NCBI RefSeq assembly: GCF_900176375.1
Contig: NZ_FWYF01000002.1
Coordinates: 408,161 to 472,160, forward strand
DNA length: 64,000 nt
Direction of reading: 5' to 3'
Origin: Reichenbachiella faecimaris
GTDB lineage: Bacteria > Bacteroidota > Bacteroidia > Cytophagales > Cyclobacteriaceae
The position numbers and the translations under genes are program-made. Shown in pieces: positions 1 through 64,000 of the stretch. Under the pieces are notes generated by a model. That model did not search any database. It had not been told where the DNA came from and saw only the letters and a list, made by a program, of their open reading frames with translations. The stretch's first letter is position 1, and the number at the start of each line of letters is the position of its first letter.

Positions 1-1
1 T

Positions 2-367
2 ATGCAATCAGAAGAAAAAGTGACTGCCACTTTACATTCCAGTGCAACACAATGGAGCCATAAATTTCTTTTGGAAATGTGCTTCGAAGAAGGCTACATA
101 AATTTGGATGGCATCCTGTCCAACACACGCAGCTACGCACCAGAAAAGCTCATTATAGGAAGGCGTGAATTCGAAGATATTACATTTGCAATGGGTAAAC
201 CAAAGGAGACCACCACCTATTTTGAAAATGATGATTCATGGAGATTGGAAGTTGAAGAATTTCTCGATGCAATAGAGGGTGTGGGAATTATTGCCAATGG
301 CACTAGTCAAGATGCATATGATACATTGAGGCTAGTTGAAAATATTTATGAAAATTCTGGATTCTAG
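2..367 (+). CDS. Gfo/Idh/MocA family oxidoreductase, C-terminal part (5' truncated)
   Basis: The reading frame is open from the window edge, so only about the last 121 residues are visible and the NAD-binding half lies outside. What remains resembles the C-terminal alpha/beta domain of Gfo/Idh/MocA sugar dehydrogenases: strands ending in a glycine-rich stretch, then a WRLEVEEFLDAI-type helix and a terminal helix with DAYDTLRLVENIY, where the family usually has a conserved helix near the C-terminus. The stop lies 4 bases before the next start, which points to an operon. Members oxidise or reduce sugars and nucleotide sugars. The substrate cannot be read from this fragment. The assignment rests on overall resemblance, not on a catalytic motif. 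Confidence 0.6.
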   Translation: MQSEEKVTATLHSSATQWSHKFLLEMCFEEGYINLDGILSNTRSYAPEKLIIGRREFEDITFAMGKPKETTTYFENDDSWRLEVEEFLDAIEGVGIIANGTSQDAYDTLRLVENIYENSGF

Positions 368-371
368 CAAC

Positions 372-1307
372 ATGAAAGGAATTAAGGTCGCAGTCACCAC
401 AGTGGCATTCTCAAAGAACGAACAACTGGTAAATCAGCTGAATCAATCTGGATTTGAAAGTATAAAAACAAATACTGCAGGCAAAAGATTTGAAAGAGAT
501 GAATTGATTGATTATCTCTCCGACTGCGATGCTGCAATTGTGGGTTTGGATAAAATTGACGATGAATTGTTGAAAATGCTGCCAAAACTGAAGGTTATAT
601 CCAAATATGGGGTAGGCCTTGACAATATAGACCTCAAATCCTGCGAAAGTCGTGATATTACTGTATTGCACACACAAGGAGTTAATCGAAGATCAGTTTC
701 AGAAATGGCGCTTGGCTTTATGATATGTTTAAGTAGAAATCTTTATACAGGATCCAATGAATTAAAATTAGGCTTATGGAATAAGAATGGAGGTCAACAA
801 ATTTCAGGTAAGACCATTGGCATAATCGGAGTGGGTAATATTGGCAAAGACCTAATCGCTCTCCTGAAACCGTTTAACTGTACCATTCTTGTAAATGACA
901 TAATTGATCAAGCTGATTATTATGCAGAAAACAATCTGGAAGAGGTTTCAAAAAGCGAACTGATCAGGCGTAGCGATATTATCAGTATTCATACCCCTCT
1001 AACTGAGGAAACTATGTATCTGATAAATAAAGATCGACTTGCAGAGATGAAGCCCTCTGCTATAGTTATTAACACAGCACGTGGAGGTATAATAAATCAA
1101 AACGATCTTAAAAATGCATTGAAAAATAAATTGATAGCAGGTGCGGCTATAGACGCATATGAAACCGAACCACCTGAGGATTCTGATTTACTCGCAATAC
1201 CAAACCTAATGAATACACCGCATATCGGCGGTAATGCAAGGGAGGCAGTTATTGCCATGGGACATTCAGCAATAGACAATTTGACCAAATTTTACAGAAA
1301 AAATTAA
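372..1307 (+). CDS. D-isomer specific 2-hydroxyacid dehydrogenase (phosphoglycerate dehydrogenase-like)
   Basis: This 311-residue protein has the full layout of the D-2-hydroxyacid dehydrogenase family: an N-terminal substrate domain, a Rossmann motif GVGNIG at about residues 153-158, and the catalytic Arg in NTARGG (about R237), Glu in the ETEPP segment and His in NTPHIGG (about H284). The family oxidises or reduces D-2-hydroxy acids with NAD(H). I chose the ATG at 372 because it follows the previous stop by 4 bases and gives a normal N-terminus; an upstream ATG at 336 would overlap the previous gene. The stop overlaps the next ATG (TAATG). It lies in a polysaccharide locus and lacks the C-terminal ACT domain of classical serine-pathway SerA, so a sugar-acid role is plausible but unproven. 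Confidence 0.8.
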   Translation: MKGIKVAVTTVAFSKNEQLVNQLNQSGFESIKTNTAGKRFERDELIDYLSDCDAAIVGLDKIDDELLKMLPKLKVISKYGVGLDNIDLKSCESRDITVLHTQGVNRRSVSEMALGFMICLSRNLYTGSNELKLGLWNKNGGQQISGKTIGIIGVGNIGKDLIALLKPFNCTILVNDIIDQADYYAENNLEEVSKSELIRRSDIISIHTPLTEETMYLINKDRLAEMKPSAIVINTARGGIINQNDLKNALKNKLIAGAAIDAYETEPPEDSDLLAIPNLMNTPHIGGNAREAVIAMGHSAIDNLTKFYRKN

Positions 1308-1807
1308 TGGCTATTATTGGGAATCTATATAGTATAGAAGAGTTGCTCAAGGATAAAGAACTGACAATTGTCTTTAGTTATCTTAGGGAAGCTGCAAAAA
1401 TAGGGTCTGAAATACACCAAAGGATATTTTCACTACCAATAGGCTCCTTTGAAAGAGTGCAATTGACCGAAGATATTTTCGCGTTAGAACAAGTATACAA
1501 TACTAAGAATAGAGATGAATGCTTTATTGAATCACATCTCAAATATATTGATTTTCAACTGCAACTTAGTGGAGAAGAGCAGATGGAAACTATAGACAAA
1601 AACTTCTTGACGGTGAAGAATAAATATGACAAGGATAAGGATCTTATTATTTATGAGGCCAATGACGATATGTCCAAGATAGTTATGAAACAAAACAGCC
1701 TTTCCATTTACTTTCCTGAAGATGCCCACATGGGATTGCCTAGGTATAATGGAATTGAAAGCTTAATTTACAAAACAGTGGTTAAACTACCGATAGAGCA
1801 ATATTGA
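1307..1807 (+). CDS. YhcH/YjgK/YiaL family protein (possible sugar anomerase)
   Basis: A 166-residue protein with the hallmark end of the YhcH/YjgK/YiaL (DUF386) cupin-like family: a YFPEDAHM segment near the C-terminus followed by YKTVVKLP. The region around HLKYIDFQLQLSGEE matches the family core that carries metal-binding residues. E. coli YhcH has been characterised as an anomerase that opens sialic acid for its aldolase; other members belong to sugar catabolic operons. The start overlaps the previous stop and the stop overlaps the next start (TTGATG), so it is translationally coupled to both. Next to a NeuA-like enzyme further down the locus, a role in handling a cyclic sugar acid is an attractive inference, not a demonstrated one. 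Confidence 0.75.
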   Translation: MAIIGNLYSIEELLKDKELTIVFSYLREAAKIGSEIHQRIFSLPIGSFERVQLTEDIFALEQVYNTKNRDECFIESHLKYIDFQLQLSGEEQMETIDKNFLTVKNKYDKDKDLIIYEANDDMSKIVMKQNSLSIYFPEDAHMGLPRYNGIESLIYKTVVKLPIEQY

Positions 1808-2526
1808 TGTATACTGAGGAGTTCAAGTTGGCCAAAGAATTGGCGAAGGAAGTCGGAAGTTTCTTGTTGAAGCAAGAATCCAAGCATATTGATAGCCTAG
1901 AAGGAAAAGACATTAAATTAAAACTTGATAAAGAAGCAGAAAAGAAAATAATTGAGAGTCTCCAATCAAAGTTTGACTACTCAATATTATCTGAAGAAGT
2001 TGGGCTAATTGGACAAATTGATCAATCAAAGCCGTACTGGATTATTGATCCAATAGACGGAACCATGAACTATAGTCGAAATTGTCCAATAGCATGCGTG
2101 TCAATCGCACTTTGGTCAAATGATCAACCCATATTGGGGGTGGTATATGATTTCTTTAGGGACGAGCTGTTTTCAGGTTTGGTTGGCAAAGGCGCCTGGC
2201 TCAATAACAATGAAATTCAACCGTCTGAAATCAAAGAGCGCAATCAGGCCATTCTGGCAACCGGTTTTCCTACTTATCTTGATCTCAATGATAAGACACT
2301 CACTGCGTTTTTCGATCACGTCAAAGATTACAAAAAGATCAGAATGTTTGGCTCTGCTGCCCTCTCGTTATGTTATGTCGCATGCGGAAGGGTGGATTCA
2401 TACAAAGAAGATAAAATAAAATTGTGGGATATTGCTGCTGGCTTGGCAATCAACGTTGCTGCTCACATGACATACAATTTAAAAAATCAAGAAAATTATA
2501 GCACCAACTTATCAGTGGGTGTTTGA
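1807..2526 (+). CDS. Inositol monophosphatase/CysQ family sugar phosphatase
   Basis: The 239-residue protein carries the Li-sensitive phosphatase signatures: the metal-binding acidic pair in LSEEVG (about residue 62), the DPIDGT motif at about residues 81-86, and the C-terminal LWDIAAG motif. These enzymes remove phosphate from inositol phosphates, nucleotide bisphosphates (CysQ) or sugar phosphates using Mg2+. The ATG at 1807 overlaps the previous TGA by one base and is preferred over an in-frame TTG three bases earlier. Given the neighbours, it probably dephosphorylates a sugar intermediate for the surface polysaccharide. The exact substrate is not visible. The slightly short length is normal for the CysQ-like subgroup. 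Confidence 0.85.
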
Positions 2527-2548
2527 TTTTGTTAAACAAAATACTAAG

Positions 2549-3874
2549 ATGAAACAATCTGAAAAAGAACAACAACTTCGAACGGAAATTTTAGAAAAAG
2601 TCGCTGAATATTATTCAGTTACTCAAAATGAGAAAGACGAATTTGTTCCAGGCAAAACCAATATTACGTTTGCCGGCAGGGTATATGATCATGACGAAAT
2701 GGTGAAGCTAGTTGATTCATCCTTAGACTTTTGGCTCACGGCAGGTAGATATGCTCAGAAATTCGAGTCAGATTTTGCCAAGTTTATGGAACAGAAAAAT
2801 TGTATTTTGGTCAACTCAGGCTCATCTGCCAATTTAGTTGCCTTTTCGACCTTGACTTCACCTCTTTTGAAAAATAGGCAATTAAAACCCGGTGATGAAG
2901 TGATCACAGTAGCCGCAGGATTTCCAACTACCGTAAATCCAATTATACAAAATGGTTTGATCCCAGTCTTTGTTGATGTTGAAATTGAAACAGGGAATAT
3001 TCAAGTATCGCAATTAGAATTGGCACTTTCAGAAAAGACGAAAGCAATCATGATCGCACATACCCTGGGCAACACATTCGATATTGATGCAGTAATGGTG
3101 TTTGCTAAGAAACACAAACTATTTGTTGTTGAAGATTGCTGTGATGCGGTTGGTTCTACTTATAACGGTAAAATGGTTGGTACTTTCGGCGACATTGCCA
3201 CTACTAGTTTTTATCCTGCACACCACATGACGATGGGTGAAGGAGGAGCGGTTCTCACCAATAACCCACTATTGAATCGAATTGCCACTTCTTTGAGAGA
3301 TTGGGGCAGAGATTGCTATTGCGAACCAGGGGCTGATAACACATGTGGTAGAAGATTTACACAGCAACATGGCCGCCTTCCTTATGGATACGATCATAAA
3401 TATGTCTATGGTCATATAGGTTACAACCTAAAGGTTACTGATATGCAAGCCGCAGTTGGTGTTGCTCAATTAGACAAGTTGCCAGAATTTATACAAAAGA
3501 GAAAAGACAACTTCCAGTACTTGAAAGAAGGGTTGAAACCTTATGAAGAATATTTAATTCTTCCGGAAGCAACTAAGAATTCGGATCCATCTTGGTTTGG
3601 GTTTCTGCTTTCTGTAAGGGAAAATAATAAATTTACGAAAAATGAGCTGACTAATCATCTTGAATCCGCTAACATTAAAACCAGACAATTATTTGCAGGA
3701 AATTTGCTTAAACAACCTGCCTATAAAGATATTGATCATCGTGTTATTGGAGACCTTCCTAATACCAACTATATAATGAATAATGCTCTTTTTATAGGAG
3801 TATACCCAGGAATAGATGAGGAAAAAAATCAGTATATAGTTAATACTTTTGCTGAATTCTTCAAAAAAATTTAA
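2549..3874 (+). CDS. rfbH: CDP-4-dehydro-6-deoxy-D-glucose 3-dehydratase (E1, iron-sulfur PMP enzyme)
   Basis: This 441-residue DegT/DnrJ/EryC1-fold protein is the C-3 deoxygenation enzyme of CDP-3,6-dideoxyhexose synthesis. It has the two features that separate RfbH/AscC/DdhC from ordinary aminotransferases. The PLP lysine is replaced by histidine in [11 protein letters not shown] (H225/H226), and the [2Fe-2S] ligands match the family spacing exactly: C198, then C256, C258 and C266 (C-X57-C-X-C-X7-C). The ATG at 2549 is chosen over a GTG at 2519 that overlaps the phosphatase gene. It lies just ahead of its reductase partner, then the cytidylyltransferase and the 4,6-dehydratase, so the pathway context is complete. 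Confidence 0.95.
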
Positions 3875-3877
3875 ATA

Positions 3878-4576
3878 ATGTCAATTGTTTCTAGTGCTTT
3901 AGTGGTTGACGTCATCGTTCACAGCGATATCGTCCATGAATTTATACTTAGAGTAGATGAGTTTGAAGATTATGAACCAGGTCAATTTTTACAACTGACG
4001 CTCGATCAAACCGATGCCTCGGCCCTATGGCCTGAGTCTAGGACCTTCAGTATTGCCTCTTACAATCCACAGGAAAAGTTAATTCGGCTAATTATAAAAA
4101 AGGTTGGTAGTTACACCATCAGAATATTCAATGAACTTGTCCCGAATACAATATGTACAGTGAAATATGCATATGGTGATTTTATGTTGCCAATGTTTGA
4201 TGAAGAGGAGAAAATTCATTGTATAGCAGGAGGAACAGGTATAGCACCTTTTTTAAGTTTTCTTGAATACTTGACTATGAATGGCAAAGTCAATAGGCTT
4301 TACATTTACTATTCTGCAAGAAAAGAGTCCGAATTGGTTCATTTTGAAGATTTAAAAAGGCTACTCCCCGAAGGACATTTGAAAACATTCACTACAAGAA
4401 AAACTTCTTCAACATCAGAAAATAGAAGGATGCTTGTCTCAGATATTATTCCAAATGTTAACGATTTTACAGAAGAACATTTTTACGTTTGTGGATCGAA
4501 AGGGCTAATTGAGAAATTTAAGGACGAACTTGAGGAAAAGGGCGCAGAAAACATCTATCTCGATGAGTGGGATTAA
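3878..4576 (+). CDS. CDP-6-deoxyhexose 3-dehydrase reductase (E3-like FAD/NAD(P)H reductase, no ferredoxin domain)
   Basis: A 232-residue ferredoxin-NADP reductase-like protein: FAD-binding barrel with the ESRTFSIAS motif (R..S/Y-S type), NAD(P)-binding half with GGTGIAPFLS at about residue 115, and a VCGSKGLIEKF segment near the end. Three bases after the E1 gene, it is the natural electron donor for C-3 deoxygenation. Known E3 proteins (AscD, DdhD) are about 330 residues with an N-terminal plant-type [2Fe-2S] domain. This one lacks that domain and has no C-X4-C-X2-C motif; its three cysteines are scattered. Electrons must therefore pass directly or through a separate ferredoxin. The E3 role is an inference from position. 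Confidence 0.85.
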   Translation: MSIVSSALVVDVIVHSDIVHEFILRVDEFEDYEPGQFLQLTLDQTDASALWPESRTFSIASYNPQEKLIRLIIKKVGSYTIRIFNELVPNTICTVKYAYGDFMLPMFDEEEKIHCIAGGTGIAPFLSFLEYLTMNGKVNRLYIYYSARKESELVHFEDLKRLLPEGHLKTFTTRKTSSTSENRRMLVSDIIPNVNDFTEEHFYVCGSKGLIEKFKDELEEKGAENIYLDEWD

Positions 4577-4591
4577 AAACATAGTACATAC

Positions 4592-5365
4592 ATGAAAGCA
4601 GTGATACTGGCTGGTGGTTTTGGTTCAAGGTTGAGCGAAGCGACGCAGGTAATACCAAAACCAATGGTTGAAATTGGTGGCAAACCCATTTTATGGCACA
4701 TTATGAAAATCTATTCTTGTCATGGGATTAATGAATTCATAGTATGTCTGGGATACAAGGGATATGTGATCAAAGAGTGGTTTGCCAACTACTTTCTTCA
4801 CACTAGTGATGTTACCTTTGATCTGGCAAAAAATGAAATGACCATTCACAACAATCAGGCAGAAAATTGGAAGGTTACACTTGTTGAAACCGGGCTCAAC
4901 ACCATGACGGGTGGCAGGGTAAAGAGAATTCAAAAATATATTGGTCAGGAGAGATTTTGTCTAACATATGGAGATGGTGTTGGTGACGTGAATATTGGAG
5001 AAAGCATCAAACAGCACGAAAAATCGGGGTCTAAAATTACAGTGACCGCCTACAAACCACAGGGCAAATTTGGCTCCCTCGAAATTGGTAAAAATAACAA
5101 AGTCAATTCCTTCACAGAAAAACCAGCAGGTGATGGTGTTTGGATTAATGCGGGCTTCTTTGTTTGCGAGCCTGAAGTCTTTGATTATATTGAATCCTCA
5201 GATGACATTATATTTGAGAGAGCACCACTGGAGGGACTGGCTAAAGATGGTAAAATGAATTCCTACCCTCATTTCGGATTTTGGAAACCGATGGACATTC
5301 TAAAAGACAATAAGGACCTTAATGCAATGTGGGATAACAATGAAGCTCCATGGAAAGTTTGGTAA
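4592..5365 (+). CDS. rfbF: Glucose-1-phosphate cytidylyltransferase
   Basis: At 257 residues this is the usual length of RfbF/DdhA. It starts with the nucleotidyltransferase signature LAGGFGSRL and has the PKPMVEIGGKPILWHIM segment, the GDGVGDV metal site and the FTEKP and WINAGFF motifs of cytidylyltransferases. It makes CDP-glucose from CTP and glucose-1-phosphate, the first committed step toward CDP-3,6-dideoxyhexoses, in the cytoplasm. It sits 15 bases after the E3-like reductase and 18 bases before the 4,6-dehydratase, so all steps from glucose-1-phosphate to the CDP-3,6-dideoxy-4-keto sugar are consecutive. Confidence 0.95.
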   Translation: MKAVILAGGFGSRLSEATQVIPKPMVEIGGKPILWHIMKIYSCHGINEFIVCLGYKGYVIKEWFANYFLHTSDVTFDLAKNEMTIHNNQAENWKVTLVETGLNTMTGGRVKRIQKYIGQERFCLTYGDGVGDVNIGESIKQHEKSGSKITVTAYKPQGKFGSLEIGKNNKVNSFTEKPAGDGVWINAGFFVCEPEVFDYIESSDDIIFERAPLEGLAKDGKMNSYPHFGFWKPMDILKDNKDLNAMWDNNEAPWKVW

Positions 5366-5383
5366 TTCGAAAAAAGCCTTACG

Positions 5384-6451
5384 ATGAAAGATTATTATAA
5401 AGATAAGACTGTTCTGGTTACCGGGCATACCGGCTTTAAAGGGTCATGGCTCGCAATTTGGTTACTTGAAATGGGTGCCAAGGTTGTTGGCTACGCGCTA
5501 GATCCACTTCATGACATGGACAATTTCATTGTTACTGGTTTAAGTAATAGAATGGTTGATATTAGAGGAGATATAAGGGATGCAGAAAAACTAAAAGATG
5601 TATTCTCGAAATATCAACCTGAAATAGTCTTTCACCTCGCAGCACAGCCTTTGGTCAGACTTTCCTATGATATTCCGGTTGAAACATATCAGGTAAACGT
5701 CATAGGCACCATCAATATAATGGAAGCTATCAGGACGACTAATTCGGCCAAAATAGCCGTGCTTATTACTACGGACAAGTGCTATGAGAATAAAGAGCAA
5801 ATTTGGGGCTATAGAGAGAATGACGCAATGGGAGGACATGACCCCTATTCTTCTTCAAAAGGTGCATGCGAAATTGCAATCAATTCTTGGAGAAAGTCCT
5901 ATTTCAATGTCAATGAATATGAACAACATGGCAAATCAATAGCCTCTGCTAGAGCGGGCAATGTAATCGGAGGTGGAGACTGGTCTGTAGATCGTTTGAT
6001 TCCGGATTGTATTAAATCAATACTGCAAGATTTGCCAATTGAAATTAGAAACCCTCAAGCAACACGCCCATGGGAACATGTTCTCGAACCCCTAAGTGGT
6101 TATTTATTGCTTGCATACAAAATGTCCCAGGACCCAGTAAAATACGCTGAAGGGTGGAATTTTGGCCCTGACTACGATGCCATTATTACGGTAAAGGATT
6201 TGGCGGAAAAAATAATTAACTATTATGGCAAGGGTAAATTGGCCTTGGGATCTGAAAAAGCCGTTTTACATGAAGCCAATTTGCTCGCATTGGATGTTTC
6301 AAAATCCAGAATTAAACTGGGATGGACCCCAACATTATCAATTGAACAAGCGGTTGAACTAACAGTCGATTGGTACAAAAACTATCAAAACCAGGAACCT
6401 TATGATATTTGTGTAGAACAAATAAATAAATTTATTGAAACTGAATCATGA
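5384..6451 (+). CDS. rfbG: CDP-glucose 4,6-dehydratase
   Basis: A 355-residue extended short-chain dehydrogenase. It opens with the NAD-binding TGHTGFKGSWL motif and has TTDKCY followed by DPYSSSKGACE, which holds the catalytic Tyr-x3-Lys. GNVIGGGDW and the RPWEHVLEPLSGYL segment are typical of RfbG/DdhB. It converts CDP-D-glucose to CDP-4-dehydro-6-deoxy-D-glucose, the substrate of the E1 dehydratase. Its stop overlaps the start of the following epimerase gene by 4 bases (ATGA), so translation is probably coupled. Length and motifs are complete, with no sign of damage. Confidence 0.95.
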   Translation: MKDYYKDKTVLVTGHTGFKGSWLAIWLLEMGAKVVGYALDPLHDMDNFIVTGLSNRMVDIRGDIRDAEKLKDVFSKYQPEIVFHLAAQPLVRLSYDIPVETYQVNVIGTINIMEAIRTTNSAKIAVLITTDKCYENKEQIWGYRENDAMGGHDPYSSSKGACEIAINSWRKSYFNVNEYEQHGKSIASARAGNVIGGGDWSVDRLIPDCIKSILQDLPIEIRNPQATRPWEHVLEPLSGYLLLAYKMSQDPVKYAEGWNFGPDYDAIITVKDLAEKIINYYGKGKLALGSEKAVLHEANLLALDVSKSRIKLGWTPTLSIEQAVELTVDWYKNYQNQEPYDICVEQINKFIETES

Positions 6452-6990
6452 ACCTAATTGAAGCCAAGATTCCAGGTCTTTTTTTAGTAGAAAACAACCT
6501 CCTAAGAGACAACAGAGGTACATTTTTGAAGACATTTCAAAAGAGTGTATTTGAGAAAGCTCATTCAGATTTGAATTTTAGCGAAAGTTATTATTCTGTT
6601 TCTCAAAAAGATGTGATACGTGGAATGCACTTCCAAATTCCTCCAGAAGATCATCACAAATTAATCTATGTGCCTAAGGGTAAGATATTGGATGTTGTAT
6701 TAGATCTTAGAAAGCAAAGTGACACCTTCGGGCAATTCGAAAGTTTTGAATTGTCATCTGAAAACGCGAAGGCCGTATTGATTCCAAAAGGCTGCGCTCA
6801 TGGCTTTAGGAGCCTTGAAGATGACACCATTACTATCTATGCCGTTACTACAGAGTACAACAATGTACTGGATTTAGGCATAAAATGGGAAAGTTTCGGA
6901 TTTAATTGGGGCATTTCTAAACCTATAATTTCCGCCAGGGATCTGTCATTTCCAAGTTTAGAAGATTTTAAAAATAGCAACCCATTCTGA
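6448..6990 (+). CDS. RmlC-like sugar 3,5- or 5-epimerase (AscE-like)
   Basis: A 180-residue cupin of the dTDP-4-dehydrorhamnose 3,5-epimerase family. The catalytic residues are visible: His61 in RGMHFQ, Tyr131 in IYAVTTEY and Asp165 in ARDLSFP, matching the His-Asp dyad and Tyr acid of RmlC. No rmlA, rmlB or rmlD gene is nearby; instead it follows a complete CDP-3,6-dideoxy pathway. In Yersinia an RmlC homologue (AscE) epimerises C-5 of the CDP-3,6-dideoxy-4-keto sugar on the way to CDP-L-ascarylose, and that is the best-fitting role here. It would act on a CDP-linked rather than dTDP-linked sugar. Sequence alone cannot prove the substrate. Confidence 0.85.
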   Translation: MNLIEAKIPGLFLVENNLLRDNRGTFLKTFQKSVFEKAHSDLNFSESYYSVSQKDVIRGMHFQIPPEDHHKLIYVPKGKILDVVLDLRKQSDTFGQFESFELSSENAKAVLIPKGCAHGFRSLEDDTITIYAVTTEYNNVLDLGIKWESFGFNWGISKPIISARDLSFPSLEDFKNSNPF

Positions 6991-6991
6991 T

Positions 6992-7882
6992 ATGGCTGCA
7001 ATTCTAGTAAGCGGATATACCGGCTTTGTAGGCTCACATCTGGTAAGAGTATTAGTTGAAAGAAAAAACGATGTGCACGTAATAGTACGCCCGGAATCTT
7101 CATTGTCCGATGAAAGTTGGCTCGAAAAGATTTCCGTCTATGAGTATAATCAAGATATTTACGATCTTGCCGATTATATGCGGAACAATTCTGTTGAAGT
7201 TGTTATTCATTTAGCCTCCCTTTTCATTGCTGAGCATAAGACGGAAGATATCAATAAACTCATCGACTCCAACATAAGGTTTGGAACACATATTTTGGAA
7301 GCCATGAAGCTAGCAGATGTAAGCAAAATTATAAATACAGGAACTTCATGGCAGCATTATAATAATTTGCCCTACAATCCGGTTTGCTTATATGCAGCTA
7401 CTAAAGAAGCATTCGAGACCCTAGTCGAATACTATCACCAGGCGAAAAGCATCAGTGTAATAACACTCAAGTTGTTTGATACCTATGGTGAAAATGACCA
7501 AAGACCTAAGCTCATTAACCTACTTAATAAGTTTTCAAGAGAAGGAGTTGAGTTGGAAATGTCAGCAGGCGAACAATTAATAGACCTTGTTTATATACAT
7601 GACGTTATCGAAGCCTATCAATTAGCCACAAATCGCATACTTGATGAAACAAAACCAATTAACGAGAGTTTTGCAGTATCTTCCGGTACTCAAATATCAC
7701 TAAGGGAATTGGTAGCACAGTTTGAAGAAATCACCGGCAAGAGATTAAATATTCAATGGGGTAAACGCTCGTATCGAGAAAGAGAAGTTATGATTCCCTG
7801 GCTAAATTATGAAACACTTCCTGGCTGGCAGCCTAAAGTTTCTTTGAAAGATGGGCTTAAGAGAATATTTATAAGTAGCTAA
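6992..7882 (+). CDS. NAD-dependent epimerase/dehydratase, probable final CDP-3,6-dideoxyhexose reductase
   Basis: A 296-residue extended SDR protein with GYTGFVGSHL near the N-terminus and the catalytic Tyr-x3-Lys in LYAATKEAFE; the usual Ser/Thr is supplied by NTGTSWQ. It starts one base after the epimerase stop. The last step of CDP-abequose, -paratose and -ascarylose synthesis is C-4 ketoreduction by an SDR of this kind, and no other reductase lies in this stretch. I infer it is the AscF-like reductase that finishes the dideoxysugar. An alternative is a C-4 or C-2 epimerase on the same sugar. Confidence 0.75.
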   Translation: MAAILVSGYTGFVGSHLVRVLVERKNDVHVIVRPESSLSDESWLEKISVYEYNQDIYDLADYMRNNSVEVVIHLASLFIAEHKTEDINKLIDSNIRFGTHILEAMKLADVSKIINTGTSWQHYNNLPYNPVCLYAATKEAFETLVEYYHQAKSISVITLKLFDTYGENDQRPKLINLLNKFSREGVELEMSAGEQLIDLVYIHDVIEAYQLATNRILDETKPINESFAVSSGTQISLRELVAQFEEITGKRLNIQWGKRSYREREVMIPWLNYETLPGWQPKVSLKDGLKRIFISS

Positions 7883-7884
7883 AA

Positions 7885-8880
7885 ATGGATACACTGAGTA
7901 TAATCATACCTACTGTTCGATACTCTGAATATATTGATTTGGCAATCGAATCATGTTTTAAAGTAAAACATAAAAAAGAAATCATTGTCAATATCAATAA
8001 TACAAGTGTAAAAGAATATGAACAATCCAGATATTGGCTAAACAATGAAGTCAATTGGTCTGGTGGAGATTATACAGACATTCTTCCCATGAACCAATCA
8101 ATTAATTCTGCAATCACAAAGTCAAGTGGGGAATGGCTTTTTCTTTTGTCTGATGATGATATGATCGGTGATGGCTTTTTGAGTGGTAGGGAGTTGTCCG
8201 AAATGTCAAAGGATCATCTATATATGACCCATCTAGAAGTAATTGATGAAGACGGCAAAGCAAAAAGGGGTGGGGAACTTGTTTCACAGAGGGACGAAAT
8301 GACTGGTAGAGAGGCACTTGAATTGTTTTACCAGACAAAGATTCATAATCATTTAAGTCTATTTACTTTCTCCAGATCGCTACTCCTCAAAGTTGGATCA
8401 TTTGAAATTTTGGGCTATCCAAACGGATACTATATGGACACAGTCATGCACGGCAAATTACTCGCTAATAGCAGTAAAGTCTTCATTGAACATAGTCCTG
8501 TTTTTTTTAGAAGAGAGAGTCGTTTTCAGGGAAGTGCTAAGTTCTACTTTGATTCTGTAAATGACTATTTCGATGAAATAGTAAATTCTCTAATGAGCGA
8601 CGAGCGTTTCTATAGTGCTACAATTGAAAAATATGGGAGTAGGTATAATTTCAAAAAAAAGATGCTGAGAGACAGGTTCAAAAGCGAATGGAGTAAGCTT
8701 AACAATTCAACTTATAACACTGCATTAAAGCCTAAGTTCATACTTTTTTATAAGCATCTGATATACTGGGACACGGGGTTTGATTTTAAGATGATTAGTT
8801 TTTTATATGTCTTATTATTCAGATACAAGAGTCTGATTCCAAAAAAATTCAAGCAGAAAATCAAGTCATTTCTAGGGTAA
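7885..8880 (+). CDS. Family 2 glycosyltransferase
   Basis: The 331-residue protein begins with the GT-A signature LSIIIPTVRYSEYIDLAIESC and carries the metal- and nucleotide-binding acidic motif in LFLLSDDDMIGDG at about residues 85-95. It has no strong transmembrane segment, so it probably works at the inner face of the cytoplasmic membrane. Because it comes 2 bases after the dideoxyhexose reductase and one base before the flippase, it is a candidate for transferring the 3,6-dideoxyhexose to the lipid-linked repeat unit. That is inferred from gene order only. Confidence 0.85.
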   Translation: MDTLSIIIPTVRYSEYIDLAIESCFKVKHKKEIIVNINNTSVKEYEQSRYWLNNEVNWSGGDYTDILPMNQSINSAITKSSGEWLFLLSDDDMIGDGFLSGRELSEMSKDHLYMTHLEVIDEDGKAKRGGELVSQRDEMTGREALELFYQTKIHNHLSLFTFSRSLLLKVGSFEILGYPNGYYMDTVMHGKLLANSSKVFIEHSPVFFRRESRFQGSAKFYFDSVNDYFDEIVNSLMSDERFYSATIEKYGSRYNFKKKMLRDRFKSEWSKLNNSTYNTALKPKFILFYKHLIYWDTGFDFKMISFLYVLLFRYKSLIPKKFKQKIKSFLG

Positions 8881-8881
8881 G

Positions 8882-10306
8882 ATGCTATCGAGAATATTTC
8901 GTTCTTCAATGGCTAACACTTGGTTTAGCAATGTTGTTGTTTTAATAAGCTCAACAATTGCCATACCTATAGTTATTACCCGCCTGAATGTGGAGGAAAT
9001 AAATGTATGGTTTTTATTTTCTTCTATTGTGGCCATGAGCCAGGGCGTACTTTTTGGTTTCAATGGTACCTTTACTCGGTTCATCGCCTATTCATTCTCC
9101 GGGATAAGAATAAACGAATTCAATAACATCATACAGAAAAAGATGGCCTGTGAGGTTGTGGATATAGATCCTGATGAGTTCTCAAAGATCTTTTCATTGA
9201 TGAAAATGGTATACATGGCATTATCAGCTGTCTATCTTCTGATACTGATGATCATCGCCTTTTTCGCTTTGGAGAAGCCTATCCTGGAATTGGACAACGT
9301 ATCAGATGGCTGGATTTCCTGGTCAATCATTGTAGTGTCAACCACCAGCGTATTATTTTTCGGCTACTACAGGGTATTTCTTGAGGGAATAAATAAAGTC
9401 GCTCTGGTACAGCGTTCATTAGGTATTGTGAACCTGGTGGGGCTTGGATTGACCATACTTGTCTTGATTCTTTACCCTACGCTTATCAGCATCGTCCTGA
9501 TCTATCAAATTGTTACCTTATCAGGAGCTCTGGTTCTAGTTTTTTTAGGTAAAAAAGAATATAATAAATTAAAAACGACATCAAGAGTGCAACGGTTTGA
9601 CAAGCATCTGTTTAAACTGGTGTGGGACAGTGCCTGGAAAAGCGGAATTACCACGGTCATTGCCAACGTTTTGAAGCACATATCTGCCGTTTTGGTTGCT
9701 CAGCTTTTCACCACCTCGCAATCTGCTAGCTTCTTATTTACAAAAAAGATCTTCGACATATTGGAACGTTTTACTATGGCGACCTTTCAGTCAAAAATTC
9801 CAGTTATTGCGAAATATCGCGCCTTGGCGGACTTCAAATTACTAATGCTGATTTTGTTTAAATCTCAGATTATCAGCTATTTAGTGTATTTAGTTGGCTA
9901 TATTGGACTTATAACTATTGGACAGGATGTACTTTCACTTTTGAATAGCAATGTGGAATTAGGTGACATGAAGATGATCATGTTGTTTTCTTTTTCAAGT
10001 TTCCTGATGCGCTGGAGTGGTATGTCATTGGCCATTTCAAATCAATCCAATAATGTTATTGAGCACTTGAATGCGGGAATGGTAGCAGTCTTTTTCTTCG
10101 CATCATTATACTTATTATATGACATCTTAGGAATCCTTGTTTTTCCAATGTCGCACATCATTTCATTAATCGGTTCTATGCCAATTATTGCGCCTATGGT
10201 ATACAAAAGCTTGCATACGAATTTCCTCTCCTATGAAAGAAACAAGATGATACCGGCCTTTATCGCCCTAATCGTTATAAATATTATATACTATTTGAGC
10301 CTATGA
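8882..10306 (+). CDS. Polysaccharide flippase (Wzx-like, MATE/MOP superfamily)
   Basis: A 474-residue, strongly hydrophobic protein with about 12 or more predicted membrane segments and an N-terminal SNVVVLISSTIAIPIVI-type first helix, as in O-antigen and capsule flippases of the MOP superfamily. It would move undecaprenyl-linked repeat units across the cytoplasmic membrane before polymerisation. Its stop overlaps the start of the next gene (ATGA). It is the only flippase in the locus, which fits a Wzx/Wzy-type pathway together with the polymerase candidate at 16.3 kb. Wzx proteins diverge widely, so the family call rests on topology and context. Confidence 0.85.
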   Translation: MLSRIFRSSMANTWFSNVVVLISSTIAIPIVITRLNVEEINVWFLFSSIVAMSQGVLFGFNGTFTRFIAYSFSGIRINEFNNIIQKKMACEVVDIDPDEFSKIFSLMKMVYMALSAVYLLILMIIAFFALEKPILELDNVSDGWISWSIIVVSTTSVLFFGYYRVFLEGINKVALVQRSLGIVNLVGLGLTILVLILYPTLISIVLIYQIVTLSGALVLVFLGKKEYNKLKTTSRVQRFDKHLFKLVWDSAWKSGITTVIANVLKHISAVLVAQLFTTSQSASFLFTKKIFDILERFTMATFQSKIPVIAKYRALADFKLLMLILFKSQIISYLVYLVGYIGLITIGQDVLSLLNSNVELGDMKMIMLFSFSSFLMRWSGMSLAISNQSNNVIEHLNAGMVAVFFFASLYLLYDILGILVFPMSHIISLIGSMPIIAPMVYKSLHTNFLSYERNKMIPAFIALIVINIIYYLSL

Positions 10307-10968
10307 AAATTATAGCCATGATTCCTGCCAGATTGGGCAGCCAAAGATTGAAAAAAAAAAATTTGCAGTTACTAAGAGGTGAGCCTGTGATTGTGCATGC
10401 CATCAGGAAAGCCCTGGTCGTCGAATGCTTTGATGAAGTCTGGGTTAATAGTGAATCAGACGAAATAGGTCAGGTGGCTATAGCTACGGGTGCAAAATTT
10501 CATAAGAGACCCGAGAATTTGGCTAACAACATAGCGACTAGTGAAGATTTCGTCTATGAATTCTTATTAGATCATGAGTGTGATTATGTAGTACAGCTCC
10601 ACAGCATAGCCCCATTAGTCAGTACGTTGGACATCGAAAATTTTGTAGAAGAAATCAAGAAGAATAAAGCTGACATTTTTTTGAGCGTAGAAGAGATTCA
10701 AATTGAATGTGCCTTTAACAGTCAACCTGTTAATTTTTATTTGGATAGGAAAACTAACTCGCAAGAATTAACTCCTGTTCAGCGTATAATGTGGAGTATT
10801 TCGGCTTGGAAAAGGGACAATTATATTAAAGCCTATGAATTAAAGAAGTGTGCTACTTATACAGGGAAGATCAAATATTTCCCTTTAAATAAGCTTGCCT
10901 CTCATGTGATTAAAACTCAAGAAGATCTCGATTATGCAGAAGCACTTTTTGATCTTGCCAACAAATGA
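10303..10968 (+). CDS. Acylneuraminate/Kdo-type cytidylyltransferase family protein
   Basis: The 221-residue protein opens with MIPARLGSQRLKKKN, the CTP-binding signature (A-R-x-G-S-x-R-x4-K-N) of CMP-sialic acid and CMP-Kdo synthetases. The VWVNSESDEI and HKRPENLA segments follow the same family. It would activate a sugar acid as a CMP-sugar. It overlaps both neighbours by 4 bases, linking it to the flippase and the lactonase-like gene. No nonulosonate synthase is visible in the window, so the activated sugar is unknown; the synthase could lie to the left of the window. A housekeeping Kdo role is less likely because of the location. Confidence 0.8.
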   Translation: MKIIAMIPARLGSQRLKKKNLQLLRGEPVIVHAIRKALVVECFDEVWVNSESDEIGQVAIATGAKFHKRPENLANNIATSEDFVYEFLLDHECDYVVQLHSIAPLVSTLDIENFVEEIKKNKADIFLSVEEIQIECAFNSQPVNFYLDRKTNSQELTPVQRIMWSISAWKRDNYIKAYELKKCATYTGKIKYFPLNKLASHVIKTQEDLDYAEALFDLANK

Positions 10969-11648
10969 AAAATTCTTTGTACAAGGCCGAGAATCATGTA
11001 GATTTTATCACCCAAATTTGTGAACAAATATCTTTACAATGTAAAAAGGCCATTTCAGAAAAAAATAGAGCTTTGTTGGTATTGTCAGGTGGACGAACTC
11101 CCATTGCTATATTTGAATTATTGGCTTCAAATTATAGTTCAAAAATTGATTGGGAAAAGGTTGATTTGTTCTGGCTCGATGAAAGATGTGTTGATCCAAG
11201 TGATGAATTGAGCAATTTCGGCTCAACCAAAAAATATCTGATCGACCGTTTGGAAGTCATTGGAAATGTCTATCGAATGAAAGGTGAGCTTGACCCCGCT
11301 TTAGCAGCTATTGAGTATGAAAATCAACTTAGAAATTATTTTGGCGGCAATATTCCTGTCTTTGATATTATTTTGCTTGGAATGGGAGAAGATGGTCATG
11401 TGGCATCTCTGTTCCCAAATTGTGAAGAACTTGAAAATCGTGATCGATGGGTTTTGTCTACATCAAAACCACACAATGGCTGCTATCGAATTACACTTTC
11501 AATGGATTTAATAAACAATGCAAAATTCAAACTCCTCATGGTAAATAGTGTTGAAAAATTAAATATTCTTTTGTCTGAAGAGGCTAGATTTCCAATTAAT
11601 TGTGTAAAAATTCCCGAAATATATACCTTTGCAAAATTCTACCACTAA
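10965..11648 (+). CDS. 6-phosphogluconolactonase-type sugar-phosphate lactonase
   Basis: At 227 residues this is a normal-length Pgl-family protein with the diagnostic motifs LSGGRTPIA, FWLDERCV, the SNFGS segment and GMGEDGHVASLFPN. These features separate 6-phosphogluconolactonase from the related NagB isomerases. Pgl hydrolyses a sugar-phosphate lactone in the oxidative pentose phosphate pathway and is normally next to zwf or gnd; here it is embedded in a surface-sugar locus with no such partner. It may be repurposed to open another sugar lactone, for example one made by the oxidoreductase genes at the left end. It could also be a displaced housekeeping copy. Confidence 0.8.
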   Translation: MKNSLYKAENHVDFITQICEQISLQCKKAISEKNRALLVLSGGRTPIAIFELLASNYSSKIDWEKVDLFWLDERCVDPSDELSNFGSTKKYLIDRLEVIGNVYRMKGELDPALAAIEYENQLRNYFGGNIPVFDIILLGMGEDGHVASLFPNCEELENRDRWVLSTSKPHNGCYRITLSMDLINNAKFKLLMVNSVEKLNILLSEEARFPINCVKIPEIYTFAKFYH

Positions 11649-11768
11649 TCTCTAGAGAAAACCAAAATCAAAGAGTAGTAAACTGATTGTAGATACCTGA
11701 TCAAACAGGTTTAACATGATTGGATTTTTCGAATCAACAATAATATTTGGTTAAAATCAGACGCATAC

Positions 11769-13205
11769 ATGCTTTTCAATTCAATCGAGTTTGCCATTTT
11801 TTTGCCAATAATATTTCTCATTTATTGGTTTGTAGTCAATCAAAATTTGAAATTGCAAAACTTATTTCTACTGATTTCAAGTTATGTTTTTTATGGTTGG
11901 TGGGACTGGCGATTTTTATCTTTAATAGCATTTAGTTCGCTTGTTGACTACTGTGTAGGTCAAAGACTTTCAGAAAGCAACAACAATAATCATCGAAAAT
12001 TATTGTTGATCGTAAGCATTTTGGTAAATCTTGGCTTTTTGGGATTTTTCAAATATTACAACTTTTTTGCCCAAAGTTTTGCAGACGCCTTTACCTTTTT
12101 TGGCCAACCAATTGACCCCAATCGGCTTAACATTATTCTTCCGGTGGGAATTAGCTTTTATACCTTTCAAACCCTTAGTTATTCCATTGATATTTATAGG
12201 CGAAAGTTATCTCATACCAAGGATATCATCTCATTTTTTGCGTTCGTAAGTTTCTTTCCACAATTAGTAGCTGGCCCGATAGAAAGAGCATCCAACTTAT
12301 TACCACAATTCTATGCAAAACGAACTTTCAATTACTCAGCCGCAGTTGACGGTGTTAGACAAATATTATGGGGATTATTTAAGAAAATAGTTATTGCTGA
12401 TAATTGTGCATTTATTGCTAACCAGATATTTGATGAGTCATCGCTCTATTCGGGCAGTACCTTATTAGTTGGTGTTATTTGTTTTGCTTTTCAAATTTAT
12501 GGTGATTTTTCAGGCTACTCAGACATTGCTATTGGCACCTCAAGATTGTTTGGTTTTAATTTGATGAAGAATTTCGACTTCCCCTATTTTTCACGTGACA
12601 TTGGTGAGTTTTGGAGAAGGTGGCATATTTCACTTAATACCTGGTTTAGAGATTACTTGTATATTCCATTGGGAGGAAGCAGGGGGAGCAAAATTCTGGT
12701 TATAAGAAATGTATTTATTATTTTTCTTGTAAGTGGGTTTTGGCATGGAGCGAACTGGACATTTCTAATCTGGGGAGGATTAAATGCATTCTATTTTCTA
12801 CCTCTTATAATTTTAGGTAAAAATAGACACAATCTTGATTCTGTAGCTGCAGGAAGGTTGGTCCCCTCTTTAGTAGAAGTGCTTAACATGACATTTACTT
12901 TTGGGTTGACATGCTTCGCATGGATATTTTTTAGGGCAAAAAATTTAGGCCATGCAGTTACTATCATTGAGAACATTTTTACTCCAGAATTGTTTCAAAT
13001 ACCAGAAGTTATTCCTAGTAAATTGCTCGGGTTAATTCCGCTTTTCATTCTGATAGAATGGAGTGGAAGAGAAGATAACTTTGCGATTGAAAAATTATTT
13101 TTGAATTGGAAACGGCCGTGGAGGTTTGCGTTCTATACTATGATAGCTTTCTTTATTATTGGCCTTGGAGGTGCAGAACAAAAATTTATCTATTTTCAGT
13201 TCTAA
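11769..13205 (+). CDS. MBOAT family O-acyltransferase (AlgI-like)
   Basis: A 478-residue multi-pass membrane protein of the AlgI/DltB type. It begins with the SIEFAIFLPIIFLIYW segment common to this group, has DFSGYSDIAIG in the middle and the invariant histidine in SGFWHGANW (H326), then a further hydrophobic C-terminal region. These proteins bring acyl groups, usually acetyl, across the membrane to decorate extracellular polysaccharide. It follows a 120-base gap without a clear gene and is immediately followed by an SGNH protein, the usual partner, so O-acetylation of the polymer is the likely job. Confidence 0.9.
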   Translation: MLFNSIEFAIFLPIIFLIYWFVVNQNLKLQNLFLLISSYVFYGWWDWRFLSLIAFSSLVDYCVGQRLSESNNNNHRKLLLIVSILVNLGFLGFFKYYNFFAQSFADAFTFFGQPIDPNRLNIILPVGISFYTFQTLSYSIDIYRRKLSHTKDIISFFAFVSFFPQLVAGPIERASNLLPQFYAKRTFNYSAAVDGVRQILWGLFKKIVIADNCAFIANQIFDESSLYSGSTLLVGVICFAFQIYGDFSGYSDIAIGTSRLFGFNLMKNFDFPYFSRDIGEFWRRWHISLNTWFRDYLYIPLGGSRGSKILVIRNVFIIFLVSGFWHGANWTFLIWGGLNAFYFLPLIILGKNRHNLDSVAAGRLVPSLVEVLNMTFTFGLTCFAWIFFRAKNLGHAVTIIENIFTPELFQIPEVIPSKLLGLIPLFILIEWSGREDNFAIEKLFLNWKRPWRFAFYTMIAFFIIGLGGAEQKFIYFQF

Positions 13206-13207
13206 TC

Positions 13208-14080
13208 ATGCAAACATTTTTAACCCGGCTAGGTCAACATATCAGTATCATCATAATTTTGATAATGATAGCGCATTTAATGAATCCCATCATATTTAAA
13301 ATAACTGCTGTGCCAGACAAGAAAGCCAATAAGCTAATAATTGGTGATTCCCGCGCTGAGCAATCCTTCAATGATAATCTTCTCAATAACACCTGGAATT
13401 TGGCCATGGGAGGAGATTCCTATTTTTATACTTTTCAAAAATTGAAAATTTATCATCGTTTTAACCCTAAAATCGATACCGTTATCATATCAATTGGTGG
13501 ACATAATATTCGAAGGGGTATTGTCGATCATTGGTTGTTTGATGATTCTCATCTACTCAGGATGAAACTTTATGTTCCCTTCTTTGATTGGGATGATTAT
13601 AATTTTTGGTTTGAACACAAACCAAAAATTATGATAAGAAAGTGGTTTGCCCAGTCGACCAATTTTTTTTATTACTTTGGGAAAAAAGACAAATCACTGG
13701 GTGGTTTTAGAGGGAATCGCACTAGCCACCTCCAAGCATCAATAGACAACTATATTTTACCCGAAAACCTTTTTGAGTACTCCCCACTTCATCTAGAGTA
13801 TTTGAACAAAATAGATAAGTACTGCAAAAATCATGACCTAAAATTAATCTTTGTTTCTACTCCAGTCCATGAAACACTTCTTGAAGAGCAGAAAACAGTT
13901 CATAAATTTCATAAACAGTACTTTTCAGAGGTTCCAATAGTGGATTTTAATAAAATGGCTTTACCGGATAGCTGTTTTGCGGATATTGGTCATCTAAATA
14001 CCATTGGTTCCTCTTATTTATCCAAAAGAATCAACTCGGAGGGTTGGAAAAAAGTTATTGAAACCAATTTGCATTATTAA
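13208..14080 (+). CDS. SGNH/GDSL-type partner of the MBOAT acyltransferase
   Basis: With the ATG at 13208, two bases after the MBOAT stop, the protein is 290 residues. It has one N-terminal membrane segment (about residues 9-26), then the SGNH block I motif IGDSRAEQSF with the likely nucleophile Ser48, and near the C-terminus the block V pair in DIGHLN (D259, H262). Proteins of this layout (AlgJ/AlgX-, DltD- and PatB-like) work outside the cytoplasmic membrane with an MBOAT partner to place acetyl groups on a polymer. An upstream in-frame ATG at 13106 overlaps the MBOAT gene and is rejected. The acetylated sugar is unknown. Confidence 0.8.
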   Translation: MQTFLTRLGQHISIIIILIMIAHLMNPIIFKITAVPDKKANKLIIGDSRAEQSFNDNLLNNTWNLAMGGDSYFYTFQKLKIYHRFNPKIDTVIISIGGHNIRRGIVDHWLFDDSHLLRMKLYVPFFDWDDYNFWFEHKPKIMIRKWFAQSTNFFYYFGKKDKSLGGFRGNRTSHLQASIDNYILPENLFEYSPLHLEYLNKIDKYCKNHDLKLIFVSTPVHETLLEEQKTVHKFHKQYFSEVPIVDFNKMALPDSCFADIGHLNTIGSSYLSKRINSEGWKKVIETNLHY

Positions 14081-14220
14081 TTATAACTTCACCATAACCC
14101 TTTTTCCTTTCTGATCTTATTGATTCAACCTCGGTAATTAATGTAATAGTGTCAGAATTGTTTTAATCAATAAGCAGAGCGCACTAAGTTTGTAAAAACA
14201 AATTTTATAATCATTGAGCT

Positions 14221-15087
14221 ATGAAATATACCTCTCTAAATTTATCACCTTTTAAAATGCCTTCCAGGTTATTAAAGTCTTTTGTCACAAAAAGCATGTT
14301 TTTTGATTACCCAGGTATCTCTTTTAAAAAAGACGGAAGAAAGATATTTAGACATTTGGATGGTTATCAAACCCAGCTCGAAACATATTATAATAAATAT
14401 GAAGGCGAAAGATGCTTTATACTAGGCAATGGCCCTAGTTTAAAACAAATGGATCTTTCTCCTTTAAAGGATGAAATCACCATGGGTGCAAATGGTATTT
14501 TCCAACTATTCGAAGAGTTAGGATTTCAAACTAACTTTTTGTTTTTTGAAGACACAGAACAGACCTTCATTAGGAGAAAATCTATCAATCGTCTGAAAGG
14601 AATAATCAAGTTGGTCGGACTTAATAATGCCTATTACATAAACAGATCAAAAGACTCACTGTTTTTCAGTCCCAGGCATGGTTTTGATAACGATATTCCG
14701 AAATTCTCCCATGAATTTCCCTCTGTAGCTTTTTTAGGAGCTACAATATCCTATATCATGTTGCAATGGGCTTACTTTCTTGGATTCAGTGAAGTTTATG
14801 TCATTGGGATAGATCATAACTATGGAGAATTACCTAAACTATTCCCTCCAGGAAAAATAAAAATAACTGCAGACAACATAGACAAAGTGAAAGGACTTCA
14901 TGTAAGTGATAATTATTATAAAATTGGAGATGTAATTGGCGTTCCACATGTTGATATTCAAAATAAAGCATATACCAGAGCAAATGATGAGTTTCTAAAT
15001 GATGGCAGAAAGATTTATAATGCTGGAGTAGACTCCAAATTAGAGGCATTTGAGTTCGTAGATTTTAAATCAATTTTCAAAAACTGA
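14221..15087 (+). CDS. DUF115/MptE-like protein of a polysaccharide locus
   Basis: A 288-residue soluble protein. Its clearest motif is CFILGNGPSLKQMD at about residues 66-79, followed by MGANGIFQLF and later a VIGIDHNYGE segment. This pattern is seen in DUF115/MptE-like domains, and GT42 sialyltransferases begin in a similar GNGPSL way. In methanogens the domain is a pterin diphosphokinase; in bacterial surface loci its members are thought to act as glycosyltransferase-like enzymes. Given the CMP-sugar synthetase upstream, a transferase using a CMP-sugar is a reasonable guess, but function is not established. The 140-base gap before it is AT-rich and shows no clear gene. Confidence 0.6.
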   Translation: MKYTSLNLSPFKMPSRLLKSFVTKSMFFDYPGISFKKDGRKIFRHLDGYQTQLETYYNKYEGERCFILGNGPSLKQMDLSPLKDEITMGANGIFQLFEELGFQTNFLFFEDTEQTFIRRKSINRLKGIIKLVGLNNAYYINRSKDSLFFSPRHGFDNDIPKFSHEFPSVAFLGATISYIMLQWAYFLGFSEVYVIGIDHNYGELPKLFPPGKIKITADNIDKVKGLHVSDNYYKIGDVIGVPHVDIQNKAYTRANDEFLNDGRKIYNAGVDSKLEAFEFVDFKSIFKN

Positions 15088-15126
15088 TCAAAGTAAGATT
15101 AGTACCAACTTGATTCAGATATAGGT

Positions 15127-16314
15127 ATGAAAATTTTAATTGCATCGTCAAAGTATCACCCATATTACTGGGGTGGTGGAGAATACTCCGTAAAGAAGTT
15201 AGCTGAAGAATTGAGCAAATACAATGATGTTGAGGTTGAGGTTTTAACCTTTGGAGAAGAAAATAATACTGAGGTTATCAGTAATGTGAAGGTACGTAGA
15301 ATTAAATCTAAAAATATCTACTGGTCTTACTTTGCTAAAAAACAGAGTATTTTTAAAAAGATTATATGGCACCTCTTAGAGGCCTATAACCCTAGAGCAG
15401 GTGAAATAGCCAACCTAATCGCAACTGAGATCAAACCAGATCTTGTTCACTTTCGAAACATTGAGGATTTTTCGACTTCTATTTTCAAGTATTTGTCCAA
15501 ACATAAAATCCCAACCATTCAGACTCTCAATACATATTTCATGATTGAACCTTCGGGAACTCTATATCGAACAAGTAAGGCGGGCTATTTTATCATGAAA
15601 ATTTGGGAGCAAATATTTCGCATAAAGAAATATGGAAGTAATTGGCTATCTGCAGTCGTTGGAGTCTCACAACTTACTTTAAATGAACACATCCGGAGAG
15701 GTTATTATCGAAATAGTAAGCAAGCTGTAATTCGGACTGGAGTACAAAAAGTTAATTCAAATCAATCTAAAAGGAAAAACGACAATATAACATTTGGGTT
15801 TATTGGGAACCTCTATGAAACCAAAGGTGTGCTTGAAATGATAACAGCTTTTAAAATATTAAAAGGCCAAAACATAAATTTAATAGTGGCTGGAGCAGGT
15901 AATTCAGATTATTCTGAAAAATGTCATAAGCTTGCAAAGGATGACAATAGAATCAAATTTCTAGGGAAGACCGATCAGGAAACCTTTTTCACTCAAATTG
16001 ATGTGAGCATAATTCCGTCCATTTGGATGGATCCATTTCCAAGAGTTTTAATTGAAGCATATAGCTTTGGAAAACCAGTTATATCTTCAAATAAGGGGGG
16101 GGCAAAAGAGCGCGTTGTCCAAGGTGTGACCGGGTTTATTTATAGAAATGAGGAAGAGTTAATTGAATCCATGGAAAAATTGATTAGTGAGCCTAAGTTG
16201 ATATCAACGTTCTCTAATAACATTAAAAGCTGGGCTAAGATTCATGAAGGTGATGATATAGATCAGTATTACTCATTGTATAAGGAAATAATAAATACGC
16301 CACAAACTGATTGA
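15127..16314 (+). CDS. Family 4 (GT-B) glycosyltransferase
   Basis: The 395-residue protein starts with a GT4 acceptor-domain segment containing YHPYYWGGGEYSVKKLAEEL and ends with the donor-domain signature PFPRVLIEAYSFGKPVIS, whose glutamate (E-x7-E-like region) binds the donor nucleotide. GFIGNLYETKGVLEMI marks the interdomain start of the C-terminal half. It is a retaining transferase expected at the cytoplasmic face of the membrane. The stop overlaps the following polymerase-like gene (TGATG). Donor and acceptor cannot be read from sequence. Confidence 0.85.
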   Translation: MKILIASSKYHPYYWGGGEYSVKKLAEELSKYNDVEVEVLTFGEENNTEVISNVKVRRIKSKNIYWSYFAKKQSIFKKIIWHLLEAYNPRAGEIANLIATEIKPDLVHFRNIEDFSTSIFKYLSKHKIPTIQTLNTYFMIEPSGTLYRTSKAGYFIMKIWEQIFRIKKYGSNWLSAVVGVSQLTLNEHIRRGYYRNSKQAVIRTGVQKVNSNQSKRKNDNITFGFIGNLYETKGVLEMITAFKILKGQNINLIVAGAGNSDYSEKCHKLAKDDNRIKFLGKTDQETFFTQIDVSIIPSIWMDPFPRVLIEAYSFGKPVISSNKGGAKERVVQGVTGFIYRNEEELIESMEKLISEPKLISTFSNNIKSWAKIHEGDDIDQYYSLYKEIINTPQTD

Positions 16315-17579
16315 TGCTCAAGGTATTGACCATGCGAAAAACGGAATTGTTCGATTTTTTATTTAAAACAGTAATTCTTCTTGCTGTTTATGATGGAATT
16401 CGTCACAATTCAATCTTCTACTCATTTAGTTTTGTAAAGGAGGTTGTCACATTGATTTTGTTTCTTGCAGTACTCAATTATAACGATTTTAAGATAGTAA
16501 ATCCATTTAAGAATTTTGCAGTAACGTCATTTACATTTTACATTTTGACAGTTGGCACTTTTCTAACAATTGGATATCTAAACTTAGTGCCTAATCCAAA
16601 ATTGAGTCCAATAGGAATGCATGTCAAGACAATTGAATTTTTTGTCATCGCATACTTATTTAATTTCTATGAGCAAATGACGAACAAAACCTATGAATCA
16701 TTGATCTCCTTTTTTGTCAATGTTTATGTGGTTTATATTTTATTTAACATTGCCTCATACTTTATACATTTCCCCTTCATTACCGAATTTAGACCATATA
16801 ACGGAAGAATCAGCAGTGGCTACCCAACTTCAGATAGTCAAAGTATGTTGTTTGCATTTATTTTGCTGGTTTTCACCGTAAATAGTTTGAAAAGATATAA
16901 AATAAAATTTTTGATCTTGTCATTAGGAATAGTTATTCAAGCAACTACAACTGGGGTGGCAACTTATGTATTTCTAACTTCTATATTAATCGTATTTGGC
17001 AATTACCTTGTGGGTAAAACTGGAACAAGAAAAAATATCATTTCGTGGTTATATATTTTAGCTACTGTGACATTTATACTACTTTTTTTAATAGCTTATA
17101 TTGATAAACAAACTCTAGACGCATTTTATGTTATGATAACTTCAAAAAGTGAGTTTATAATATACTATCTTAAACTGAAATTTTTTGGTGTTGAGTCTGA
17201 AATTGGCAATCAATTAGTTACTGGAACCTATATTGTAAGGGGTAATGCAGTTAAGGAGGCCATGTCTGCATATAATAGTTTTTTTGAACTACTTACAGGA
17301 AAGGGGGTCGCCTTGGCCATATTAGTTGAAAATCAATTTTCATTTATTATCAGAGCTTATGGATATTTGGGACTCTGTTTTTACATTTTATTTATTATCG
17401 GAATACTAGTAAAATCTCGAAAAAATGGCACTAAATTATTTTGGCACATGTCAATAATTGTATCCATTTTATTACTTACCAATGTTTCGCAGATTACAAC
17501 ATATCTCTACCAAATAGCTGTTTCCTTTGCGCTTGCTATGAATTACTGTCTCTCAAGGACGAAAACTATCGAAAACTGA
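16314..17579 (+). CDS. Wzy-like polysaccharide polymerase (O-antigen ligase/polymerase family)
   Basis: A 421-residue integral membrane protein with roughly 10-11 hydrophobic segments and a larger periplasmic loop in the second half (about residues 255-330), the layout of Wzy polymerases. No sharp sequence motif is present, as is usual for this family. Located between two glycosyltransferases in a locus with a single flippase, it is the best candidate polymerase. The ATG at 16314 overlaps the previous TGA and is taken as the start; another ATG lies 18 bases on. An alternative is an O-antigen ligase (WaaL), which has similar topology. Confidence 0.7.
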   Translation: MLKVLTMRKTELFDFLFKTVILLAVYDGIRHNSIFYSFSFVKEVVTLILFLAVLNYNDFKIVNPFKNFAVTSFTFYILTVGTFLTIGYLNLVPNPKLSPIGMHVKTIEFFVIAYLFNFYEQMTNKTYESLISFFVNVYVVYILFNIASYFIHFPFITEFRPYNGRISSGYPTSDSQSMLFAFILLVFTVNSLKRYKIKFLILSLGIVIQATTTGVATYVFLTSILIVFGNYLVGKTGTRKNIISWLYILATVTFILLFLIAYIDKQTLDAFYVMITSKSEFIIYYLKLKFFGVESEIGNQLVTGTYIVRGNAVKEAMSAYNSFFELLTGKGVALAILVENQFSFIIRAYGYLGLCFYILFIIGILVKSRKNGTKLFWHMSIIVSILLLTNVSQITTYLYQIAVSFALAMNYCLSRTKTIEN

Positions 17580-17590
17580 TCATTAGTGTT

Positions 17591-18708
17591 ATGAAAGATC
17601 AGAGAATCATTATTGTGATAGATGCTAGAATGATAAATACTTCTGGTATTGGACGATACTTGTCTAGCCTTATTGATAGTTTGCAGAAAAAATATGATAA
17701 TCTAATTTTGTTAGGAAAGAAACAAAATATTATAGAACAACCTTGGTTTAAAAAGTCCACTTCGATAATCGAATTTTCTTCAAACATTTATTCAATAAAA
17801 GAGCAATTTGAATTCATAATGAAAATTCCAACTTGTGATATTTTCATTTCTCCGCATTATAATATTCCAATACTCGGTTGGAAAATGAAAAAGCAACTTA
17901 CATTTTTTCCAGATGTTAATCATCTGGCATTAGGGGGTACTCTGTCTTTATCCAAAAGATGGTATGCCAAATTATTGTACAATTTAGGTGCATGGAGGTC
18001 TGATGTAATTATTACCATATCTAATTTTTCCAAAAATGAAATCTTGAAACATCTTAAGGTTCGACCCAAAAAACTAGTGGTTGCTAAATGCGGCACCGAC
18101 GTTGACAAACTGAAGAAGTTGAGTGAGAAAAACAGAATTAGCAATCAAGGTTTATCCAACATCATCTACATTTTGTATGTTGGAAATATAAAGCCACATA
18201 AAAATTTGCACAGGGCTTTATTGGCTTTTGAAAAAGTTCAAAAGAACAATACTGAATTAAAATTTTATATTGTTGGGAAAAGAGATGGCTTCATTACTGG
18301 AGATAAGGATATATTTGATCTACTAGAATGTAATCCAACATTAAAAGATAATGTTAGATTCACGGGTTACATAAATGATATGGAGCTTGTAGATTACTAC
18401 AAATATTCTCAGGCTTTATTATTTCCATCCTTATATGAAGGCTTTGGACTTCCTCCACTTGAAGCAATGGCATTAGACTGTCCCGTTATTACATCAAAGG
18501 TTTCAAGTATGCCAGAGATATGTGGTAATGCCGCAATATATTGCAACCCATATGATGTCGAAGACATTGCTTATCAGATTAAACAAGTTCTAGTAAATGA
18601 AACATTGAAGGCAGAATTGAGAAGAAATGGAGAGCAAAAAGTTCAAGAATACACTTGGGAAAGGTTCAACAAAAATGTACTTAAAGAAATTGAGATCTTA
18701 TTGAAAAC

Positions 18709-18712
<4 letters not shown>
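17591..18712 (+). CDS. Family 4 (GT-B) glycosyltransferase, mannosyl/rhamnosyl type
   Basis: From the ATG at 17591 the protein is 373 residues. It begins IVIDARMINTSGIGRYLSSL, an N-terminus common in GT4 mannosyl- and rhamnosyltransferases, and has the donor-site segment LLFPSLYEGFGLPPLEAMA followed by CPVITSKVSSMPEICG. The reading frame extends upstream over the polymerase gene, but the start 11 bases after that gene's stop gives the normal length. It lies two genes upstream of gmd/rmd, so a D-rhamnosyl- or mannosyltransferase using a GDP-sugar is likely by context. Confidence 0.85.
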
Positions 18713-21726
<3,014 letters not shown>

Positions 21727-21792
21727 TAACATTTTTTAAAAAGATTTTTCCCTATCTTAGCCAACTGAAACAACCCCTAGCATTCCCCCAAT

Positions 21793-23172
21793 ATGCAGAA
21801 AAGGAGATTCTCTAAATATTTTCCTGCTTTATTCCTATTCATAGACTTGCTGTTTTTGAATATTGGCTTCTTTGTGGCTAATTATGTTAGGTTTGACACT
21901 TTTTGGTTTCAGGGGGACAGATACCCGTTTCTTTTTGTTTTTCTGAATATTACTTGGGTGGTCATCTTCTTTGTGACCAAGCTTGACCGTGTAGATAGGG
22001 AAAGAAGTATCGTTGATTATATTTCACAGATTCTTCTTGGATTAACTATTAACCTCGCAGTAGTTTTTACTATGTGGGCATCTACACGGGCTTATTTTTA
22101 CTCAAGAGAGCATTTATTTTATACTTATCTAATCTTCTCTGTACTGATTGTTGGTTGGAGAGTTGGATTTATTAACATCCTTCGTTTTTACAGAACTAAA
22201 GGGTATAACATTAGAAATATAGTAATTGTTGGTTACGGTCCTATTGGCAGAAACTTAAAAAGACATTTAGAGAACAATCCAGAAATCGGCTACTCCTTCA
22301 AAGGTTTTTTCGACCATAAAACCGAGCAGTCTGAGGTGGCAGGTCCCGTAGAGCAAGTGCCAGATTTTGCGAAAGAAAACAGCATAGACGTAATTTTTTG
22401 CTGCCTGCCCAAACTCTTCGAACAAGACGTAAAACCGCTCATTGACTTTGCTGAAAACAATTTGATTACGATCAAATTACTTTCAGACTTTAGCAAAGTA
22501 GGCAACAAGAAACTTGAAGTTCAGCAATATGGAAATATCCCTGTACTAAATGTCAGTTCTATACCTTTGGACAGGATGCTCAATAGATTTGCCAAACGTG
22601 CATTTGATGTCATCTTTTCAAGTTTGGTGATGATTTTTATCTTATCATGGCTCATTCCGCTCATCGGATTGCTAATTAAACTTGAGTCTCCAGGTCCCGT
22701 CTTTTTCATTCAAAACAGACATGGGAAGGGCAACAAATATTTCCCTTGTTGGAAATTCCGAAGCATGGTGGTGAACAAAGAATCGGACAGCAAACAGGCC
22801 ACTAAAAATGATGCGCGAATCACGAAAATCGGAGCCTTCTTAAGAAAATCATCTCTAGATGAGTTGCCACAATTTATCAATGTCTTCTTGGGCAATATGT
22901 CAGTAGTAGGGCCTCGTCCTCACCCAATCAAACTGAACGAAGAATTCTCTCCTAAAATTGACCGTTTTATTCAGCGTCACGCAGTAAAACCAGGGGTAAC
23001 GGGATTAGCACAGGCCAAAGGATATAGAGGAGAAACTGCCAGATTTAGTGAAATGTATGGCCGGGTGAAACTAGATCGCTTCTATGTGAAAAACTGGAGT
23101 CTGTGGTTTGATGTCAAAATTATCTTCATGACCATCTATTCTATTTTGTTTAAAACGGAGAAAGCATATTAA
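21793..23172 (+). CDS. Undecaprenyl-phosphate glycosylphosphotransferase (WcaJ/WbaP type)
   Basis: The 459-residue protein combines several N-terminal membrane helices, a Rossmann-like CoA-binding domain (VGYGPIGRNLKRHL, about residues 143-156) and a C-terminal bacterial sugar transferase domain with PGPVFFIQNRHG, DELPQFINVFLGNMS and VVGPRPHP. It starts repeat-unit synthesis by moving a sugar-1-phosphate from a nucleotide sugar to undecaprenyl phosphate. It is the last gene of the locus and lies 66 bases after rmd, behind a TATCTTAG element (21753-21760) that could give it a separate promoter. Glucose or galactose is the usual substrate; here it is not determined. Confidence 0.9.
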   Translation: MQKRRFSKYFPALFLFIDLLFLNIGFFVANYVRFDTFWFQGDRYPFLFVFLNITWVVIFFVTKLDRVDRERSIVDYISQILLGLTINLAVVFTMWASTRAYFYSREHLFYTYLIFSVLIVGWRVGFINILRFYRTKGYNIRNIVIVGYGPIGRNLKRHLENNPEIGYSFKGFFDHKTEQSEVAGPVEQVPDFAKENSIDVIFCCLPKLFEQDVKPLIDFAENNLITIKLLSDFSKVGNKKLEVQQYGNIPVLNVSSIPLDRMLNRFAKRAFDVIFSSLVMIFILSWLIPLIGLLIKLESPGPVFFIQNRHGKGNKYFPCWKFRSMVVNKESDSKQATKNDARITKIGAFLRKSSLDELPQFINVFLGNMSVVGPRPHPIKLNEEFSPKIDRFIQRHAVKPGVTGLAQAKGYRGETARFSEMYGRVKLDRFYVKNWSLWFDVKIIFMTIYSILFKTEKAY

Positions 23173-23181
23173 CTTTAACTC

Positions 23182-23241
23182 TTAACCATTAACGTTAATC
23201 ACTAATCCTTCATTCAAAACTTCAGACTTCTTAATGGTTAA
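23182..23241 (+). terminator. Long inverted repeat after the polysaccharide locus
   Basis: TTAACCATTAA at 23182-23192 is the exact reverse complement of TTAATGGTTAA at 23231-23241, and a short T-run follows soon after. With a 38-base loop it is weaker than a textbook terminator, but it lies 10 bases after the last gene of the locus and before the pheS promoter region. It may end the polysaccharide transcript or be a regulatory dyad. Confidence 0.4.
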
Positions 23242-23308
23242 TGGTTTTTGTTAATGTCCATCCTATCACCTTACCTCATATAAACTTTATTTTCTGAGTG
23301 CTCTACCC

Positions 23309-23316
23309 TAAATTCG
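23309..23316 (+). promoter_or_regulatory. Candidate -7 element for pheS
   Basis: TAAATTCG matches the Bacteroidota -7 consensus TAnnTTTG at all but one defined position and lies 20 bases before the pheS ATG. No good -33 TTTG box is visible at the expected distance, so the call is tentative. Confidence 0.35.
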
Positions 23317-23335
23317 CACCCTCAATGTGATAATT

Positions 23336-24361
23336 ATGTTCGACAAGGTAGAAGAATACAAAGCCATGATTAAATCCGCAGAAGCAAAAGTTGCGGATGA
23401 CTTGGAGCAATTCAGAATGAAGTTCATTAGTAAAAAAAGTGTCGTTACCGAACTTTTTAATGATTTCAGAAATGTGCCCAATGATCAAAAAAAAGCATTT
23501 GGTCAGGCATTAAATGAATTGAAAACACTGGCCCAAGACAAATTCAAATCTTTGGCTGATTCCTTAGACCATAGCTCAAACGAAAGTACCAGTAAAGGAA
23601 TAGACCTTACGCTTCCTGATGTACCAAATGAAAACGGAAGTGTCCACCCATTGACAACAACTCGCAATAAGATCATTGAGATTTTTGAACGCATGGGCTT
23701 TAATGTGGCAAGTGGTCCAGAAATAGAAGAAGATTTTTACAATTTTACAGCTCTCAATTTCCCTGAGAACCATCCTGCAAGAGAAATGCAGGATACCTTC
23801 TTCATTGAAAAAAATCCAGATAAAGTATTAAGAACCCACACTTCTAACGTGCAAATCAGAATGATGGAAGGCGGCCAACCTCCTTTCCGCTCCATCATGC
23901 CTGGGCGCGTATACAGAAATGAGGCCATTTCTGCTCGTGCTCACTGCTTCTTTCATCAAGTAGAAGGATTATACGTTGATAAAAACGTGGGATTCAAAGA
24001 TTTGAAACAAACCCTGTATCATTTTGCTAAGGAAATGTTCGGCGAAAACACTAAAATTAGACTACGGCCTTCTTATTTCCCATTTACTGAACCAAGCGCA
24101 GAAATTGACATTAGCTGCTTCATCTGCCAAGGAAAGGGCTGTAACGTCTGTAAATACACGAAGTGGGTAGAGATTGCTGGATCTGGAATGGTAGATCCTA
24201 ATGTGTTAGCCAATTGTGGCATAGACCCTGAGGAATATACGGGTTTTGCTTTTGGTATGGGGATCGAACGAATCGCCATGCTCAAATATCAAATCAATGA
24301 TTTGCGACTCTTCTCAGAAAATGACGTTCGTTTCCTAAGACAATTTCAGGGAACTTTTTAA
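23336..24361 (+). CDS. pheS: Phenylalanyl-tRNA synthetase alpha subunit
   Basis: A 341-residue class II synthetase subunit: an N-terminal coiled-coil tRNA-binding arm (about residues 1-85), then the catalytic core with [12 protein letters not shown], the motif 2 region [20 protein letters not shown] and motif 3 in [14 protein letters not shown]. It charges tRNA-Phe together with PheT, which is not in the window. The ATG at 23336 is preferred to a GTG nine bases earlier. Length and motifs are canonical. It marks the change from the accessory sugar locus to housekeeping genes. Confidence 0.97.
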
Positions 24362-24425
24362 TAAAGCTTTTGCCCTTATGTTGAGCCTTTAGGCTAATTC
24401 AATACTTTTACTTTTAATATCTGAT

Positions 24426-24619
24426 ATGAGCGAAATCATTTTAATAGTAGAGGAATCTCCTGAAGGAAGGCATGAAGCTCACAATCAGCACTTACTGATG
24501 GTGACAGCGTGGAAGAACAGAAAGAAAATATTAAGGAGGCCATTAAATGTCATTTTAAAAAAGACGTTCCTAAAGTGGTTAGATTACACATAATTCATGA
24601 AGAAATATTTGCAGCATGA
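24426..24619 (+). pseudogene. Frameshifted small HicB-like protein gene
   Basis: The ATG at 24426 opens a frame encoding MSEIILIVEESPEGRHEA, the start of a small (about 67 residue) HicB-like family often mislabelled 2-oxoisovalerate dehydrogenase. After about 18 residues the expected continuation appears in a different frame: TDGDSVEEQKENIKEAIK, then VPKVVRLHI and IHEEIFAA, with the stop at 24617-24619. From ATG to stop there are 194 bases, not a multiple of three. The join looks like a loss of about 10 bases relative to the family, estimated from memory of its usual sequence. No reading frame covers both halves, so it is probably dead. No HicA-like toxin gene is nearby. Confidence 0.65.
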
Positions 24620-24655
24620 AATTCTTTGTAATTTGTTTTTCTCAAATAATTTATC

Positions 24656-24784
24656 GAAAATTTCACTGTCTGAGCCCAATGATAATTGGGTGAGTTTTGA
24701 AATTTTCTAGCCTTTTTGCTTACTTTTTTGGCAATGAAAAAAGTAGGAGCCCGTCCGGCTTGAGGACATGCTGCCCAACATGGT
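24656..24784 (+). repeat. Multi-hairpin repeat, copy 1
   Basis: The unit has an outer stem GAAAATTTC (24656-24664) with GAAATTTTC (24699-24707), an inner stem CCCAAT (24675-24680) with ATTGGG (24685-24690), then a shared block CTAGCCTTTTTG and a hairpin TACTTTTTT (24721-24729) with AAAAAAGTA (24737-24745). A shorter AGCC/GGCT stem follows. Copy 2 at 56.26 kb has the same architecture with different stem bases. It lies about 40 bases upstream of asnB. No protein-coding frame explains it. Confidence 0.75.
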
Positions 24785-24825
24785 TATTTGAAACACCTAC
24801 AAAATAAGACTAAATCTAAACACTT

Positions 24826-26700
24826 ATGTGCGGCATCACAGGCATACTGGCATTCAATGAAATTGGAAGAATTAATCTTGCCAATCTCGAAAAAGCAACA
24901 CACACCCTTGCTCATCGTGGACCAGACAATCAGGGGATATACTCCACACAGTCAGTAGGATTAGGACATCAGCGACTCTCTATCATTGATACCAGCTCAA
25001 ATGGTAATCAACCTTTTCAGATTTTAGATGGCAGATATGTTATCACCTTTAATGGTGAAATATTCAACTACCAGAAGCTAAGAAAAGAGCTCTTATCCAA
25101 AGGCATTCAATTCAAATCTGACTCTGACACAGAAGTTCTGTTGCATCTTTTTGCGCAGGAGGGCAAAGACTGCTTTAACAAACTAAACGGCTTTTTTGCC
25201 TTTGCTATTTACGACTCACTTGAAAATTCATTATTCATTGCAAGAGATCGGCTAGGAATCAAACCTCTCCTCTATTTTTATGACGATTCCAAATTTCTAT
25301 TTGGGTCAGAAATGAATGCCATGCTCTCTTATGATATTGAAAAGGAAATCGATCAAGAAGCCCTCAACTACTACCTGCAACTGAACTATACCCCATCTCC
25401 ACTGACCATGCTCAGAGGGGTGAAAAAATTAGAGCCTGGCCATTATATGACAGTACAAAATGGTCAGATAAGTAAACATCAATACTATGATGTCCCAAAT
25501 GACAACTTACAAACTTCACCTTTAAACTACCATTCAGCAAAGACTCAACTACAAAATCTTCTAGAAAAATCAGTCGAACGACGCATGATTGCAGACGTTC
25601 CTTTGGGGTGTTTTTTGAGTGGTGGTATTGACTCCAGTGTGATCACATCTGTGGCGTCAGGTCAAACCCAATCGTTAAAAACCTTCTCTATCGGGTTTGA
25701 AGAGAACCATTTTTTTGATGAAACACATTACGCCGAGTTAGTAGCTCAAAAATTCAAAACTGATCATACCACTTTCAAACTGACCAATGAGGAAATCACC
25801 AATCATCTAAGTAGCATTATAGACCATATAGATGAACCCTTTGCAGACTCGTCTGCCATACCTGTCTACTTGTTGAGCAAAAAAACACGTGAGCATGTCA
25901 CCGTGGCCCTTTCTGGAGATGGTGCAGACGAGATTTTTTCTGGATACAACAAACATTCTGCCTGGTGGAAAATGGAAAACAATTGGAAATTTAAAACCTT
26001 GATTTCATTAATTAACCCAGTAGCGCATTTCCTCCCCAAGTCTCGATCAGGTGCTTTGAGCAATGCGGCCAGACAAGTTGAAAGATTTGCAAACGCCATG
26101 AAAATGAATGCTACGGATCGTTATTGGTTTTTGGCCTCTTTCACCTCACAAACTCAGGTCAATCAATTGCTCAAACATCCATTAAATAACTATTCGCAAA
26201 GGAATTCTTGGATGGAACCAATGACTGACGTCAAAAGCATAAATGACCTCTTGAGACTGGATACAAAATTTGTTTTGCCCAATGACATGCTCAAAAAAGT
26301 GGATCTCATGTCCATGGCCAATAGTCTGGAGGTACGCGTACCATTTTTGGATCATGAGTTAGTAGATTTTGTGTTCAGCTTACCTGAGAGTATGAAACTC
26401 AATGGATCAATTCGAAAAAAGATATTGCAAGACACCTATCGCAGCATTCTTCCAGTAGAACTCTATAACCGACCAAAAAAAGGATTCGAAATTCCATTAC
26501 TTGATTGGTTGAAAACTTCATTAAGTGGTGAGCTAAATGAGCATCTATTCGACAAAGAAAAAATTATCAGTCAAGGACTTTTTAATTGGTCCGAAATTGA
26601 AAGATTGAAAAAACAGCTTTTCTCAAGAAATCCAGAAGACACTCATGCACGCGTCTGGGGACTGTATGTGTTTCAAAAATGGCATTCCAAGTATCTGTAG
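24826..26700 (+). CDS. asnB: Asparagine synthase (glutamine-hydrolysing)
   Basis: The 624-residue protein starts MCGITGIL, exposing the catalytic Cys2 of the class II glutamine amidotransferase domain after Met removal. The glutaminase half has AHRGPDNQG and FNGEIFNYQ; the synthetase half has the PP-loop SGGIDSS at about residue 265 and ALSGDGADEIFSGYNKH. It makes asparagine from aspartate, glutamine and ATP, or amidates a related acid. Bacteroidota often keep several AsnB paralogues near surface-polysaccharide loci, and this one lies 3.5 kb from such a locus, so it could amidate a sugar acid. Asparagine synthesis is the default reading. Confidence 0.9.
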   Translation: MCGITGILAFNEIGRINLANLEKATHTLAHRGPDNQGIYSTQSVGLGHQRLSIIDTSSNGNQPFQILDGRYVITFNGEIFNYQKLRKELLSKGIQFKSDSDTEVLLHLFAQEGKDCFNKLNGFFAFAIYDSLENSLFIARDRLGIKPLLYFYDDSKFLFGSEMNAMLSYDIEKEIDQEALNYYLQLNYTPSPLTMLRGVKKLEPGHYMTVQNGQISKHQYYDVPNDNLQTSPLNYHSAKTQLQNLLEKSVERRMIADVPLGCFLSGGIDSSVITSVASGQTQSLKTFSIGFEENHFFDETHYAELVAQKFKTDHTTFKLTNEEITNHLSSIIDHIDEPFADSSAIPVYLLSKKTREHVTVALSGDGADEIFSGYNKHSAWWKMENNWKFKTLISLINPVAHFLPKSRSGALSNAARQVERFANAMKMNATDRYWFLASFTSQTQVNQLLKHPLNNYSQRNSWMEPMTDVKSINDLLRLDTKFVLPNDMLKKVDLMSMANSLEVRVPFLDHELVDFVFSLPESMKLNGSIRKKILQDTYRSILPVELYNRPKKGFEIPLLDWLKTSLSGELNEHLFDKEKIISQGLFNWSEIERLKKQLFSRNPEDTHARVWGLYVFQKWHSKYL

Positions 26701-26803
26701 ACAGATACCATCAGATATTAGAAAAATCAATCTCACATCAAGGACAATTATTCAAGATTTAGATTAATTTTATTCTCATTCGACTTCTATTAAATCAACT
26801 GGC

Positions 26804-27670
26804 ATGCAAAATCTGAATAAATTCTTGGTCTGTCTGGACTCCTCACCTTTAGATGAACACATCATAAAGTATAGCTCCATGATAGCCGAACTGGCCGGAT
26901 GTGATAAGGTTTATTTTGTTCATATCGCGCAGAAAAACTTGAGCCTTAAGGTTAAAAAATATTTTCAAGAGAAAATTCAAGAGCATTTCACGGCTCCTTG
27001 TGAAACTGAAATGCAAATTCATCAAGGAAAAAATGCCGTTCAGATTTTAAAGTGGTCCGAATTCAAAATCGTTGACTTAGTCATCTTAGGCATCAAACCA
27101 AAAACTGAGTCTACTGGTAAGCATGCGGCACGACTGATCAATGAAGCACAGTGTTCCGTACTTTTGGTTCCCCCTACGGCTAAACTAAAGTTAGCCAAGG
27201 TGATTATACCACTTGATTTTTCCAGCAGTTCGGTCACAGCAATCAATGCTGCACTTGACATTAAAGAAAAAGCTGGAGACATAGAGGTTCTATTGCATCA
27301 TGTTTATTTTGTGCCTTCTGGCTATACCCATACTGGCAAAAGCTATGATGAAATGGCCGAAATCATGGACAAGAATAAAAGGCGAGAATACGAGCAGTTT
27401 AAGAGGGAGCAATCTCTGGATGAGTCAAAATATGAGCTCATATTCGAATTGGATGAAGATCAAAACCCCTCTGACAACATTTATGAAATGGCAAAGGAGC
27501 GGCAAGCCGATATGATTATTGTGGCATCAAGAGGAAGGACAAAAATGGCTTCACTTCTTAAAGGCAGTACAGCTGTCAATTTGATCAGCTATGATCGTGA
27601 AATCGCCTGTCTGGTTGTAAAAAATAAAGCCGAGAATATGGGTTTCTTTGAGACTTTAATGAAGCTCTAA
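26804..27670 (+). CDS. Universal stress protein, two Usp domains
   Basis: The 288-residue protein contains two tandem UspA-like domains (about 1-140 and 141-280). The second has the ATP-binding pattern in VASRGRTKMASLLKGSTAV (G-x-G/K...GS-T type). The first, VILGIKPKTESTGKHAARLI, is less conserved and may not bind ATP. Usp proteins are cytoplasmic and associated with stress survival. The gene stands alone and its stop overlaps by 4 bases the stop of the opposing lipoprotein gene. Confidence 0.88.
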   Translation: MQNLNKFLVCLDSSPLDEHIIKYSSMIAELAGCDKVYFVHIAQKNLSLKVKKYFQEKIQEHFTAPCETEMQIHQGKNAVQILKWSEFKIVDLVILGIKPKTESTGKHAARLINEAQCSVLLVPPTAKLKLAKVIIPLDFSSSSVTAINAALDIKEKAGDIEVLLHHVYFVPSGYTHTGKSYDEMAEIMDKNKRREYEQFKREQSLDESKYELIFELDEDQNPSDNIYEMAKERQADMIIVASRGRTKMASLLKGSTAVNLISYDREIACLVVKNKAENMGFFETLMKL

Positions 27671-28218
27671 GAGTTCCCGATATTTACCTCAATAAGGTAA
27701 TTGGAACGATCCAAACCTATCAGTTTTCGACTACCCTCAATCTTGTAATTGATTAAGCTGTTATTTTCGAAATACAACTGAATCTGCTGACTCGATCGAT
27801 AAAGATAATTTTCTTCTTCAAATCTAACATCCATAGAATGGATCACTCCATTTTTGTTTTTATTGATAAATATAGAAACGGGCCCTTTCTTTTCTTTCTT
27901 CTTCCTTTCATACAAAATACCAGCTTCCTGGCTCGTCTTGTTGTAGTTGGCTGACCGGATCAATCTTGCAAACGAATATTCCATCAACGTCTTCAAGTCT
28001 TTTTTTACAATCAAAGTGTCAAATGGAATTTCACTCGTCTCTATGCTGCTGTCTAGTTCAACCACCTTTTTCAACTGCACATGCGATTGATTTGTTAAAG
28101 CAGACATCAATAAATGATCTAGTGCCTTTGCATCAGGGTCAGAAGTGACGGCCATGTCGTCAGGAGACAAACAAGAAACCAAGCCAATTAAAAGAGCCAG
28201 TACCAAAGTCTTATTCAT
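27667..28218 (-). CDS. Hypothetical lipoprotein
   Basis: From the ATG whose complement is at 28216-28218 the protein is 183 residues. It begins MNKTLVLALLIGLVSC, a lipoprotein signal with the likely acylated Cys16. The mature part is rich in charged residues and beta-prone segments, with a lysine-rich RKKKEKKGPVSIF stretch, and I recognise no domain. It is probably anchored in the outer membrane facing the periplasm. It is transcribed divergently from prfA with 154 bases between the two starts. Confidence 0.65.
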   Translation of the reverse strand: MNKTLVLALLIGLVSCLSPDDMAVTSDPDAKALDHLLMSALTNQSHVQLKKVVELDSSIETSEIPFDTLIVKKDLKTLMEYSFARLIRSANYNKTSQEAGILYERKKKEKKGPVSIFINKNKNGVIHSMDVRFEEENYLYRSSQQIQLYFENNSLINYKIEGSRKLIGLDRSNYLIEVNIGNS

Positions 28219-28372
28219 AATACAAATTTCGCCACGCATGGTTGATTAAAAAAGTGTTTACGTGATTTAGATAACTTGGATTCCAGATGAAAGAATAATG
28301 AACATTTGGAATCTGACATTTCATCTAATAGCATCAGAGTATTTATTAGATTTGCTTTCAAATTTGTTGAAA

Positions 28373-29443
28373 ATGAAAGAGAAATTAGAGGAGATCAAAC
28401 ATAGATTCGAAGAAGTAGGACAACTCATAGTTCAGCCAGACGCTATGTCTGACATGTCATACTATTCGAAACTGAGTAAGGAATATAAAGATCTTGAGAA
28501 AATTGTCAATAAATATGAAGAGTACAAAAACGTACTCGAAAACCTGGCCAACTCAAAAGAAATTCTGGAAACAGAGAAAGATCCAGAGTTTAGAGAAATG
28601 GCCAAGATGGAATTGGACGAATTAGAACCTAAAAAGGAAGAACTGGAGGAAGAAATTAAGCAAATGCTTATTCCAAAAGATCCAAACGATGACAAAAACA
28701 GTATTCTGGAGATTCGTGCGGGTACTGGAGGTGATGAAGCCGCCATATTTGCAGGAGATCTGTTTCGGATGTACCAACGCTATTGTGAAAAAAATGGCTG
28801 GAAGCTTGGTGTAATGGACTTGACAGAGGGAAGCTCTGGAGGGTACAAAGAAATAATCAGTATGATCTCAGGGGAAGATGTATACGGCAAAATGAAATTT
28901 GAATCTGGAGTGCATCGTGTCCAGCGTGTCCCAGCTACTGAAACTCAAGGACGCGTGCATACCTCGGCGGCCACGGTTGCCGTACTTCCAGAAATGGAAG
29001 AGGTGGATGTTCAAATTGATATGAACGATGTGAGAAAAGACACTTTCTGTTCTAGTGGCCCAGGTGGTCAGTCAGTAAACACCACTTATTCAGCCATTCG
29101 TTTAACGCACCTTCCGACTGGATTGGTAGTGTCTTGCCAGGATGAGAAAAGTCAAATCAAAAACCTTGAAAAAGCACTAAAAGTACTTCGTGGAAGGATC
29201 TATGACATCGAGTTAAAAAAACACAATGACGAAGTGGGTGCGCAAAGAAAATCAATGGTGGGCAGTGGGGATCGTTCGGACAAGATCAGAACGTACAACT
29301 ATCCTCAAGGTCGTGTCACTGATCATAGAATTGGTTATTCTCAGCACAATTTACCAACCGTGATGGATGGGGAAATTGGCGAATTCATAGAGCAACTCAG
29401 AATCGCGGAGAATGCCGAAAAACTAAAAGACGGAGAAGTTTAA
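28373..29443 (+). CDS. prfA: Peptide chain release factor 1
   Basis: From the ATG at 28373 the protein has 356 residues, the normal RF1 length. The stop-codon reading motif is PAT in [14 protein letters not shown], which marks RF1 (UAA/UAG) rather than RF2 (SPF). The catalytic GGQ is at residues 231-233 in [11 protein letters not shown]. It acts in the ribosomal A site to release the finished peptide. An in-frame ATG at 28298 would add 25 residues with no family counterpart and is rejected. The next gene starts 2 bases later with TTG. Confidence 0.96.
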
Positions 29444-29445
29444 TC

Positions 29446-30849
29446 TTGAAGCTGATTAAGCCCATTATATTGTTAACCGTTTTACTTCCCTGGGTATTTT
29501 TGGGATGTGAACCTTCAGTAGAAGAACTATCGACTGACAACGCCCTCCAACTTTCTTATTCCACTGATACGGTTACCTTTGATACCCTTTTCAGCAGTGT
29601 AGGCAGTATTACCAAGCGTTTCAAAATCTACAACACTCACGACAAAGCCATCAAACTTAATCAGCTGTCTTTAGGAAGCAGAGAGGTCTCATCTTACTCA
29701 ATAACAGTAAATGGAGTAAAAGGCAAATCATTTCAGGATGAAACAATTTTTGGAGAAGATAGCCTATTGGTATTGGTTGAAGTTTTGATCGACCCTAACA
29801 ATCAAGACCTGCCCTTTTTGGTCAAAGACTCAGTTGTAGTGACATACAATGACCGATCAGAAAATATCAAACTTGTTTCTTGGGGGCAGGATGCAATATT
29901 CATTAACAATGAAGCCATTCCTTGTGATGCAATTTGGACCAAAGACAGGCCCTACGTAATCTATGACTCTGCATGGGTAGAATCAGGGTGTCAGTTGACA
30001 GTTGAAGCTGGTACGAAAATTTATATTGACAATGATGCATTTTTCACCATAGCAGGCACCCTTCATTTGCAAGGAACAGCAGAAGAAAAAATACTGATTG
30101 CAAATACAAGACTTGACCCTAAGTATGAAGTAGCTCCAGGTCAATGGGGGAGTTTATTCTTCTTCCCTGGTAGTACAGGTAATATGATTGACCATTCCAT
30201 TATCAAAAATGGCACTAACGGTGTGCTATTAGCAGTTGATTTGAATAGCGGAAATGGGGCAGAATTGCTAATAAATAATACCTCGATACAACACATGTCT
30301 GAGTCTGGAATAGCCGCTTTCGCAGGAAATGTTACAGCTCAGAACCTTGAAATATTCAATTGCCAGAATCAACTTATTGCTGGACTTGGAGGGGGGAGCT
30401 ATTCTCTCAATCATTGTACCTTTTCTAACACACCCAATGAGTTTACTCGAGAAGGAGCTTCAGTGGGTTTTACGAATTATTTAGAATTCAGCAATGGATC
30501 GCAATTTGCCAATGATCTATCTATCGAAATAACAAACTCAATTATTTGGGGAAGAGAAGAAGAAGAGCTTGCCATTGACCTTTCGGCAAATACAGCTACT
30601 GATGTACAAATCGAAAACAACATCATAAAGTCTGAACAAGACGCTTGGGTGGAATTAGGAAATTTCATTAGTCAAGAAGAAAACTACCCTGGGTTCTATT
30701 CTCCTAATTTATTTAATTATCAAATTGATTCTCTGTCCAATGCCAGAGACAAGGCCTCCACAACCTCTATTACTCATGACTTGCTGGGGACACTTCGAGA
30801 TGCCATGCCCGACATAGGGGCGTATGAAAGAAAAGACTCCATCCCCTAG
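29446..30849 (+). CDS. Lipoprotein with predicted right-handed beta-helix
   Basis: This 467-residue protein begins at a TTG two bases after the prfA stop; no in-frame ATG fits. MKLIKPIILLTVLLPWVFLGC is a lipoprotein signal with Cys21. The middle (about 170-400) has repeated short Asn- and Gly-rich turns such as LLINNTSIQHMSESGI and AQNLEIFNCQNQL, like pectate-lyase type parallel beta-helices, and it ends with an ALLGTLRDAMPDIGAYE-like DIGAYE motif often seen at the end of such proteins. It is probably on the cell surface. Substrate or partner is unknown. Confidence 0.7.
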   Translation: MKLIKPIILLTVLLPWVFLGCEPSVEELSTDNALQLSYSTDTVTFDTLFSSVGSITKRFKIYNTHDKAIKLNQLSLGSREVSSYSITVNGVKGKSFQDETIFGEDSLLVLVEVLIDPNNQDLPFLVKDSVVVTYNDRSENIKLVSWGQDAIFINNEAIPCDAIWTKDRPYVIYDSAWVESGCQLTVEAGTKIYIDNDAFFTIAGTLHLQGTAEEKILIANTRLDPKYEVAPGQWGSLFFFPGSTGNMIDHSIIKNGTNGVLLAVDLNSGNGAELLINNTSIQHMSESGIAAFAGNVTAQNLEIFNCQNQLIAGLGGGSYSLNHCTFSNTPNEFTREGASVGFTNYLEFSNGSQFANDLSIEITNSIIWGREEEELAIDLSANTATDVQIENNIIKSEQDAWVELGNFISQEENYPGFYSPNLFNYQIDSLSNARDKASTTSITHDLLGTLRDAMPDIGAYERKDSIP

Positions 30850-30896
30850 ACAAAAATCTATTCGGAAGTTTAGCGTTATTATGCTATTTTTATTTT

Positions 30897-31811
30897 GTGC
30901 TAACCAAGCTTAAAAATAGAATCAGATTATTCTTTGGATTCTCTGCATCTGAGACCAATGGCCTAATCATCTTAGTGCCCATCCTTCTACTCATTCTCTA
31001 TGCCCCCACTCTATTAAAAGAGGCATTAAATGATCAATCTTCGCAAAGTCAATTGGAAGATGAGCTTCTGTTGAAAGCCTGGTTAGAAGAGTCGAAAAGC
31101 AAACTCAAGACTGAAGATAACACCACCTTCGCCCCCACCTTTTTCAATCCAAATAAAATTGACGAAGAAAGATGGCTAGCCCTTGGTTTCAAAAAGAAAA
31201 CAGCCCAAAACATTATAAAATATAGAAATGCAGGTGGTACATTCAATAAAAAAGAGGATTTGCTGAAAATTTACGGAATTAATAAAAAGCTGGTAACAGC
31301 TTATTATGACTACATCATAATCCCGAAATCTAGACGTAAACCTAAAAGCAATGCCCCTCCAATTAAAAATGTGGTGGAAAAAATGGTCATTGAAAAGGAA
31401 GCCGCCAAGTTTGACATAAATTTAGCAGACTCATCTCAACTTCAAATTGTAAGGGGCATAGGGCCTGTGCTTTCAGACCGTATCATCAAGTATCGAGAGC
31501 TATTGGGTGGATTTACAAACACAGATCAACTCAAGGAGGTTTATGGCATAAAAGAGGATGTATACCTGCGCATGTTAAGTCATTTTGGGGTTATCATCTC
31601 TTCAGTTGAAAAAATTAGTATCAATCAGGACTCCATTAATCTCTTATCCAAACATCCCTATCTGAATTACAAAACCAGCAGAGCCATTGTGAAATATCGC
31701 AAACAGCACGGAGACTACCAGTCTGTAGAAGATTTAAAGAAAATTCATGCCATTTCGGATTCATTGTTTCAAAGAATAGCTCCTTATCTGAAAGTAGAAA
31801 GGACAGAATGA
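30897..31811 (+). CDS. Membrane-anchored helix-hairpin-helix (ComEA-like) protein
   Basis: Starting at a GTG at 30897, this 304-residue protein has a short basic N-terminus, one membrane segment (about residues 23-42, LIILVPILLLILYAPTLL) and then three helix-hairpin-helix units: LGFKKKTAQNIIKYRNAGGTF, IVRGIGPVLSDRIIKYRELL and a third around KTSRAIVKYRKQHGDY. ComEA-like domains bind double-stranded DNA without sequence preference, in competence or as a general DNA anchor. With the domains likely in the periplasm, a role in DNA uptake is possible. Other competence genes are not visible here. Confidence 0.8.
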   Translation: MLTKLKNRIRLFFGFSASETNGLIILVPILLLILYAPTLLKEALNDQSSQSQLEDELLLKAWLEESKSKLKTEDNTTFAPTFFNPNKIDEERWLALGFKKKTAQNIIKYRNAGGTFNKKEDLLKIYGINKKLVTAYYDYIIIPKSRRKPKSNAPPIKNVVEKMVIEKEAAKFDINLADSSQLQIVRGIGPVLSDRIIKYRELLGGFTNTDQLKEVYGIKEDVYLRMLSHFGVIISSVEKISINQDSINLLSKHPYLNYKTSRAIVKYRKQHGDYQSVEDLKKIHAISDSLFQRIAPYLKVERTE

Positions 31812-31868
31812 GAATAGCTTTTAGGGAAAATCAATATCCTTTTCTATTTTACGTTCAGATCATATCTC

Positions 31869-34800
31869 ATGAGAGAAATACTTCAGTCCTACTTGCGAAG
31901 GCTTACCAATTTATCGGGAAACAGCCGTTCCCTTTTTTTGCCTAAACTGCCAGCAGGCCAGTTCATTGATATTCACGACTTTGACTTTGCCCGAAATGAA
32001 TCTTCGTTCGGCATACTAGAGGGTATCCTCTCCAGAAAAACCAAAGTTCCGCTATGTGAAATTCAGAATAGTAGAGACCAGGACTCTAACCGACTGTCAC
32101 AAAAACTAAAGCAGCTAAAGCGTGAAGATCATCTGATTTTTGAAGAACGTGGAGCCAAGGACTTATATGTCGGGTGGCCATTCGTGAAAGGAAAATTTTC
32201 TGATGGCACCTTGGTCAGGTGTCCGCTACTATTCTTTCCAGTGGCTTTAGATTTTGACAAAAAAGATTGGTACTTAGTGAGTCGAAAGGATGTGAACGTC
32301 ACCATGAATAAATCCTTTCTATTGGCTTATGCCTATTTCAATGGACTAAAGGCCAATGAAAATCTGCTAGAAAGAGTATTTGATGATTTCGACAAAGAAA
32401 GCAAAGGATTCAGAACTGACCTTTATGAATTATTAAAAGAAGAACAACTGGAAGTTAATTTTAATCAGGACAATTTCACTGATTCGTTAAACAGTTTTAA
32501 AACATACAAGCGGGCAGATTTGGAGCAGTCTGAAAAAGATGGGGAGCTCAAGTTATTCCCAGAGGCTGTGGTTGGCATTTTTCCTCAGGCAGGATCATAT
32601 CTTGTTCCAGACTACCTCACGCTATTAGAACACCCCAAACTTTCAACCTTAGAAGATTTTTTTGCAGAACGAAATCTTGACGAAACGGAAAACAAAGACA
32701 CCTCTTACTATCGTTTCCTTAAGAGAGTAAAGGAAGATCAGACTTTCACACCCTTTAAAATGGATGCTTATCAGGAGAACGTGATCAAAGCAGTGAAAAA
32801 AGGCAATTCTGCTGTAGTACAGGGCCCACCAGGTACTGGAAAGTCTCAGCTGATTTGCAATCTGGTAGCAGACTACATAGCCAGAGGAAAAAATGTGCTG
32901 GTTGTCAGTCAGAAAAAGGCCGCTCTTGATGTGGTTTTTGAAAGACTAAAAGAGAAAGCACTCAATGACTTCATAGGATTGCTTCACGATTTTAAAAATG
33001 ATCGCAAATCTATCTACGAGCAACTTGAAGGACAGATTAACAGGCTAGAAGACTATCAGTCCATAAATAATTCTCTTGATGCCATTCAGCTAGAACGGAA
33101 TTTTCTAAAAATCAGTAGACGAATCGATCAGCTCGACGAGGAACTTTCAGAATTTAAGGACAGTCTTTTTGACGAGTCGGAGTGTGGACTTTCTGTCAAG
33201 GAATTATACCTCACATCAGATCCACATGCTCCAGCCATTGGTCTCAATCTGGAGTATCGAAATCTTAAATTTAACGAACTAGATGATTTCAAAAGGAAAC
33301 TGTTTGCCTTTAGTAAATATGGCGAAAGCTTTCTCAACGAACACCACCCATGGTTCAACAGACGGCCATTCACCAATTACACTGTCTCAGATCTCAATCT
33401 CATCTCCAAACATCTCGACGAGATCAAACCATATATCCATGTGCTTGAAACAGTAACTGAAAAAGCCATTGGAAAAAAAGTATCTTTCGAAGATGCCGTA
33501 GAGATCATAAAGAAATATTCCGAAATCGAACATTTGGTTTCTGTACTCAAAGATCCACTGGCTTATAACACCCTCAATTTAGTTCTTCGCAATGCGCAGC
33601 GAGTAGTAAGTAAAGAGCAATTGGTGGCAACTGAAAAATTAGTTTTGCAGTCTTATGAAGGTGCAGGTGCGGAACTTTCGCTAAAACCTGAAGAACTTGG
33701 TCGTTTTCAAGAAGCATTGGATAGAAGTCTGGATGCCCGAAAAAGCATTTTTAAATGGCTAAGGTGGAAGCTTTTTTCTAAAGACAAAATATTTATCACC
33801 AGAGTCCTTATAAACAATGGGCTAAAAAGTGATAGAGCTGGATTTGATACACTGGTGCAAAAAGTTGACAACAGGCTAAATCTGGAACACAATCTGAGTC
33901 TATTGAAAGGTGAGCCAGCCCTGGGACCCTTTCCTCAGATCTATTCCAAAATTGAAATCAAGAATTGGTTCTTTTACCAAAAGCAGGCTGCAGAAGCTCA
34001 AAAGACTTTGGATGGTATACGTCACATGAACGAATACATCTCACCACTTACGCTAAATCAGGCAGAATATACCAACAAACTGAGTAGCTTATTGACCGCT
34101 TTGGAGCCTATAGGTAAAAAATTGAAGGAGTGGGAAATCTACTTTTCCATTCCTCAATTGCGTTTGATTTTTGCTGGTCAATTGGATGTAGAGCAATTAC
34201 TCTCTTCATTGAAACAGGATTTTGATTCCCTCTGTGAGTTTGACAAACTACAAGCTGATTTTACAGCAGATGAGCTAAGAATTATAGATAAGCTCACAGA
34301 AGAATCTCCACGCGTAGACTCCAATCAATGGTGGGAATTGTTTGGCAACAGTCTGCGGTTGGCCTGGATCGAGCATATCGAGTTGAAATTCCCAATACTG
34401 CGTACAGTGTCCTCTCAAAAATTTGAAGACATGCAAACGGAATTGCAAAATTGTGTAAAAGAAAAATTACGTATGAGCAGAGAAATACTCCTGCTCAAAT
34501 CCCGTGAACGGGTTTATAAAAATGTAGAATACAACCGACTAAACAACCGTGTGACATATAGAGATATCTTTCATCAGGTAACCAAAAAAAGAAGAATTTG
34601 GCCTGTTAGAAAAGTAATCGCCAACTACCCTCGCGAGGTGTTTGATTTGATTCCTTGTTGGTTAGCCTCTCCAGAATCTGCTTCAGCTATTTTTCCAATG
34701 GAGAAAATTTTTGATCTCGTGATATTTGATGAGGCCTCCCAATGTTTTGTGGAAAAGGGGCTCCCTGCTATGTATAGAGGTAAACAAGTGGTGATTGCTG

Positions 34801-35894
34801 GTGATGACAAACAGCTTCGGCCAAATGATCTATATAAAGTCAGGTGGGAAGAAGACAATGATCAAGATGTGGTAGAACTGGATTTTGATTCATTGCTCAA
34901 TCTTGGCAGCCAATACCTCATGCAGGTGCAACTCAATGGTCACTATCGAAGTAAAAATCTGGATTTGATTCGTTTCTCGAATGAACATTTTTATGGTCAA
35001 CGTTTAAAAATGCTTCCTGATTTTAATGACCTGAACAAGAAGCAAACAGCTATTGACTATGTAAAGGTCGAGGGATTCTGGCAAAATAATACGAATCGCG
35101 AAGAAGCTGAAAAAGTAGCTCAAATTATTGAAGAGTTGCTCAAAAGCAATCCAGATGTGGAAATAGGCGTAGTAACTTTTAACGCCACTCAACAGATGTA
35201 TATGCTGGATTTTCTTGAAGAGTATTCGCTTGAGCGTCGCTTTGCATTACCCGATTCGCTAATTGTTAAGAACATTGAAAACATCCAAGGTGATGAAAAA
35301 GATGTAATCATTTTCTCAACCGTCTATGCGCCAGATCTCAAAGGGAAAATGAACATGAACTTTGGAAGCTTGAACGCCGAGGGAGGTGAAAACCGATTAA
35401 ATGTGGCTATTACAAGAGCACGAGAAAAAATCTATTTAGTTACCAGCATTATGCCACAGCAACTCCGTGTAGAAGACACGAAAAATGAAGGCCCCAAGCT
35501 GCTTAAAAAATATTTGGAATACGCATACGCTATTTCTGAAAGGACACAAACTCCTGCTGAAAAAACCAACGACAACCACTCAGCTGCGTGGTTCCTTAAA
35601 AACAGAATTGAGGCGCTTGGTTTTGAGCACTTTCAAACCTTGGAAATGGATCATACCTTGCCCTATGTGGACATAGCATTAAAATACAAGGATCAGTATT
35701 TGGCCGCTTTGATCACAGATGATGACCTATATCATCATGATATTTCCATCAAAGCATCTCATGTTTATAGACCATTCACATTGAAACAAAAAAATTGGAC
35801 ATTCAACATGATATCAAGTCGACAATATTGGATGGACGCAGAGCACGTCAAAGAAAGAATCAACAGAATGATCACGCGAGCAATCGACGAATAG
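31869..35894 (+). CDS. Large UPF1/DNA2-like helicase with possible C-terminal nuclease-like domain
   Basis: The 1341-residue protein has an N-terminal region (about 1-290) resembling DUF4011-type domains, then a superfamily 1B helicase core: Walker A in QGPPGTGKS (about residues 318-326), a long alpha-helical insert (about 380-900), Walker B FDEASQC (about 954), AGDDKQLRP, ENIQGDEKDV (about 1138) and NVAITRAREK (about 1177). The last 100 residues contain PYVDIALKYKDQYLAALITD, which looks like a restriction-endonuclease fold lacking a clear ExK. Related helicase-nuclease fusions occur in phage-defence settings, but no defence partner is adjacent here. RNA or DNA as substrate cannot be decided. 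Confidence 0.85.
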   Translation: MREILQSYLRRLTNLSGNSRSLFLPKLPAGQFIDIHDFDFARNESSFGILEGILSRKTKVPLCEIQNSRDQDSNRLSQKLKQLKREDHLIFEERGAKDLYVGWPFVKGKFSDGTLVRCPLLFFPVALDFDKKDWYLVSRKDVNVTMNKSFLLAYAYFNGLKANENLLERVFDDFDKESKGFRTDLYELLKEEQLEVNFNQDNFTDSLNSFKTYKRADLEQSEKDGELKLFPEAVVGIFPQAGSYLVPDYLTLLEHPKLSTLEDFFAERNLDETENKDTSYYRFLKRVKEDQTFTPFKMDAYQENVIKAVKKGNSAVVQGPPGTGKSQLICNLVADYIARGKNVLVVSQKKAALDVVFERLKEKALNDFIGLLHDFKNDRKSIYEQLEGQINRLEDYQSINNSLDAIQLERNFLKISRRIDQLDEELSEFKDSLFDESECGLSVKELYLTSDPHAPAIGLNLEYRNLKFNELDDFKRKLFAFSKYGESFLNEHHPWFNRRPFTNYTVSDLNLISKHLDEIKPYIHVLETVTEKAIGKKVSFEDAVEIIKKYSEIEHLVSVLKDPLAYNTLNLVLRNAQRVVSKEQLVATEKLVLQSYEGAGAELSLKPEELGRFQEALDRSLDARKSIFKWLRWKLFSKDKIFITRVLINNGLKSDRAGFDTLVQKVDNRLNLEHNLSLLKGEPALGPFPQIYSKIEIKNWFFYQKQAAEAQKTLDGIRHMNEYISPLTLNQAEYTNKLSSLLTALEPIGKKLKEWEIYFSIPQLRLIFAGQLDVEQLLSSLKQDFDSLCEFDKLQADFTADELRIIDKLTEESPRVDSNQWWELFGNSLRLAWIEHIELKFPILRTVSSQKFEDMQTELQNCVKEKLRMSREILLLKSRERVYKNVEYNRLNNRVTYRDIFHQVTKKRRIWPVRKVIANYPREVFDLIPCWLASPESASAIFPMEKIFDLVIFDEASQCFVEKGLPAMYRGKQVVIAGDDKQLRPNDLYKVRWEEDNDQDVVELDFDSLLNLGSQYLMQVQLNGHYRSKNLDLIRFSNEHFYGQRLKMLPDFNDLNKKQTAIDYVKVEGFWQNNTNREEAEKVAQIIEELLKSNPDVEIGVVTFNATQQMYMLDFLEEYSLERRFALPDSLIVKNIENIQGDEKDVIIFSTVYAPDLKGKMNMNFGSLNAEGGENRLNVAITRAREKIYLVTSIMPQQLRVEDTKNEGPKLLKKYLEYAYAISERTQTPAEKTNDNHSAAWFLKNRIEALGFEHFQTLEMDHTLPYVDIALKYKDQYLAALITDDDLYHHDISIKASHVYRPFTLKQKNWTFNMISSRQYWMDAEHVKERINRMITRAIDE

Positions 35895-35895
35895 C

Positions 35896-36384
35896 TTATT
35901 CTGATTCTTCAGGCTTTTGAATCTTCAACCCAAATGATAAGATTCCAGGCAATTGCTCCATTCTCATGAACTGCTTAACTTTAAACGTATAAGCCCCTGG
36001 ATTGGAAAACTTCTGATCTTCAAATACTGGTACTCCTCGGTCAAATAGGTCTCCTAAGCCTTCACCCATGGGTTCTCCCGTTTTCTTATCGAATAGAATC
36101 AATTCCTGTAGTTCTGAAGACAAAATTTCTCCAGTAGAATCTTCGAGATAGTATTTCAAAAAGAGATTATAATAAGGATAATTCACGGCATATCTTACGT
36201 TGTATTGAATTTGATAGCTTGAAGTAGTGTCCTCTATTTCGAACTGAAAGGCGACCAAAGAATCCAAATGCCAAAGCCCCTCCTGTATATCAGACTGCTC
36301 ATCAATAACCGTATTGCCATTACAAGCCACAATAGACAGGGAAATGCTGACCGCGACCAAAAGTTGATAGATAGATTTTAACAT
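35896..36384 (-). CDS. gldH: Gliding motility lipoprotein GldH
   Basis: From the ATG next to ricT the protein is 162 residues with a lipoprotein signal ending ISLSIVAC (Cys21). The mature domain (FQFEIEDTTSSYQIQYNVRY..YPYYNLFLKY, then LFDRGVPVFEDQKFSNPGAYTF) is characteristic of GldH, a periplasm-facing lipoprotein needed for gliding in Flavobacterium. The 4-base gap to ricT and the shared strand match the ricT-gldH order common in Bacteroidota. A longer in-frame extension lies inside ricT and is rejected. The stop is one base from the opposing helicase stop. Confidence 0.88.
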   Translation of the reverse strand: MLKSIYQLLVAVSISLSIVACNGNTVIDEQSDIQEGLWHLDSLVAFQFEIEDTTSSYQIQYNVRYAVNYPYYNLFLKYYLEDSTGEILSSELQELILFDKKTGEPMGEGLGDLFDRGVPVFEDQKFSNPGAYTFKVKQFMRMEQLPGILSFGLKIQKPEESE

Positions 36385-36388
36385 GAGG

Positions 36389-37555
36389 TTAATCAGGTTT
36401 TTTCTTGTTGAATTTATTTTTACCCCCTCGCTTCTTGTTGCGACGGTTCTTATTTTTTGGCTTCCCACCTTTACGGAATTTTTTGTCCATTCGCTCCAAA
36501 TCACTATTTAGTGATTGGGACTCTCGGTTTTCACCACCTACCTTATCTTCCAGCAAGGTCTCTGGTTTTTTACCGTCAGCGTTTAGTTTCTGAACTTCTT
36601 TTACCCTTTCTGTATCTAGCGCAATCCAGGCATTGTCGTTCTTATACCCAAACCACATGATCTTTCTAAAGATATCTGTTTTTTGTAAGCGTGCTTCACC
36701 TTTGTCTGTCAATAAACCAGTTTCCACTTTTGGAATGTCCTTTAGGGCATCCATATAAGTTTCCAATTCATAGTTGAGACAACATTTTAGACGTCCACAT
36801 TGACCAGACAACTTACTGGGATTCAATGATAGATTTTGATATCTGGCAGCCGAGGTAGATACATTTTTAAAATCTGACAACCACGTAGAGCAACAGAGTT
36901 CTCTCCCGCAGGAACCAATTCCTCCTAACCTGCCCGCTTCTTGTCTAAGGCTAATTTGGCGCATCTCCACTCTAATCTTAAACTCTCCCGCCAATCTTTT
37001 AATCAACTCCCTGAAATCCACTCTTTCGTCGGCAGAATAGTAAAACGTTGCCTTAGAGTTATCCGCCTGATATTCGACATCCGTCAGCTTCATTTCGAGC
37101 TTCAATTCATTAATGATCTCACGAGAGCGAAACATGGTGGGGTTTTCCCTATTCTTTACTGATTCGAATTTCTCAAGATCCTTTTGTGAGGCCACGCGAT
37201 ACAGGCTGCGTATTTCGTCATCGTCTTTTACCTTCTTTTTTTTCATCTGAAGGCGGACTAACTCTCCCTGCAAAGATACATAGCCTACATGATGTCCATT
37301 GGGTACATCTACGACCACTGGATCACCAGGGTATATTTCAAGATCGTTCGAATTCCGAAAGAATTCTTTACGGCCATTTTTGAATCTAACTTCGAATATA
37401 TCGAATTGGTATTTGGCAGGAGTCTCCATATTGGAGAGCCAGTCAAAAGTATTCATCTTGTTGCAGCCGCCACTGCTACAACCTCCATTGCTTTTACATC
37501 CTTTTACACTTCCGTCTGCAGCAGTTAATGTGCTGCAAGTACTGCATCCCGACAT
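36389..37555 (-). CDS. ricT: PSP1-domain protein RicT (YaaT-like)
   Basis: The 388-residue protein has a Cys-rich N-terminus (MSGCSTCS, GCSSGGCNK), a PSP1 domain with the Cys cluster in GIGSCGRELCCSTWL and SGQCGRLKCCLNYE, and a very basic Lys/Arg/Asn-rich C-terminal tail of about 35 residues. In Bacillus RicT works in an iron-sulfur complex (RicA/F/T) that helps RNA processing; the Bacteroidota role is not well known. The additional N-terminal cysteines could hold another cluster. It lies in the minus-strand run recQ-purD-ricT-gldH. Confidence 0.9.
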   Translation of the reverse strand: MSGCSTCSTLTAADGSVKGCKSNGGCSSGGCNKMNTFDWLSNMETPAKYQFDIFEVRFKNGRKEFFRNSNDLEIYPGDPVVVDVPNGHHVGYVSLQGELVRLQMKKKKVKDDDEIRSLYRVASQKDLEKFESVKNRENPTMFRSREIINELKLEMKLTDVEYQADNSKATFYYSADERVDFRELIKRLAGEFKIRVEMRQISLRQEAGRLGGIGSCGRELCCSTWLSDFKNVSTSAARYQNLSLNPSKLSGQCGRLKCCLNYELETYMDALKDIPKVETGLLTDKGEARLQKTDIFRKIMWFGYKNDNAWIALDTERVKEVQKLNADGKKPETLLEDKVGGENRESQSLNSDLERMDKKFRKGGKPKNKNRRNKKRGGKNKFNKKKPD

Positions 37556-37647
37556 CTTGTACTTGCTTTTATAAGCCTTAAATATAATGAAGATTTGTCA
37601 TCCCCATTCTTATCAAATGACGGTATATTTTTCTAACCTGATCTTTG

Positions 37648-38925
37648 TCAGAGTGACAACAAATCCTGACCAATATCCTTTCGGAAATTCATACCCTCCC
37701 ATTGGATGGATTGAAGGTTTTCATAAGATTGATCAAGAGCTGATTGAATATCAGAGCCTAAGCCTGTTGAAGCAATTACTCTTCCTCCATTAGTCACCAC
37801 CTGATCTCCGTCTGGAGCCGTACCCGCATGAAAAACTATGCCCTTGAACGCTTGATCTAGGCCGGTCATTTTTCTACCCTTTTCATAAGAACCAGGATAC
37901 CCTTCAGCCACAGCTACCACAGTAGTAGCTGTCTCAGGTTTTATTGCTAACTGCTCTTTGTCCAATTCGCCTTTGGCAGCTGCCGTCAAATGCGAAAGCA
38001 TATCTGACTGAATTCTTGGCATCACCACTTCTGTTTCGGGATCGCCCATTCTCACGTTGTACTCTATGACATAAGGTTCTCCATTTACATTCATTAGTCC
38101 AATGAAGAGAAACCCAATAAAATCAATACCATCTGCCTGTAATCCACCCACAGTTGGTCTAATGACCTTGTCTTCCACCTTTTTCATGAAGGTCTCATCT
38201 GCAAACGATACTGGAGACACAGCCCCCATACCACCAGTATTGGGACCTGTGTCTCCTTCCCCAATGCGCTTGTAATCCTTTGCCTCTGGCAAGGTCATAT
38301 ATGACTTGCCATCCGTCAACACAAAAACTGAAAGCTCAATACCATGCAGGTACTCTTCTATCAATACTTTGCTGCTAGCCGCACCAAACTGACCGTCAAG
38401 CATTTCCTTGAGAGAGTCTTCAGCCTCTTTGATATCACTGGTGATAATCACTCCTTTACCTGCGGCTAGGCCGTCAGCCTTGAGCACATAAGGTGCCTCT
38501 ACTTTCTTTAAAAAATCCAAGCCTTCTGAAAGGTTGCTGGCAGTAACCGTCAAAGAACCCGCCGTAGGAATATTGTTGCGCACCATGAAGGCCTTGGAGA
38601 AATCCTTGCTTCCTTCCAATTGCGCTCCAACTTCGTCTGGGCCTACCATCAAAACATTTTTCAATTGTTCGTTGGAGGCAAAGTAATTTCGAATGCCTTT
38701 CACTAGAGGTTCCTCTGGACCAACTATGACTAAGTCAATGCTTTTATCAAGAACAGCCTTTCCCAAGGCCTCAAAATCATTTACACCTATAGCTAGGTTT
38801 TCTGCCAGGGCTCTTGTACCCGCATTTCCTGGTGCTACAAATAGATCATTACATTCTGGGCTTTGTTTGATTTTCCATGCCAAGGCGTGTTCGCGTCCTC
38901 CAGCTCCTATCACAAGTATGTTCAT
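37648..38925 (-). CDS. purD: Phosphoribosylamine-glycine ligase
   Basis: The 425-residue ATP-grasp enzyme begins MNILVIGAGGREHALAWKI, has APGNAGT and LKADGLAAGKGVI, and the GDTGPNTGGMGA signature of PurD. It joins phosphoribosylamine and glycine in purine synthesis. Length and motifs are standard. A possible -7 element (TAATTTTG on the minus strand) lies 25 bases upstream of the start, so it may be transcribed apart from recQ. Confidence 0.96.
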   Translation of the reverse strand: MNILVIGAGGREHALAWKIKQSPECNDLFVAPGNAGTRALAENLAIGVNDFEALGKAVLDKSIDLVIVGPEEPLVKGIRNYFASNEQLKNVLMVGPDEVGAQLEGSKDFSKAFMVRNNIPTAGSLTVTASNLSEGLDFLKKVEAPYVLKADGLAAGKGVIITSDIKEAEDSLKEMLDGQFGAASSKVLIEEYLHGIELSVFVLTDGKSYMTLPEAKDYKRIGEGDTGPNTGGMGAVSPVSFADETFMKKVEDKVIRPTVGGLQADGIDFIGFLFIGLMNVNGEPYVIEYNVRMGDPETEVVMPRIQSDMLSHLTAAAKGELDKEQLAIKPETATTVVAVAEGYPGSYEKGRKMTGLDQAFKGIVFHAGTAPDGDQVVTNGGRVIASTGLGSDIQSALDQSYENLQSIQWEGMNFRKDIGQDLLSL

Positions 38926-38950
38926 GAATTCATTCGATTTTACTGAGGAG

Positions 38951-38958
38951 CAAAATTA
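38951..38958 (-). promoter_or_regulatory. Candidate -7 element for purD
   Basis: On the minus strand TAATTTTG matches the TAnnTTTG consensus perfectly, 25 bases from the purD start. No clear -33 TTTG lies at the expected spacing. Confidence 0.4.
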
Positions 38959-39003
38959 ATCCAATTCATGAATCGGCTACGGAATTGAGAAATTTTCTGG
39001 GGT

Positions 39004-41193
39004 CTAGTTGGCGTATTCAGACATGAATTTGATTCGCATCAGTCGCACCTCGTCTTCTGAGTATCCATCATATTCTAATTCGTCCATGGCGACATCCAAA
39101 CTATCAGTATCTGCCGACATAAAATAATCCAACAGATCATCTTGACGATCTTCATCTATAAATTGATCTATATAGTAGTCCAAATTCAACTTAGTGCCAG
39201 AAAAACAAATGTTTTCTATTTCAGTTAGCACCTCATCGAACGAAATGCCTTTAATATCTGCAACTTCCTCTAAATCGACTTTACGGTCAATCTGCTGGAT
39301 CAAGAAGATTTTGATTTTGGATTTGTTGACTGCAGATTTGATGACTACATCGGAAGCCGTTTCCAAGTCATTCTCGTTTACATAATTTGAAATGGCATCT
39401 ATAAACGGTTTTCCAAATTTCATCACCTTGCCCATTCCTACGCCATTGACTTGCGCCAAGTCTTCTTTGGTAGTTGGATAGGTAGTGGCCATTTCTTCCA
39501 ATGATGGATCTTGAAATATGACGTATGGTGGTAAGTTCTTCTGTTTTGCTACTTTTTTGCGAATGCCTTTTAAAATATCATAAAGATCCTCATCATGAGC
39601 CTTTCCATTAGCATCCACACCATTGTCATGATCTAAGTTTTCAACGGTATAGTCATGATCTCTTGAAAGCTCCACAGAGAATGGTTTCTTGAGAAAGTCA
39701 TGACCTTTATCAGTTACTTTTAGAATGCCAATATTTTCAATGTCTTTAACCAAAAATTCATTGAGCAAGGTTTGACGAACGACAGAGCGCCAAAAAACTT
39801 CAGTCTCGTCCTTGCCAATACCAAACACATCCAACTTGCCATGGTCATAACTTTTTACATATTGACTTTCGATTCCTCGAATGACATTCACAAGATGTTT
39901 GATGCCAAAACGCTCTTCTGTTTTTATCGCCGTATTGATTACTTTCTTTATAAACTCCTTTCCTTCAAATATCTCTTTCGGATGTGCACAGTTGTCGCAA
40001 AGACCCTGTTCAGTGCAATCAGGGTCAAGATATTCTTCACCAAAATAGTGGAGCAGTTGCTTTCTTCTACACACAGAAGATTCAGCATAAGAAGAAACCT
40101 CTTCTAGCAGAAGTTTGGCATTTTCCCTTTCTGTTACTGGTTTGTCCTTATTAAATTTTTCAAGTTTGATGATGTCATCTAACGTATAGAATAGGATACA
40201 CTTGCCTTCTAATCCATCACGACCTGCCCGTCCAGTTTCTTGATAATAGCCTTCCAAAGATTTCGGCGCATCATAATGTACCACAAACCGGACATCTGGC
40301 TTGTCTATTCCCATCCCAAAGGCGATAGTTGCTACAATAACATCAATGTCTTCATTGAGGAAACCATCTTGGTGCCTCATTCGAACACTGCTGTCCAATC
40401 CAGCATGGTAGGGCGCAGCATTTACATCATTGACTTTGAGCAGCTCAGCTATTTCTTCTACTTTTTTTCTGCTCAGACAATAGATAATACCTGAGGTTCC
40501 CTTTTGTTCTTTGACAAACCTAATCAACTGTTTTTTTACATCAACTTTAGGCCTAATTTCATAGTAAAGGTTTTTTCTATTGAATGAAGACTTGAAAACA
40601 TCAGCCTCCTCCATTTGTAAGTTCTTCTGTATATCCAATTGAACTTTTGGCGTAGCCGTAGCTGTCAATGCAATGATTGGAATGTCGCCAAACTGGCCTA
40701 TAATAGACTTGATTTTTCTATACTCTGGCCGAAAATCGTGTCCCCATTCAGAAATGCAATGTGCTTCGTCTATGGCAGCAAAAGAGATATTTGCTTGAGA
40801 AAGGAATTCAATATTTTCTTCTTTTGTGAGAGATTCTGGTGCCACGTACAACAGTTTCACCACGCCAGAAAGGGTATCTTCTTTCACACGTCTCATCTCA
40901 GTCTTGTTGAGCGTGGAATTCATGAATTGGGCGTTCACCCCAAACGCATTCAGTTGATCTACCTGATTTTTCATCAGTGCAATCAATGGTGATATGACTA
41001 TGGCTGTTCCCTCTCGGATAATCGCGGGCAATTGATAGCATAACGATTTTCCCGCTCCTGTAGGCATCAATACGAATGTATTTCTACCTGAAAGTAGGTT
41101 GGTAATAATTTGTTCTTGGTTACCTCGGAAATTACTAAAGCCAAATATTTCTTTCAGTTTTCCCCTCAGTTCATCCTCCTGGCATGCAATCAT
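39004..41193 (-). CDS. recQ: ATP-dependent DNA helicase RecQ
   Basis: The 729-residue protein has the RecQ layout: helicase core with Walker A MPTGAGKSLCYQ and the DEAH box in AAIDEAHCISEWGHDFR, GRAGRDG in motif VI, zinc-binding cysteines (C387-region C-RRKQLLHYF, then CDNCAHP), RQC winged helix, and an HRDC domain (LPPYVIFQDPSLEEMATTYP). About 100 further residues at the C-terminus, acidic and helical, are typical of Bacteroidota RecQ. It unwinds DNA during repair and recombination. It is divergent from the guanylyltransferase gene with 241 bases between. Confidence 0.95.
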   Translation of the reverse strand: MIACQEDELRGKLKEIFGFSNFRGNQEQIITNLLSGRNTFVLMPTGAGKSLCYQLPAIIREGTAIVISPLIALMKNQVDQLNAFGVNAQFMNSTLNKTEMRRVKEDTLSGVVKLLYVAPESLTKEENIEFLSQANISFAAIDEAHCISEWGHDFRPEYRKIKSIIGQFGDIPIIALTATATPKVQLDIQKNLQMEEADVFKSSFNRKNLYYEIRPKVDVKKQLIRFVKEQKGTSGIIYCLSRKKVEEIAELLKVNDVNAAPYHAGLDSSVRMRHQDGFLNEDIDVIVATIAFGMGIDKPDVRFVVHYDAPKSLEGYYQETGRAGRDGLEGKCILFYTLDDIIKLEKFNKDKPVTERENAKLLLEEVSSYAESSVCRRKQLLHYFGEEYLDPDCTEQGLCDNCAHPKEIFEGKEFIKKVINTAIKTEERFGIKHLVNVIRGIESQYVKSYDHGKLDVFGIGKDETEVFWRSVVRQTLLNEFLVKDIENIGILKVTDKGHDFLKKPFSVELSRDHDYTVENLDHDNGVDANGKAHDEDLYDILKGIRKKVAKQKNLPPYVIFQDPSLEEMATTYPTTKEDLAQVNGVGMGKVMKFGKPFIDAISNYVNENDLETASDVVIKSAVNKSKIKIFLIQQIDRKVDLEEVADIKGISFDEVLTEIENICFSGTKLNLDYYIDQFIDEDRQDDLLDYFMSADTDSLDVAMDELEYDGYSEDEVRLMRIKFMSEYAN

Positions 41194-41402
41194 CTTCTTC
41201 TCAATTTATATACCGGATACATAATTTAACAAAAAATGAGCTAACCTCAGTTAGCCTTGCAAAATTTCGTTTCCGGTCGCTGGTTAATTATTATTTAAAT
41301 TATACAAATACCATGATAAAATCAATTGAAACCGAATGATCCTATCACGATCCTATTACTAATTCTTTACTCGATTAGTTACGCATACTATTATTCTCCT
41401 TC

Positions 41403-41410
41403 TATATTTG
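41403..41410 (+). promoter_or_regulatory. Candidate -7 element for the guanylyltransferase gene
   Basis: TATATTTG agrees fully with TAnnTTTG and lies 24 bases before the ATG at 41435. The upstream position shows only a weak TTAG in place of TTTG. Confidence 0.45.
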
Positions 41411-41434
41411 CCATCCGTTTTAAATTAAAAAGGG

Positions 41435-42508
41435 ATGAAATCAGAAGTATTTGTAGTAATAATGGCAGGAGGTGTTGGAAGCAGATTTTGGCCGTATAGT
41501 CGAAACTCAAGACCCAAACAATTTATTGATGTATTGGGCAATGGCAAATCACTACTACAAATGACATACCAACGTTTTTTACCAACGGCAAGCAAAGATA
41601 ACATATTGGTAGTAACTAATGACAGTTATTCTGATTTGGTAAAAGAACAGTTGCCAGACATAAATCCTGAGCATATCCTGACTGAACCTGCCAGAAGAAA
41701 TACTGCACCATGCATTGCATACGCAGCTTATAAAATCCGTAAGAAAAATCCCAATGCCGTGATGGTTGTGACTCCAGCTGATCATGTCATTTTTCAAGAA
41801 GAGAATTTTACGAACGTAATTAAAACTGCCACTAATGCTGCACAAGGGTCCGACAAACTATTGACTGTTGGTATCACACCCAATCGTCCAGAAACAGGCT
41901 ACGGATACATCCAATATATTAACGACAAGTCTGAAGTAAAAAAAGTTAAAACTTTTACTGAAAAGCCTGAATTGGCTTTGGCCAAGAAATTTTTAGAGAG
42001 TGGAGATTTTGTGTGGAATGCTGGCATTTTTGTATGGTCTATTTCTGCTATTGTGCAGTCATTTGAAAATTCATTGCCTGATATAGCTGAAGCTTTTGCA
42101 GAGGGGAATTCGAAATATTACGAGTTAGATGAGAAGACCTATATCGATCAAATTTACCCGCAGTGCGAAAATATTTCTATCGACTATGGGATATTAGAAA
42201 AATCATCTGAGGTGTATGTTGTCCAAGGCACTTTCGACTGGTCAGATCTGGGTTCTTGGAATTCACTTCATGAAATAAGGGAAAAGGATGAGAATGACAA
42301 TGTGGTAGATGGTCAAGTAATACTTGGTGACTGCAGAGACAACATAGTAAAATCAGAGACCAAGCGGTTAATTGTATTGGATAATCTAGAAGGCTATCTG
42401 GTTGGAGATTTTTCTGACGTACTCATTGTCTGTAAAAAAGATCAGGATGCGCAGTTTCGAGAATATGTAGCTCAGGCCAAAAAATTAAAAGGGGACAAAT
42501 ACCTTTAA
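41435..42508 (+). CDS. manC: Mannose-1-phosphate guanylyltransferase
   Basis: A 357-residue, single-domain enzyme: MAGGVGSRFWPYSRNSRPKQ (nucleotide-binding loop), TEPARRNTAPCIAYAA, VTPADHVI, FTEKP and WNAGIFVW. It lacks the C-terminal phosphomannose isomerase cupin found in bifunctional ManC. It makes GDP-mannose, which Gmd in the polysaccharide locus would consume, though it lies 20 kb away. The stop codon overlaps the stop of rlmB on the other strand by 4 bases (TTAA). Confidence 0.92.
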   Translation: MKSEVFVVIMAGGVGSRFWPYSRNSRPKQFIDVLGNGKSLLQMTYQRFLPTASKDNILVVTNDSYSDLVKEQLPDINPEHILTEPARRNTAPCIAYAAYKIRKKNPNAVMVVTPADHVIFQEENFTNVIKTATNAAQGSDKLLTVGITPNRPETGYGYIQYINDKSEVKKVKTFTEKPELALAKKFLESGDFVWNAGIFVWSISAIVQSFENSLPDIAEAFAEGNSKYYELDEKTYIDQIYPQCENISIDYGILEKSSEVYVVQGTFDWSDLGSWNSLHEIREKDENDNVVDGQVILGDCRDNIVKSETKRLIVLDNLEGYLVGDFSDVLIVCKKDQDAQFREYVAQAKKLKGDKYL

Positions 42509-43278
42509 CCTCGTTGCCTCATACTTTCAAAAAGTATAACTCCAGCTGCCACAGACACATTTAACGAATCAATCTGGCCGACGATTGGAATCATTAGTTT
42601 TTCATCAGCCACTTGAAGCAATTCTTCAGAAATACCATCTTCTTCTGACCCCATGATGATTGCTGTGGGGACTGATAGGTCAGCCTCAAATACTTTTTTG
42701 TCCGTTTTTTCAGTACAAGCGACAATTTGAAAACCACTGTCTTTCAAATATTTGACCGAGTGCGTCAGGCTATCTTCTTTGCAAATAGGCAAATAGCTCA
42801 AAGCCCCTGCTGAAGTCTTAACAGCATCTGAGTTGATCATTGCTCCACCTTTGGTCGGAATCACTACTCCGTTCACACCAGCACATTCTGCGGATCGACA
42901 AATAGCACCAAAATTTCGAACGTCCGTGACTCGATCCAAAATTAAAACCAAAGGTGCTAAACCATTTTCATAACTATTAGCTACAATGTTGTGAAGGGTG
43001 ACAAAGTCAATTGGAGAAACAAAGGCTACTACACCCTGATGATTTTTTCTGGTCAGTCGGTTGAGTTTTTCCACAGGCACTTTTGACACCGTAACCATTG
43101 AGCCTCTCAACAACTCCACTAACTCCTTAGTCAAATCATTTTTCAGATCCTTTTGCAGAAAAATTCTTTCAACAGTTTTACCTGATTTGATGGTTTCAAT
43201 GACGGCACGCGTGCCGAATACCATATTGTCTGGTTCTTCCTTTTTTAGGGGTCTTTTTACAAATCTCCGGTTCTCCAT
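42505..43278 (-). CDS. rlmB: 23S rRNA (guanosine-2'-O)-methyltransferase, SpoU/TrmH family
   Basis: From the ATG at 43276-43278 the protein is 257 residues, with an N-terminal substrate-binding domain (MVFGTRAVIETI) and a C-terminal SPOUT knot: NFGAICRSAECAGVNGVV, IMGSEEDGIS and IDSLNVSVAAGVILFE. These match RlmB, which methylates a conserved guanosine in 23S rRNA; TrmH-like tRNA methylases are the alternative. Its first codons overlap the end of the upstream GWxTD gene by 22 bases, so the two are probably co-transcribed and coupled. Confidence 0.9.
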   Translation of the reverse strand: MENRRFVKRPLKKEEPDNMVFGTRAVIETIKSGKTVERIFLQKDLKNDLTKELVELLRGSMVTVSKVPVEKLNRLTRKNHQGVVAFVSPIDFVTLHNIVANSYENGLAPLVLILDRVTDVRNFGAICRSAECAGVNGVVIPTKGGAMINSDAVKTSAGALSYLPICKEDSLTHSVKYLKDSGFQIVACTEKTDKKVFEADLSVPTAIIMGSEEDGISEELLQVADEKLMIPIVGQIDSLNVSVAAGVILFESMRQRG

Positions 43279-44459
43279 TTTTGTACTGCCGTAAACCACG
43301 CCTTATTGAGCGATTTTTCGCGAATCAGGGAATAGTGGTATTGAACAAATAAGTTGCGTGTTTTGGCAAAAGTAAACTTTATATCACCATCGTAAGTCTT
43401 ATACTCCCATATTTCTATCTCCTCTTTTTTAGTCACTACTTCTGGTGGCCCAAAAGCAATGTAAATCATACCCCTGTCGGTTTTCCATCCATTCTTGTAA
43501 TCTGTGAATAGTGCATTGGCAAATTTCACAGCGCGGAAATACTTCTTGATGGTCTCAGAGGCTAGTTTTTTATCATCTATATGACTCAACCAAAAATTAT
43601 TAAAAGCCAATTTTTGATCATCTGCATTATTCAATTCCTCATACTCATCACCAGTACAGATGTACATTAAAGCCTCAATCAATTCCCCTGTTTTTTTGTT
43701 GCGCGGGTAATATTCCTTGTGACTCAATATAGATACCCCTTTATCTGATACGGTATCATTCTGAACGAAATACAAATAATCAGCCTCGTTGAGCATCATA
43801 CCTCGTCTAAAGGCAATCCGTTTTTTTATTTGCAACATTTCACCTGAGGCCACACCATCGACAACCATTGGAGGAATGGCGGCAGGAAAATCTTCTTTAT
43901 ACAGGTAAGCGTAAAATTGCTCACCTTCAGTGTTGTCATCAATGTCCTCAAACCAGACAGAGTCTGATTTTTTATATCCATTATAGAACATGGCCTCATT
44001 ATCTCCTCCATAAATAATATTGGAAAGAGGAAAGCCGAGCGACTCATTGATAGGAATTCCGTACAGGTAAGGCTTTTCCAAGAATGAGAATTTGACCACC
44101 AAATAATTATTTTCGTCACTAGCACTGAAGTCCAGTTCAATCACATTCTTGATAAACCCGGAATCAACCTTTACAGCTATGGGTTGAATCAGTGTTTCTT
44201 GACCAGAATTAATTTTTTTCTGCTCATACAATTCAAATCCATCGAGTTTGTCTGATGGTAACACCTTCACCAAATGAAATGTTAATATCAGCTTATAAAG
44301 TGAGTCCTGCTTCGCAATTTGATAATCGATTTTGACTGGATCGTGGTTGTAGAGATAGCTAAAGTTTTCTTTGGTTAGATCATGGGCATCCACATTTGGT
44401 CTCGATACCATCAAGAGAAATAGAACTATAGCTGTATGGAAGTTTTTGAAAATGCACAT
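43257..44459 (-). CDS. GWxTD domain-containing protein
   Basis: Taking the ATG at 44457-44459 the protein is 400 residues, with an N-terminal hydrophobic signal (about residues 8-23) and a long beta-rich body. The C-terminal region has RGMIYIAFGPPEVVTKKEEIEIWEY and similar elements typical of GWxTD proteins, which Bacteroidota encode in the periplasm or outer membrane. An in-frame ATG nine codons upstream is an alternative start. Function is unknown for the family. It sits directly ahead of rlmB. Confidence 0.8.
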   Translation of the reverse strand: MCIFKNFHTAIVLFLLMVSRPNVDAHDLTKENFSYLYNHDPVKIDYQIAKQDSLYKLILTFHLVKVLPSDKLDGFELYEQKKINSGQETLIQPIAVKVDSGFIKNVIELDFSASDENNYLVVKFSFLEKPYLYGIPINESLGFPLSNIIYGGDNEAMFYNGYKKSDSVWFEDIDDNTEGEQFYAYLYKEDFPAAIPPMVVDGVASGEMLQIKKRIAFRRGMMLNEADYLYFVQNDTVSDKGVSILSHKEYYPRNKKTGELIEALMYICTGDEYEELNNADDQKLAFNNFWLSHIDDKKLASETIKKYFRAVKFANALFTDYKNGWKTDRGMIYIAFGPPEVVTKKEEIEIWEYKTYDGDIKFTFAKTRNLFVQYHYSLIREKSLNKAWFTAVQKWRTGDL

Positions 44460-44504
44460 AAAACTAATATAAATCAAATTGGACACTAACGTATAAAATT
44501 GACT

Positions 44505-44512
44505 TATTTTTG
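44505..44512 (+). promoter_or_regulatory. Candidate -7 element for the methyltransferase gene
   Basis: TATTTTTG agrees with TAnnTTTG and ends 6 bases before the ATG at 44519, which would make the transcript nearly leaderless. A TTG lies 23 bases upstream of the element, slightly too far for a standard -33 box. Confidence 0.4.
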
Positions 44513-44518
44513 CGGCCT

Positions 44519-45292
44519 ATGGCGACATACACTACAGAAATTGCATCAGACAAAATAGTATCTGACAACCCCATACACCAGAGATTGCTTCAAGCGTACT
44601 ATGAAGCCAAGCCTTATGTAAAAGGAAAAGTACTTGAACCTGGCTGTGGAGAAGGCCGTGGAATTGCTGTACTCGCTCCTTTAGCTGATGACTATTTGGC
44701 TCTTGATAAGATTGAAGAGGTAGTAGATAATTTGAAGCCCCAGTTTCCTGAGGTAGAATTTAGAGCGGTAGTTTTCCCTCCTTTTGATGACATCCCAAAT
44801 GACTCTTTTGATACTGTGATCACTTTTCAGGTGATCGAACATATTAAAAACGACAAACTGTTTTTAGAAGAAATTCATAGAGTGCTGAAGCCAGGCGGGC
44901 AAGCCGTAATAACCACCCCTAATACAAAAATGTCTCTTTCTAGAAATCCATGGCATGAAAGAGAATACACGAATCAGGAATTGAAAGAATTGGCTGGGAG
45001 CATTTTCTCTAAAGTAGAAATGAAAGGCATTGCTGGCAATGAAAAAGTGATGGAATATTATGAGCAAAACAGAGCATCCGTTGCCAAAATCACTCGATTT
45101 GATATTTTCAATTTACAGTATCGTTTGCCTAATGCTTTGCTAAGAATTCCCTATGACCTATTGAATAGATTGAATAGAAATAATCTTCAAAAACAAGATG
45201 AAGGGTTGGTTACGGAGATTGATAGAAATGACTATTTCCTGAGAGATGAGCATGAAGAAAACCTTGATCTTTTCTGTGTGGTGACAAAATAG
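44519..45292 (+). CDS. Class I SAM-dependent methyltransferase
   Basis: A 257-residue protein with motif I VLEPGCGEGRGIAVL (about residues 37-51), an acidic ribose-binding residue in YLALDKIEE, a TVITFQVIEHIKND segment and RVLKPGGQAVITTPN, the pattern of Methyltransf_11-type enzymes. It is soluble. The substrate is not evident: neighbours are a GWxTD gene (opposite strand) and tRNA-Val. The ATG at 44519 is preferred to a TTG nine bases upstream, which lies within the promoter-like element. Confidence 0.8.
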   Translation: MATYTTEIASDKIVSDNPIHQRLLQAYYEAKPYVKGKVLEPGCGEGRGIAVLAPLADDYLALDKIEEVVDNLKPQFPEVEFRAVVFPPFDDIPNDSFDTVITFQVIEHIKNDKLFLEEIHRVLKPGGQAVITTPNTKMSLSRNPWHEREYTNQELKELAGSIFSKVEMKGIAGNEKVMEYYEQNRASVAKITRFDIFNLQYRLPNALLRIPYDLLNRLNRNNLQKQDEGLVTEIDRNDYFLRDEHEENLDLFCVVTK

Positions 45293-45339
45293 TGCTTGTA
45301 CAGCATAACAAATTATTTAGATTTGCTCCCAATATAAAC

Positions 45340-45414
45340 GGGTCGTTAGCTCAGCTGGTTTAGAGCGCCGCCTTGACAGGGCGGAGGTCGCTGGTTCGAA
45401 TCCAGTACGACCCA
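45340..45414 (+). tRNA. tRNA-Val (anticodon GAC)
   Basis: The 75-base sequence folds into a cloverleaf: acceptor stem GGGTCGT with ACGACCC, D arm with GCTC/GAGC, anticodon stem CCGCC/GGCGG enclosing the loop TTGACAG with anticodon GAC, and a T arm with the loop TTCGAAT. GAC reads GUC/GUU valine codons. The discriminator base is A and CCA is not encoded. It lies between the methyltransferase and the VPS10-like gene. Confidence 0.95.
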
Positions 45415-45418
45415 CTTG

Positions 45419-45447
45419 AAAGACAATCAGAAATGGTTGTCTTTTTT
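45419..45447 (+). terminator. Rho-independent terminator after tRNA-Val
   Basis: AAAGACAATC pairs with GGTTGTCTTT around a short loop and is followed by a T-run, 4 bases after the tRNA. It should end the tRNA transcript. Confidence 0.8.
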
Positions 45448-45453
45448 CATTTA

Positions 45454-45484
45454 ACCCTAACAGGGTTTAAAACCCTGTTAGGGT
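45454..45484. repeat. Near-perfect CAGGGTTT palindrome
   Basis: ACCCTAACAGGGTTT pairs with the following AAACCCTGTTAGGGT around a single A, a stem of about 15 base pairs. A shorter related palindrome lies after the downstream VPS10-like gene at 48889-48905. Sequences of this kind are repeated in many Bacteroidota genomes as far as I recall. Confidence 0.75.
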
Positions 45485-45592
45485 GAAGACGTTCCCATTC
45501 AAACCATTTATTTACCTCCCCCATTTTTTGATTTGTTTCTATCAATTCGTTTGATGTACCTTTCTTGTTCTATTGAATCAAACTGATATCTA

Positions 45593-48500
45593 ATGAAACA
45601 ACTCACAACCCTATTACTGATAGTTATCACCCTAACATCCACTGCCCAAAAAAGAAAGTCATCTTCCCCCAGTTCGATTAAATCAGCACTGAACGAAACA
45701 TCTATAGATGGGCTAAAATTTCGTCATGTCGGCCCTGCACTCATGTCTGGCCGAATCGCTGACTTTGCAGTCAATCCTAATAATCCCACGGAATATTTTG
45801 TAGCTGTAGCTTCTGGTGGAGTATGGAAAACGGTAAATAATGGCAACACCTACGAACCCGTTTTTGATAGTCAAGGCAGCTACTCTACTGGTGTAGTCAC
45901 TATGGATCCCAACAACTCCAACGTGATCTGGGTAGGGACTGGTGAAAACAATAACCAAAGAAGTGTTGCCTATGGCGATGGCGTTTATAAATCATTGGAT
46001 GGAGGTAAAACATGGAAAAACATGGGTCTGGAAAAGTCAGAACATATTGGTTCGATTGTAGTTGACCCCAACAACTCAGATGTGGTTTATGTAGCTGCCA
46101 TAGGTCCGCTATGGAGCGAGGGTGGAGATAGAGGTCTTTATAAAACCACCAATGGTGGTGAAAACTGGCAGAGAGTATTACACGTCGACAAGCACACAGG
46201 TATCAATGAAGTTCACATGGATCCAAGAAATTCAGAAGTACTTTACGCGACTTCGCACCAAAGAAGACGTCATGTATTTACCTACATAGGTGGAGGGCCA
46301 GGATCAGGCATTCACAAATCTACGGATGGAGGAAAGACGTGGAAAGTAATCAACAGTGGATTGCCAACAGTGGATTTGGGTCGAATTGGTCTGGCTATTT
46401 CCGCAGCCAACCCAGAATATATCTACGCCATAGTAGAAGCAGCCAGAGGTGAGGGAGGCTTTTATATTTCCACCACAAGAGGAGAATCGTGGGAGAAAAG
46501 AAGTAGTTATACCTCAAGTGGCAATTACTATCAAGAACTAGTAGCAGACCCACTTGACCCAGATAAAATCTATAGCATGAACACCTGGATGCAAGTCTCT
46601 GTGGATGGTGGGCGATCTTTTAAAAACGTAGGGGAAGATGCTAAACACGTGGACAACCATTGTTTGTGGATCAATCCAAAAAATACCAACCACCTGCTCG
46701 CCGGGTGTGATGGCGGGATTTATGAAACCTGGAACAGTGGCAAGCACTGGTCTTACAAAGACAACCTATCCATTACTCAGTTTTATAAAGTCTCTGTAGA
46801 CAATGCCAAACCATTTTATCATATCTATGGTGGCACGCAAGACAACCTCAGCATGGGTGGCCCATCCAGAACGGTCAGTGCCAGCAGTATCGTCAATGCA
46901 GACTGGTACATTACACAAAACGGCGACGGATTTGAAACTCAAATTGACCCTGAGAATACTGACATTGTGTATGCCCAATATCAGTATGGTGGATTGACAC
47001 GATTCGACAAGAAAAGCGGAGAACAAAAAGGTATCCAGCCCAAAGAAAGAAAAGGAGAAAATGAATACCGTTGGAATTGGGATGCACCACTTCAAGTGAG
47101 CCATCACAAACCACAAAGACTGTACTTTGCCGCCAACAAACTATTCCGCAGTGAGAATAGAGGCAACAGTTGGGAAGTACTAGGTGATGACCTCACAGCC
47201 CAAATAGACAGAAACAAACTAGAAGTGATGGATCGAATTTGGAGTGTGGATGCCGTCGCTAAAAATGGCTCCACTTCACCTTATGGGACTATAGTGGCTT
47301 TCTCTGAATCTTCATTAGATGAAAATCTACTCGTGGTAGGCACGGATGACGGACTCATTCAAATCTCTAAAGATGGTGGAAAGTCATGGAACAAATCTTC
47401 CAGCTTTCCTGGTATTCCAACTAATACCTATGTGAATATGGTATTCACTTCCAAGCATGACAAAAATGTGATCTATGCCGTATTCAACGACCATAAAAGA
47501 GGCAATTTCAAACCATACCTTTTGAAAACTACAGATCAAGGAAGCACCTGGACGAGCATAAGTGGAAATCTACCAGCACGTGGTTCTACCTACTGTATCG
47601 AAGAAGATCATGAGGATGCCAATCTGCTTTTTGCCGGAACTGAATTTGGCGCCTTTTTCTCAGACAATGGTGGACGGGAATGGAAGCAGCTCAAAGCTGG
47701 ATTGCCTACCATTGCCGTGCGTGACATGGCCATCCAAAAGGATGAAAATGATTTGGTACTGGGCACATTTGGACGCGGCTTTTATGTGCTGGATGATTAC
47801 GCTGCACTGAGGAATATTAGTAGCACTTTGAATAGTGCCGCTCAACTCTATCAAGTAAGAGAGGGTTTGCTTTTTGAATACTCCTATCCTTATGGACTGA
47901 AAGGCAAATCTATGCAAGGAGATAACTTCTACACTGCCGAAAATTTAGGTTCTGAGGTGATCTTTACCTACTTCATCAAAGACGACATCAAATCTAAAGC
48001 AGACCAGAGAAAGGAGCAAGAAGCCGAAAACCTAAAAAAGAAGGCTGACAATTATTTCCCTACCTATGAGGCACTAAAGGCAGAAAAAGAAGAAGAGAAA
48101 CCTGAATTGCTTTTTACAGTTCAAGATTCAAAAGGAAATGTCGTCAGAAAACTCAGCACTACCCCTGCTAAGGGCATCAATAGGATCAACTGGGATTTGC
48201 GCAACACGCCAAAAGGCCCAATAGACCTAAGTACACCTGCATTCTACAATCCTTGGGCAGGCACCAATGAGGGCACCATGGTGGCTCCAGGTAATTACTC
48301 AGTGACGATGTCTTCGGTCATAGATGGCAAGGAAACGGTATTAGGCAAGCAGTCCTTCAATCTGATTCCAATCAACAATACCACTTTGCCCACAGCTGAC
48401 AGAGCAGCCTTAGCGGAGTTTATGACCAAGGTCGGCATATTGGAAGGCCGAGCGTCTAGCGTAGCCCAGGCTATCAGCGAAATGAATAGTGACATGAAGT

Positions 48501-48868
48501 ATATCAAAGCAGCGATTTTGGAAACACCAACCGCACAAAGTGAATTGATGACGACTTACCAATCCATCAAAGACGAATTGAATGCTCTGAGTATTAAAGT
48601 AAATGGTGATCCTTATAAATCGAGTCTCGACATGGGACAAGTGCCATCATTGAGCAGCCGAGTGGGATCACTGGGATCAGAACAGGCCACTTCTACCTCT
48701 GCCCCAACACAGACGCATCAGGACGTGTACAAAATCACAGCAGAAGAACTAGAGCCAGTTTACGCTGCCACCAAAGAACTGCTTGAAGTGAAGATGGCCA
48801 ATTTCAAAAAACAACTCAAAGCTGCAGGTGCGCCTTACACGCCAAGGAATTTGACGTTTTTGGAATAG
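45593..48868 (+). CDS. Secreted VPS10/sortilin-like BNR-repeat protein
   Basis: The 1091-residue protein starts with a signal peptide (MKQLTTLLLIVITLTSTAQ) and then has many BNR/Asp-box motifs of the S-x-D-x-G-x-x-W type, for example KSLDGGKTWKNMG, KSTDGGKTWKVI and KDGGKSWNKSS, forming two predicted seven-bladed propellers over about residues 35-760. The last 250 residues hold a beta-sandwich-like part and an alpha-helical end. Bacteroidota annotate such proteins as glycosyl hydrolases or sortilin-like, but no catalytic residues can be pointed to. It is probably secreted or periplasmic. The ligand is unknown. Confidence 0.8.
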   Translation: MKQLTTLLLIVITLTSTAQKRKSSSPSSIKSALNETSIDGLKFRHVGPALMSGRIADFAVNPNNPTEYFVAVASGGVWKTVNNGNTYEPVFDSQGSYSTGVVTMDPNNSNVIWVGTGENNNQRSVAYGDGVYKSLDGGKTWKNMGLEKSEHIGSIVVDPNNSDVVYVAAIGPLWSEGGDRGLYKTTNGGENWQRVLHVDKHTGINEVHMDPRNSEVLYATSHQRRRHVFTYIGGGPGSGIHKSTDGGKTWKVINSGLPTVDLGRIGLAISAANPEYIYAIVEAARGEGGFYISTTRGESWEKRSSYTSSGNYYQELVADPLDPDKIYSMNTWMQVSVDGGRSFKNVGEDAKHVDNHCLWINPKNTNHLLAGCDGGIYETWNSGKHWSYKDNLSITQFYKVSVDNAKPFYHIYGGTQDNLSMGGPSRTVSASSIVNADWYITQNGDGFETQIDPENTDIVYAQYQYGGLTRFDKKSGEQKGIQPKERKGENEYRWNWDAPLQVSHHKPQRLYFAANKLFRSENRGNSWEVLGDDLTAQIDRNKLEVMDRIWSVDAVAKNGSTSPYGTIVAFSESSLDENLLVVGTDDGLIQISKDGGKSWNKSSSFPGIPTNTYVNMVFTSKHDKNVIYAVFNDHKRGNFKPYLLKTTDQGSTWTSISGNLPARGSTYCIEEDHEDANLLFAGTEFGAFFSDNGGREWKQLKAGLPTIAVRDMAIQKDENDLVLGTFGRGFYVLDDYAALRNISSTLNSAAQLYQVREGLLFEYSYPYGLKGKSMQGDNFYTAENLGSEVIFTYFIKDDIKSKADQRKEQEAENLKKKADNYFPTYEALKAEKEEEKPELLFTVQDSKGNVVRKLSTTPAKGINRINWDLRNTPKGPIDLSTPAFYNPWAGTNEGTMVAPGNYSVTMSSVIDGKETVLGKQSFNLIPINNTTLPTADRAALAEFMTKVGILEGRASSVAQAISEMNSDMKYIKAAILETPTAQSELMTTYQSIKDELNALSIKVNGDPYKSSLDMGQVPSLSSRVGSLGSEQATSTSAPTQTHQDVYKITAEELEPVYAATKELLEVKMANFKKQLKAAGAPYTPRNLTFLE

Positions 48869-48925
48869 TACGCTTATTCATCATAGGTTCAGGTTTAAAC
48901 CCTGAGCTTTGAATTTTTATGAAAC

Positions 48926-48960
48926 AAAAAGGTGATGTCAAAGTGGCATCACCTTTTTTT
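48926..48960 (+). terminator. Rho-independent terminator after the VPS10-like gene
   Basis: AAAAAGGTGATG (48926-48937) pairs with CATCACCTTTTT (48947-48958) around a 9-base loop, and the T-run continues. A 12-base-pair stem followed by Ts makes a strong bidirectional terminator between the BNR gene and the AraC gene. Confidence 0.85.
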
Positions 48961-49081
48961 GTTTTTGAATTTGATATAATTGCCAAGGGAGGCTAACAAA
49001 TTCCGCTAGGTCGCAATTGTATTGCGACTATAACTTCCTGGGCATTTGAAATGCCTAAAACCTCAAACATGGAATAATAAT

Positions 49082-49198
49082 GTCATTGCCCAGCGTCAGC
49101 CCGGGCAATCGCTAGCTACTGGCAGATTGATAATAAAGAGCAGATCATTGCTCTAACAGATTACCCAAAGGCTCCCTTTGGTTGCCTTGTGTAATGAC
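49082..49198. repeat. GTCATTGC...AATGAC palindromic repeat, left copy
   Basis: The unit starts GTCATTGC (49082) and ends GTAATGAC (49198), with GCAATC (49105-49110) and GATTAC (49159-49164) inside. The repeat at 51317-51409 has the same order of motifs with otherwise different sequence, so the two are likely members of one family. Confidence 0.5.
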
Positions 49199-49209
49199 GT
49201 CCCGTTTTA

Positions 49210-50088
49210 TCAAAGCAACTGCTCTTGAAAATGCACTTTCTGATATTGTGAAGGGGTGTGATTGGTCAATGACTTGAATTTTCGATTGAAATTAGAAAGG
49301 TTCACGAAGCCTGAGCGATAACATACCTCTGTCACGTTGATCTCTTTATTCAAAAGCAGCTTGCACGCATGCGCCACCCTCAATTCATTGAGGAAGCTCA
49401 CATAAGTCTTTCTAGTTCTTTGTTTAAAATATCTACAAAAAGCAGAGGGCGTCATATTAGCCACTTCTGCTACTTCATCCAATGTGATCGGACGGTGATA
49501 CTCACGCATAGTGAATTGGAAGATATCATTCAGGCGCTTGCCTTCGGACTCATCTACATTCAGATTATGAGGCTCTTTGGACAACCATTGATGTTCATCA
49601 GTCTGACTTAGCAAGTTAAAAATATTGAGCAGGGAAATAATTTTAGTAATCCCATCGTGCTCTTCTATCTCTATAATGATTTTTGAGACTCTCCGCTTGG
49701 CATCACCATTGAGCCGCAAGCCTCTCACACTTTTCCGCATAAAATCATTGACACTGCGCATCTCAGGCAATTCAAAGAAGTCTTTTCCAAAACTTTCGGA
49801 ATCAAAAAATACACAGATAGCATGACACATTTCTGTACTGTCCTCATCATAATAAGAAGGATCACTTTTGAGCACATGAGGTACATTAGCTCCAAAAATA
49901 AATACATCACCTTCGGAGAAATTGCCGATATAGTCCCCTTGGATCACTGTCCCATGACCTTTCACGATCAGTGTGATTTGAGATTCGGGATGCTGATGAA
50001 GAATGTCGTAGAACTGGGGCATAATATCTACTTGCACCCTAAATGAGGAATCGTCTGTCTTCGGAATCTTAAATGGTAATACCTTCAT
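49210..50088 (-). CDS. AraC-family transcriptional regulator
   Basis: The 292-residue protein has an N-terminal cupin sensor domain (HHPES-like QHPESQITLIVKGHG.., GDYIGNFSEGDVFIF) and a C-terminal double helix-turn-helix with TLDEVAEVANMTPSAFCRYFKQ and EVCYRSGFVNLSNFNRKFK. It is transcribed away from the hydroxyproline genes with a 290-base gap holding direct repeats and a good promoter candidate. It is the likely regulator of those genes, responding to hydroxyproline or a breakdown product. That ligand is inferred from position. Confidence 0.88.
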   Translation of the reverse strand: MKVLPFKIPKTDDSSFRVQVDIMPQFYDILHQHPESQITLIVKGHGTVIQGDYIGNFSEGDVFIFGANVPHVLKSDPSYYDEDSTEMCHAICVFFDSESFGKDFFELPEMRSVNDFMRKSVRGLRLNGDAKRRVSKIIIEIEEHDGITKIISLLNIFNLLSQTDEHQWLSKEPHNLNVDESEGKRLNDIFQFTMREYHRPITLDEVAEVANMTPSAFCRYFKQRTRKTYVSFLNELRVAHACKLLLNKEINVTEVCYRSGFVNLSNFNRKFKSLTNHTPSQYQKVHFQEQLL

Positions 50089-50181
50089 AACTCATCAAAT
50101 TATCATTTTCTAAATAGCTGCTTCAGTAAACAAATGCAATCCACTGTACCACATTTGACTACAAAAGATATTATTTATACA

Positions 50182-50219
50182 TCAATATCAAAATAATCCC
50201 TTAAATGATGTCAATATCA
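50182..50219 (+). promoter_or_regulatory. Direct TCAATATCA repeats, possible operator
   Basis: TCAATATCA occurs at 50182-50190 and again at 50211-50219, 29 bases apart (nearly three helical turns), with a partly inverted AATATTGATA a little further on. Directly repeated half-sites on one face of the helix are typical of AraC-family operators. It lies upstream of the promoter candidate at 50260-50291. Confidence 0.4.
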
Positions 50220-50259
50220 TACCAGCATCAATCAAATATTGATAAGCCACGCATTTTCC

Positions 50260-50291
50260 CTTGGTCTACTTTTACAAAAATTTTAAATTGG
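50260..50291 (+). promoter_or_regulatory. Candidate promoter of the hydroxyproline operon
   Basis: A CTTG box (50260-50263) and TAAATTGG (50284-50291) are separated by 20 bases, close to the Bacteroidota pattern TTTG-N19/20-TAnnTTTG, with one mismatch in each box. A transcript from here would have a leader of about 80 bases before the ATG at 50379. Confidence 0.5.
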
Positions 50292-50378
50292 AATAGGAAG
50301 TCAACAAATCAGCTGGGTACAGCCTTGTTTCCCCTGATTGACTCTAATTGACCTAAGGATATTTTAAACAGTAAAGAC

Positions 50379-51299
50379 ATGAAAATTAATTGGCAAGGCG
50401 TATACCCCGCAATTACCACCAAGTTCGATCAAAACGACAATCTTGATTTAGACGCCTTCAAAAAGAACCTTGAAGTCCAACTCGCCTCAGGCATTCATGG
50501 TGTCATCTTAGGCGGTACCTTGGGCGAAGCCAGTACCCTCACAGAGGAAGAAAAAGATCAGTTGATCAAAACTACTATTGAAGTGACTAAAGGGGACATC
50601 CCTGTGGTGATCAATATTGCCGAACAAAGCACCAGAGGAGCGATAGCAGCCGCCAAAAGAGCCGAAAGCAACGGCGCCAATGGACTCATGCTTTTGCCTC
50701 CAATGAGATATAAAGCAGATGACAGAGAAACGGTAGAGTACTTCAAAGCGGTAGCGGCTTCCACGTCTCTCCCAATTATGATTTACAACAATCCTGTTGA
50801 CTATAAGATTGAAGTAACCATAGACATGTTTGAAGAATTGGCTCCAATAGCCAATATTCAAGCCATCAAAGAATCAACTAGAGATGTGACAAACGTCACT
50901 CGTTTGAAAAGCAAATTTGGCGATAGATACGCTGTTCTTTGCGGGGTAGACACTTTAGCCGTTGAGACTTTGGTCAATGGCGCTGACGGATGGGTTGGCG
51001 GATTGGTATGCGCCTTCCCTGCTGAAACTGTCGCTATTTATGAATTGATGAAAGCAGGTCGAATCGAGGAGGCTGTAGCCATCAACCGTTGGTTTATGCC
51101 ATTGTGCGAATTGGATTTGCATCCAAAATTGGTACAATACATCAAGCTAGCCGAAGTAGCAGCAGGTATTGGCACAGAGCATGTAAGAGCACCACGTTTG
51201 CCACTGATAGGTAAAGAAAGAGAAGAAGTACTGGCCATCATTGATGCTGGCATCAAATCGAGACCAGTACTCCCTGATTACAAGGCGTTAGCTGTTTAA
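50379..51299 (+). CDS. DapA-family enzyme, probable 1-pyrroline-4-hydroxy-2-carboxylate deaminase
   Basis: The 306-residue TIM-barrel protein has GGTLGEASTLTEEEK, the Tyr in MIYNNPVDYK and the Schiff-base Lys in IKESTRD, all hallmarks of the DHDPS/NAL superfamily. True DapA would be a biosynthetic gene; here it is the first gene of a hydroxyproline cluster, where a DapA-like enzyme deaminates 1-pyrroline-4-hydroxy-2-carboxylate to 2-oxoglutarate semialdehyde. That semialdehyde is the substrate of the next gene. The function is inferred from family plus context. Confidence 0.85.
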   Translation: MKINWQGVYPAITTKFDQNDNLDLDAFKKNLEVQLASGIHGVILGGTLGEASTLTEEEKDQLIKTTIEVTKGDIPVVINIAEQSTRGAIAAAKRAESNGANGLMLLPPMRYKADDRETVEYFKAVAASTSLPIMIYNNPVDYKIEVTIDMFEELAPIANIQAIKESTRDVTNVTRLKSKFGDRYAVLCGVDTLAVETLVNGADGWVGGLVCAFPAETVAIYELMKAGRIEEAVAINRWFMPLCELDLHPKLVQYIKLAEVAAGIGTEHVRAPRLPLIGKEREEVLAIIDAGIKSRPVLPDYKALAV

Positions 51300-51316
51300 T
51301 ATAATAAAGATAAAAC

Positions 51317-51409
51317 CGTCATTGCGAGCGAAGCGCTACGCTTTAGTCAAGCAATCTTAGCCCCTTTTAAAAGAATGAGATTACTTCGTCGCTCCTCCTC
51401 GCAATGACG
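51317..51409. repeat. CGTCATTGCGAG...CTCGCAATGACG palindromic repeat
   Basis: CGTCATTGCGAG (51317-51328) is the exact reverse complement of CTCGCAATGACG (51398-51409). Inside, GCAATC and GATTAC would extend the fold with one mismatch. It fills the 135-base gap between the deaminase and semialdehyde dehydrogenase genes. Very similar palindromes occur in many bacterial genomes, from memory. Confidence 0.8.
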
Positions 51410-51434
51410 TTGTAAATATTTAAAACATTACCCC

Positions 51435-53015
51435 ATGCACGGAAACAACAGGATAGGATTCGAATTATCAGACAAAGGAACAGCCACACTGCAATCTTTT
51501 AACCCCGCCAAGGCAGAAACCAGAGCAGGCAAATTCAAAGGAGCTACCTCAGAGGATATTGAGGCTGCCATGACAAAAGCAAAAATTGCTTTCGATAGCT
51601 ACAGTCAAACCTCTCCTGAAAAAAGGGCTCAGTTTTTAGAAGCTATAGCTGATGAAATCCTGAACCTTGGTGATGAGCTTGTGCATGCGGCCATGGAAGA
51701 ATCTGCATTACCTGAGGGGCGAATTGTTGGCGAGCGTGGCCGAACTATGGGACAATTAAAATTATTCGCTTCCCTCCTGAGAGACGGGGTTTGGGTAGAA
51801 GCCACGATTGACACCGCCCAGCCTAGCCGCGAACCTTTGCCAAAGCCTGACATCAGAAAAATGCTCAGACCCATTGGACCTGTAGTTGTCTTTACGGCCA
51901 GTAATTTTCCTTTGGCTTTCTCTACAGCTGGTGGTGATACGGCCTCTGCATTAGCTTCTGGCTGTCCTGTCGTAGTCAAAGCACATAACTCTCATTTGCA
52001 AACTAATGAATTAGTATCTGACGCGATTGCCAGGGCAGCTGAAAAAACGGGAATGCCAGATGGTGTTTATTCCTCTTTGGCTGGAGAAGGATTTGAGTTA
52101 GGAACTACATTGGTTAAACATCCAAATACAAAAGCCGTCGCCTTCACAGGTTCTTTGGATGGTGGTATGGCACTTTACAAAATGGCCATAGAAAGAGATG
52201 AACCCATTCCAGTTTTCGCTGAAATGGGAAGCATCAATCCTGTGATCTTCTTACCAGAAAAACTAAAAGCTGAAACCAACGATCTAGCCAAAACTTATGC
52301 GGGATCAATCACCTTAGGTGTAGGTCAGTTTTGTACCAATCCAGGGTTACTGATAGGGCTCGAAAGTCGAGAATTGGACCAGTTTTGTGAAACATTGGCT
52401 CATGAAATCACAACAAGTGCAGCAGCAACCATGCTCAACGAAGGAATTGCCAATAGCTTTTCCAAAAACAAAGAAACTTCATTAACCCAAAACGGAGTAA
52501 AATTAATTAGTTCGAATAATGTGGAAACCCCTCGCAATGGCGCTAACGCTGCCGTCGCGAGGGTATCTGCCACAGACTTCCTGAGCAATCCTAATTTGCA
52601 ACATGAAGTATTTGGCCCTTACTCCTTGATTGTCACATGCAGGGATCAATCTCAGTTAGATGAAGTCATTACACAGCTCAGTGGGCAATTAACCATTACT
52701 TTCATGGGCAATGAAAATGATTTGAAAACATTTGAAAAACAGATTCATTCAGCTGAAAAAAAGACAGGACGCTTGATTTACAATGGCGTGCCTACAGGCG
52801 TGGAAGTTTGCTCTTCCATGCAGCATGGAGGGCCATTTCCGGCAGCCACTGATAGCAGATTTACTTCTGTAGGATCTGATGCCATCAAAAGATTTGCAAG
52901 ACCCGTCTCTTATCAAAACGCACCTCAGTTTTTGTTGCCTGACGAACTGAAAAACGAAAACCCCAATGGTATCTGGCGAAGTGTAGATGGCATCTGGACA
53001 AATAATGGTGTATGA
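51435..53015 (+). CDS. 2-oxoglutarate semialdehyde dehydrogenase (aldehyde dehydrogenase family)
   Basis: The 526-residue protein belongs to the NADP-type aldehyde dehydrogenase subgroup: VVFTASNFPLAFSTAGGDTA near the cofactor site, AFTGSLDGG, the general base Glu in AEMGSINPV and the catalytic Cys300 in VGQFCTNPG. This subgroup includes alpha-ketoglutaric semialdehyde dehydrogenases of hydroxyproline and sugar-acid pathways. It would complete conversion of hydroxyproline to 2-oxoglutarate. Its stop overlaps the next start (TATGA). Confidence 0.88.
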   Translation: MHGNNRIGFELSDKGTATLQSFNPAKAETRAGKFKGATSEDIEAAMTKAKIAFDSYSQTSPEKRAQFLEAIADEILNLGDELVHAAMEESALPEGRIVGERGRTMGQLKLFASLLRDGVWVEATIDTAQPSREPLPKPDIRKMLRPIGPVVVFTASNFPLAFSTAGGDTASALASGCPVVVKAHNSHLQTNELVSDAIARAAEKTGMPDGVYSSLAGEGFELGTTLVKHPNTKAVAFTGSLDGGMALYKMAIERDEPIPVFAEMGSINPVIFLPEKLKAETNDLAKTYAGSITLGVGQFCTNPGLLIGLESRELDQFCETLAHEITTSAAATMLNEGIANSFSKNKETSLTQNGVKLISSNNVETPRNGANAAVARVSATDFLSNPNLQHEVFGPYSLIVTCRDQSQLDEVITQLSGQLTITFMGNENDLKTFEKQIHSAEKKTGRLIYNGVPTGVEVCSSMQHGGPFPAATDSRFTSVGSDAIKRFARPVSYQNAPQFLLPDELKNENPNGIWRSVDGIWTNNGV

Positions 53016-53959
53016 AATACATAGAGGCAGAGGAACTAGAGCAGCTACTAAACTATGACGAATTGATTCCAAAGATCAATGAGGCATTTGCTCAGGATTA
53101 CAATATCCCCATGCGGCACCATCATCAATACCCAAATCCAAAAGAGGGAATGGAGTCTACTCTACTCCTTATGCCTGCTTGGGACAATGGTGAAAATCTA
53201 GGGGTGAAAATCGTGAATGTATCGCCTCATAATACTAAACACAATCTTCCATCCATTCAGGGGCTTTACATCTATTTCGACTTGCAAACTGGTACACCCA
53301 AGGCTTTGATGGATGCTAAAAAATTAACTGCCAAACGAACAGCTGCTGCCTCAGCTTTAGCCTCAAAATATTTATCCAGAAAAGACAGCCAGACACTTCT
53401 GGTTATTGGCACAGGAACACTATCTACAGAGTTGATCCAGGCCCATTGTTCTGTTCGTCCGATTACCCAAGTTTTGGTTTGGGGAAGATCAGCAAGCAAA
53501 GCGCAACATGTAATTGATTCTATTTCAATCTCTGGAGTAGCTATGAAAACTGTTTCATTGATTGAAGAAGGGATGAAACAAGCAGACATCATCAGCTGTG
53601 CCACACTCAGTCCTACCGCGTTAGTTTTCGGCAAGTATTTGAAACCTGGACAGCATCTGGATATGATTGGTGCCTACAAACCCGACATGCGCGAAATGGA
53701 CGACGAAGTATTGGCTAAAGCTGAAGTGTATGTGGATAGTATGGCAGGAGCCACTAAAGAAACAGGTGACTTGGCCATTCCAATTGCTAAGGGTACATTT
53801 AAAATGGAAGACATCAAGGCTGATTTATTTGAACTGGCTCAAGGCAAAAAAGAAGTAAAGCGAGCACAAGAAACAATTACCTGTTTCAAATCAGTAGGTC
53901 ATGCCTTAGAAGATTTGGCGACTGCTACCTTGGCCTTTGATAAATCTCAAAACAACTAA
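53012..53959 (+). CDS. Ornithine cyclodeaminase family, probable 1-pyrroline-2-carboxylate reductase
   Basis: A 315-residue ornithine cyclodeaminase/mu-crystallin family protein with a nucleotide-binding loop VIGTGTLSTELIQAH, an LVWGRSASKAQ segment and a DMIGAYKPDMREMDDE stretch that contains the conserved Asp. Family members in hydroxyproline clusters reduce 1-pyrroline-2-carboxylate to L-proline, the product of trans-3-hydroxyproline dehydratase. The Cys/Thr dehydratase paralogue three genes downstream (56431) supplies that substrate, which supports this reading over true ornithine cyclodeaminase. It overlaps the dehydrogenase gene by 4 bases. Confidence 0.82.
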   Translation: MKYIEAEELEQLLNYDELIPKINEAFAQDYNIPMRHHHQYPNPKEGMESTLLLMPAWDNGENLGVKIVNVSPHNTKHNLPSIQGLYIYFDLQTGTPKALMDAKKLTAKRTAAASALASKYLSRKDSQTLLVIGTGTLSTELIQAHCSVRPITQVLVWGRSASKAQHVIDSISISGVAMKTVSLIEEGMKQADIISCATLSPTALVFGKYLKPGQHLDMIGAYKPDMREMDDEVLAKAEVYVDSMAGATKETGDLAIPIAKGTFKMEDIKADLFELAQGKKEVKRAQETITCFKSVGHALEDLATATLAFDKSQNN

Positions 53960-53962
53960 CGC

Positions 53963-54964
53963 ATGTCTAGAAAAACCTTTTTTTGTGTAGATGCTCATAC
54001 CTGTGGTAACCCAGTGAGGGTGGTCGCTGGAGGAGGACCCAATCTGATGGGTGCTAATATGAGTGAAAAACGACAGCATTTTCTCAAGGACTACGATTGG
54101 ATTCGAACGGGTTTGATGTTCGAACCACGCGGTCATGATATGATGTCGGGCAGCATTCTCTTCCCCCCTTCTAATCCTCAGAACGATGCAGGTGTTCTTT
54201 TTATAGAAACCAGTGGCTGCTTACCCATGTGCGGACACGGCACGATTGGTACTGTGACTATTGCTATTGAGGAAGGGTTGATTACACCTAAAGAAACTGG
54301 TAAATTAAGGTTAGAAACACCTGCGGGATTGGTTCTAGTAGAATATTTACAAGAAGGGAAAAAAGTGAAATGGGTGAAATTGATAAATGTCAAATCTTAC
54401 TTAGCTGCTGAAAACCTGACCATTGAAAGTAACGACTTAGGGGAGCTCACTTTCGAAGTAGCCTATGGTGGAAACTTTTATGCCATAGTAGATCCACAGA
54501 AAAATTTCGAAGGCGTACATAAAACTACTGCTGGAGATTTGATCAGGTGGAGTCAAGAGCTCCGCAATAAAATCAACGACAAGTACGAGTTTGTGCATCC
54601 AGAAAATGACACCATACGAGGACTATCCCACATGCTCTGGACTGGCGATCCCATAGACCCCACTTCAACTGCAAGAAATGCCGTATTCTATGGAGATAAA
54701 GCCATTGATCGTTCGCCATGTGGCACAGGCACCTCCGCTCGCCTGGCCCAATGGCACGCCAAAGGAAAGTTAAAAACAGGTGAAGAATTTGTGCACGAGA
54801 GTTACATAGGCTCTAAATTTATTGGGAGAGTCGTAGAAGAAACTACTTTGGGAGATAAACCAGCAATTATACCTAGTATTCAAGGTTGGGCACAGGTGAC
54901 CGGGTACAACAACATTATCATTGATGATGATGATCCGTATGCTCATGGGTTTCAGGTGATCTAG
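53963..54964 (+). CDS. 4-hydroxyproline 2-epimerase (proline racemase family)
   Basis: The 333-residue proline-racemase fold protein carries both catalytic cysteines, Cys90 in PMCGHGTIG and Cys253 in DRSPCGTGTS. With two cysteines the enzyme is a racemase or epimerase, and in this context it should convert trans-4-hydroxy-L-proline to cis-4-hydroxy-D-proline, the substrate of the flavin dehydrogenase that follows. It starts 3 bases after the reductase gene. The early DAHTCGNPVRVV segment is the substrate-binding start typical of the family. Confidence 0.9.
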   Translation: MSRKTFFCVDAHTCGNPVRVVAGGGPNLMGANMSEKRQHFLKDYDWIRTGLMFEPRGHDMMSGSILFPPSNPQNDAGVLFIETSGCLPMCGHGTIGTVTIAIEEGLITPKETGKLRLETPAGLVLVEYLQEGKKVKWVKLINVKSYLAAENLTIESNDLGELTFEVAYGGNFYAIVDPQKNFEGVHKTTAGDLIRWSQELRNKINDKYEFVHPENDTIRGLSHMLWTGDPIDPTSTARNAVFYGDKAIDRSPCGTGTSARLAQWHAKGKLKTGEEFVHESYIGSKFIGRVVEETTLGDKPAIIPSIQGWAQVTGYNNIIIDDDDPYAHGFQVI

Positions 54965-54967
54965 ACG

Positions 54968-55006
54968 ATGAATAAATCAATGGAAATTAAATTACTAAAT
55001 CATTGA
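54968..55006 (+). other. 12-codon mini-frame coupled to the TTG start
   Basis: An ATG at 54968 opens a 12-codon frame whose TGA (55004-55006) overlaps the TTG start of the flavoprotein gene at 55003. It could be a leader peptide that hands ribosomes to the TTG start, or chance. No protein function is implied. Confidence 0.3.
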
Positions 55007-56247
55007 AAATAGCAATAGTAGGCAGCGGAATGATCGGACTCTGTTCGGCATATTATCTGAACAAACAGGGGTATGAAGTCACTGTCATAGATGAAGGTGA
55101 TGGATCTAACAATTGTTCATTTGGAAATGCTGGATTTTTCAGCCCCAGCCACATGGTGCCACTGGCTTCGCCAGGAATCGTTGCCCAAGGACTAAAATGG
55201 ATGACAAACCCTGAAAGCCCGTTTTACATCAAACCAAGTCTTGATGTAAATCTTGCCAAATGGAGCTGGCAGTTCTTTAGGGCATCTACAAAAAAGAGGG
55301 TCAACCAGGCTGTACCCATTCTAAATCAAATGCTGATGGAGAGTCGGACATTGATTGAGGAGATTTTGGCCAACACTAAAATTGATGCTGGGTTCGACAA
55401 CAAAGGCCTGTTGATGTATTGCAAGTCCCAGCATGTGCTGGACGAAGAAGCAGAGATAGCCGAATTGGCAAGACAGTATGGACAGGCAGTAGATATACTT
55501 TCCTCGTCCCAGGCAGAAAAACTCAATCCTGGTTTCGAGATTGATACTGTGGGTGCCGTGCACTTTAAAAATGATGCTTGGTTTACACCCAACTCCTTCA
55601 TGAGCGGATTTCAACAATATCTGAAAACTCAGGGGGTAGCGTTTCAATTCAATACCAAGGTTCTTGACGCAGAAAAGAATCATGGACACATCAAGACCCT
55701 CCTTACGGAAAAGGGCAAAATAGAAGCAGATCAGTTTGTGATTGCGACTGGTTCCTGGACAGCTAAATTTTTGAAGCAATTGGGAATTAAAATTTTACTC
55801 CAAGGTGGAAAGGGCTACAGTTTTGAGGTGAAAGATACACCTGTCCTGCCAAAAACAGCCTCTATCCTAACTGAGGCACGCGTGGCGGTAACACCTATGC
55901 AACATGGCTTACGATTTGCAGGTACCATGGAAGTCAATGGGTTAGACCTTTCGATCAATCCCAGAAGAGTTTTAGGCATTCAAAAATCTATCCCTGATTA
56001 CTTTCCTCAATTCAATCAGGATTCTTTTGCAGATGTAAAACCATGGGCTGGACTAAGGCCGTGTTCTCCTGACGGGATGCCATATATCGGCAAAACCAAA
56101 AAATTTGACAACCTGATCGTAGCTACAGGACATGCCATGCTGGGTATTTCTCTAGGACCAGTTACTGGTCAGTTAGTCTGTGAAATTGCTCAGGAAAACA
56201 CACCACATCTGGATGATACTTTGCTGGCTGTAGAGCGATATAGTTAG
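55003..56247 (+). CDS. FAD-dependent D-amino-acid/D-hydroxyproline dehydrogenase
   Basis: The 414-residue DadA-type flavoprotein begins IAIVGSGMIGLCSAYYL (FAD-binding GxGxxG) and has GNAGFFSPSHMVPLASPG, VIATGSWTAKFLK and the C-terminal LRPCSPDGMPYIG and ATGHAMLGISLGP segments. It should oxidise cis-4-hydroxy-D-proline to 1-pyrroline-4-hydroxy-2-carboxylate. It starts at a TTG (55003); no in-frame ATG fits. That TTG overlaps the stop of a 12-codon frame starting at 54968, which could couple its translation. A membrane quinone or another carrier would accept electrons. Confidence 0.85.
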   Translation: MKIAIVGSGMIGLCSAYYLNKQGYEVTVIDEGDGSNNCSFGNAGFFSPSHMVPLASPGIVAQGLKWMTNPESPFYIKPSLDVNLAKWSWQFFRASTKKRVNQAVPILNQMLMESRTLIEEILANTKIDAGFDNKGLLMYCKSQHVLDEEAEIAELARQYGQAVDILSSSQAEKLNPGFEIDTVGAVHFKNDAWFTPNSFMSGFQQYLKTQGVAFQFNTKVLDAEKNHGHIKTLLTEKGKIEADQFVIATGSWTAKFLKQLGIKILLQGGKGYSFEVKDTPVLPKTASILTEARVAVTPMQHGLRFAGTMEVNGLDLSINPRRVLGIQKSIPDYFPQFNQDSFADVKPWAGLRPCSPDGMPYIGKTKKFDNLIVATGHAMLGISLGPVTGQLVCEIAQENTPHLDDTLLAVERYS

Positions 56248-56259
56248 ATCACCTCATTC

Positions 56260-56387
56260 GAAAATTTTTCTGTCCGAGGACGACGGTGTCGTAGGAGTTT
56301 TAAAATTTTCTAGCCTTTTTGCTTACTTTTTTGGCAATGAAAAAAGTAAGGGCCAGCCTGGCCTGAAGGCAATGTTTGATATGACAT
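56260..56387 (+). repeat. Multi-hairpin repeat, copy 2
   Basis: Outer stem GAAAATTTT (56260-56268) with AAAATTTTC (56302-56310); inner stem ACGAC (56280-56284) with GTCGT (56288-56292); conserved CTAGCCTTTTTG; then a perfect 11-bp hairpin CTTACTTTTTT (56322-56332) with AAAAAAGTAAG (56340-56350); and a GGCCAG/CTGGCC stem. It matches copy 1 at 24.66 kb in layout and in loop and linker blocks. It sits about 40-80 bases before the gene at 56431. Confidence 0.75.
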
Positions 56388-56430
56388 TGGAGCTAGATTA
56401 ACTCCATAACAATTAATACAAATATTGAAT

Positions 56431-57486
56431 ATGGATACTTACAAAAGATCTCTAGCCCACCAAACCTTCACCCCTCCCTCCGACTGGTTAAAAATCAAAA
56501 CCATAGATATGCACACAGGTGGGGAACCATTGAGAGTAATTCTAAGTGGACTACCCGAATTGAAAGGAAATAATGTACTAGAATACAGACGATTCATGAA
56601 AGAAAATCATGACCATCTTCGCACAGCACTCATGTATGAACCACGTGGTCATGCAGATATGTATGGGGGCATACTTGTTCCTCCAAATGACGATAGGGCA
56701 GATTTTGGCATTCTTTTTCTCCACAACGAAGGTTACAGTACCATGTGCGGTCATGCGACCATCGCCATAACCAAATTGGCTGTGGAAATGGGATGGGTGG
56801 AAAAAGTAGAACCCGTCACTAAAGTTGTTATTGACGCGCCATGTGGCCGACTTGAAAGCTTTGCTCGAATCAAAAACGGAGAAGTGGCATCTGTCTATTT
56901 TCATTGTGTGCCTTCTTTTGTAGTGGGGTTAAATTATGAAGTGGAAGTAGAAGAACTTGGGCTGATTCAGTACGACTTGGCCTACGGAGGAGCTTTTTAC
57001 GCCTACGTGGATGCTGACCAATATGGTATTAAAATGACCCCAGACAATTACCAACAATTGATAGGAAAAGGTACAGCCATCAAACAAGCAGTCATAAAAT
57101 CAAACGATCAAATCCATCATCCTTTTGAGCCAGACTTGAGTGAGCTCTATGGTACCATATTCACTGGAAAGTCTCACTCCAATCATATCGATTCTAGAAA
57201 TGTCTGCATCTTCGCTGCGGGAGAAGTAGATCGATCTCCTACAGGCTCTGGTGTGTCAGGTCGAATGGCCATTCATCATAAAAGAGGGGAGCTGAATGAT
57301 GGAGAATTTATGTCAATAGAAAGTATACTGGGTTCAGTTTTTATGGGTTCGGTTTACAAAGAAGAACAATATGGCTCCTTTGATGCTGTCATTCCCCAGG
57401 TGGAAGGCACAGCTCATATCACAGGACAAAATGAATTCCTGATAGACCCAAAAGATTCATTTAAAGAAGGTTTTCTTTTGAGGTGA
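56431..57486 (+). CDS. trans-3-hydroxy-L-proline dehydratase (proline racemase family)
   Basis: The 351-residue paralogue of the upstream epimerase has the first cysteine (Cys106 in TMCGHATIAI), but the second is threonine (Thr271 in DRSPTGSGVSG). In this superfamily the Cys/Thr combination marks trans-3-hydroxy-L-proline dehydratases, which make 1-pyrroline-2-carboxylate. The reductase at 53012 would then give L-proline. The ATG at 56431 is chosen; a TTG six bases upstream is in frame. The stop is only 5 bases from the opposing ATPase gene. Confidence 0.88.
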   Translation: MDTYKRSLAHQTFTPPSDWLKIKTIDMHTGGEPLRVILSGLPELKGNNVLEYRRFMKENHDHLRTALMYEPRGHADMYGGILVPPNDDRADFGILFLHNEGYSTMCGHATIAITKLAVEMGWVEKVEPVTKVVIDAPCGRLESFARIKNGEVASVYFHCVPSFVVGLNYEVEVEELGLIQYDLAYGGAFYAYVDADQYGIKMTPDNYQQLIGKGTAIKQAVIKSNDQIHHPFEPDLSELYGTIFTGKSHSNHIDSRNVCIFAAGEVDRSPTGSGVSGRMAIHHKRGELNDGEFMSIESILGSVFMGSVYKEEQYGSFDAVIPQVEGTAHITGQNEFLIDPKDSFKEGFLLR

Positions 57487-57491
57487 ATTTA

Positions 57492-58934
57492 TCAGGAAAA
57501 ACCTTGCTTAAGCCAAATGCTATTTCTACCAACTTCATATGCATACAAACTAGCGGGAACAAAATGGAAATCAATATTTTGATACTTTTTTACCTCGGTA
57601 ATGTCTATTGTCGTAATTTTTAGTTGACTAATTTTGTGCCTCTTACAAAAATGAATTGCACTTTTCAATTCATGTGGATTATCAACAAATCTATTAGACC
57701 ACTTAATCTCTAGACACATACTAAACTTTAATCCATCTGGCATATGCACAAGATCAACTTCTCCATTCTGCCATCTAGCATAGAACAGTTGAAAAAAGTA
57801 ATTATGCTGCCATTGCGAAAAAATGGCAGTTTCTACCATATTACCAATAAATTCATCTGAAATCTGTATTGGTGAAAAAAGTGCACTTCTTAATGATGGG
57901 TTAGTTAAGTACACTTTAAAAAAATTAGCTCTTTTAAACTTCTTCCCGTTCTGATCAATACGATGAATTGTTTTTATCAAAAATGCTGCCTCCAAATATC
58001 CTAAGTACTTTTTGATCGTATTTTTTGCAACTCCAGAATTAGAAGCGATTCCTTCTAAAGACATTTCATTCCCTGAATTGTAAGCTATATAGGTAAACAA
58101 GGAATTCAATTCTTGAATATCGCTTATACCATATAAACTAGGTAAGTCACGCATGAGCACCTTATCAATAATATCATTTCTTATATATCTTCCAGGGTCT
58201 GATTGTATCGTCTCAGATAGTGACACTTCGGGATAACCTCCGTAATTGATATAATCAATGAATTTTTCATTAAGTAAAACTATATCAGTCGGTTCATAGC
58301 TATTATACTCAATTTTGAACTCATCCGCATTTATAGTGTTTTCCTTCGCTTGAATAAGGTGATCATTATCTGTAAGTAGTAGAAACTCATGAAAAGTCAA
58401 AGGAGGCAACAAAAACTCAGTGAATCTTCCTGCTCCAGATTCCTGACTTTTAAGTTTCAACGCAGCCGCTGCCGAACCTGATACAATAAATTTGAAATTG
58501 TGATAAGAATCAACTAGAGACTTCAAATGCAATTCCCAATCCTTCAAATATTGGATTTCATCAAAGAATACATACAGCTCTTTGCTAACATCAAACTGAT
58601 GTAGGTCTATGTAAAGATTCAACAATTCCTCTAGGGCAATTCCATTATACAATGGAGTCTCTATGGAAAAGTAGCAAATTTGCTTTTGAGGGATTTCATT
58701 GCTTAATAATTCATCTATGGAGTGATAAAGCATTACAGTTTTTCCTACCCTTCTTGGTCCCATGAGTACCATAGCTCTTTTGACAGATCTTTCCAATACT
58801 AATGGGTGAAAGAGCTGAAAATATTCACGTCTTTTCATTTTTCCATAATAGTCATCAATTTTACCCGATGCCCACCATGGGTTTTCAAATTTCATCCTAG
58901 AAATGACCTGTTCCTGAGAAAATTTTATTGCCAT
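57492..58934 (-). CDS. ATP-binding protein with DUF4143-type C-terminal domain
   Basis: The 480-residue protein has an AAA-type ATPase part (MGPRRVGKTVMLYHSI at about residues 57-72, then a Walker B-like YVFFDEIQYL at about 125) and a C-terminal DUF4143 region with a winged-helix element (EGIASNSGVAKNTIKKYLG) and a nuclease-like ending, LEIKWSNRF. Such orphan ATPases are common and repeatedly gained in Bacteroidota; their job is unclear. It stands alone, is AT-rich, and converges on the hydroxyproline cluster. No toxin or partner gene is adjacent. Confidence 0.8.
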   Translation of the reverse strand: MAIKFSQEQVISRMKFENPWWASGKIDDYYGKMKRREYFQLFHPLVLERSVKRAMVLMGPRRVGKTVMLYHSIDELLSNEIPQKQICYFSIETPLYNGIALEELLNLYIDLHQFDVSKELYVFFDEIQYLKDWELHLKSLVDSYHNFKFIVSGSAAAALKLKSQESGAGRFTEFLLPPLTFHEFLLLTDNDHLIQAKENTINADEFKIEYNSYEPTDIVLLNEKFIDYINYGGYPEVSLSETIQSDPGRYIRNDIIDKVLMRDLPSLYGISDIQELNSLFTYIAYNSGNEMSLEGIASNSGVAKNTIKKYLGYLEAAFLIKTIHRIDQNGKKFKRANFFKVYLTNPSLRSALFSPIQISDEFIGNMVETAIFSQWQHNYFFQLFYARWQNGEVDLVHMPDGLKFSMCLEIKWSNRFVDNPHELKSAIHFCKRHKISQLKITTIDITEVKKYQNIDFHFVPASLYAYEVGRNSIWLKQGFS

Positions 58935-59378
58935 ATAGAGTCAATGATTTGATCTTACACAAAGATATTATTAATAATTTAAGATCAAAGCATTGATCTT
59001 AAATGAATATTTACCTGAATTCTAGAACAGGTTAAAATACTATCATTTCAAAACAACACAATACAGTTTTATCTATTGTATTTCACAATACATCAATAGA
59101 TTATTTGCATTGATACATCAACAACAATACATGTAATATGTAAAAACATCTATTCACCAAATATGTACTCCCATAGGTCAATATAGTACATGACTCTCCT
59201 GAAAATAATACTCTCCTTTACATTGCGAAAGACTTAAAAGAAGCCATTCGCACCTTAGTAGGTATTAATTTTTGCGCATTTAATTAGCTGATTTTCTTCA
59301 GTCCTACCATTAAACAGCAAGCCCTGTCCCGATGACGATCGGCTTGGACTGCTATGTATTAATTCTAAACCATTAAGT
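58935..59378. other. Regulatory gap before susC
   Basis: The 444-base gap has no convincing gene. It holds a nested dyad, ATCTATTG (59071-59078) with CAATAGAT (59094-59101) around TGTATT/AATACA, a TACAT/ATGTA dyad near 59130, and a CCGAT/ATCGG palindrome at 59328-59342 close to the susC start. A weak AATTTTTG at 59267-59274 is the only -7-like element. The dyads may be regulator sites for the uptake genes. Confidence 0.45.
59071..59101. promoter_or_regulatory. Nested 31-base dyad upstream of susC
   Basis: An outer perfect 8-base inverted repeat (ATCTATTG/CAATAGAT) encloses a 6-base inverted repeat (TGTATT/AATACA), partly sharing bases. The symmetric, palindrome-in-palindrome arrangement is typical of operator sites. 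It lies about 280 bases before the susC start. Confidence 0.45.
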
Positions 59379-62300
59379 ATGAAAAAGTTTTTACTAATGA
59401 CATCCGCGATATGTGCGGTCATGTCGAACGTGTGGGCACAAAGCACCATCAAGGGAACGGTCTCGTCGGAAGGAGAAAACCTTCCTGGGGTATCCGTATT
59501 GGTAGAGGGATCTGCCGCAGGAACCGTCACGGATATTGACGGTAATTATTCAATAGAAGTACCTGCAGGAGGCAGCACTCTTCTTTTCACCTTCATTGGG
59601 ATGGCTACCGAGCAAGTAGCAATTACTGGACGTTCTCAAATAGACGTTTCTATGAAGGCAGATGCCACTGAACTTTCAGAGGTAGTTGTAACAGCACTTG
59701 GCCTTGAGCGCGACAAAGCCTCTTTAGGTTATGCAGTTCAGCAAGTGGATGGCAGTGCAATCAACACAGCCAAAGAGGAGAATTTCATCCGTTCGCTGTC
59801 AGGTAAAATCGCAGGGGTAAATGTACGCTCGGCTTCAACTATGGGCGGAGGAACCAACATCCTGATCAGAGGGAATTCATCCCTATCAGGAAACAATCAA
59901 CCGCTTTTTGTGGTGGACGGTGTTCCTGTAAATAACTCCTCCTACAACAGTTCATCTCAGCTATCTGGAGGTGGAGGATATGACTTTGGTAATTCTGCAT
60001 CTGACATTAATCCTGATGATATCGAATCTGTATCTGTATTGAAAGGTGGTAGTGCCTCTGTGCTCTATGGTTCTAGGGCGGCCAATGGGGTAATTCTTAT
60101 TACTACTAGAAAAGGAAGCCAAGGAAAAACCAAAGTGACTGTCAGTTCAGGGGTTACATTTTCTAAAATTGATGAATCTACCTTGCCAGAATATCAGAAC
60201 CAATATGGTGGTGGCTATGGTGGAGAAAGCATGCCTGTTTTTTCCTATGACGCGGCTGTACACCCAGCTTCATGGGCGTCTTTCGACGGACAAGAAATGG
60301 TAGAATATGATGCAGACGCCAGTTGGGGGCCTAGGTTTGATCCCAATCGAAACGTAAGACACTGGGACAGCTGGGATGAGTCCGACCCAGCAAATTTTGG
60401 ACAGGTTAGGCCTTGGGTAGCAACACCTAATGGCATTGAAAGCTTTTTTGAAACAGGCGTAGCCATCAGCTCAAATGTCTCAATTGAAGGAGGAAATGCT
60501 AAAAACTCCTTTAGAGTAGGGTATACAGACTATAGAATAGACGGTACTATGCCAAACAGTACCCTTGACAGGAGAACATTCAATGCGTCTATGACGAATC
60601 AATTGACAGAAAAATTAACCTCCACCTTTAGCGCCAATGTGGTGCGATCTGAGGCTGAGGGAAGAGCAGGGACTGGTTATTCAGATGATGATGGCCTGAG
60701 TATTATGGCTGCATTTGGCAACTGGCACCAGCGTCAATTGGATATCAGCAGAATGACCAAATGGAAAAATGATGAGGGTGTTCAGCGTTCTTGGAATAGA
60801 AGTGCATATGACAACCCTAATCCTGCCTATTGGGACAATCCATATTGGACACGAAACGAAAATGTACAAAGTGACAACAGAGATCGTTTCTACGGAAAAT
60901 ATGAATTGACTTATGACGTGCTAGATTGGCTGAAAGTAACTGGTAGAGCGGGACTAGATTTTTCTAAGTTCTTTAGAGATTATCGAGTAGCAAAAGGAGG
61001 TGTGGTAGAATTTGTAGGCAGAGGAGCCTACCCTTTATATGCAATCAACACAGACATAGAAAAGCAACAGAACTATGACTTCTTTGCCAATATCGAAAAG
61101 CATTTTGATAACCAAATAGGAATAAGTGCTTTGGTAGGTGCCAACTTCAGACAGCAAAATTGGGAACGCACGATTTTAGGTACACGAGATGGTCTGGTAT
61201 TACCAGGCGTTTATGCGATTAGCAATTCCGCCAGCGACAATATCAATTATGACGAGTATCATCAGGAAAGAAAGGATCAAGCGGTTTATGGTACTTTGAA
61301 CCTAAGCTATGCTGACCTAATCTACGCTGAAGGATCTTATCGTCATGAATGGTCATCGGCTATGCCTGCACCTCACAAATTCGGGTATTATGCAGGATCA
61401 CTTTCTTTCGTGTTTTCGGAATTAGAGGCAGTCAAATCATTCTCTGCTCTTTCTTTTGGTAAGTTAAGAGCAAGCTTTGCAAAGACTGGGAATGCCCCAA
61501 GAAGATATCGCACGAATGAGGTACCAAACTATACTGCAGGTGATAAATACAATGGCAACCCAGCTTACTACGTGCAAACTGCTGTGAATGGAGATCTGGA
61601 GCCAGAAATCACCAAAGATGTAGAATTAGGCGCTGAATTGGCTTTCTTCAATAACAGATTGAAGCTGGATTTTGCCTGGTACAAAAGAAGAAGTTTCAAT
61701 CAGTTGTTGAGTGTTCCTGTTTCGGGATCTAGTGGAGTATATTATTCATATACTAATACTGGTGAAATTGAAAACGACGGTATTGAATTGGCTCTTAATG
61801 CTACGCCACTACAACTGGGCAAATTCAATTGGAATGTCAATATCAATTTTTCCAAAAACAACAACACTGTGACAGACCTACCTGAGTCACTGGAAAGTAT
61901 CGAAATTGCTTCTGTATATGAGCTTAGTCAGTTGCATATCAAAGGAGAAGATTATGGGAGCTTCTATGGTAGAGATTATGTATATGACGACCAAGGACGC
62001 AAAGTAATCAACAGTTTTGGAACGTATGAATTATCTGATTACAAGGTATTGGGCAGTATTGTACCAGATTATGAAGTAGGTATTTCCAATACTTTCACTT
62101 ATGGGAATTTAAGCTTGAACGTATTGATCGACATCAAAGAAGGTGGTGAGATCTATTCGCAATCTCACAGATGGCTACGCGAAACAGGCAATGCGGCCGA
62201 GACAGTTGGGACAAATGATTTGGGCAACCCGATCCGAAATGATCCCAGCGCCACAGTTGATGATGGCAATGGCAACCAAATCGCTAACCCCGCACAAGGT

Positions 62301-62651
62301 GGAGTAGTACTAAATGGTGTGATGGCTGATGGTTCAGAAAACACCACACGAATCTCTGCATCAGATGCACATCATGATTCAAACAACCCTGAGGCTGCCT
62401 CGATCTTTGATGCCAGCTATGTGAAGTTGAGAGAGATGTCCCTAAACTATTCCTTACCAAAATCAATCATTGGAAAAACACCCTTCAACCGGGTAGTGAT
62501 TTCAATTTCAGGAAGAAATCTTGCCATTCTGAAAAAGAATGCTCCTATCGATCCTGAAGTCTCTTATGGTGTTGGCAATTCTCAAGGCATAGACTGGGGA
62601 ATGCTACCAAGAGAAAAGTCTTATGGATTTAAGATCACAGCTCAGTTTTAA
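59379..62651 (+). CDS. SusC/RagA-type TonB-linked outer membrane protein
   Basis: At 1090 residues it has a signal peptide cleaved after AWA-Q-like VWAQ (about residue 20-21), a carboxypeptidase-D regulatory-like domain (about 24-95, GTVSSEGENLPGVSVLVEG), the plug with SLSGKIAGVNVRS and PLFVVDGVPVNNSS, and a long beta-barrel ending in an aromatic strand (SYGFKITAQF). It should import an oligomeric nutrient with the lipoprotein encoded by the next gene. TonB dependence is the family norm. The substrate cannot be read. The hydroxyproline cluster 2 kb upstream is a possible but unproven link. Confidence 0.93.
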   Translation: MKKFLLMTSAICAVMSNVWAQSTIKGTVSSEGENLPGVSVLVEGSAAGTVTDIDGNYSIEVPAGGSTLLFTFIGMATEQVAITGRSQIDVSMKADATELSEVVVTALGLERDKASLGYAVQQVDGSAINTAKEENFIRSLSGKIAGVNVRSASTMGGGTNILIRGNSSLSGNNQPLFVVDGVPVNNSSYNSSSQLSGGGGYDFGNSASDINPDDIESVSVLKGGSASVLYGSRAANGVILITTRKGSQGKTKVTVSSGVTFSKIDESTLPEYQNQYGGGYGGESMPVFSYDAAVHPASWASFDGQEMVEYDADASWGPRFDPNRNVRHWDSWDESDPANFGQVRPWVATPNGIESFFETGVAISSNVSIEGGNAKNSFRVGYTDYRIDGTMPNSTLDRRTFNASMTNQLTEKLTSTFSANVVRSEAEGRAGTGYSDDDGLSIMAAFGNWHQRQLDISRMTKWKNDEGVQRSWNRSAYDNPNPAYWDNPYWTRNENVQSDNRDRFYGKYELTYDVLDWLKVTGRAGLDFSKFFRDYRVAKGGVVEFVGRGAYPLYAINTDIEKQQNYDFFANIEKHFDNQIGISALVGANFRQQNWERTILGTRDGLVLPGVYAISNSASDNINYDEYHQERKDQAVYGTLNLSYADLIYAEGSYRHEWSSAMPAPHKFGYYAGSLSFVFSELEAVKSFSALSFGKLRASFAKTGNAPRRYRTNEVPNYTAGDKYNGNPAYYVQTAVNGDLEPEITKDVELGAELAFFNNRLKLDFAWYKRRSFNQLLSVPVSGSSGVYYSYTNTGEIENDGIELALNATPLQLGKFNWNVNINFSKNNNTVTDLPESLESIEIASVYELSQLHIKGEDYGSFYGRDYVYDDQGRKVINSFGTYELSDYKVLGSIVPDYEVGISNTFTYGNLSLNVLIDIKEGGEIYSQSHRWLRETGNAAETVGTNDLGNPIRNDPSATVDDGNGNQIANPAQGGVVLNGVMADGSENTTRISASDAHHDSNNPEAASIFDASYVKLREMSLNYSLPKSIIGKTPFNRVVISISGRNLAILKKNAPIDPEVSYGVGNSQGIDWGMLPREKSYGFKITAQF

Positions 62652-62675
62652 TTTATTGAACGAAAAGAAATAAAA

Positions 62676-64000
62676 ATGAAAAAGATAAATATTTGGTTGA
62701 TGTCACTCATGTTGGCATTGGCCTCGTGTACAGGGGATTTCGAAGAAATCAATATTGATTCCAGAAGACCTACAGAGGTAGACCCAGCTTTTGTTTTGAC
62801 TGGCATACAAGGCGATTTGATGAACAACTACGTCTATACCAGTAGCCTCAATGAAAACGAAACTGGAACGATGGCACAATATTTTGCCAAGCATTTGTAT
62901 ACAGATGAAAACGTTTATGATTTCAGAGGAGGCATGTTCAATACCTATTGGAATAGACGCTATCACAATATGTATCGTATGAGAGAAGGGCTCAAAATGA
63001 TAGACACCCCTCCATACAGCCTGAAAGCTGATGAAGTAAAAGCCAATCAACGTGCCATATTCGAAATCCTAGAAATCTGGACTTGGACACAACTGACTGA
63101 TCAATTTGGAGATATTCCATATTCGGATGCACTCGCCACCTTGGAAAACCTGCAACCGTCATACGACAAACAGTCTGATATTTATCCAGACTTAATTGAT
63201 CGTATTGATGCTGCTGTGGCCTCTATCGTGCCAAGTGCCACTTCATTCGGAAGTGCTGATATCATTCTGAATGGAGATATGAATAGATGGATCACATTTG
63301 CCAATTCTTTGAAATTAAGAATGGGAATGAGAATCATTGATGCCAATGCAGCTGTAGGAGAAACAGCAGTGGCAGAGGCTATTGCTGCAGGTGTAATCAG
63401 CTCTAATGCTGACAATATCTCATTCAAGTTTGCTGATGAAACATTCAGAAGTCCATTGAGAAGAAACAATGGAGAAGCCGCATGGAACGACATTGTGATC
63501 TGTAAATCATTTACAGATGTAGTCAATGAAAGGAATGACCCACGCAGAGGATATCAAATGTATGGGTGGGGTTCTGATTACTCGGCATACTTTGGCGACT
63601 CCTTTGCTACAGGAGGTTTCGACGGATATCCATTGACTGATGATAGCTACATTGAGCTAGGCGCTAAAATCAATCCTGTCTTAGGATGGGACTGGAGTCC
63701 AGGGCAATATGATTGGGCTTTTTTAGGCTGGAATTTCCGATATGCTGATGAGTTGGCTGATGAGAATTGGGATTACTTAATTATCGATTTTGCCGAAGTT
63801 TCCTTCCTTAGAGCTGAAGCTATAGAAAGAGGCATTGTCTCAGGGTCAAGCGAAGCATTCTACAATCAAGGCATAATGGCCTCCATGGAATATTGGAGTG
63901 TAGACGCTGCAGATATCGCTACCTATTTGGCTCAGCCTAATGTGGCTTACGCTACAGCAGGGGCCACTTGGCAGGAGAAAATCGGAACGCAGAAATACAT
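62676..64000 (+). CDS. SusD/RagB-family lipoprotein (3' truncated by window)
   Basis: Starting at the ATG at 62676, 24 bases after susC, at least 441 residues are open to the right edge. MKKINIWLMSLMLALASC is a lipoprotein signal with Cys18. The body has the SusD-like helical layout: a TPR-type N-terminal half with YWNRRYHNMYRMREGLKMI and ILEIWTWTQLTDQFGDIPYSDAL, then the FANSLKLRMGMRI segment. SusD-like proteins bind the nutrient at the cell surface and form the lid of SusC. The substrate is unknown. The C-terminus lies outside the window. Confidence 0.93.
   Translation, partial: MKKINIWLMSLMLALASCTGDFEEINIDSRRPTEVDPAFVLTGIQGDLMNNYVYTSSLNENETGTMAQYFAKHLYTDENVYDFRGGMFNTYWNRRYHNMYRMREGLKMIDTPPYSLKADEVKANQRAIFEILEIWTWTQLTDQFGDIPYSDALATLENLQPSYDKQSDIYPDLIDRIDAAVASIVPSATSFGSADIILNGDMNRWITFANSLKLRMGMRIIDANAAVGETAVAEAIAAGVISSNADNISFKFADETFRSPLRRNNGEAAWNDIVICKSFTDVVNERNDPRRGYQMYGWGSDYSAYFGDSFATGGFDGYPLTDDSYIELGAKINPVLGWDWSPGQYDWAFLGWNFRYADELADENWDYLIIDFAEVSFLRAEAIERGIVSGSSEAFYNQGIMASMEYWSVDAADIATYLAQPNVAYATAGATWQEKIGTQKY

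Follow-up and report, generated by a model that had tools for sequence, protein, structure and literature searches.

A predicted triplex-containing double pseudoknot in interspersed repeats of Reichenbachiella faecimaris and other Bacteroidota

The 64,000-nt stretch of the Reichenbachiella faecimaris genome analyzed here (the window) carries two copies of a structured repeat, each located shortly upstream of a start codon, which raises the question of whether the repeat is a regulator of these particular genes, a mobile DNA element, or an RNA structure with a role of its own. Both copies were found on the + strand where the initial annotation had placed them (24656-24767 and 56260-56370), and the structured part ends near 24767 and 56370 instead of at 24784 and 56387. 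The copies are 88% identical across a common stretch of 77 nt, and a 22-nt probe from this stretch had two matches (with at most 3 mismatches) vs. 0.00 expected in shuffled sequences. From 5' to 3' on the + strand, both consist of a variable closing stem (H1), the linker TAGCC, the loop TTTTTG (L1), the hairpin H2 (CTTACTTTTTT-GGCAATG-AAAAAAGTARG), and a tail of 20 nt. In H1, the outer stem, which had been reported to remain paired, does so at 9/9 positions in each copy with one double change from C-G to T-A, and the inner stems, which were also correctly described, are both paired and have unrelated letters. The features of the two copies and their 3' neighbors are as follows.

24656..24707, + strand: copy 1, H1 (sequence, fold, alignment of 24 copies)
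24656-24664 / 24699-24707, + strand: copy 1, closing stem of H1, GAAAATTTC / GAAATTTTC
24675-24680 / 24685-24690, + strand: copy 1, inner stem of H1, CCCAAT / ATTGGG
Copy 1, + strand: conserved inner blocks of H1, CTGTCTGAG / GAGTTTT
24708..24718, + strand: copy 1, linker TAGCC and L1 TTTTTG (covariation, triplex code, length rule)
24710-24712, + strand: copy 1, 5' strand GCC of helix S1
24713-24718, + strand: copy 1, L1 TTTTTG, proposed third strand
24719-24729 / 24737-24747, + strand: copy 1, H2 hairpin, CTTACTTTTTT / AAAAAAGTAGG (covariance scan, 66.4 bits)
24730-24736, + strand: copy 1, H2 loop GGCAATG, the GGC of which is predicted to pair with linker GCC (pseudoknot 1)
A24738-A24742, + strand: copy 1, proposed triplex partners opposite T24713-T24717
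24748..24767, + strand: copy 1, tail with predicted pseudoknot 2, AGCC 24748-24751 / GGCT 24757-24760 and GTCC 24753-24756 / GGAC 24764-24767
24826..26700, + strand: asnB, 3' neighbor of copy 1 (Pfam Asn_synthase)
56260..56310, + strand: copy 2, H1 (sequence, fold)
56260-56268 / 56302-56310, + strand: copy 2, closing stem of H1, GAAAATTTT / AAAATTTTC
56280-56284 / 56288-56292, + strand: copy 2, inner stem of H1, ACGAC / GTCGT
56311..56321, + strand: copy 2, linker TAGCC and L1 TTTTTG (sequence, covariation)
56322..56350, + strand: copy 2, H2 CTTACTTTTTT / AAAAAAGTAAG with loop GGCAATG, predicted pseudoknot 1 (covariance scan, 69.5 bits)
56351..56370, + strand: copy 2, tail with predicted pseudoknot 2, GGCC / GGCC and GCCT / AGGC
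56431..57486, + strand: proline racemase family gene, 3' neighbor of copy 2 (Pfam Pro_racemase)

Each neighboring gene starts about 60 nt past the structure (asnB at 24826, the other gene at 56431), the earlier estimate having been about 40-80 bases, and the second gene, previously called a dehydratase, belongs to the Pro_racemase family. Between pheS (Pfam) and copy 1, the segment 24426-24621 resembles by eye a small HicB-like gene containing a frame break. When the window was scanned with a covariance model (E up to 10), 10 matches were returned, of which only the two copies fell below E 0.01; the next two were minus-strand shadows of the copies, and the remainder had E >=0.8. Folding z-scores of the window copies were -3.5 and -2.5 on the + strand and -3.2 and -3.1 on the - strand; since both strands fold better than shuffles, plain folding gives no information on the strand. 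No terminal inverted repeats (TIRs) were seen by eye around the window copies.

Two pseudoknots and a putative triple helix

Mutual information was calculated over all column pairs of 61 distinct 40-nt cores, which were derived from the 121 pattern matches listed, with the S1 columns left free. The top column pair was formed by base 5 of the linker and base 1 of the loop, which can pair in 54/61 cores (C-G in 29, T-A in 20, A-T in 4, and G-C in 1; relatedness uncorrected), and the hairpin's own pairs ranked below it. Linker base 4 with loop base 2 ranked fifth (46/61 paired, 14 being A.G), and an A.G mismatch in S1 (GAC/GGC) was also found in 13 of the 26 modules with two of three S1 pairs. 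With the S1 helix included, 97.3% of the cells were paired in 58 distinct 41-nt cores; in this count, the share of S1 is unbiased, whereas that of H2 is biased by H2 pairing being part of the selection, and the invariance of T5G and CT6/A6G is by construction, since the pattern that yielded most cores fixes them. The covariation score was 0.360, compared with 0.090 in shuffles (0/500 reached the observed score) and at most 0.051 in slid structures, relatedness being uncorrected. The H-type pseudoknot predicted between linker GCC and hairpin loop GGC is thus well supported by comparative evidence. The earlier proposal that selection acts on a folded RNA or DNA is supported, as the many further copies do show compensatory change, with the linker-loop pair ranking first in mutual information; the initial annotation lacked this main feature and also the second pseudoknot. 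Some copies depart from the common plan: extra hairpins interrupt the pyrimidine loop (L345) or the H2 loop or stem (L037, L003, L276, and L358), and a deviant group (L347, L348, L359, and L360) has linker CGGGGT, loop ACCTG, and an ambiguous register of the first helix.

The tail could form a second pseudoknot. With a 5-nt spacing, 40 of 127 distinct tails can pair at least 3/4 positions of the first helix, and in these the independent second helix was paired in 116/160 cells, compared with a mean of 76 and a maximum of 92 in 5000 shuffles (relatedness uncorrected). The letters of this helix are diverse, including GTCC/GGAC, GTCT/AGAC, GCCT/AGGC, CACC/GGTG, CCAC/GTGG, and CGCT/AGCG, and three double changes separate the tail pseudoknots of the window copies. 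Of the remaining tails, 18 are compatible with a 4-nt spacing and 69 with neither spacing; within the 69, the motif is present but shifted in register in a few (L078, L008, and SJ85 variants), and by eye most are without such pairing. The predicted second pseudoknot is therefore counted as optional, being present in many copies.

In H-type pseudoknots of this type, loop 1 runs through the deep groove of H2, parallel with the purine strand; were it to form base triples there, T would be expected opposite A and C opposite G, and the loop length would be expected to follow the tract. Hairpin, loop motif, and S1 served as criteria for parsing modules, and of the 112 distinct ones obtained, the 75 with full S1 were counted; those with S1 below 3/3 (26+8+3 modules) were left out of the code counts, and requiring the loop motif and full S1 reduces chance hairpins. 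At inner positions, the loop and purine-strand bases were T/A in 303 cases and C/G in 4, with no other combination (Fisher's test, 2.8e-9, with neither the positions of one module nor related modules being independent). The four C/G cases lie at different positions and come from four genomes: TCTTTG on AGAAAG (L319; same in L255 and L320), TTCTTTG on AAGAAAG (L078, Ekhidna lutea), CTCTTTG on CAGAAAG (L262), and TTTTCTTTG on AAAAGAAAT (L055). The first loop position is looser, with T/A 76, T/C 8, C/C 6, C/G 4, and T/G 1 in all full-S1 modules.

The length of the purine tract and loop varies from 4 to 8, with the loop following the tract. Under the script rule, loop and tract were of equal length in 66/75 modules, and in 8 of the 9 flagged modules the script had read on into a further run of A located low in the stem. 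Under a first-run rule only L055, which is interrupted by its G and is 8/8 by the script rule, and L258 differ, giving 74/75; L258 is the one true exception among the 75 full-S1 modules. Furthermore, of 23 distinct new modules fetched after the rule had been set, 22 keep it (18/19 among those with full S1, in which the inner positions were T/A in 78 cases), and one module in L371 also breaks it. Loops had to be closed by a single G to be parsed; among the GG-ending loops, which lie outside the parser, four (L311, L322, L354, and L370) have by eye a pyrimidine run that is one short, with G opposite A. These results suggest, with good support, that the pyrimidine run (TTTTTG) matches the purine strand of the hairpin as a third strand in a pyrimidine.purine-pyrimidine triplex. 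The predicted fold thus combines the comparative signs of an H-type pseudoknot with a major-groove triplex, namely a crossing linker-loop helix and a third strand matching the purine strand.

Distribution, carriers, and genomic placement

The repeat, which had been described as a two-copy one, has four copies in this genome and many more elsewhere. A 120-nt query detected three places in the genome, and four were detected with R1, a covariance model built on the 41-nt core. The fourth copy (L283, G000:C7:170171) has a second type of H1, CCGAGGGTGCGG, which recurs in other genera (L072, L101, and L176), so that at least two H1 classes stand before one shared module. Matches were obtained by blastn in 20/59 genomes, with R1 at E<=0.01 in 50/98 genomes searched, and with R1 at E<=0.001 in 27/247 genomes sampled across the phylum (own genome counted in each); both R1 searches were run with stricter filters that lose weak matches, and a few weak matches of the phylum-wide search (L373, L376) resemble chance by eye. 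Among the 98 genomes, that of Reichenbachiella agariperforans gave 19 matches to the model. A pattern with free pairing columns matched at least 117 stretches in GTDB genomes. Among the 80 named matches listed, 74 were from Bacteroidota and three from Glaciecola (Gammaproteobacteria), and the remainder comprised one labelled Rickettsiales, one Thermodesulfobacteriota, and one unlabelled. The H1 ends of the Glaciecola amylolytica copies (L064, L110, and L114) resemble by eye those of L118 and L132 (Flavobacteriales, Fluviicola), and this likeness suggests horizontal transfer. Carriage by phages was considered and rejected, as one exact pattern had no match among the viral contigs of IMG/VR.

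The element is covered by no Rfam 15 family. In the whole window, Rfam 15 recognized only tRNA; no match was obtained at E<=1 for 16 element loci, and six further sources gave six sub-threshold matches at E<=10, all in L268, of which the only one overlapping an element (17336-17421, snosnR66, E 8.5) was on the opposite strand. The open-access literature that was searched contained no description of the element, and the terms Bacteroid, pseudoknot, and triple helix do not occur in a review of prokaryotic MITEs (PMC10969869).

In three lineages, namely Saprospiraceae SJ85, Reichenbachiella (G006/G007), and G088, the module is held within TIR-bounded elements that are short, non-coding, and present in several copies, as are MITEs; the window copies are without TIRs by eye. 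The SJ85 elements are 387-430 bp long with TIRs GTGTGTATAACAAATTGCAC, and perfect 9-bp direct repeats flank three of the five copies with both ends readable (L066, L151, and L159, not L067 and L154). The TIRs of R. agariperforans and R. versicolor (CCTGAGTTCGATT) are about 100-240 bp apart, and some pairs are without the module. G088 has TIRs GAGTATCCGGATCNTTGCA. By eye, neither an autonomous partner nor TIR pairs spaced widely enough for a transposase gene were seen in 20 regions or in the TIR match lists. A linked gene or transposase was likewise rejected: an all-against-all comparison of ORFs from 117 loci yielded seven clusters of 4 to 6 loci, of which three are the element's own translation and four resemble signalling, outer-membrane, and ABC proteins by eye; none of the seven resembles a TnpB/IscB-like nuclease by eye. 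A RAYT/REP origin was also examined in this genome and 20 element-bearing genomes. PF01797 (IS200-like) gave 41 matches, 32 of which were taken as loci, and none of these has a full module alongside; the family was matched in 15/20 element-bearing genomes and had no match in 5/20. No GTAG/CGTC tag was noticed by eye at the element ends, and the tagged palindrome beside a tyrosine transposase that defines REP/RAYT systems was not found. In G064, a very short edge fragment of a possible module (L215 1-26, E 0.051) lies about 1.5 kb from an IS200-like gene.

The placement ahead of particular start codons that the window copies implied is not a rule. No recurrent neighbor gene family was found, as no ORF cluster occurred in more than 6/117 loci, and the constant association with one pathway that marks a riboswitch was not observed. 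By reading, the asnB site holds the element in 2/8 Reichenbachiella genomes; R1 alone sees it in 1/8 because hairpins are inserted in the G005 copy (L037/L231), and the 330 bases before asnB in the six other genomes of the genus contain no element. Between the asnB copies of these species (L001, L037), the inner stem differs completely in sequence and is paired in both. L003 and L024 also have common flanks. After places sharing outer flanks were merged (222 to 194, with one more inside a long ORF; simple ORF calls were used), tandem intergenic sites were 45 sense vs. 19 antisense (p 0.0016), and 41 sites were convergent and 31 divergent. The unmerged counts held duplicates, merging having lowered 49:19 to 45:19; in these counts, the bias was 30 vs. 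9 in relatives (significant) and 19 vs. 10 in the database set alone (p 0.14). The sense bias could come partly from the replication strand.

Possible function and alternative readings

In the telomerase RNA pseudoknot and in MALAT1 and ENE, a U-rich third strand lies on an A-U tract; these systems are eukaryotic, whereas the present element is bacterial. To our knowledge, the known bacterial triplex pseudoknots are riboswitches tied to particular pathways. The role stated in the cited accounts of the MALAT1 (PMC11411715) and ENE (PMC12501189) triplexes is protection of RNA from decay, and the plant retrotransposon ENE is described as protecting transposable-element RNA (PMC12501189). The ENE of that account clamps a poly(A) tail, whereas the tract of the present element is located inside one hairpin.

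On the basis of this protective role, the module is proposed to be a triplex-locked RNA roadblock on transcripts, carried in several lineages by MITE-like elements, a reading to which we incline with slightly better than even confidence. In several lineages the module would travel, or would have travelled, as cargo of MITE-like DNA elements, and its RNA form would be made by read-through from neighboring genes. The triplex-locked knot would then present a rigid obstacle, in the simplest case to 3' exonucleases, and might in this way stabilize or punctuate the carrying transcript. RNA is favored as the acting form by the sense bias together with the constancy of the internal module in carriers with different ends. 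A wider proposal, in which mobile repeats inserting a self-contained triplex-locked double pseudoknot into transcripts form a phylum-wide bacterial counterpart of ENE/MALAT1-type protection, is tentative and rather doubtful; if it were true, every insertion would give a new gene a portable RNA-stability or processing point.

Alternatively, the structure might act in single-stranded DNA, where a transposase or recombinase would recognize it as a hairpin when the element is mobilized, and have no RNA role. This is consistent with the elements being repeats with TIRs in three lineages, with DNA triplexes following the same code, and with the minus strand folding as well as the plus strand. However, in the TIR lineages the module is internal and not terminal, the ends vary among lineages while the module is constant, and tandem sites show the sense bias. 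Moreover, PF01797 loci contain the full module in 0/32 cases (the edge fragment L215 aside), with 5/20 element-bearing genomes having no PF01797 match, and a DNA role is accordingly considered unlikely. Palindromy would not give covariation at pseudoknot and triplex positions across unrelated ends, and the asnB copies L001 and L037 keep both of their different inner stems paired; these observations make it fairly improbable that the repeat is decayed, hitch-hiking MITE filler whose structure is a functionless remnant of palindromic ends, despite the patchy presence (the asnB site in 2/8 genomes) and the somewhat commoner convergent than divergent sites (41 vs. 31), an excess between convergent genes being taken by the authors of the cited study of pneumococcal repeats as tolerance of parasites (PMC3049150).

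The fold type and the location of the window copies about 60 nt ahead of start codons recall a metabolite riboswitch or gene-specific 5' regulator similar to SAM-II/SAM-V, which are likewise described as triplex pseudoknots (PMC6061858), SAM-V being known from marine alpha-proteobacteria and Bacteroidetes according to the same source. Unlike these, the element has no fixed gene context or common neighbor gene family, many copies per genome, a variable triplex length, an extra stem, a second predicted pseudoknot, and no match to Rfam (16 loci, E up to 1), and its copies adjoin gene ends as well as starts, making a riboswitch very improbable. Equally hard to credit is an RNA domain for copying of the element via RNA, as in a bacterial SINE-like retroelement: a constant RNA-like module, dispersed copies, and variable outer parts would suit it, but the TIRs and 9-bp target duplications of SJ85 (in 3/5 copies whose two ends can be read) argue for transposition as DNA in that lineage, and the ORF clusters include no common reverse transcriptase neighbor.

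In the present element, a triplex-pseudoknot fold would be spread by mobile repeats, with the length and letters of the triplex varying by a readable rule. The copies could serve as a natural mutational series in studies of triplex stability and make up a candidate RNA family absent from Rfam 15, and with them it could be tested whether RNA modules that remodel transcripts are carried under selection by bacterial MITEs. Among known interspersed repeats, the pneumococcal BOX and RUP are likewise small, structured, intergenic, and enriched between convergent genes, and BOX copies have been shown to be transcribed (PMC3049150); in the cited account they are stem-loops found only in streptococci, with pseudoknot and triplex unmentioned. 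The GTAG/CGTC REPs associated with RAYTs are also described as short palindromic intergenic repeats (PMC3733652), whereas the present element has no such tag noticed by eye at its ends and no adjacent RAYT. Locally, copies can be dense: a 40-kb region (G108:C1 1128001-1168000; L268 and L269) contains eight strong core matches, the six of L268 (11223-17377) all being on one strand, and ORFs of this cluster resemble sugar-nucleotide and NusG-like genes by eye. In G057, a 1.1-Mb genome with the look of an Amoebophilus-type symbiont, deviant copies (L059, L060) adjoin ankyrin-repeat-like genes, as judged by eye.
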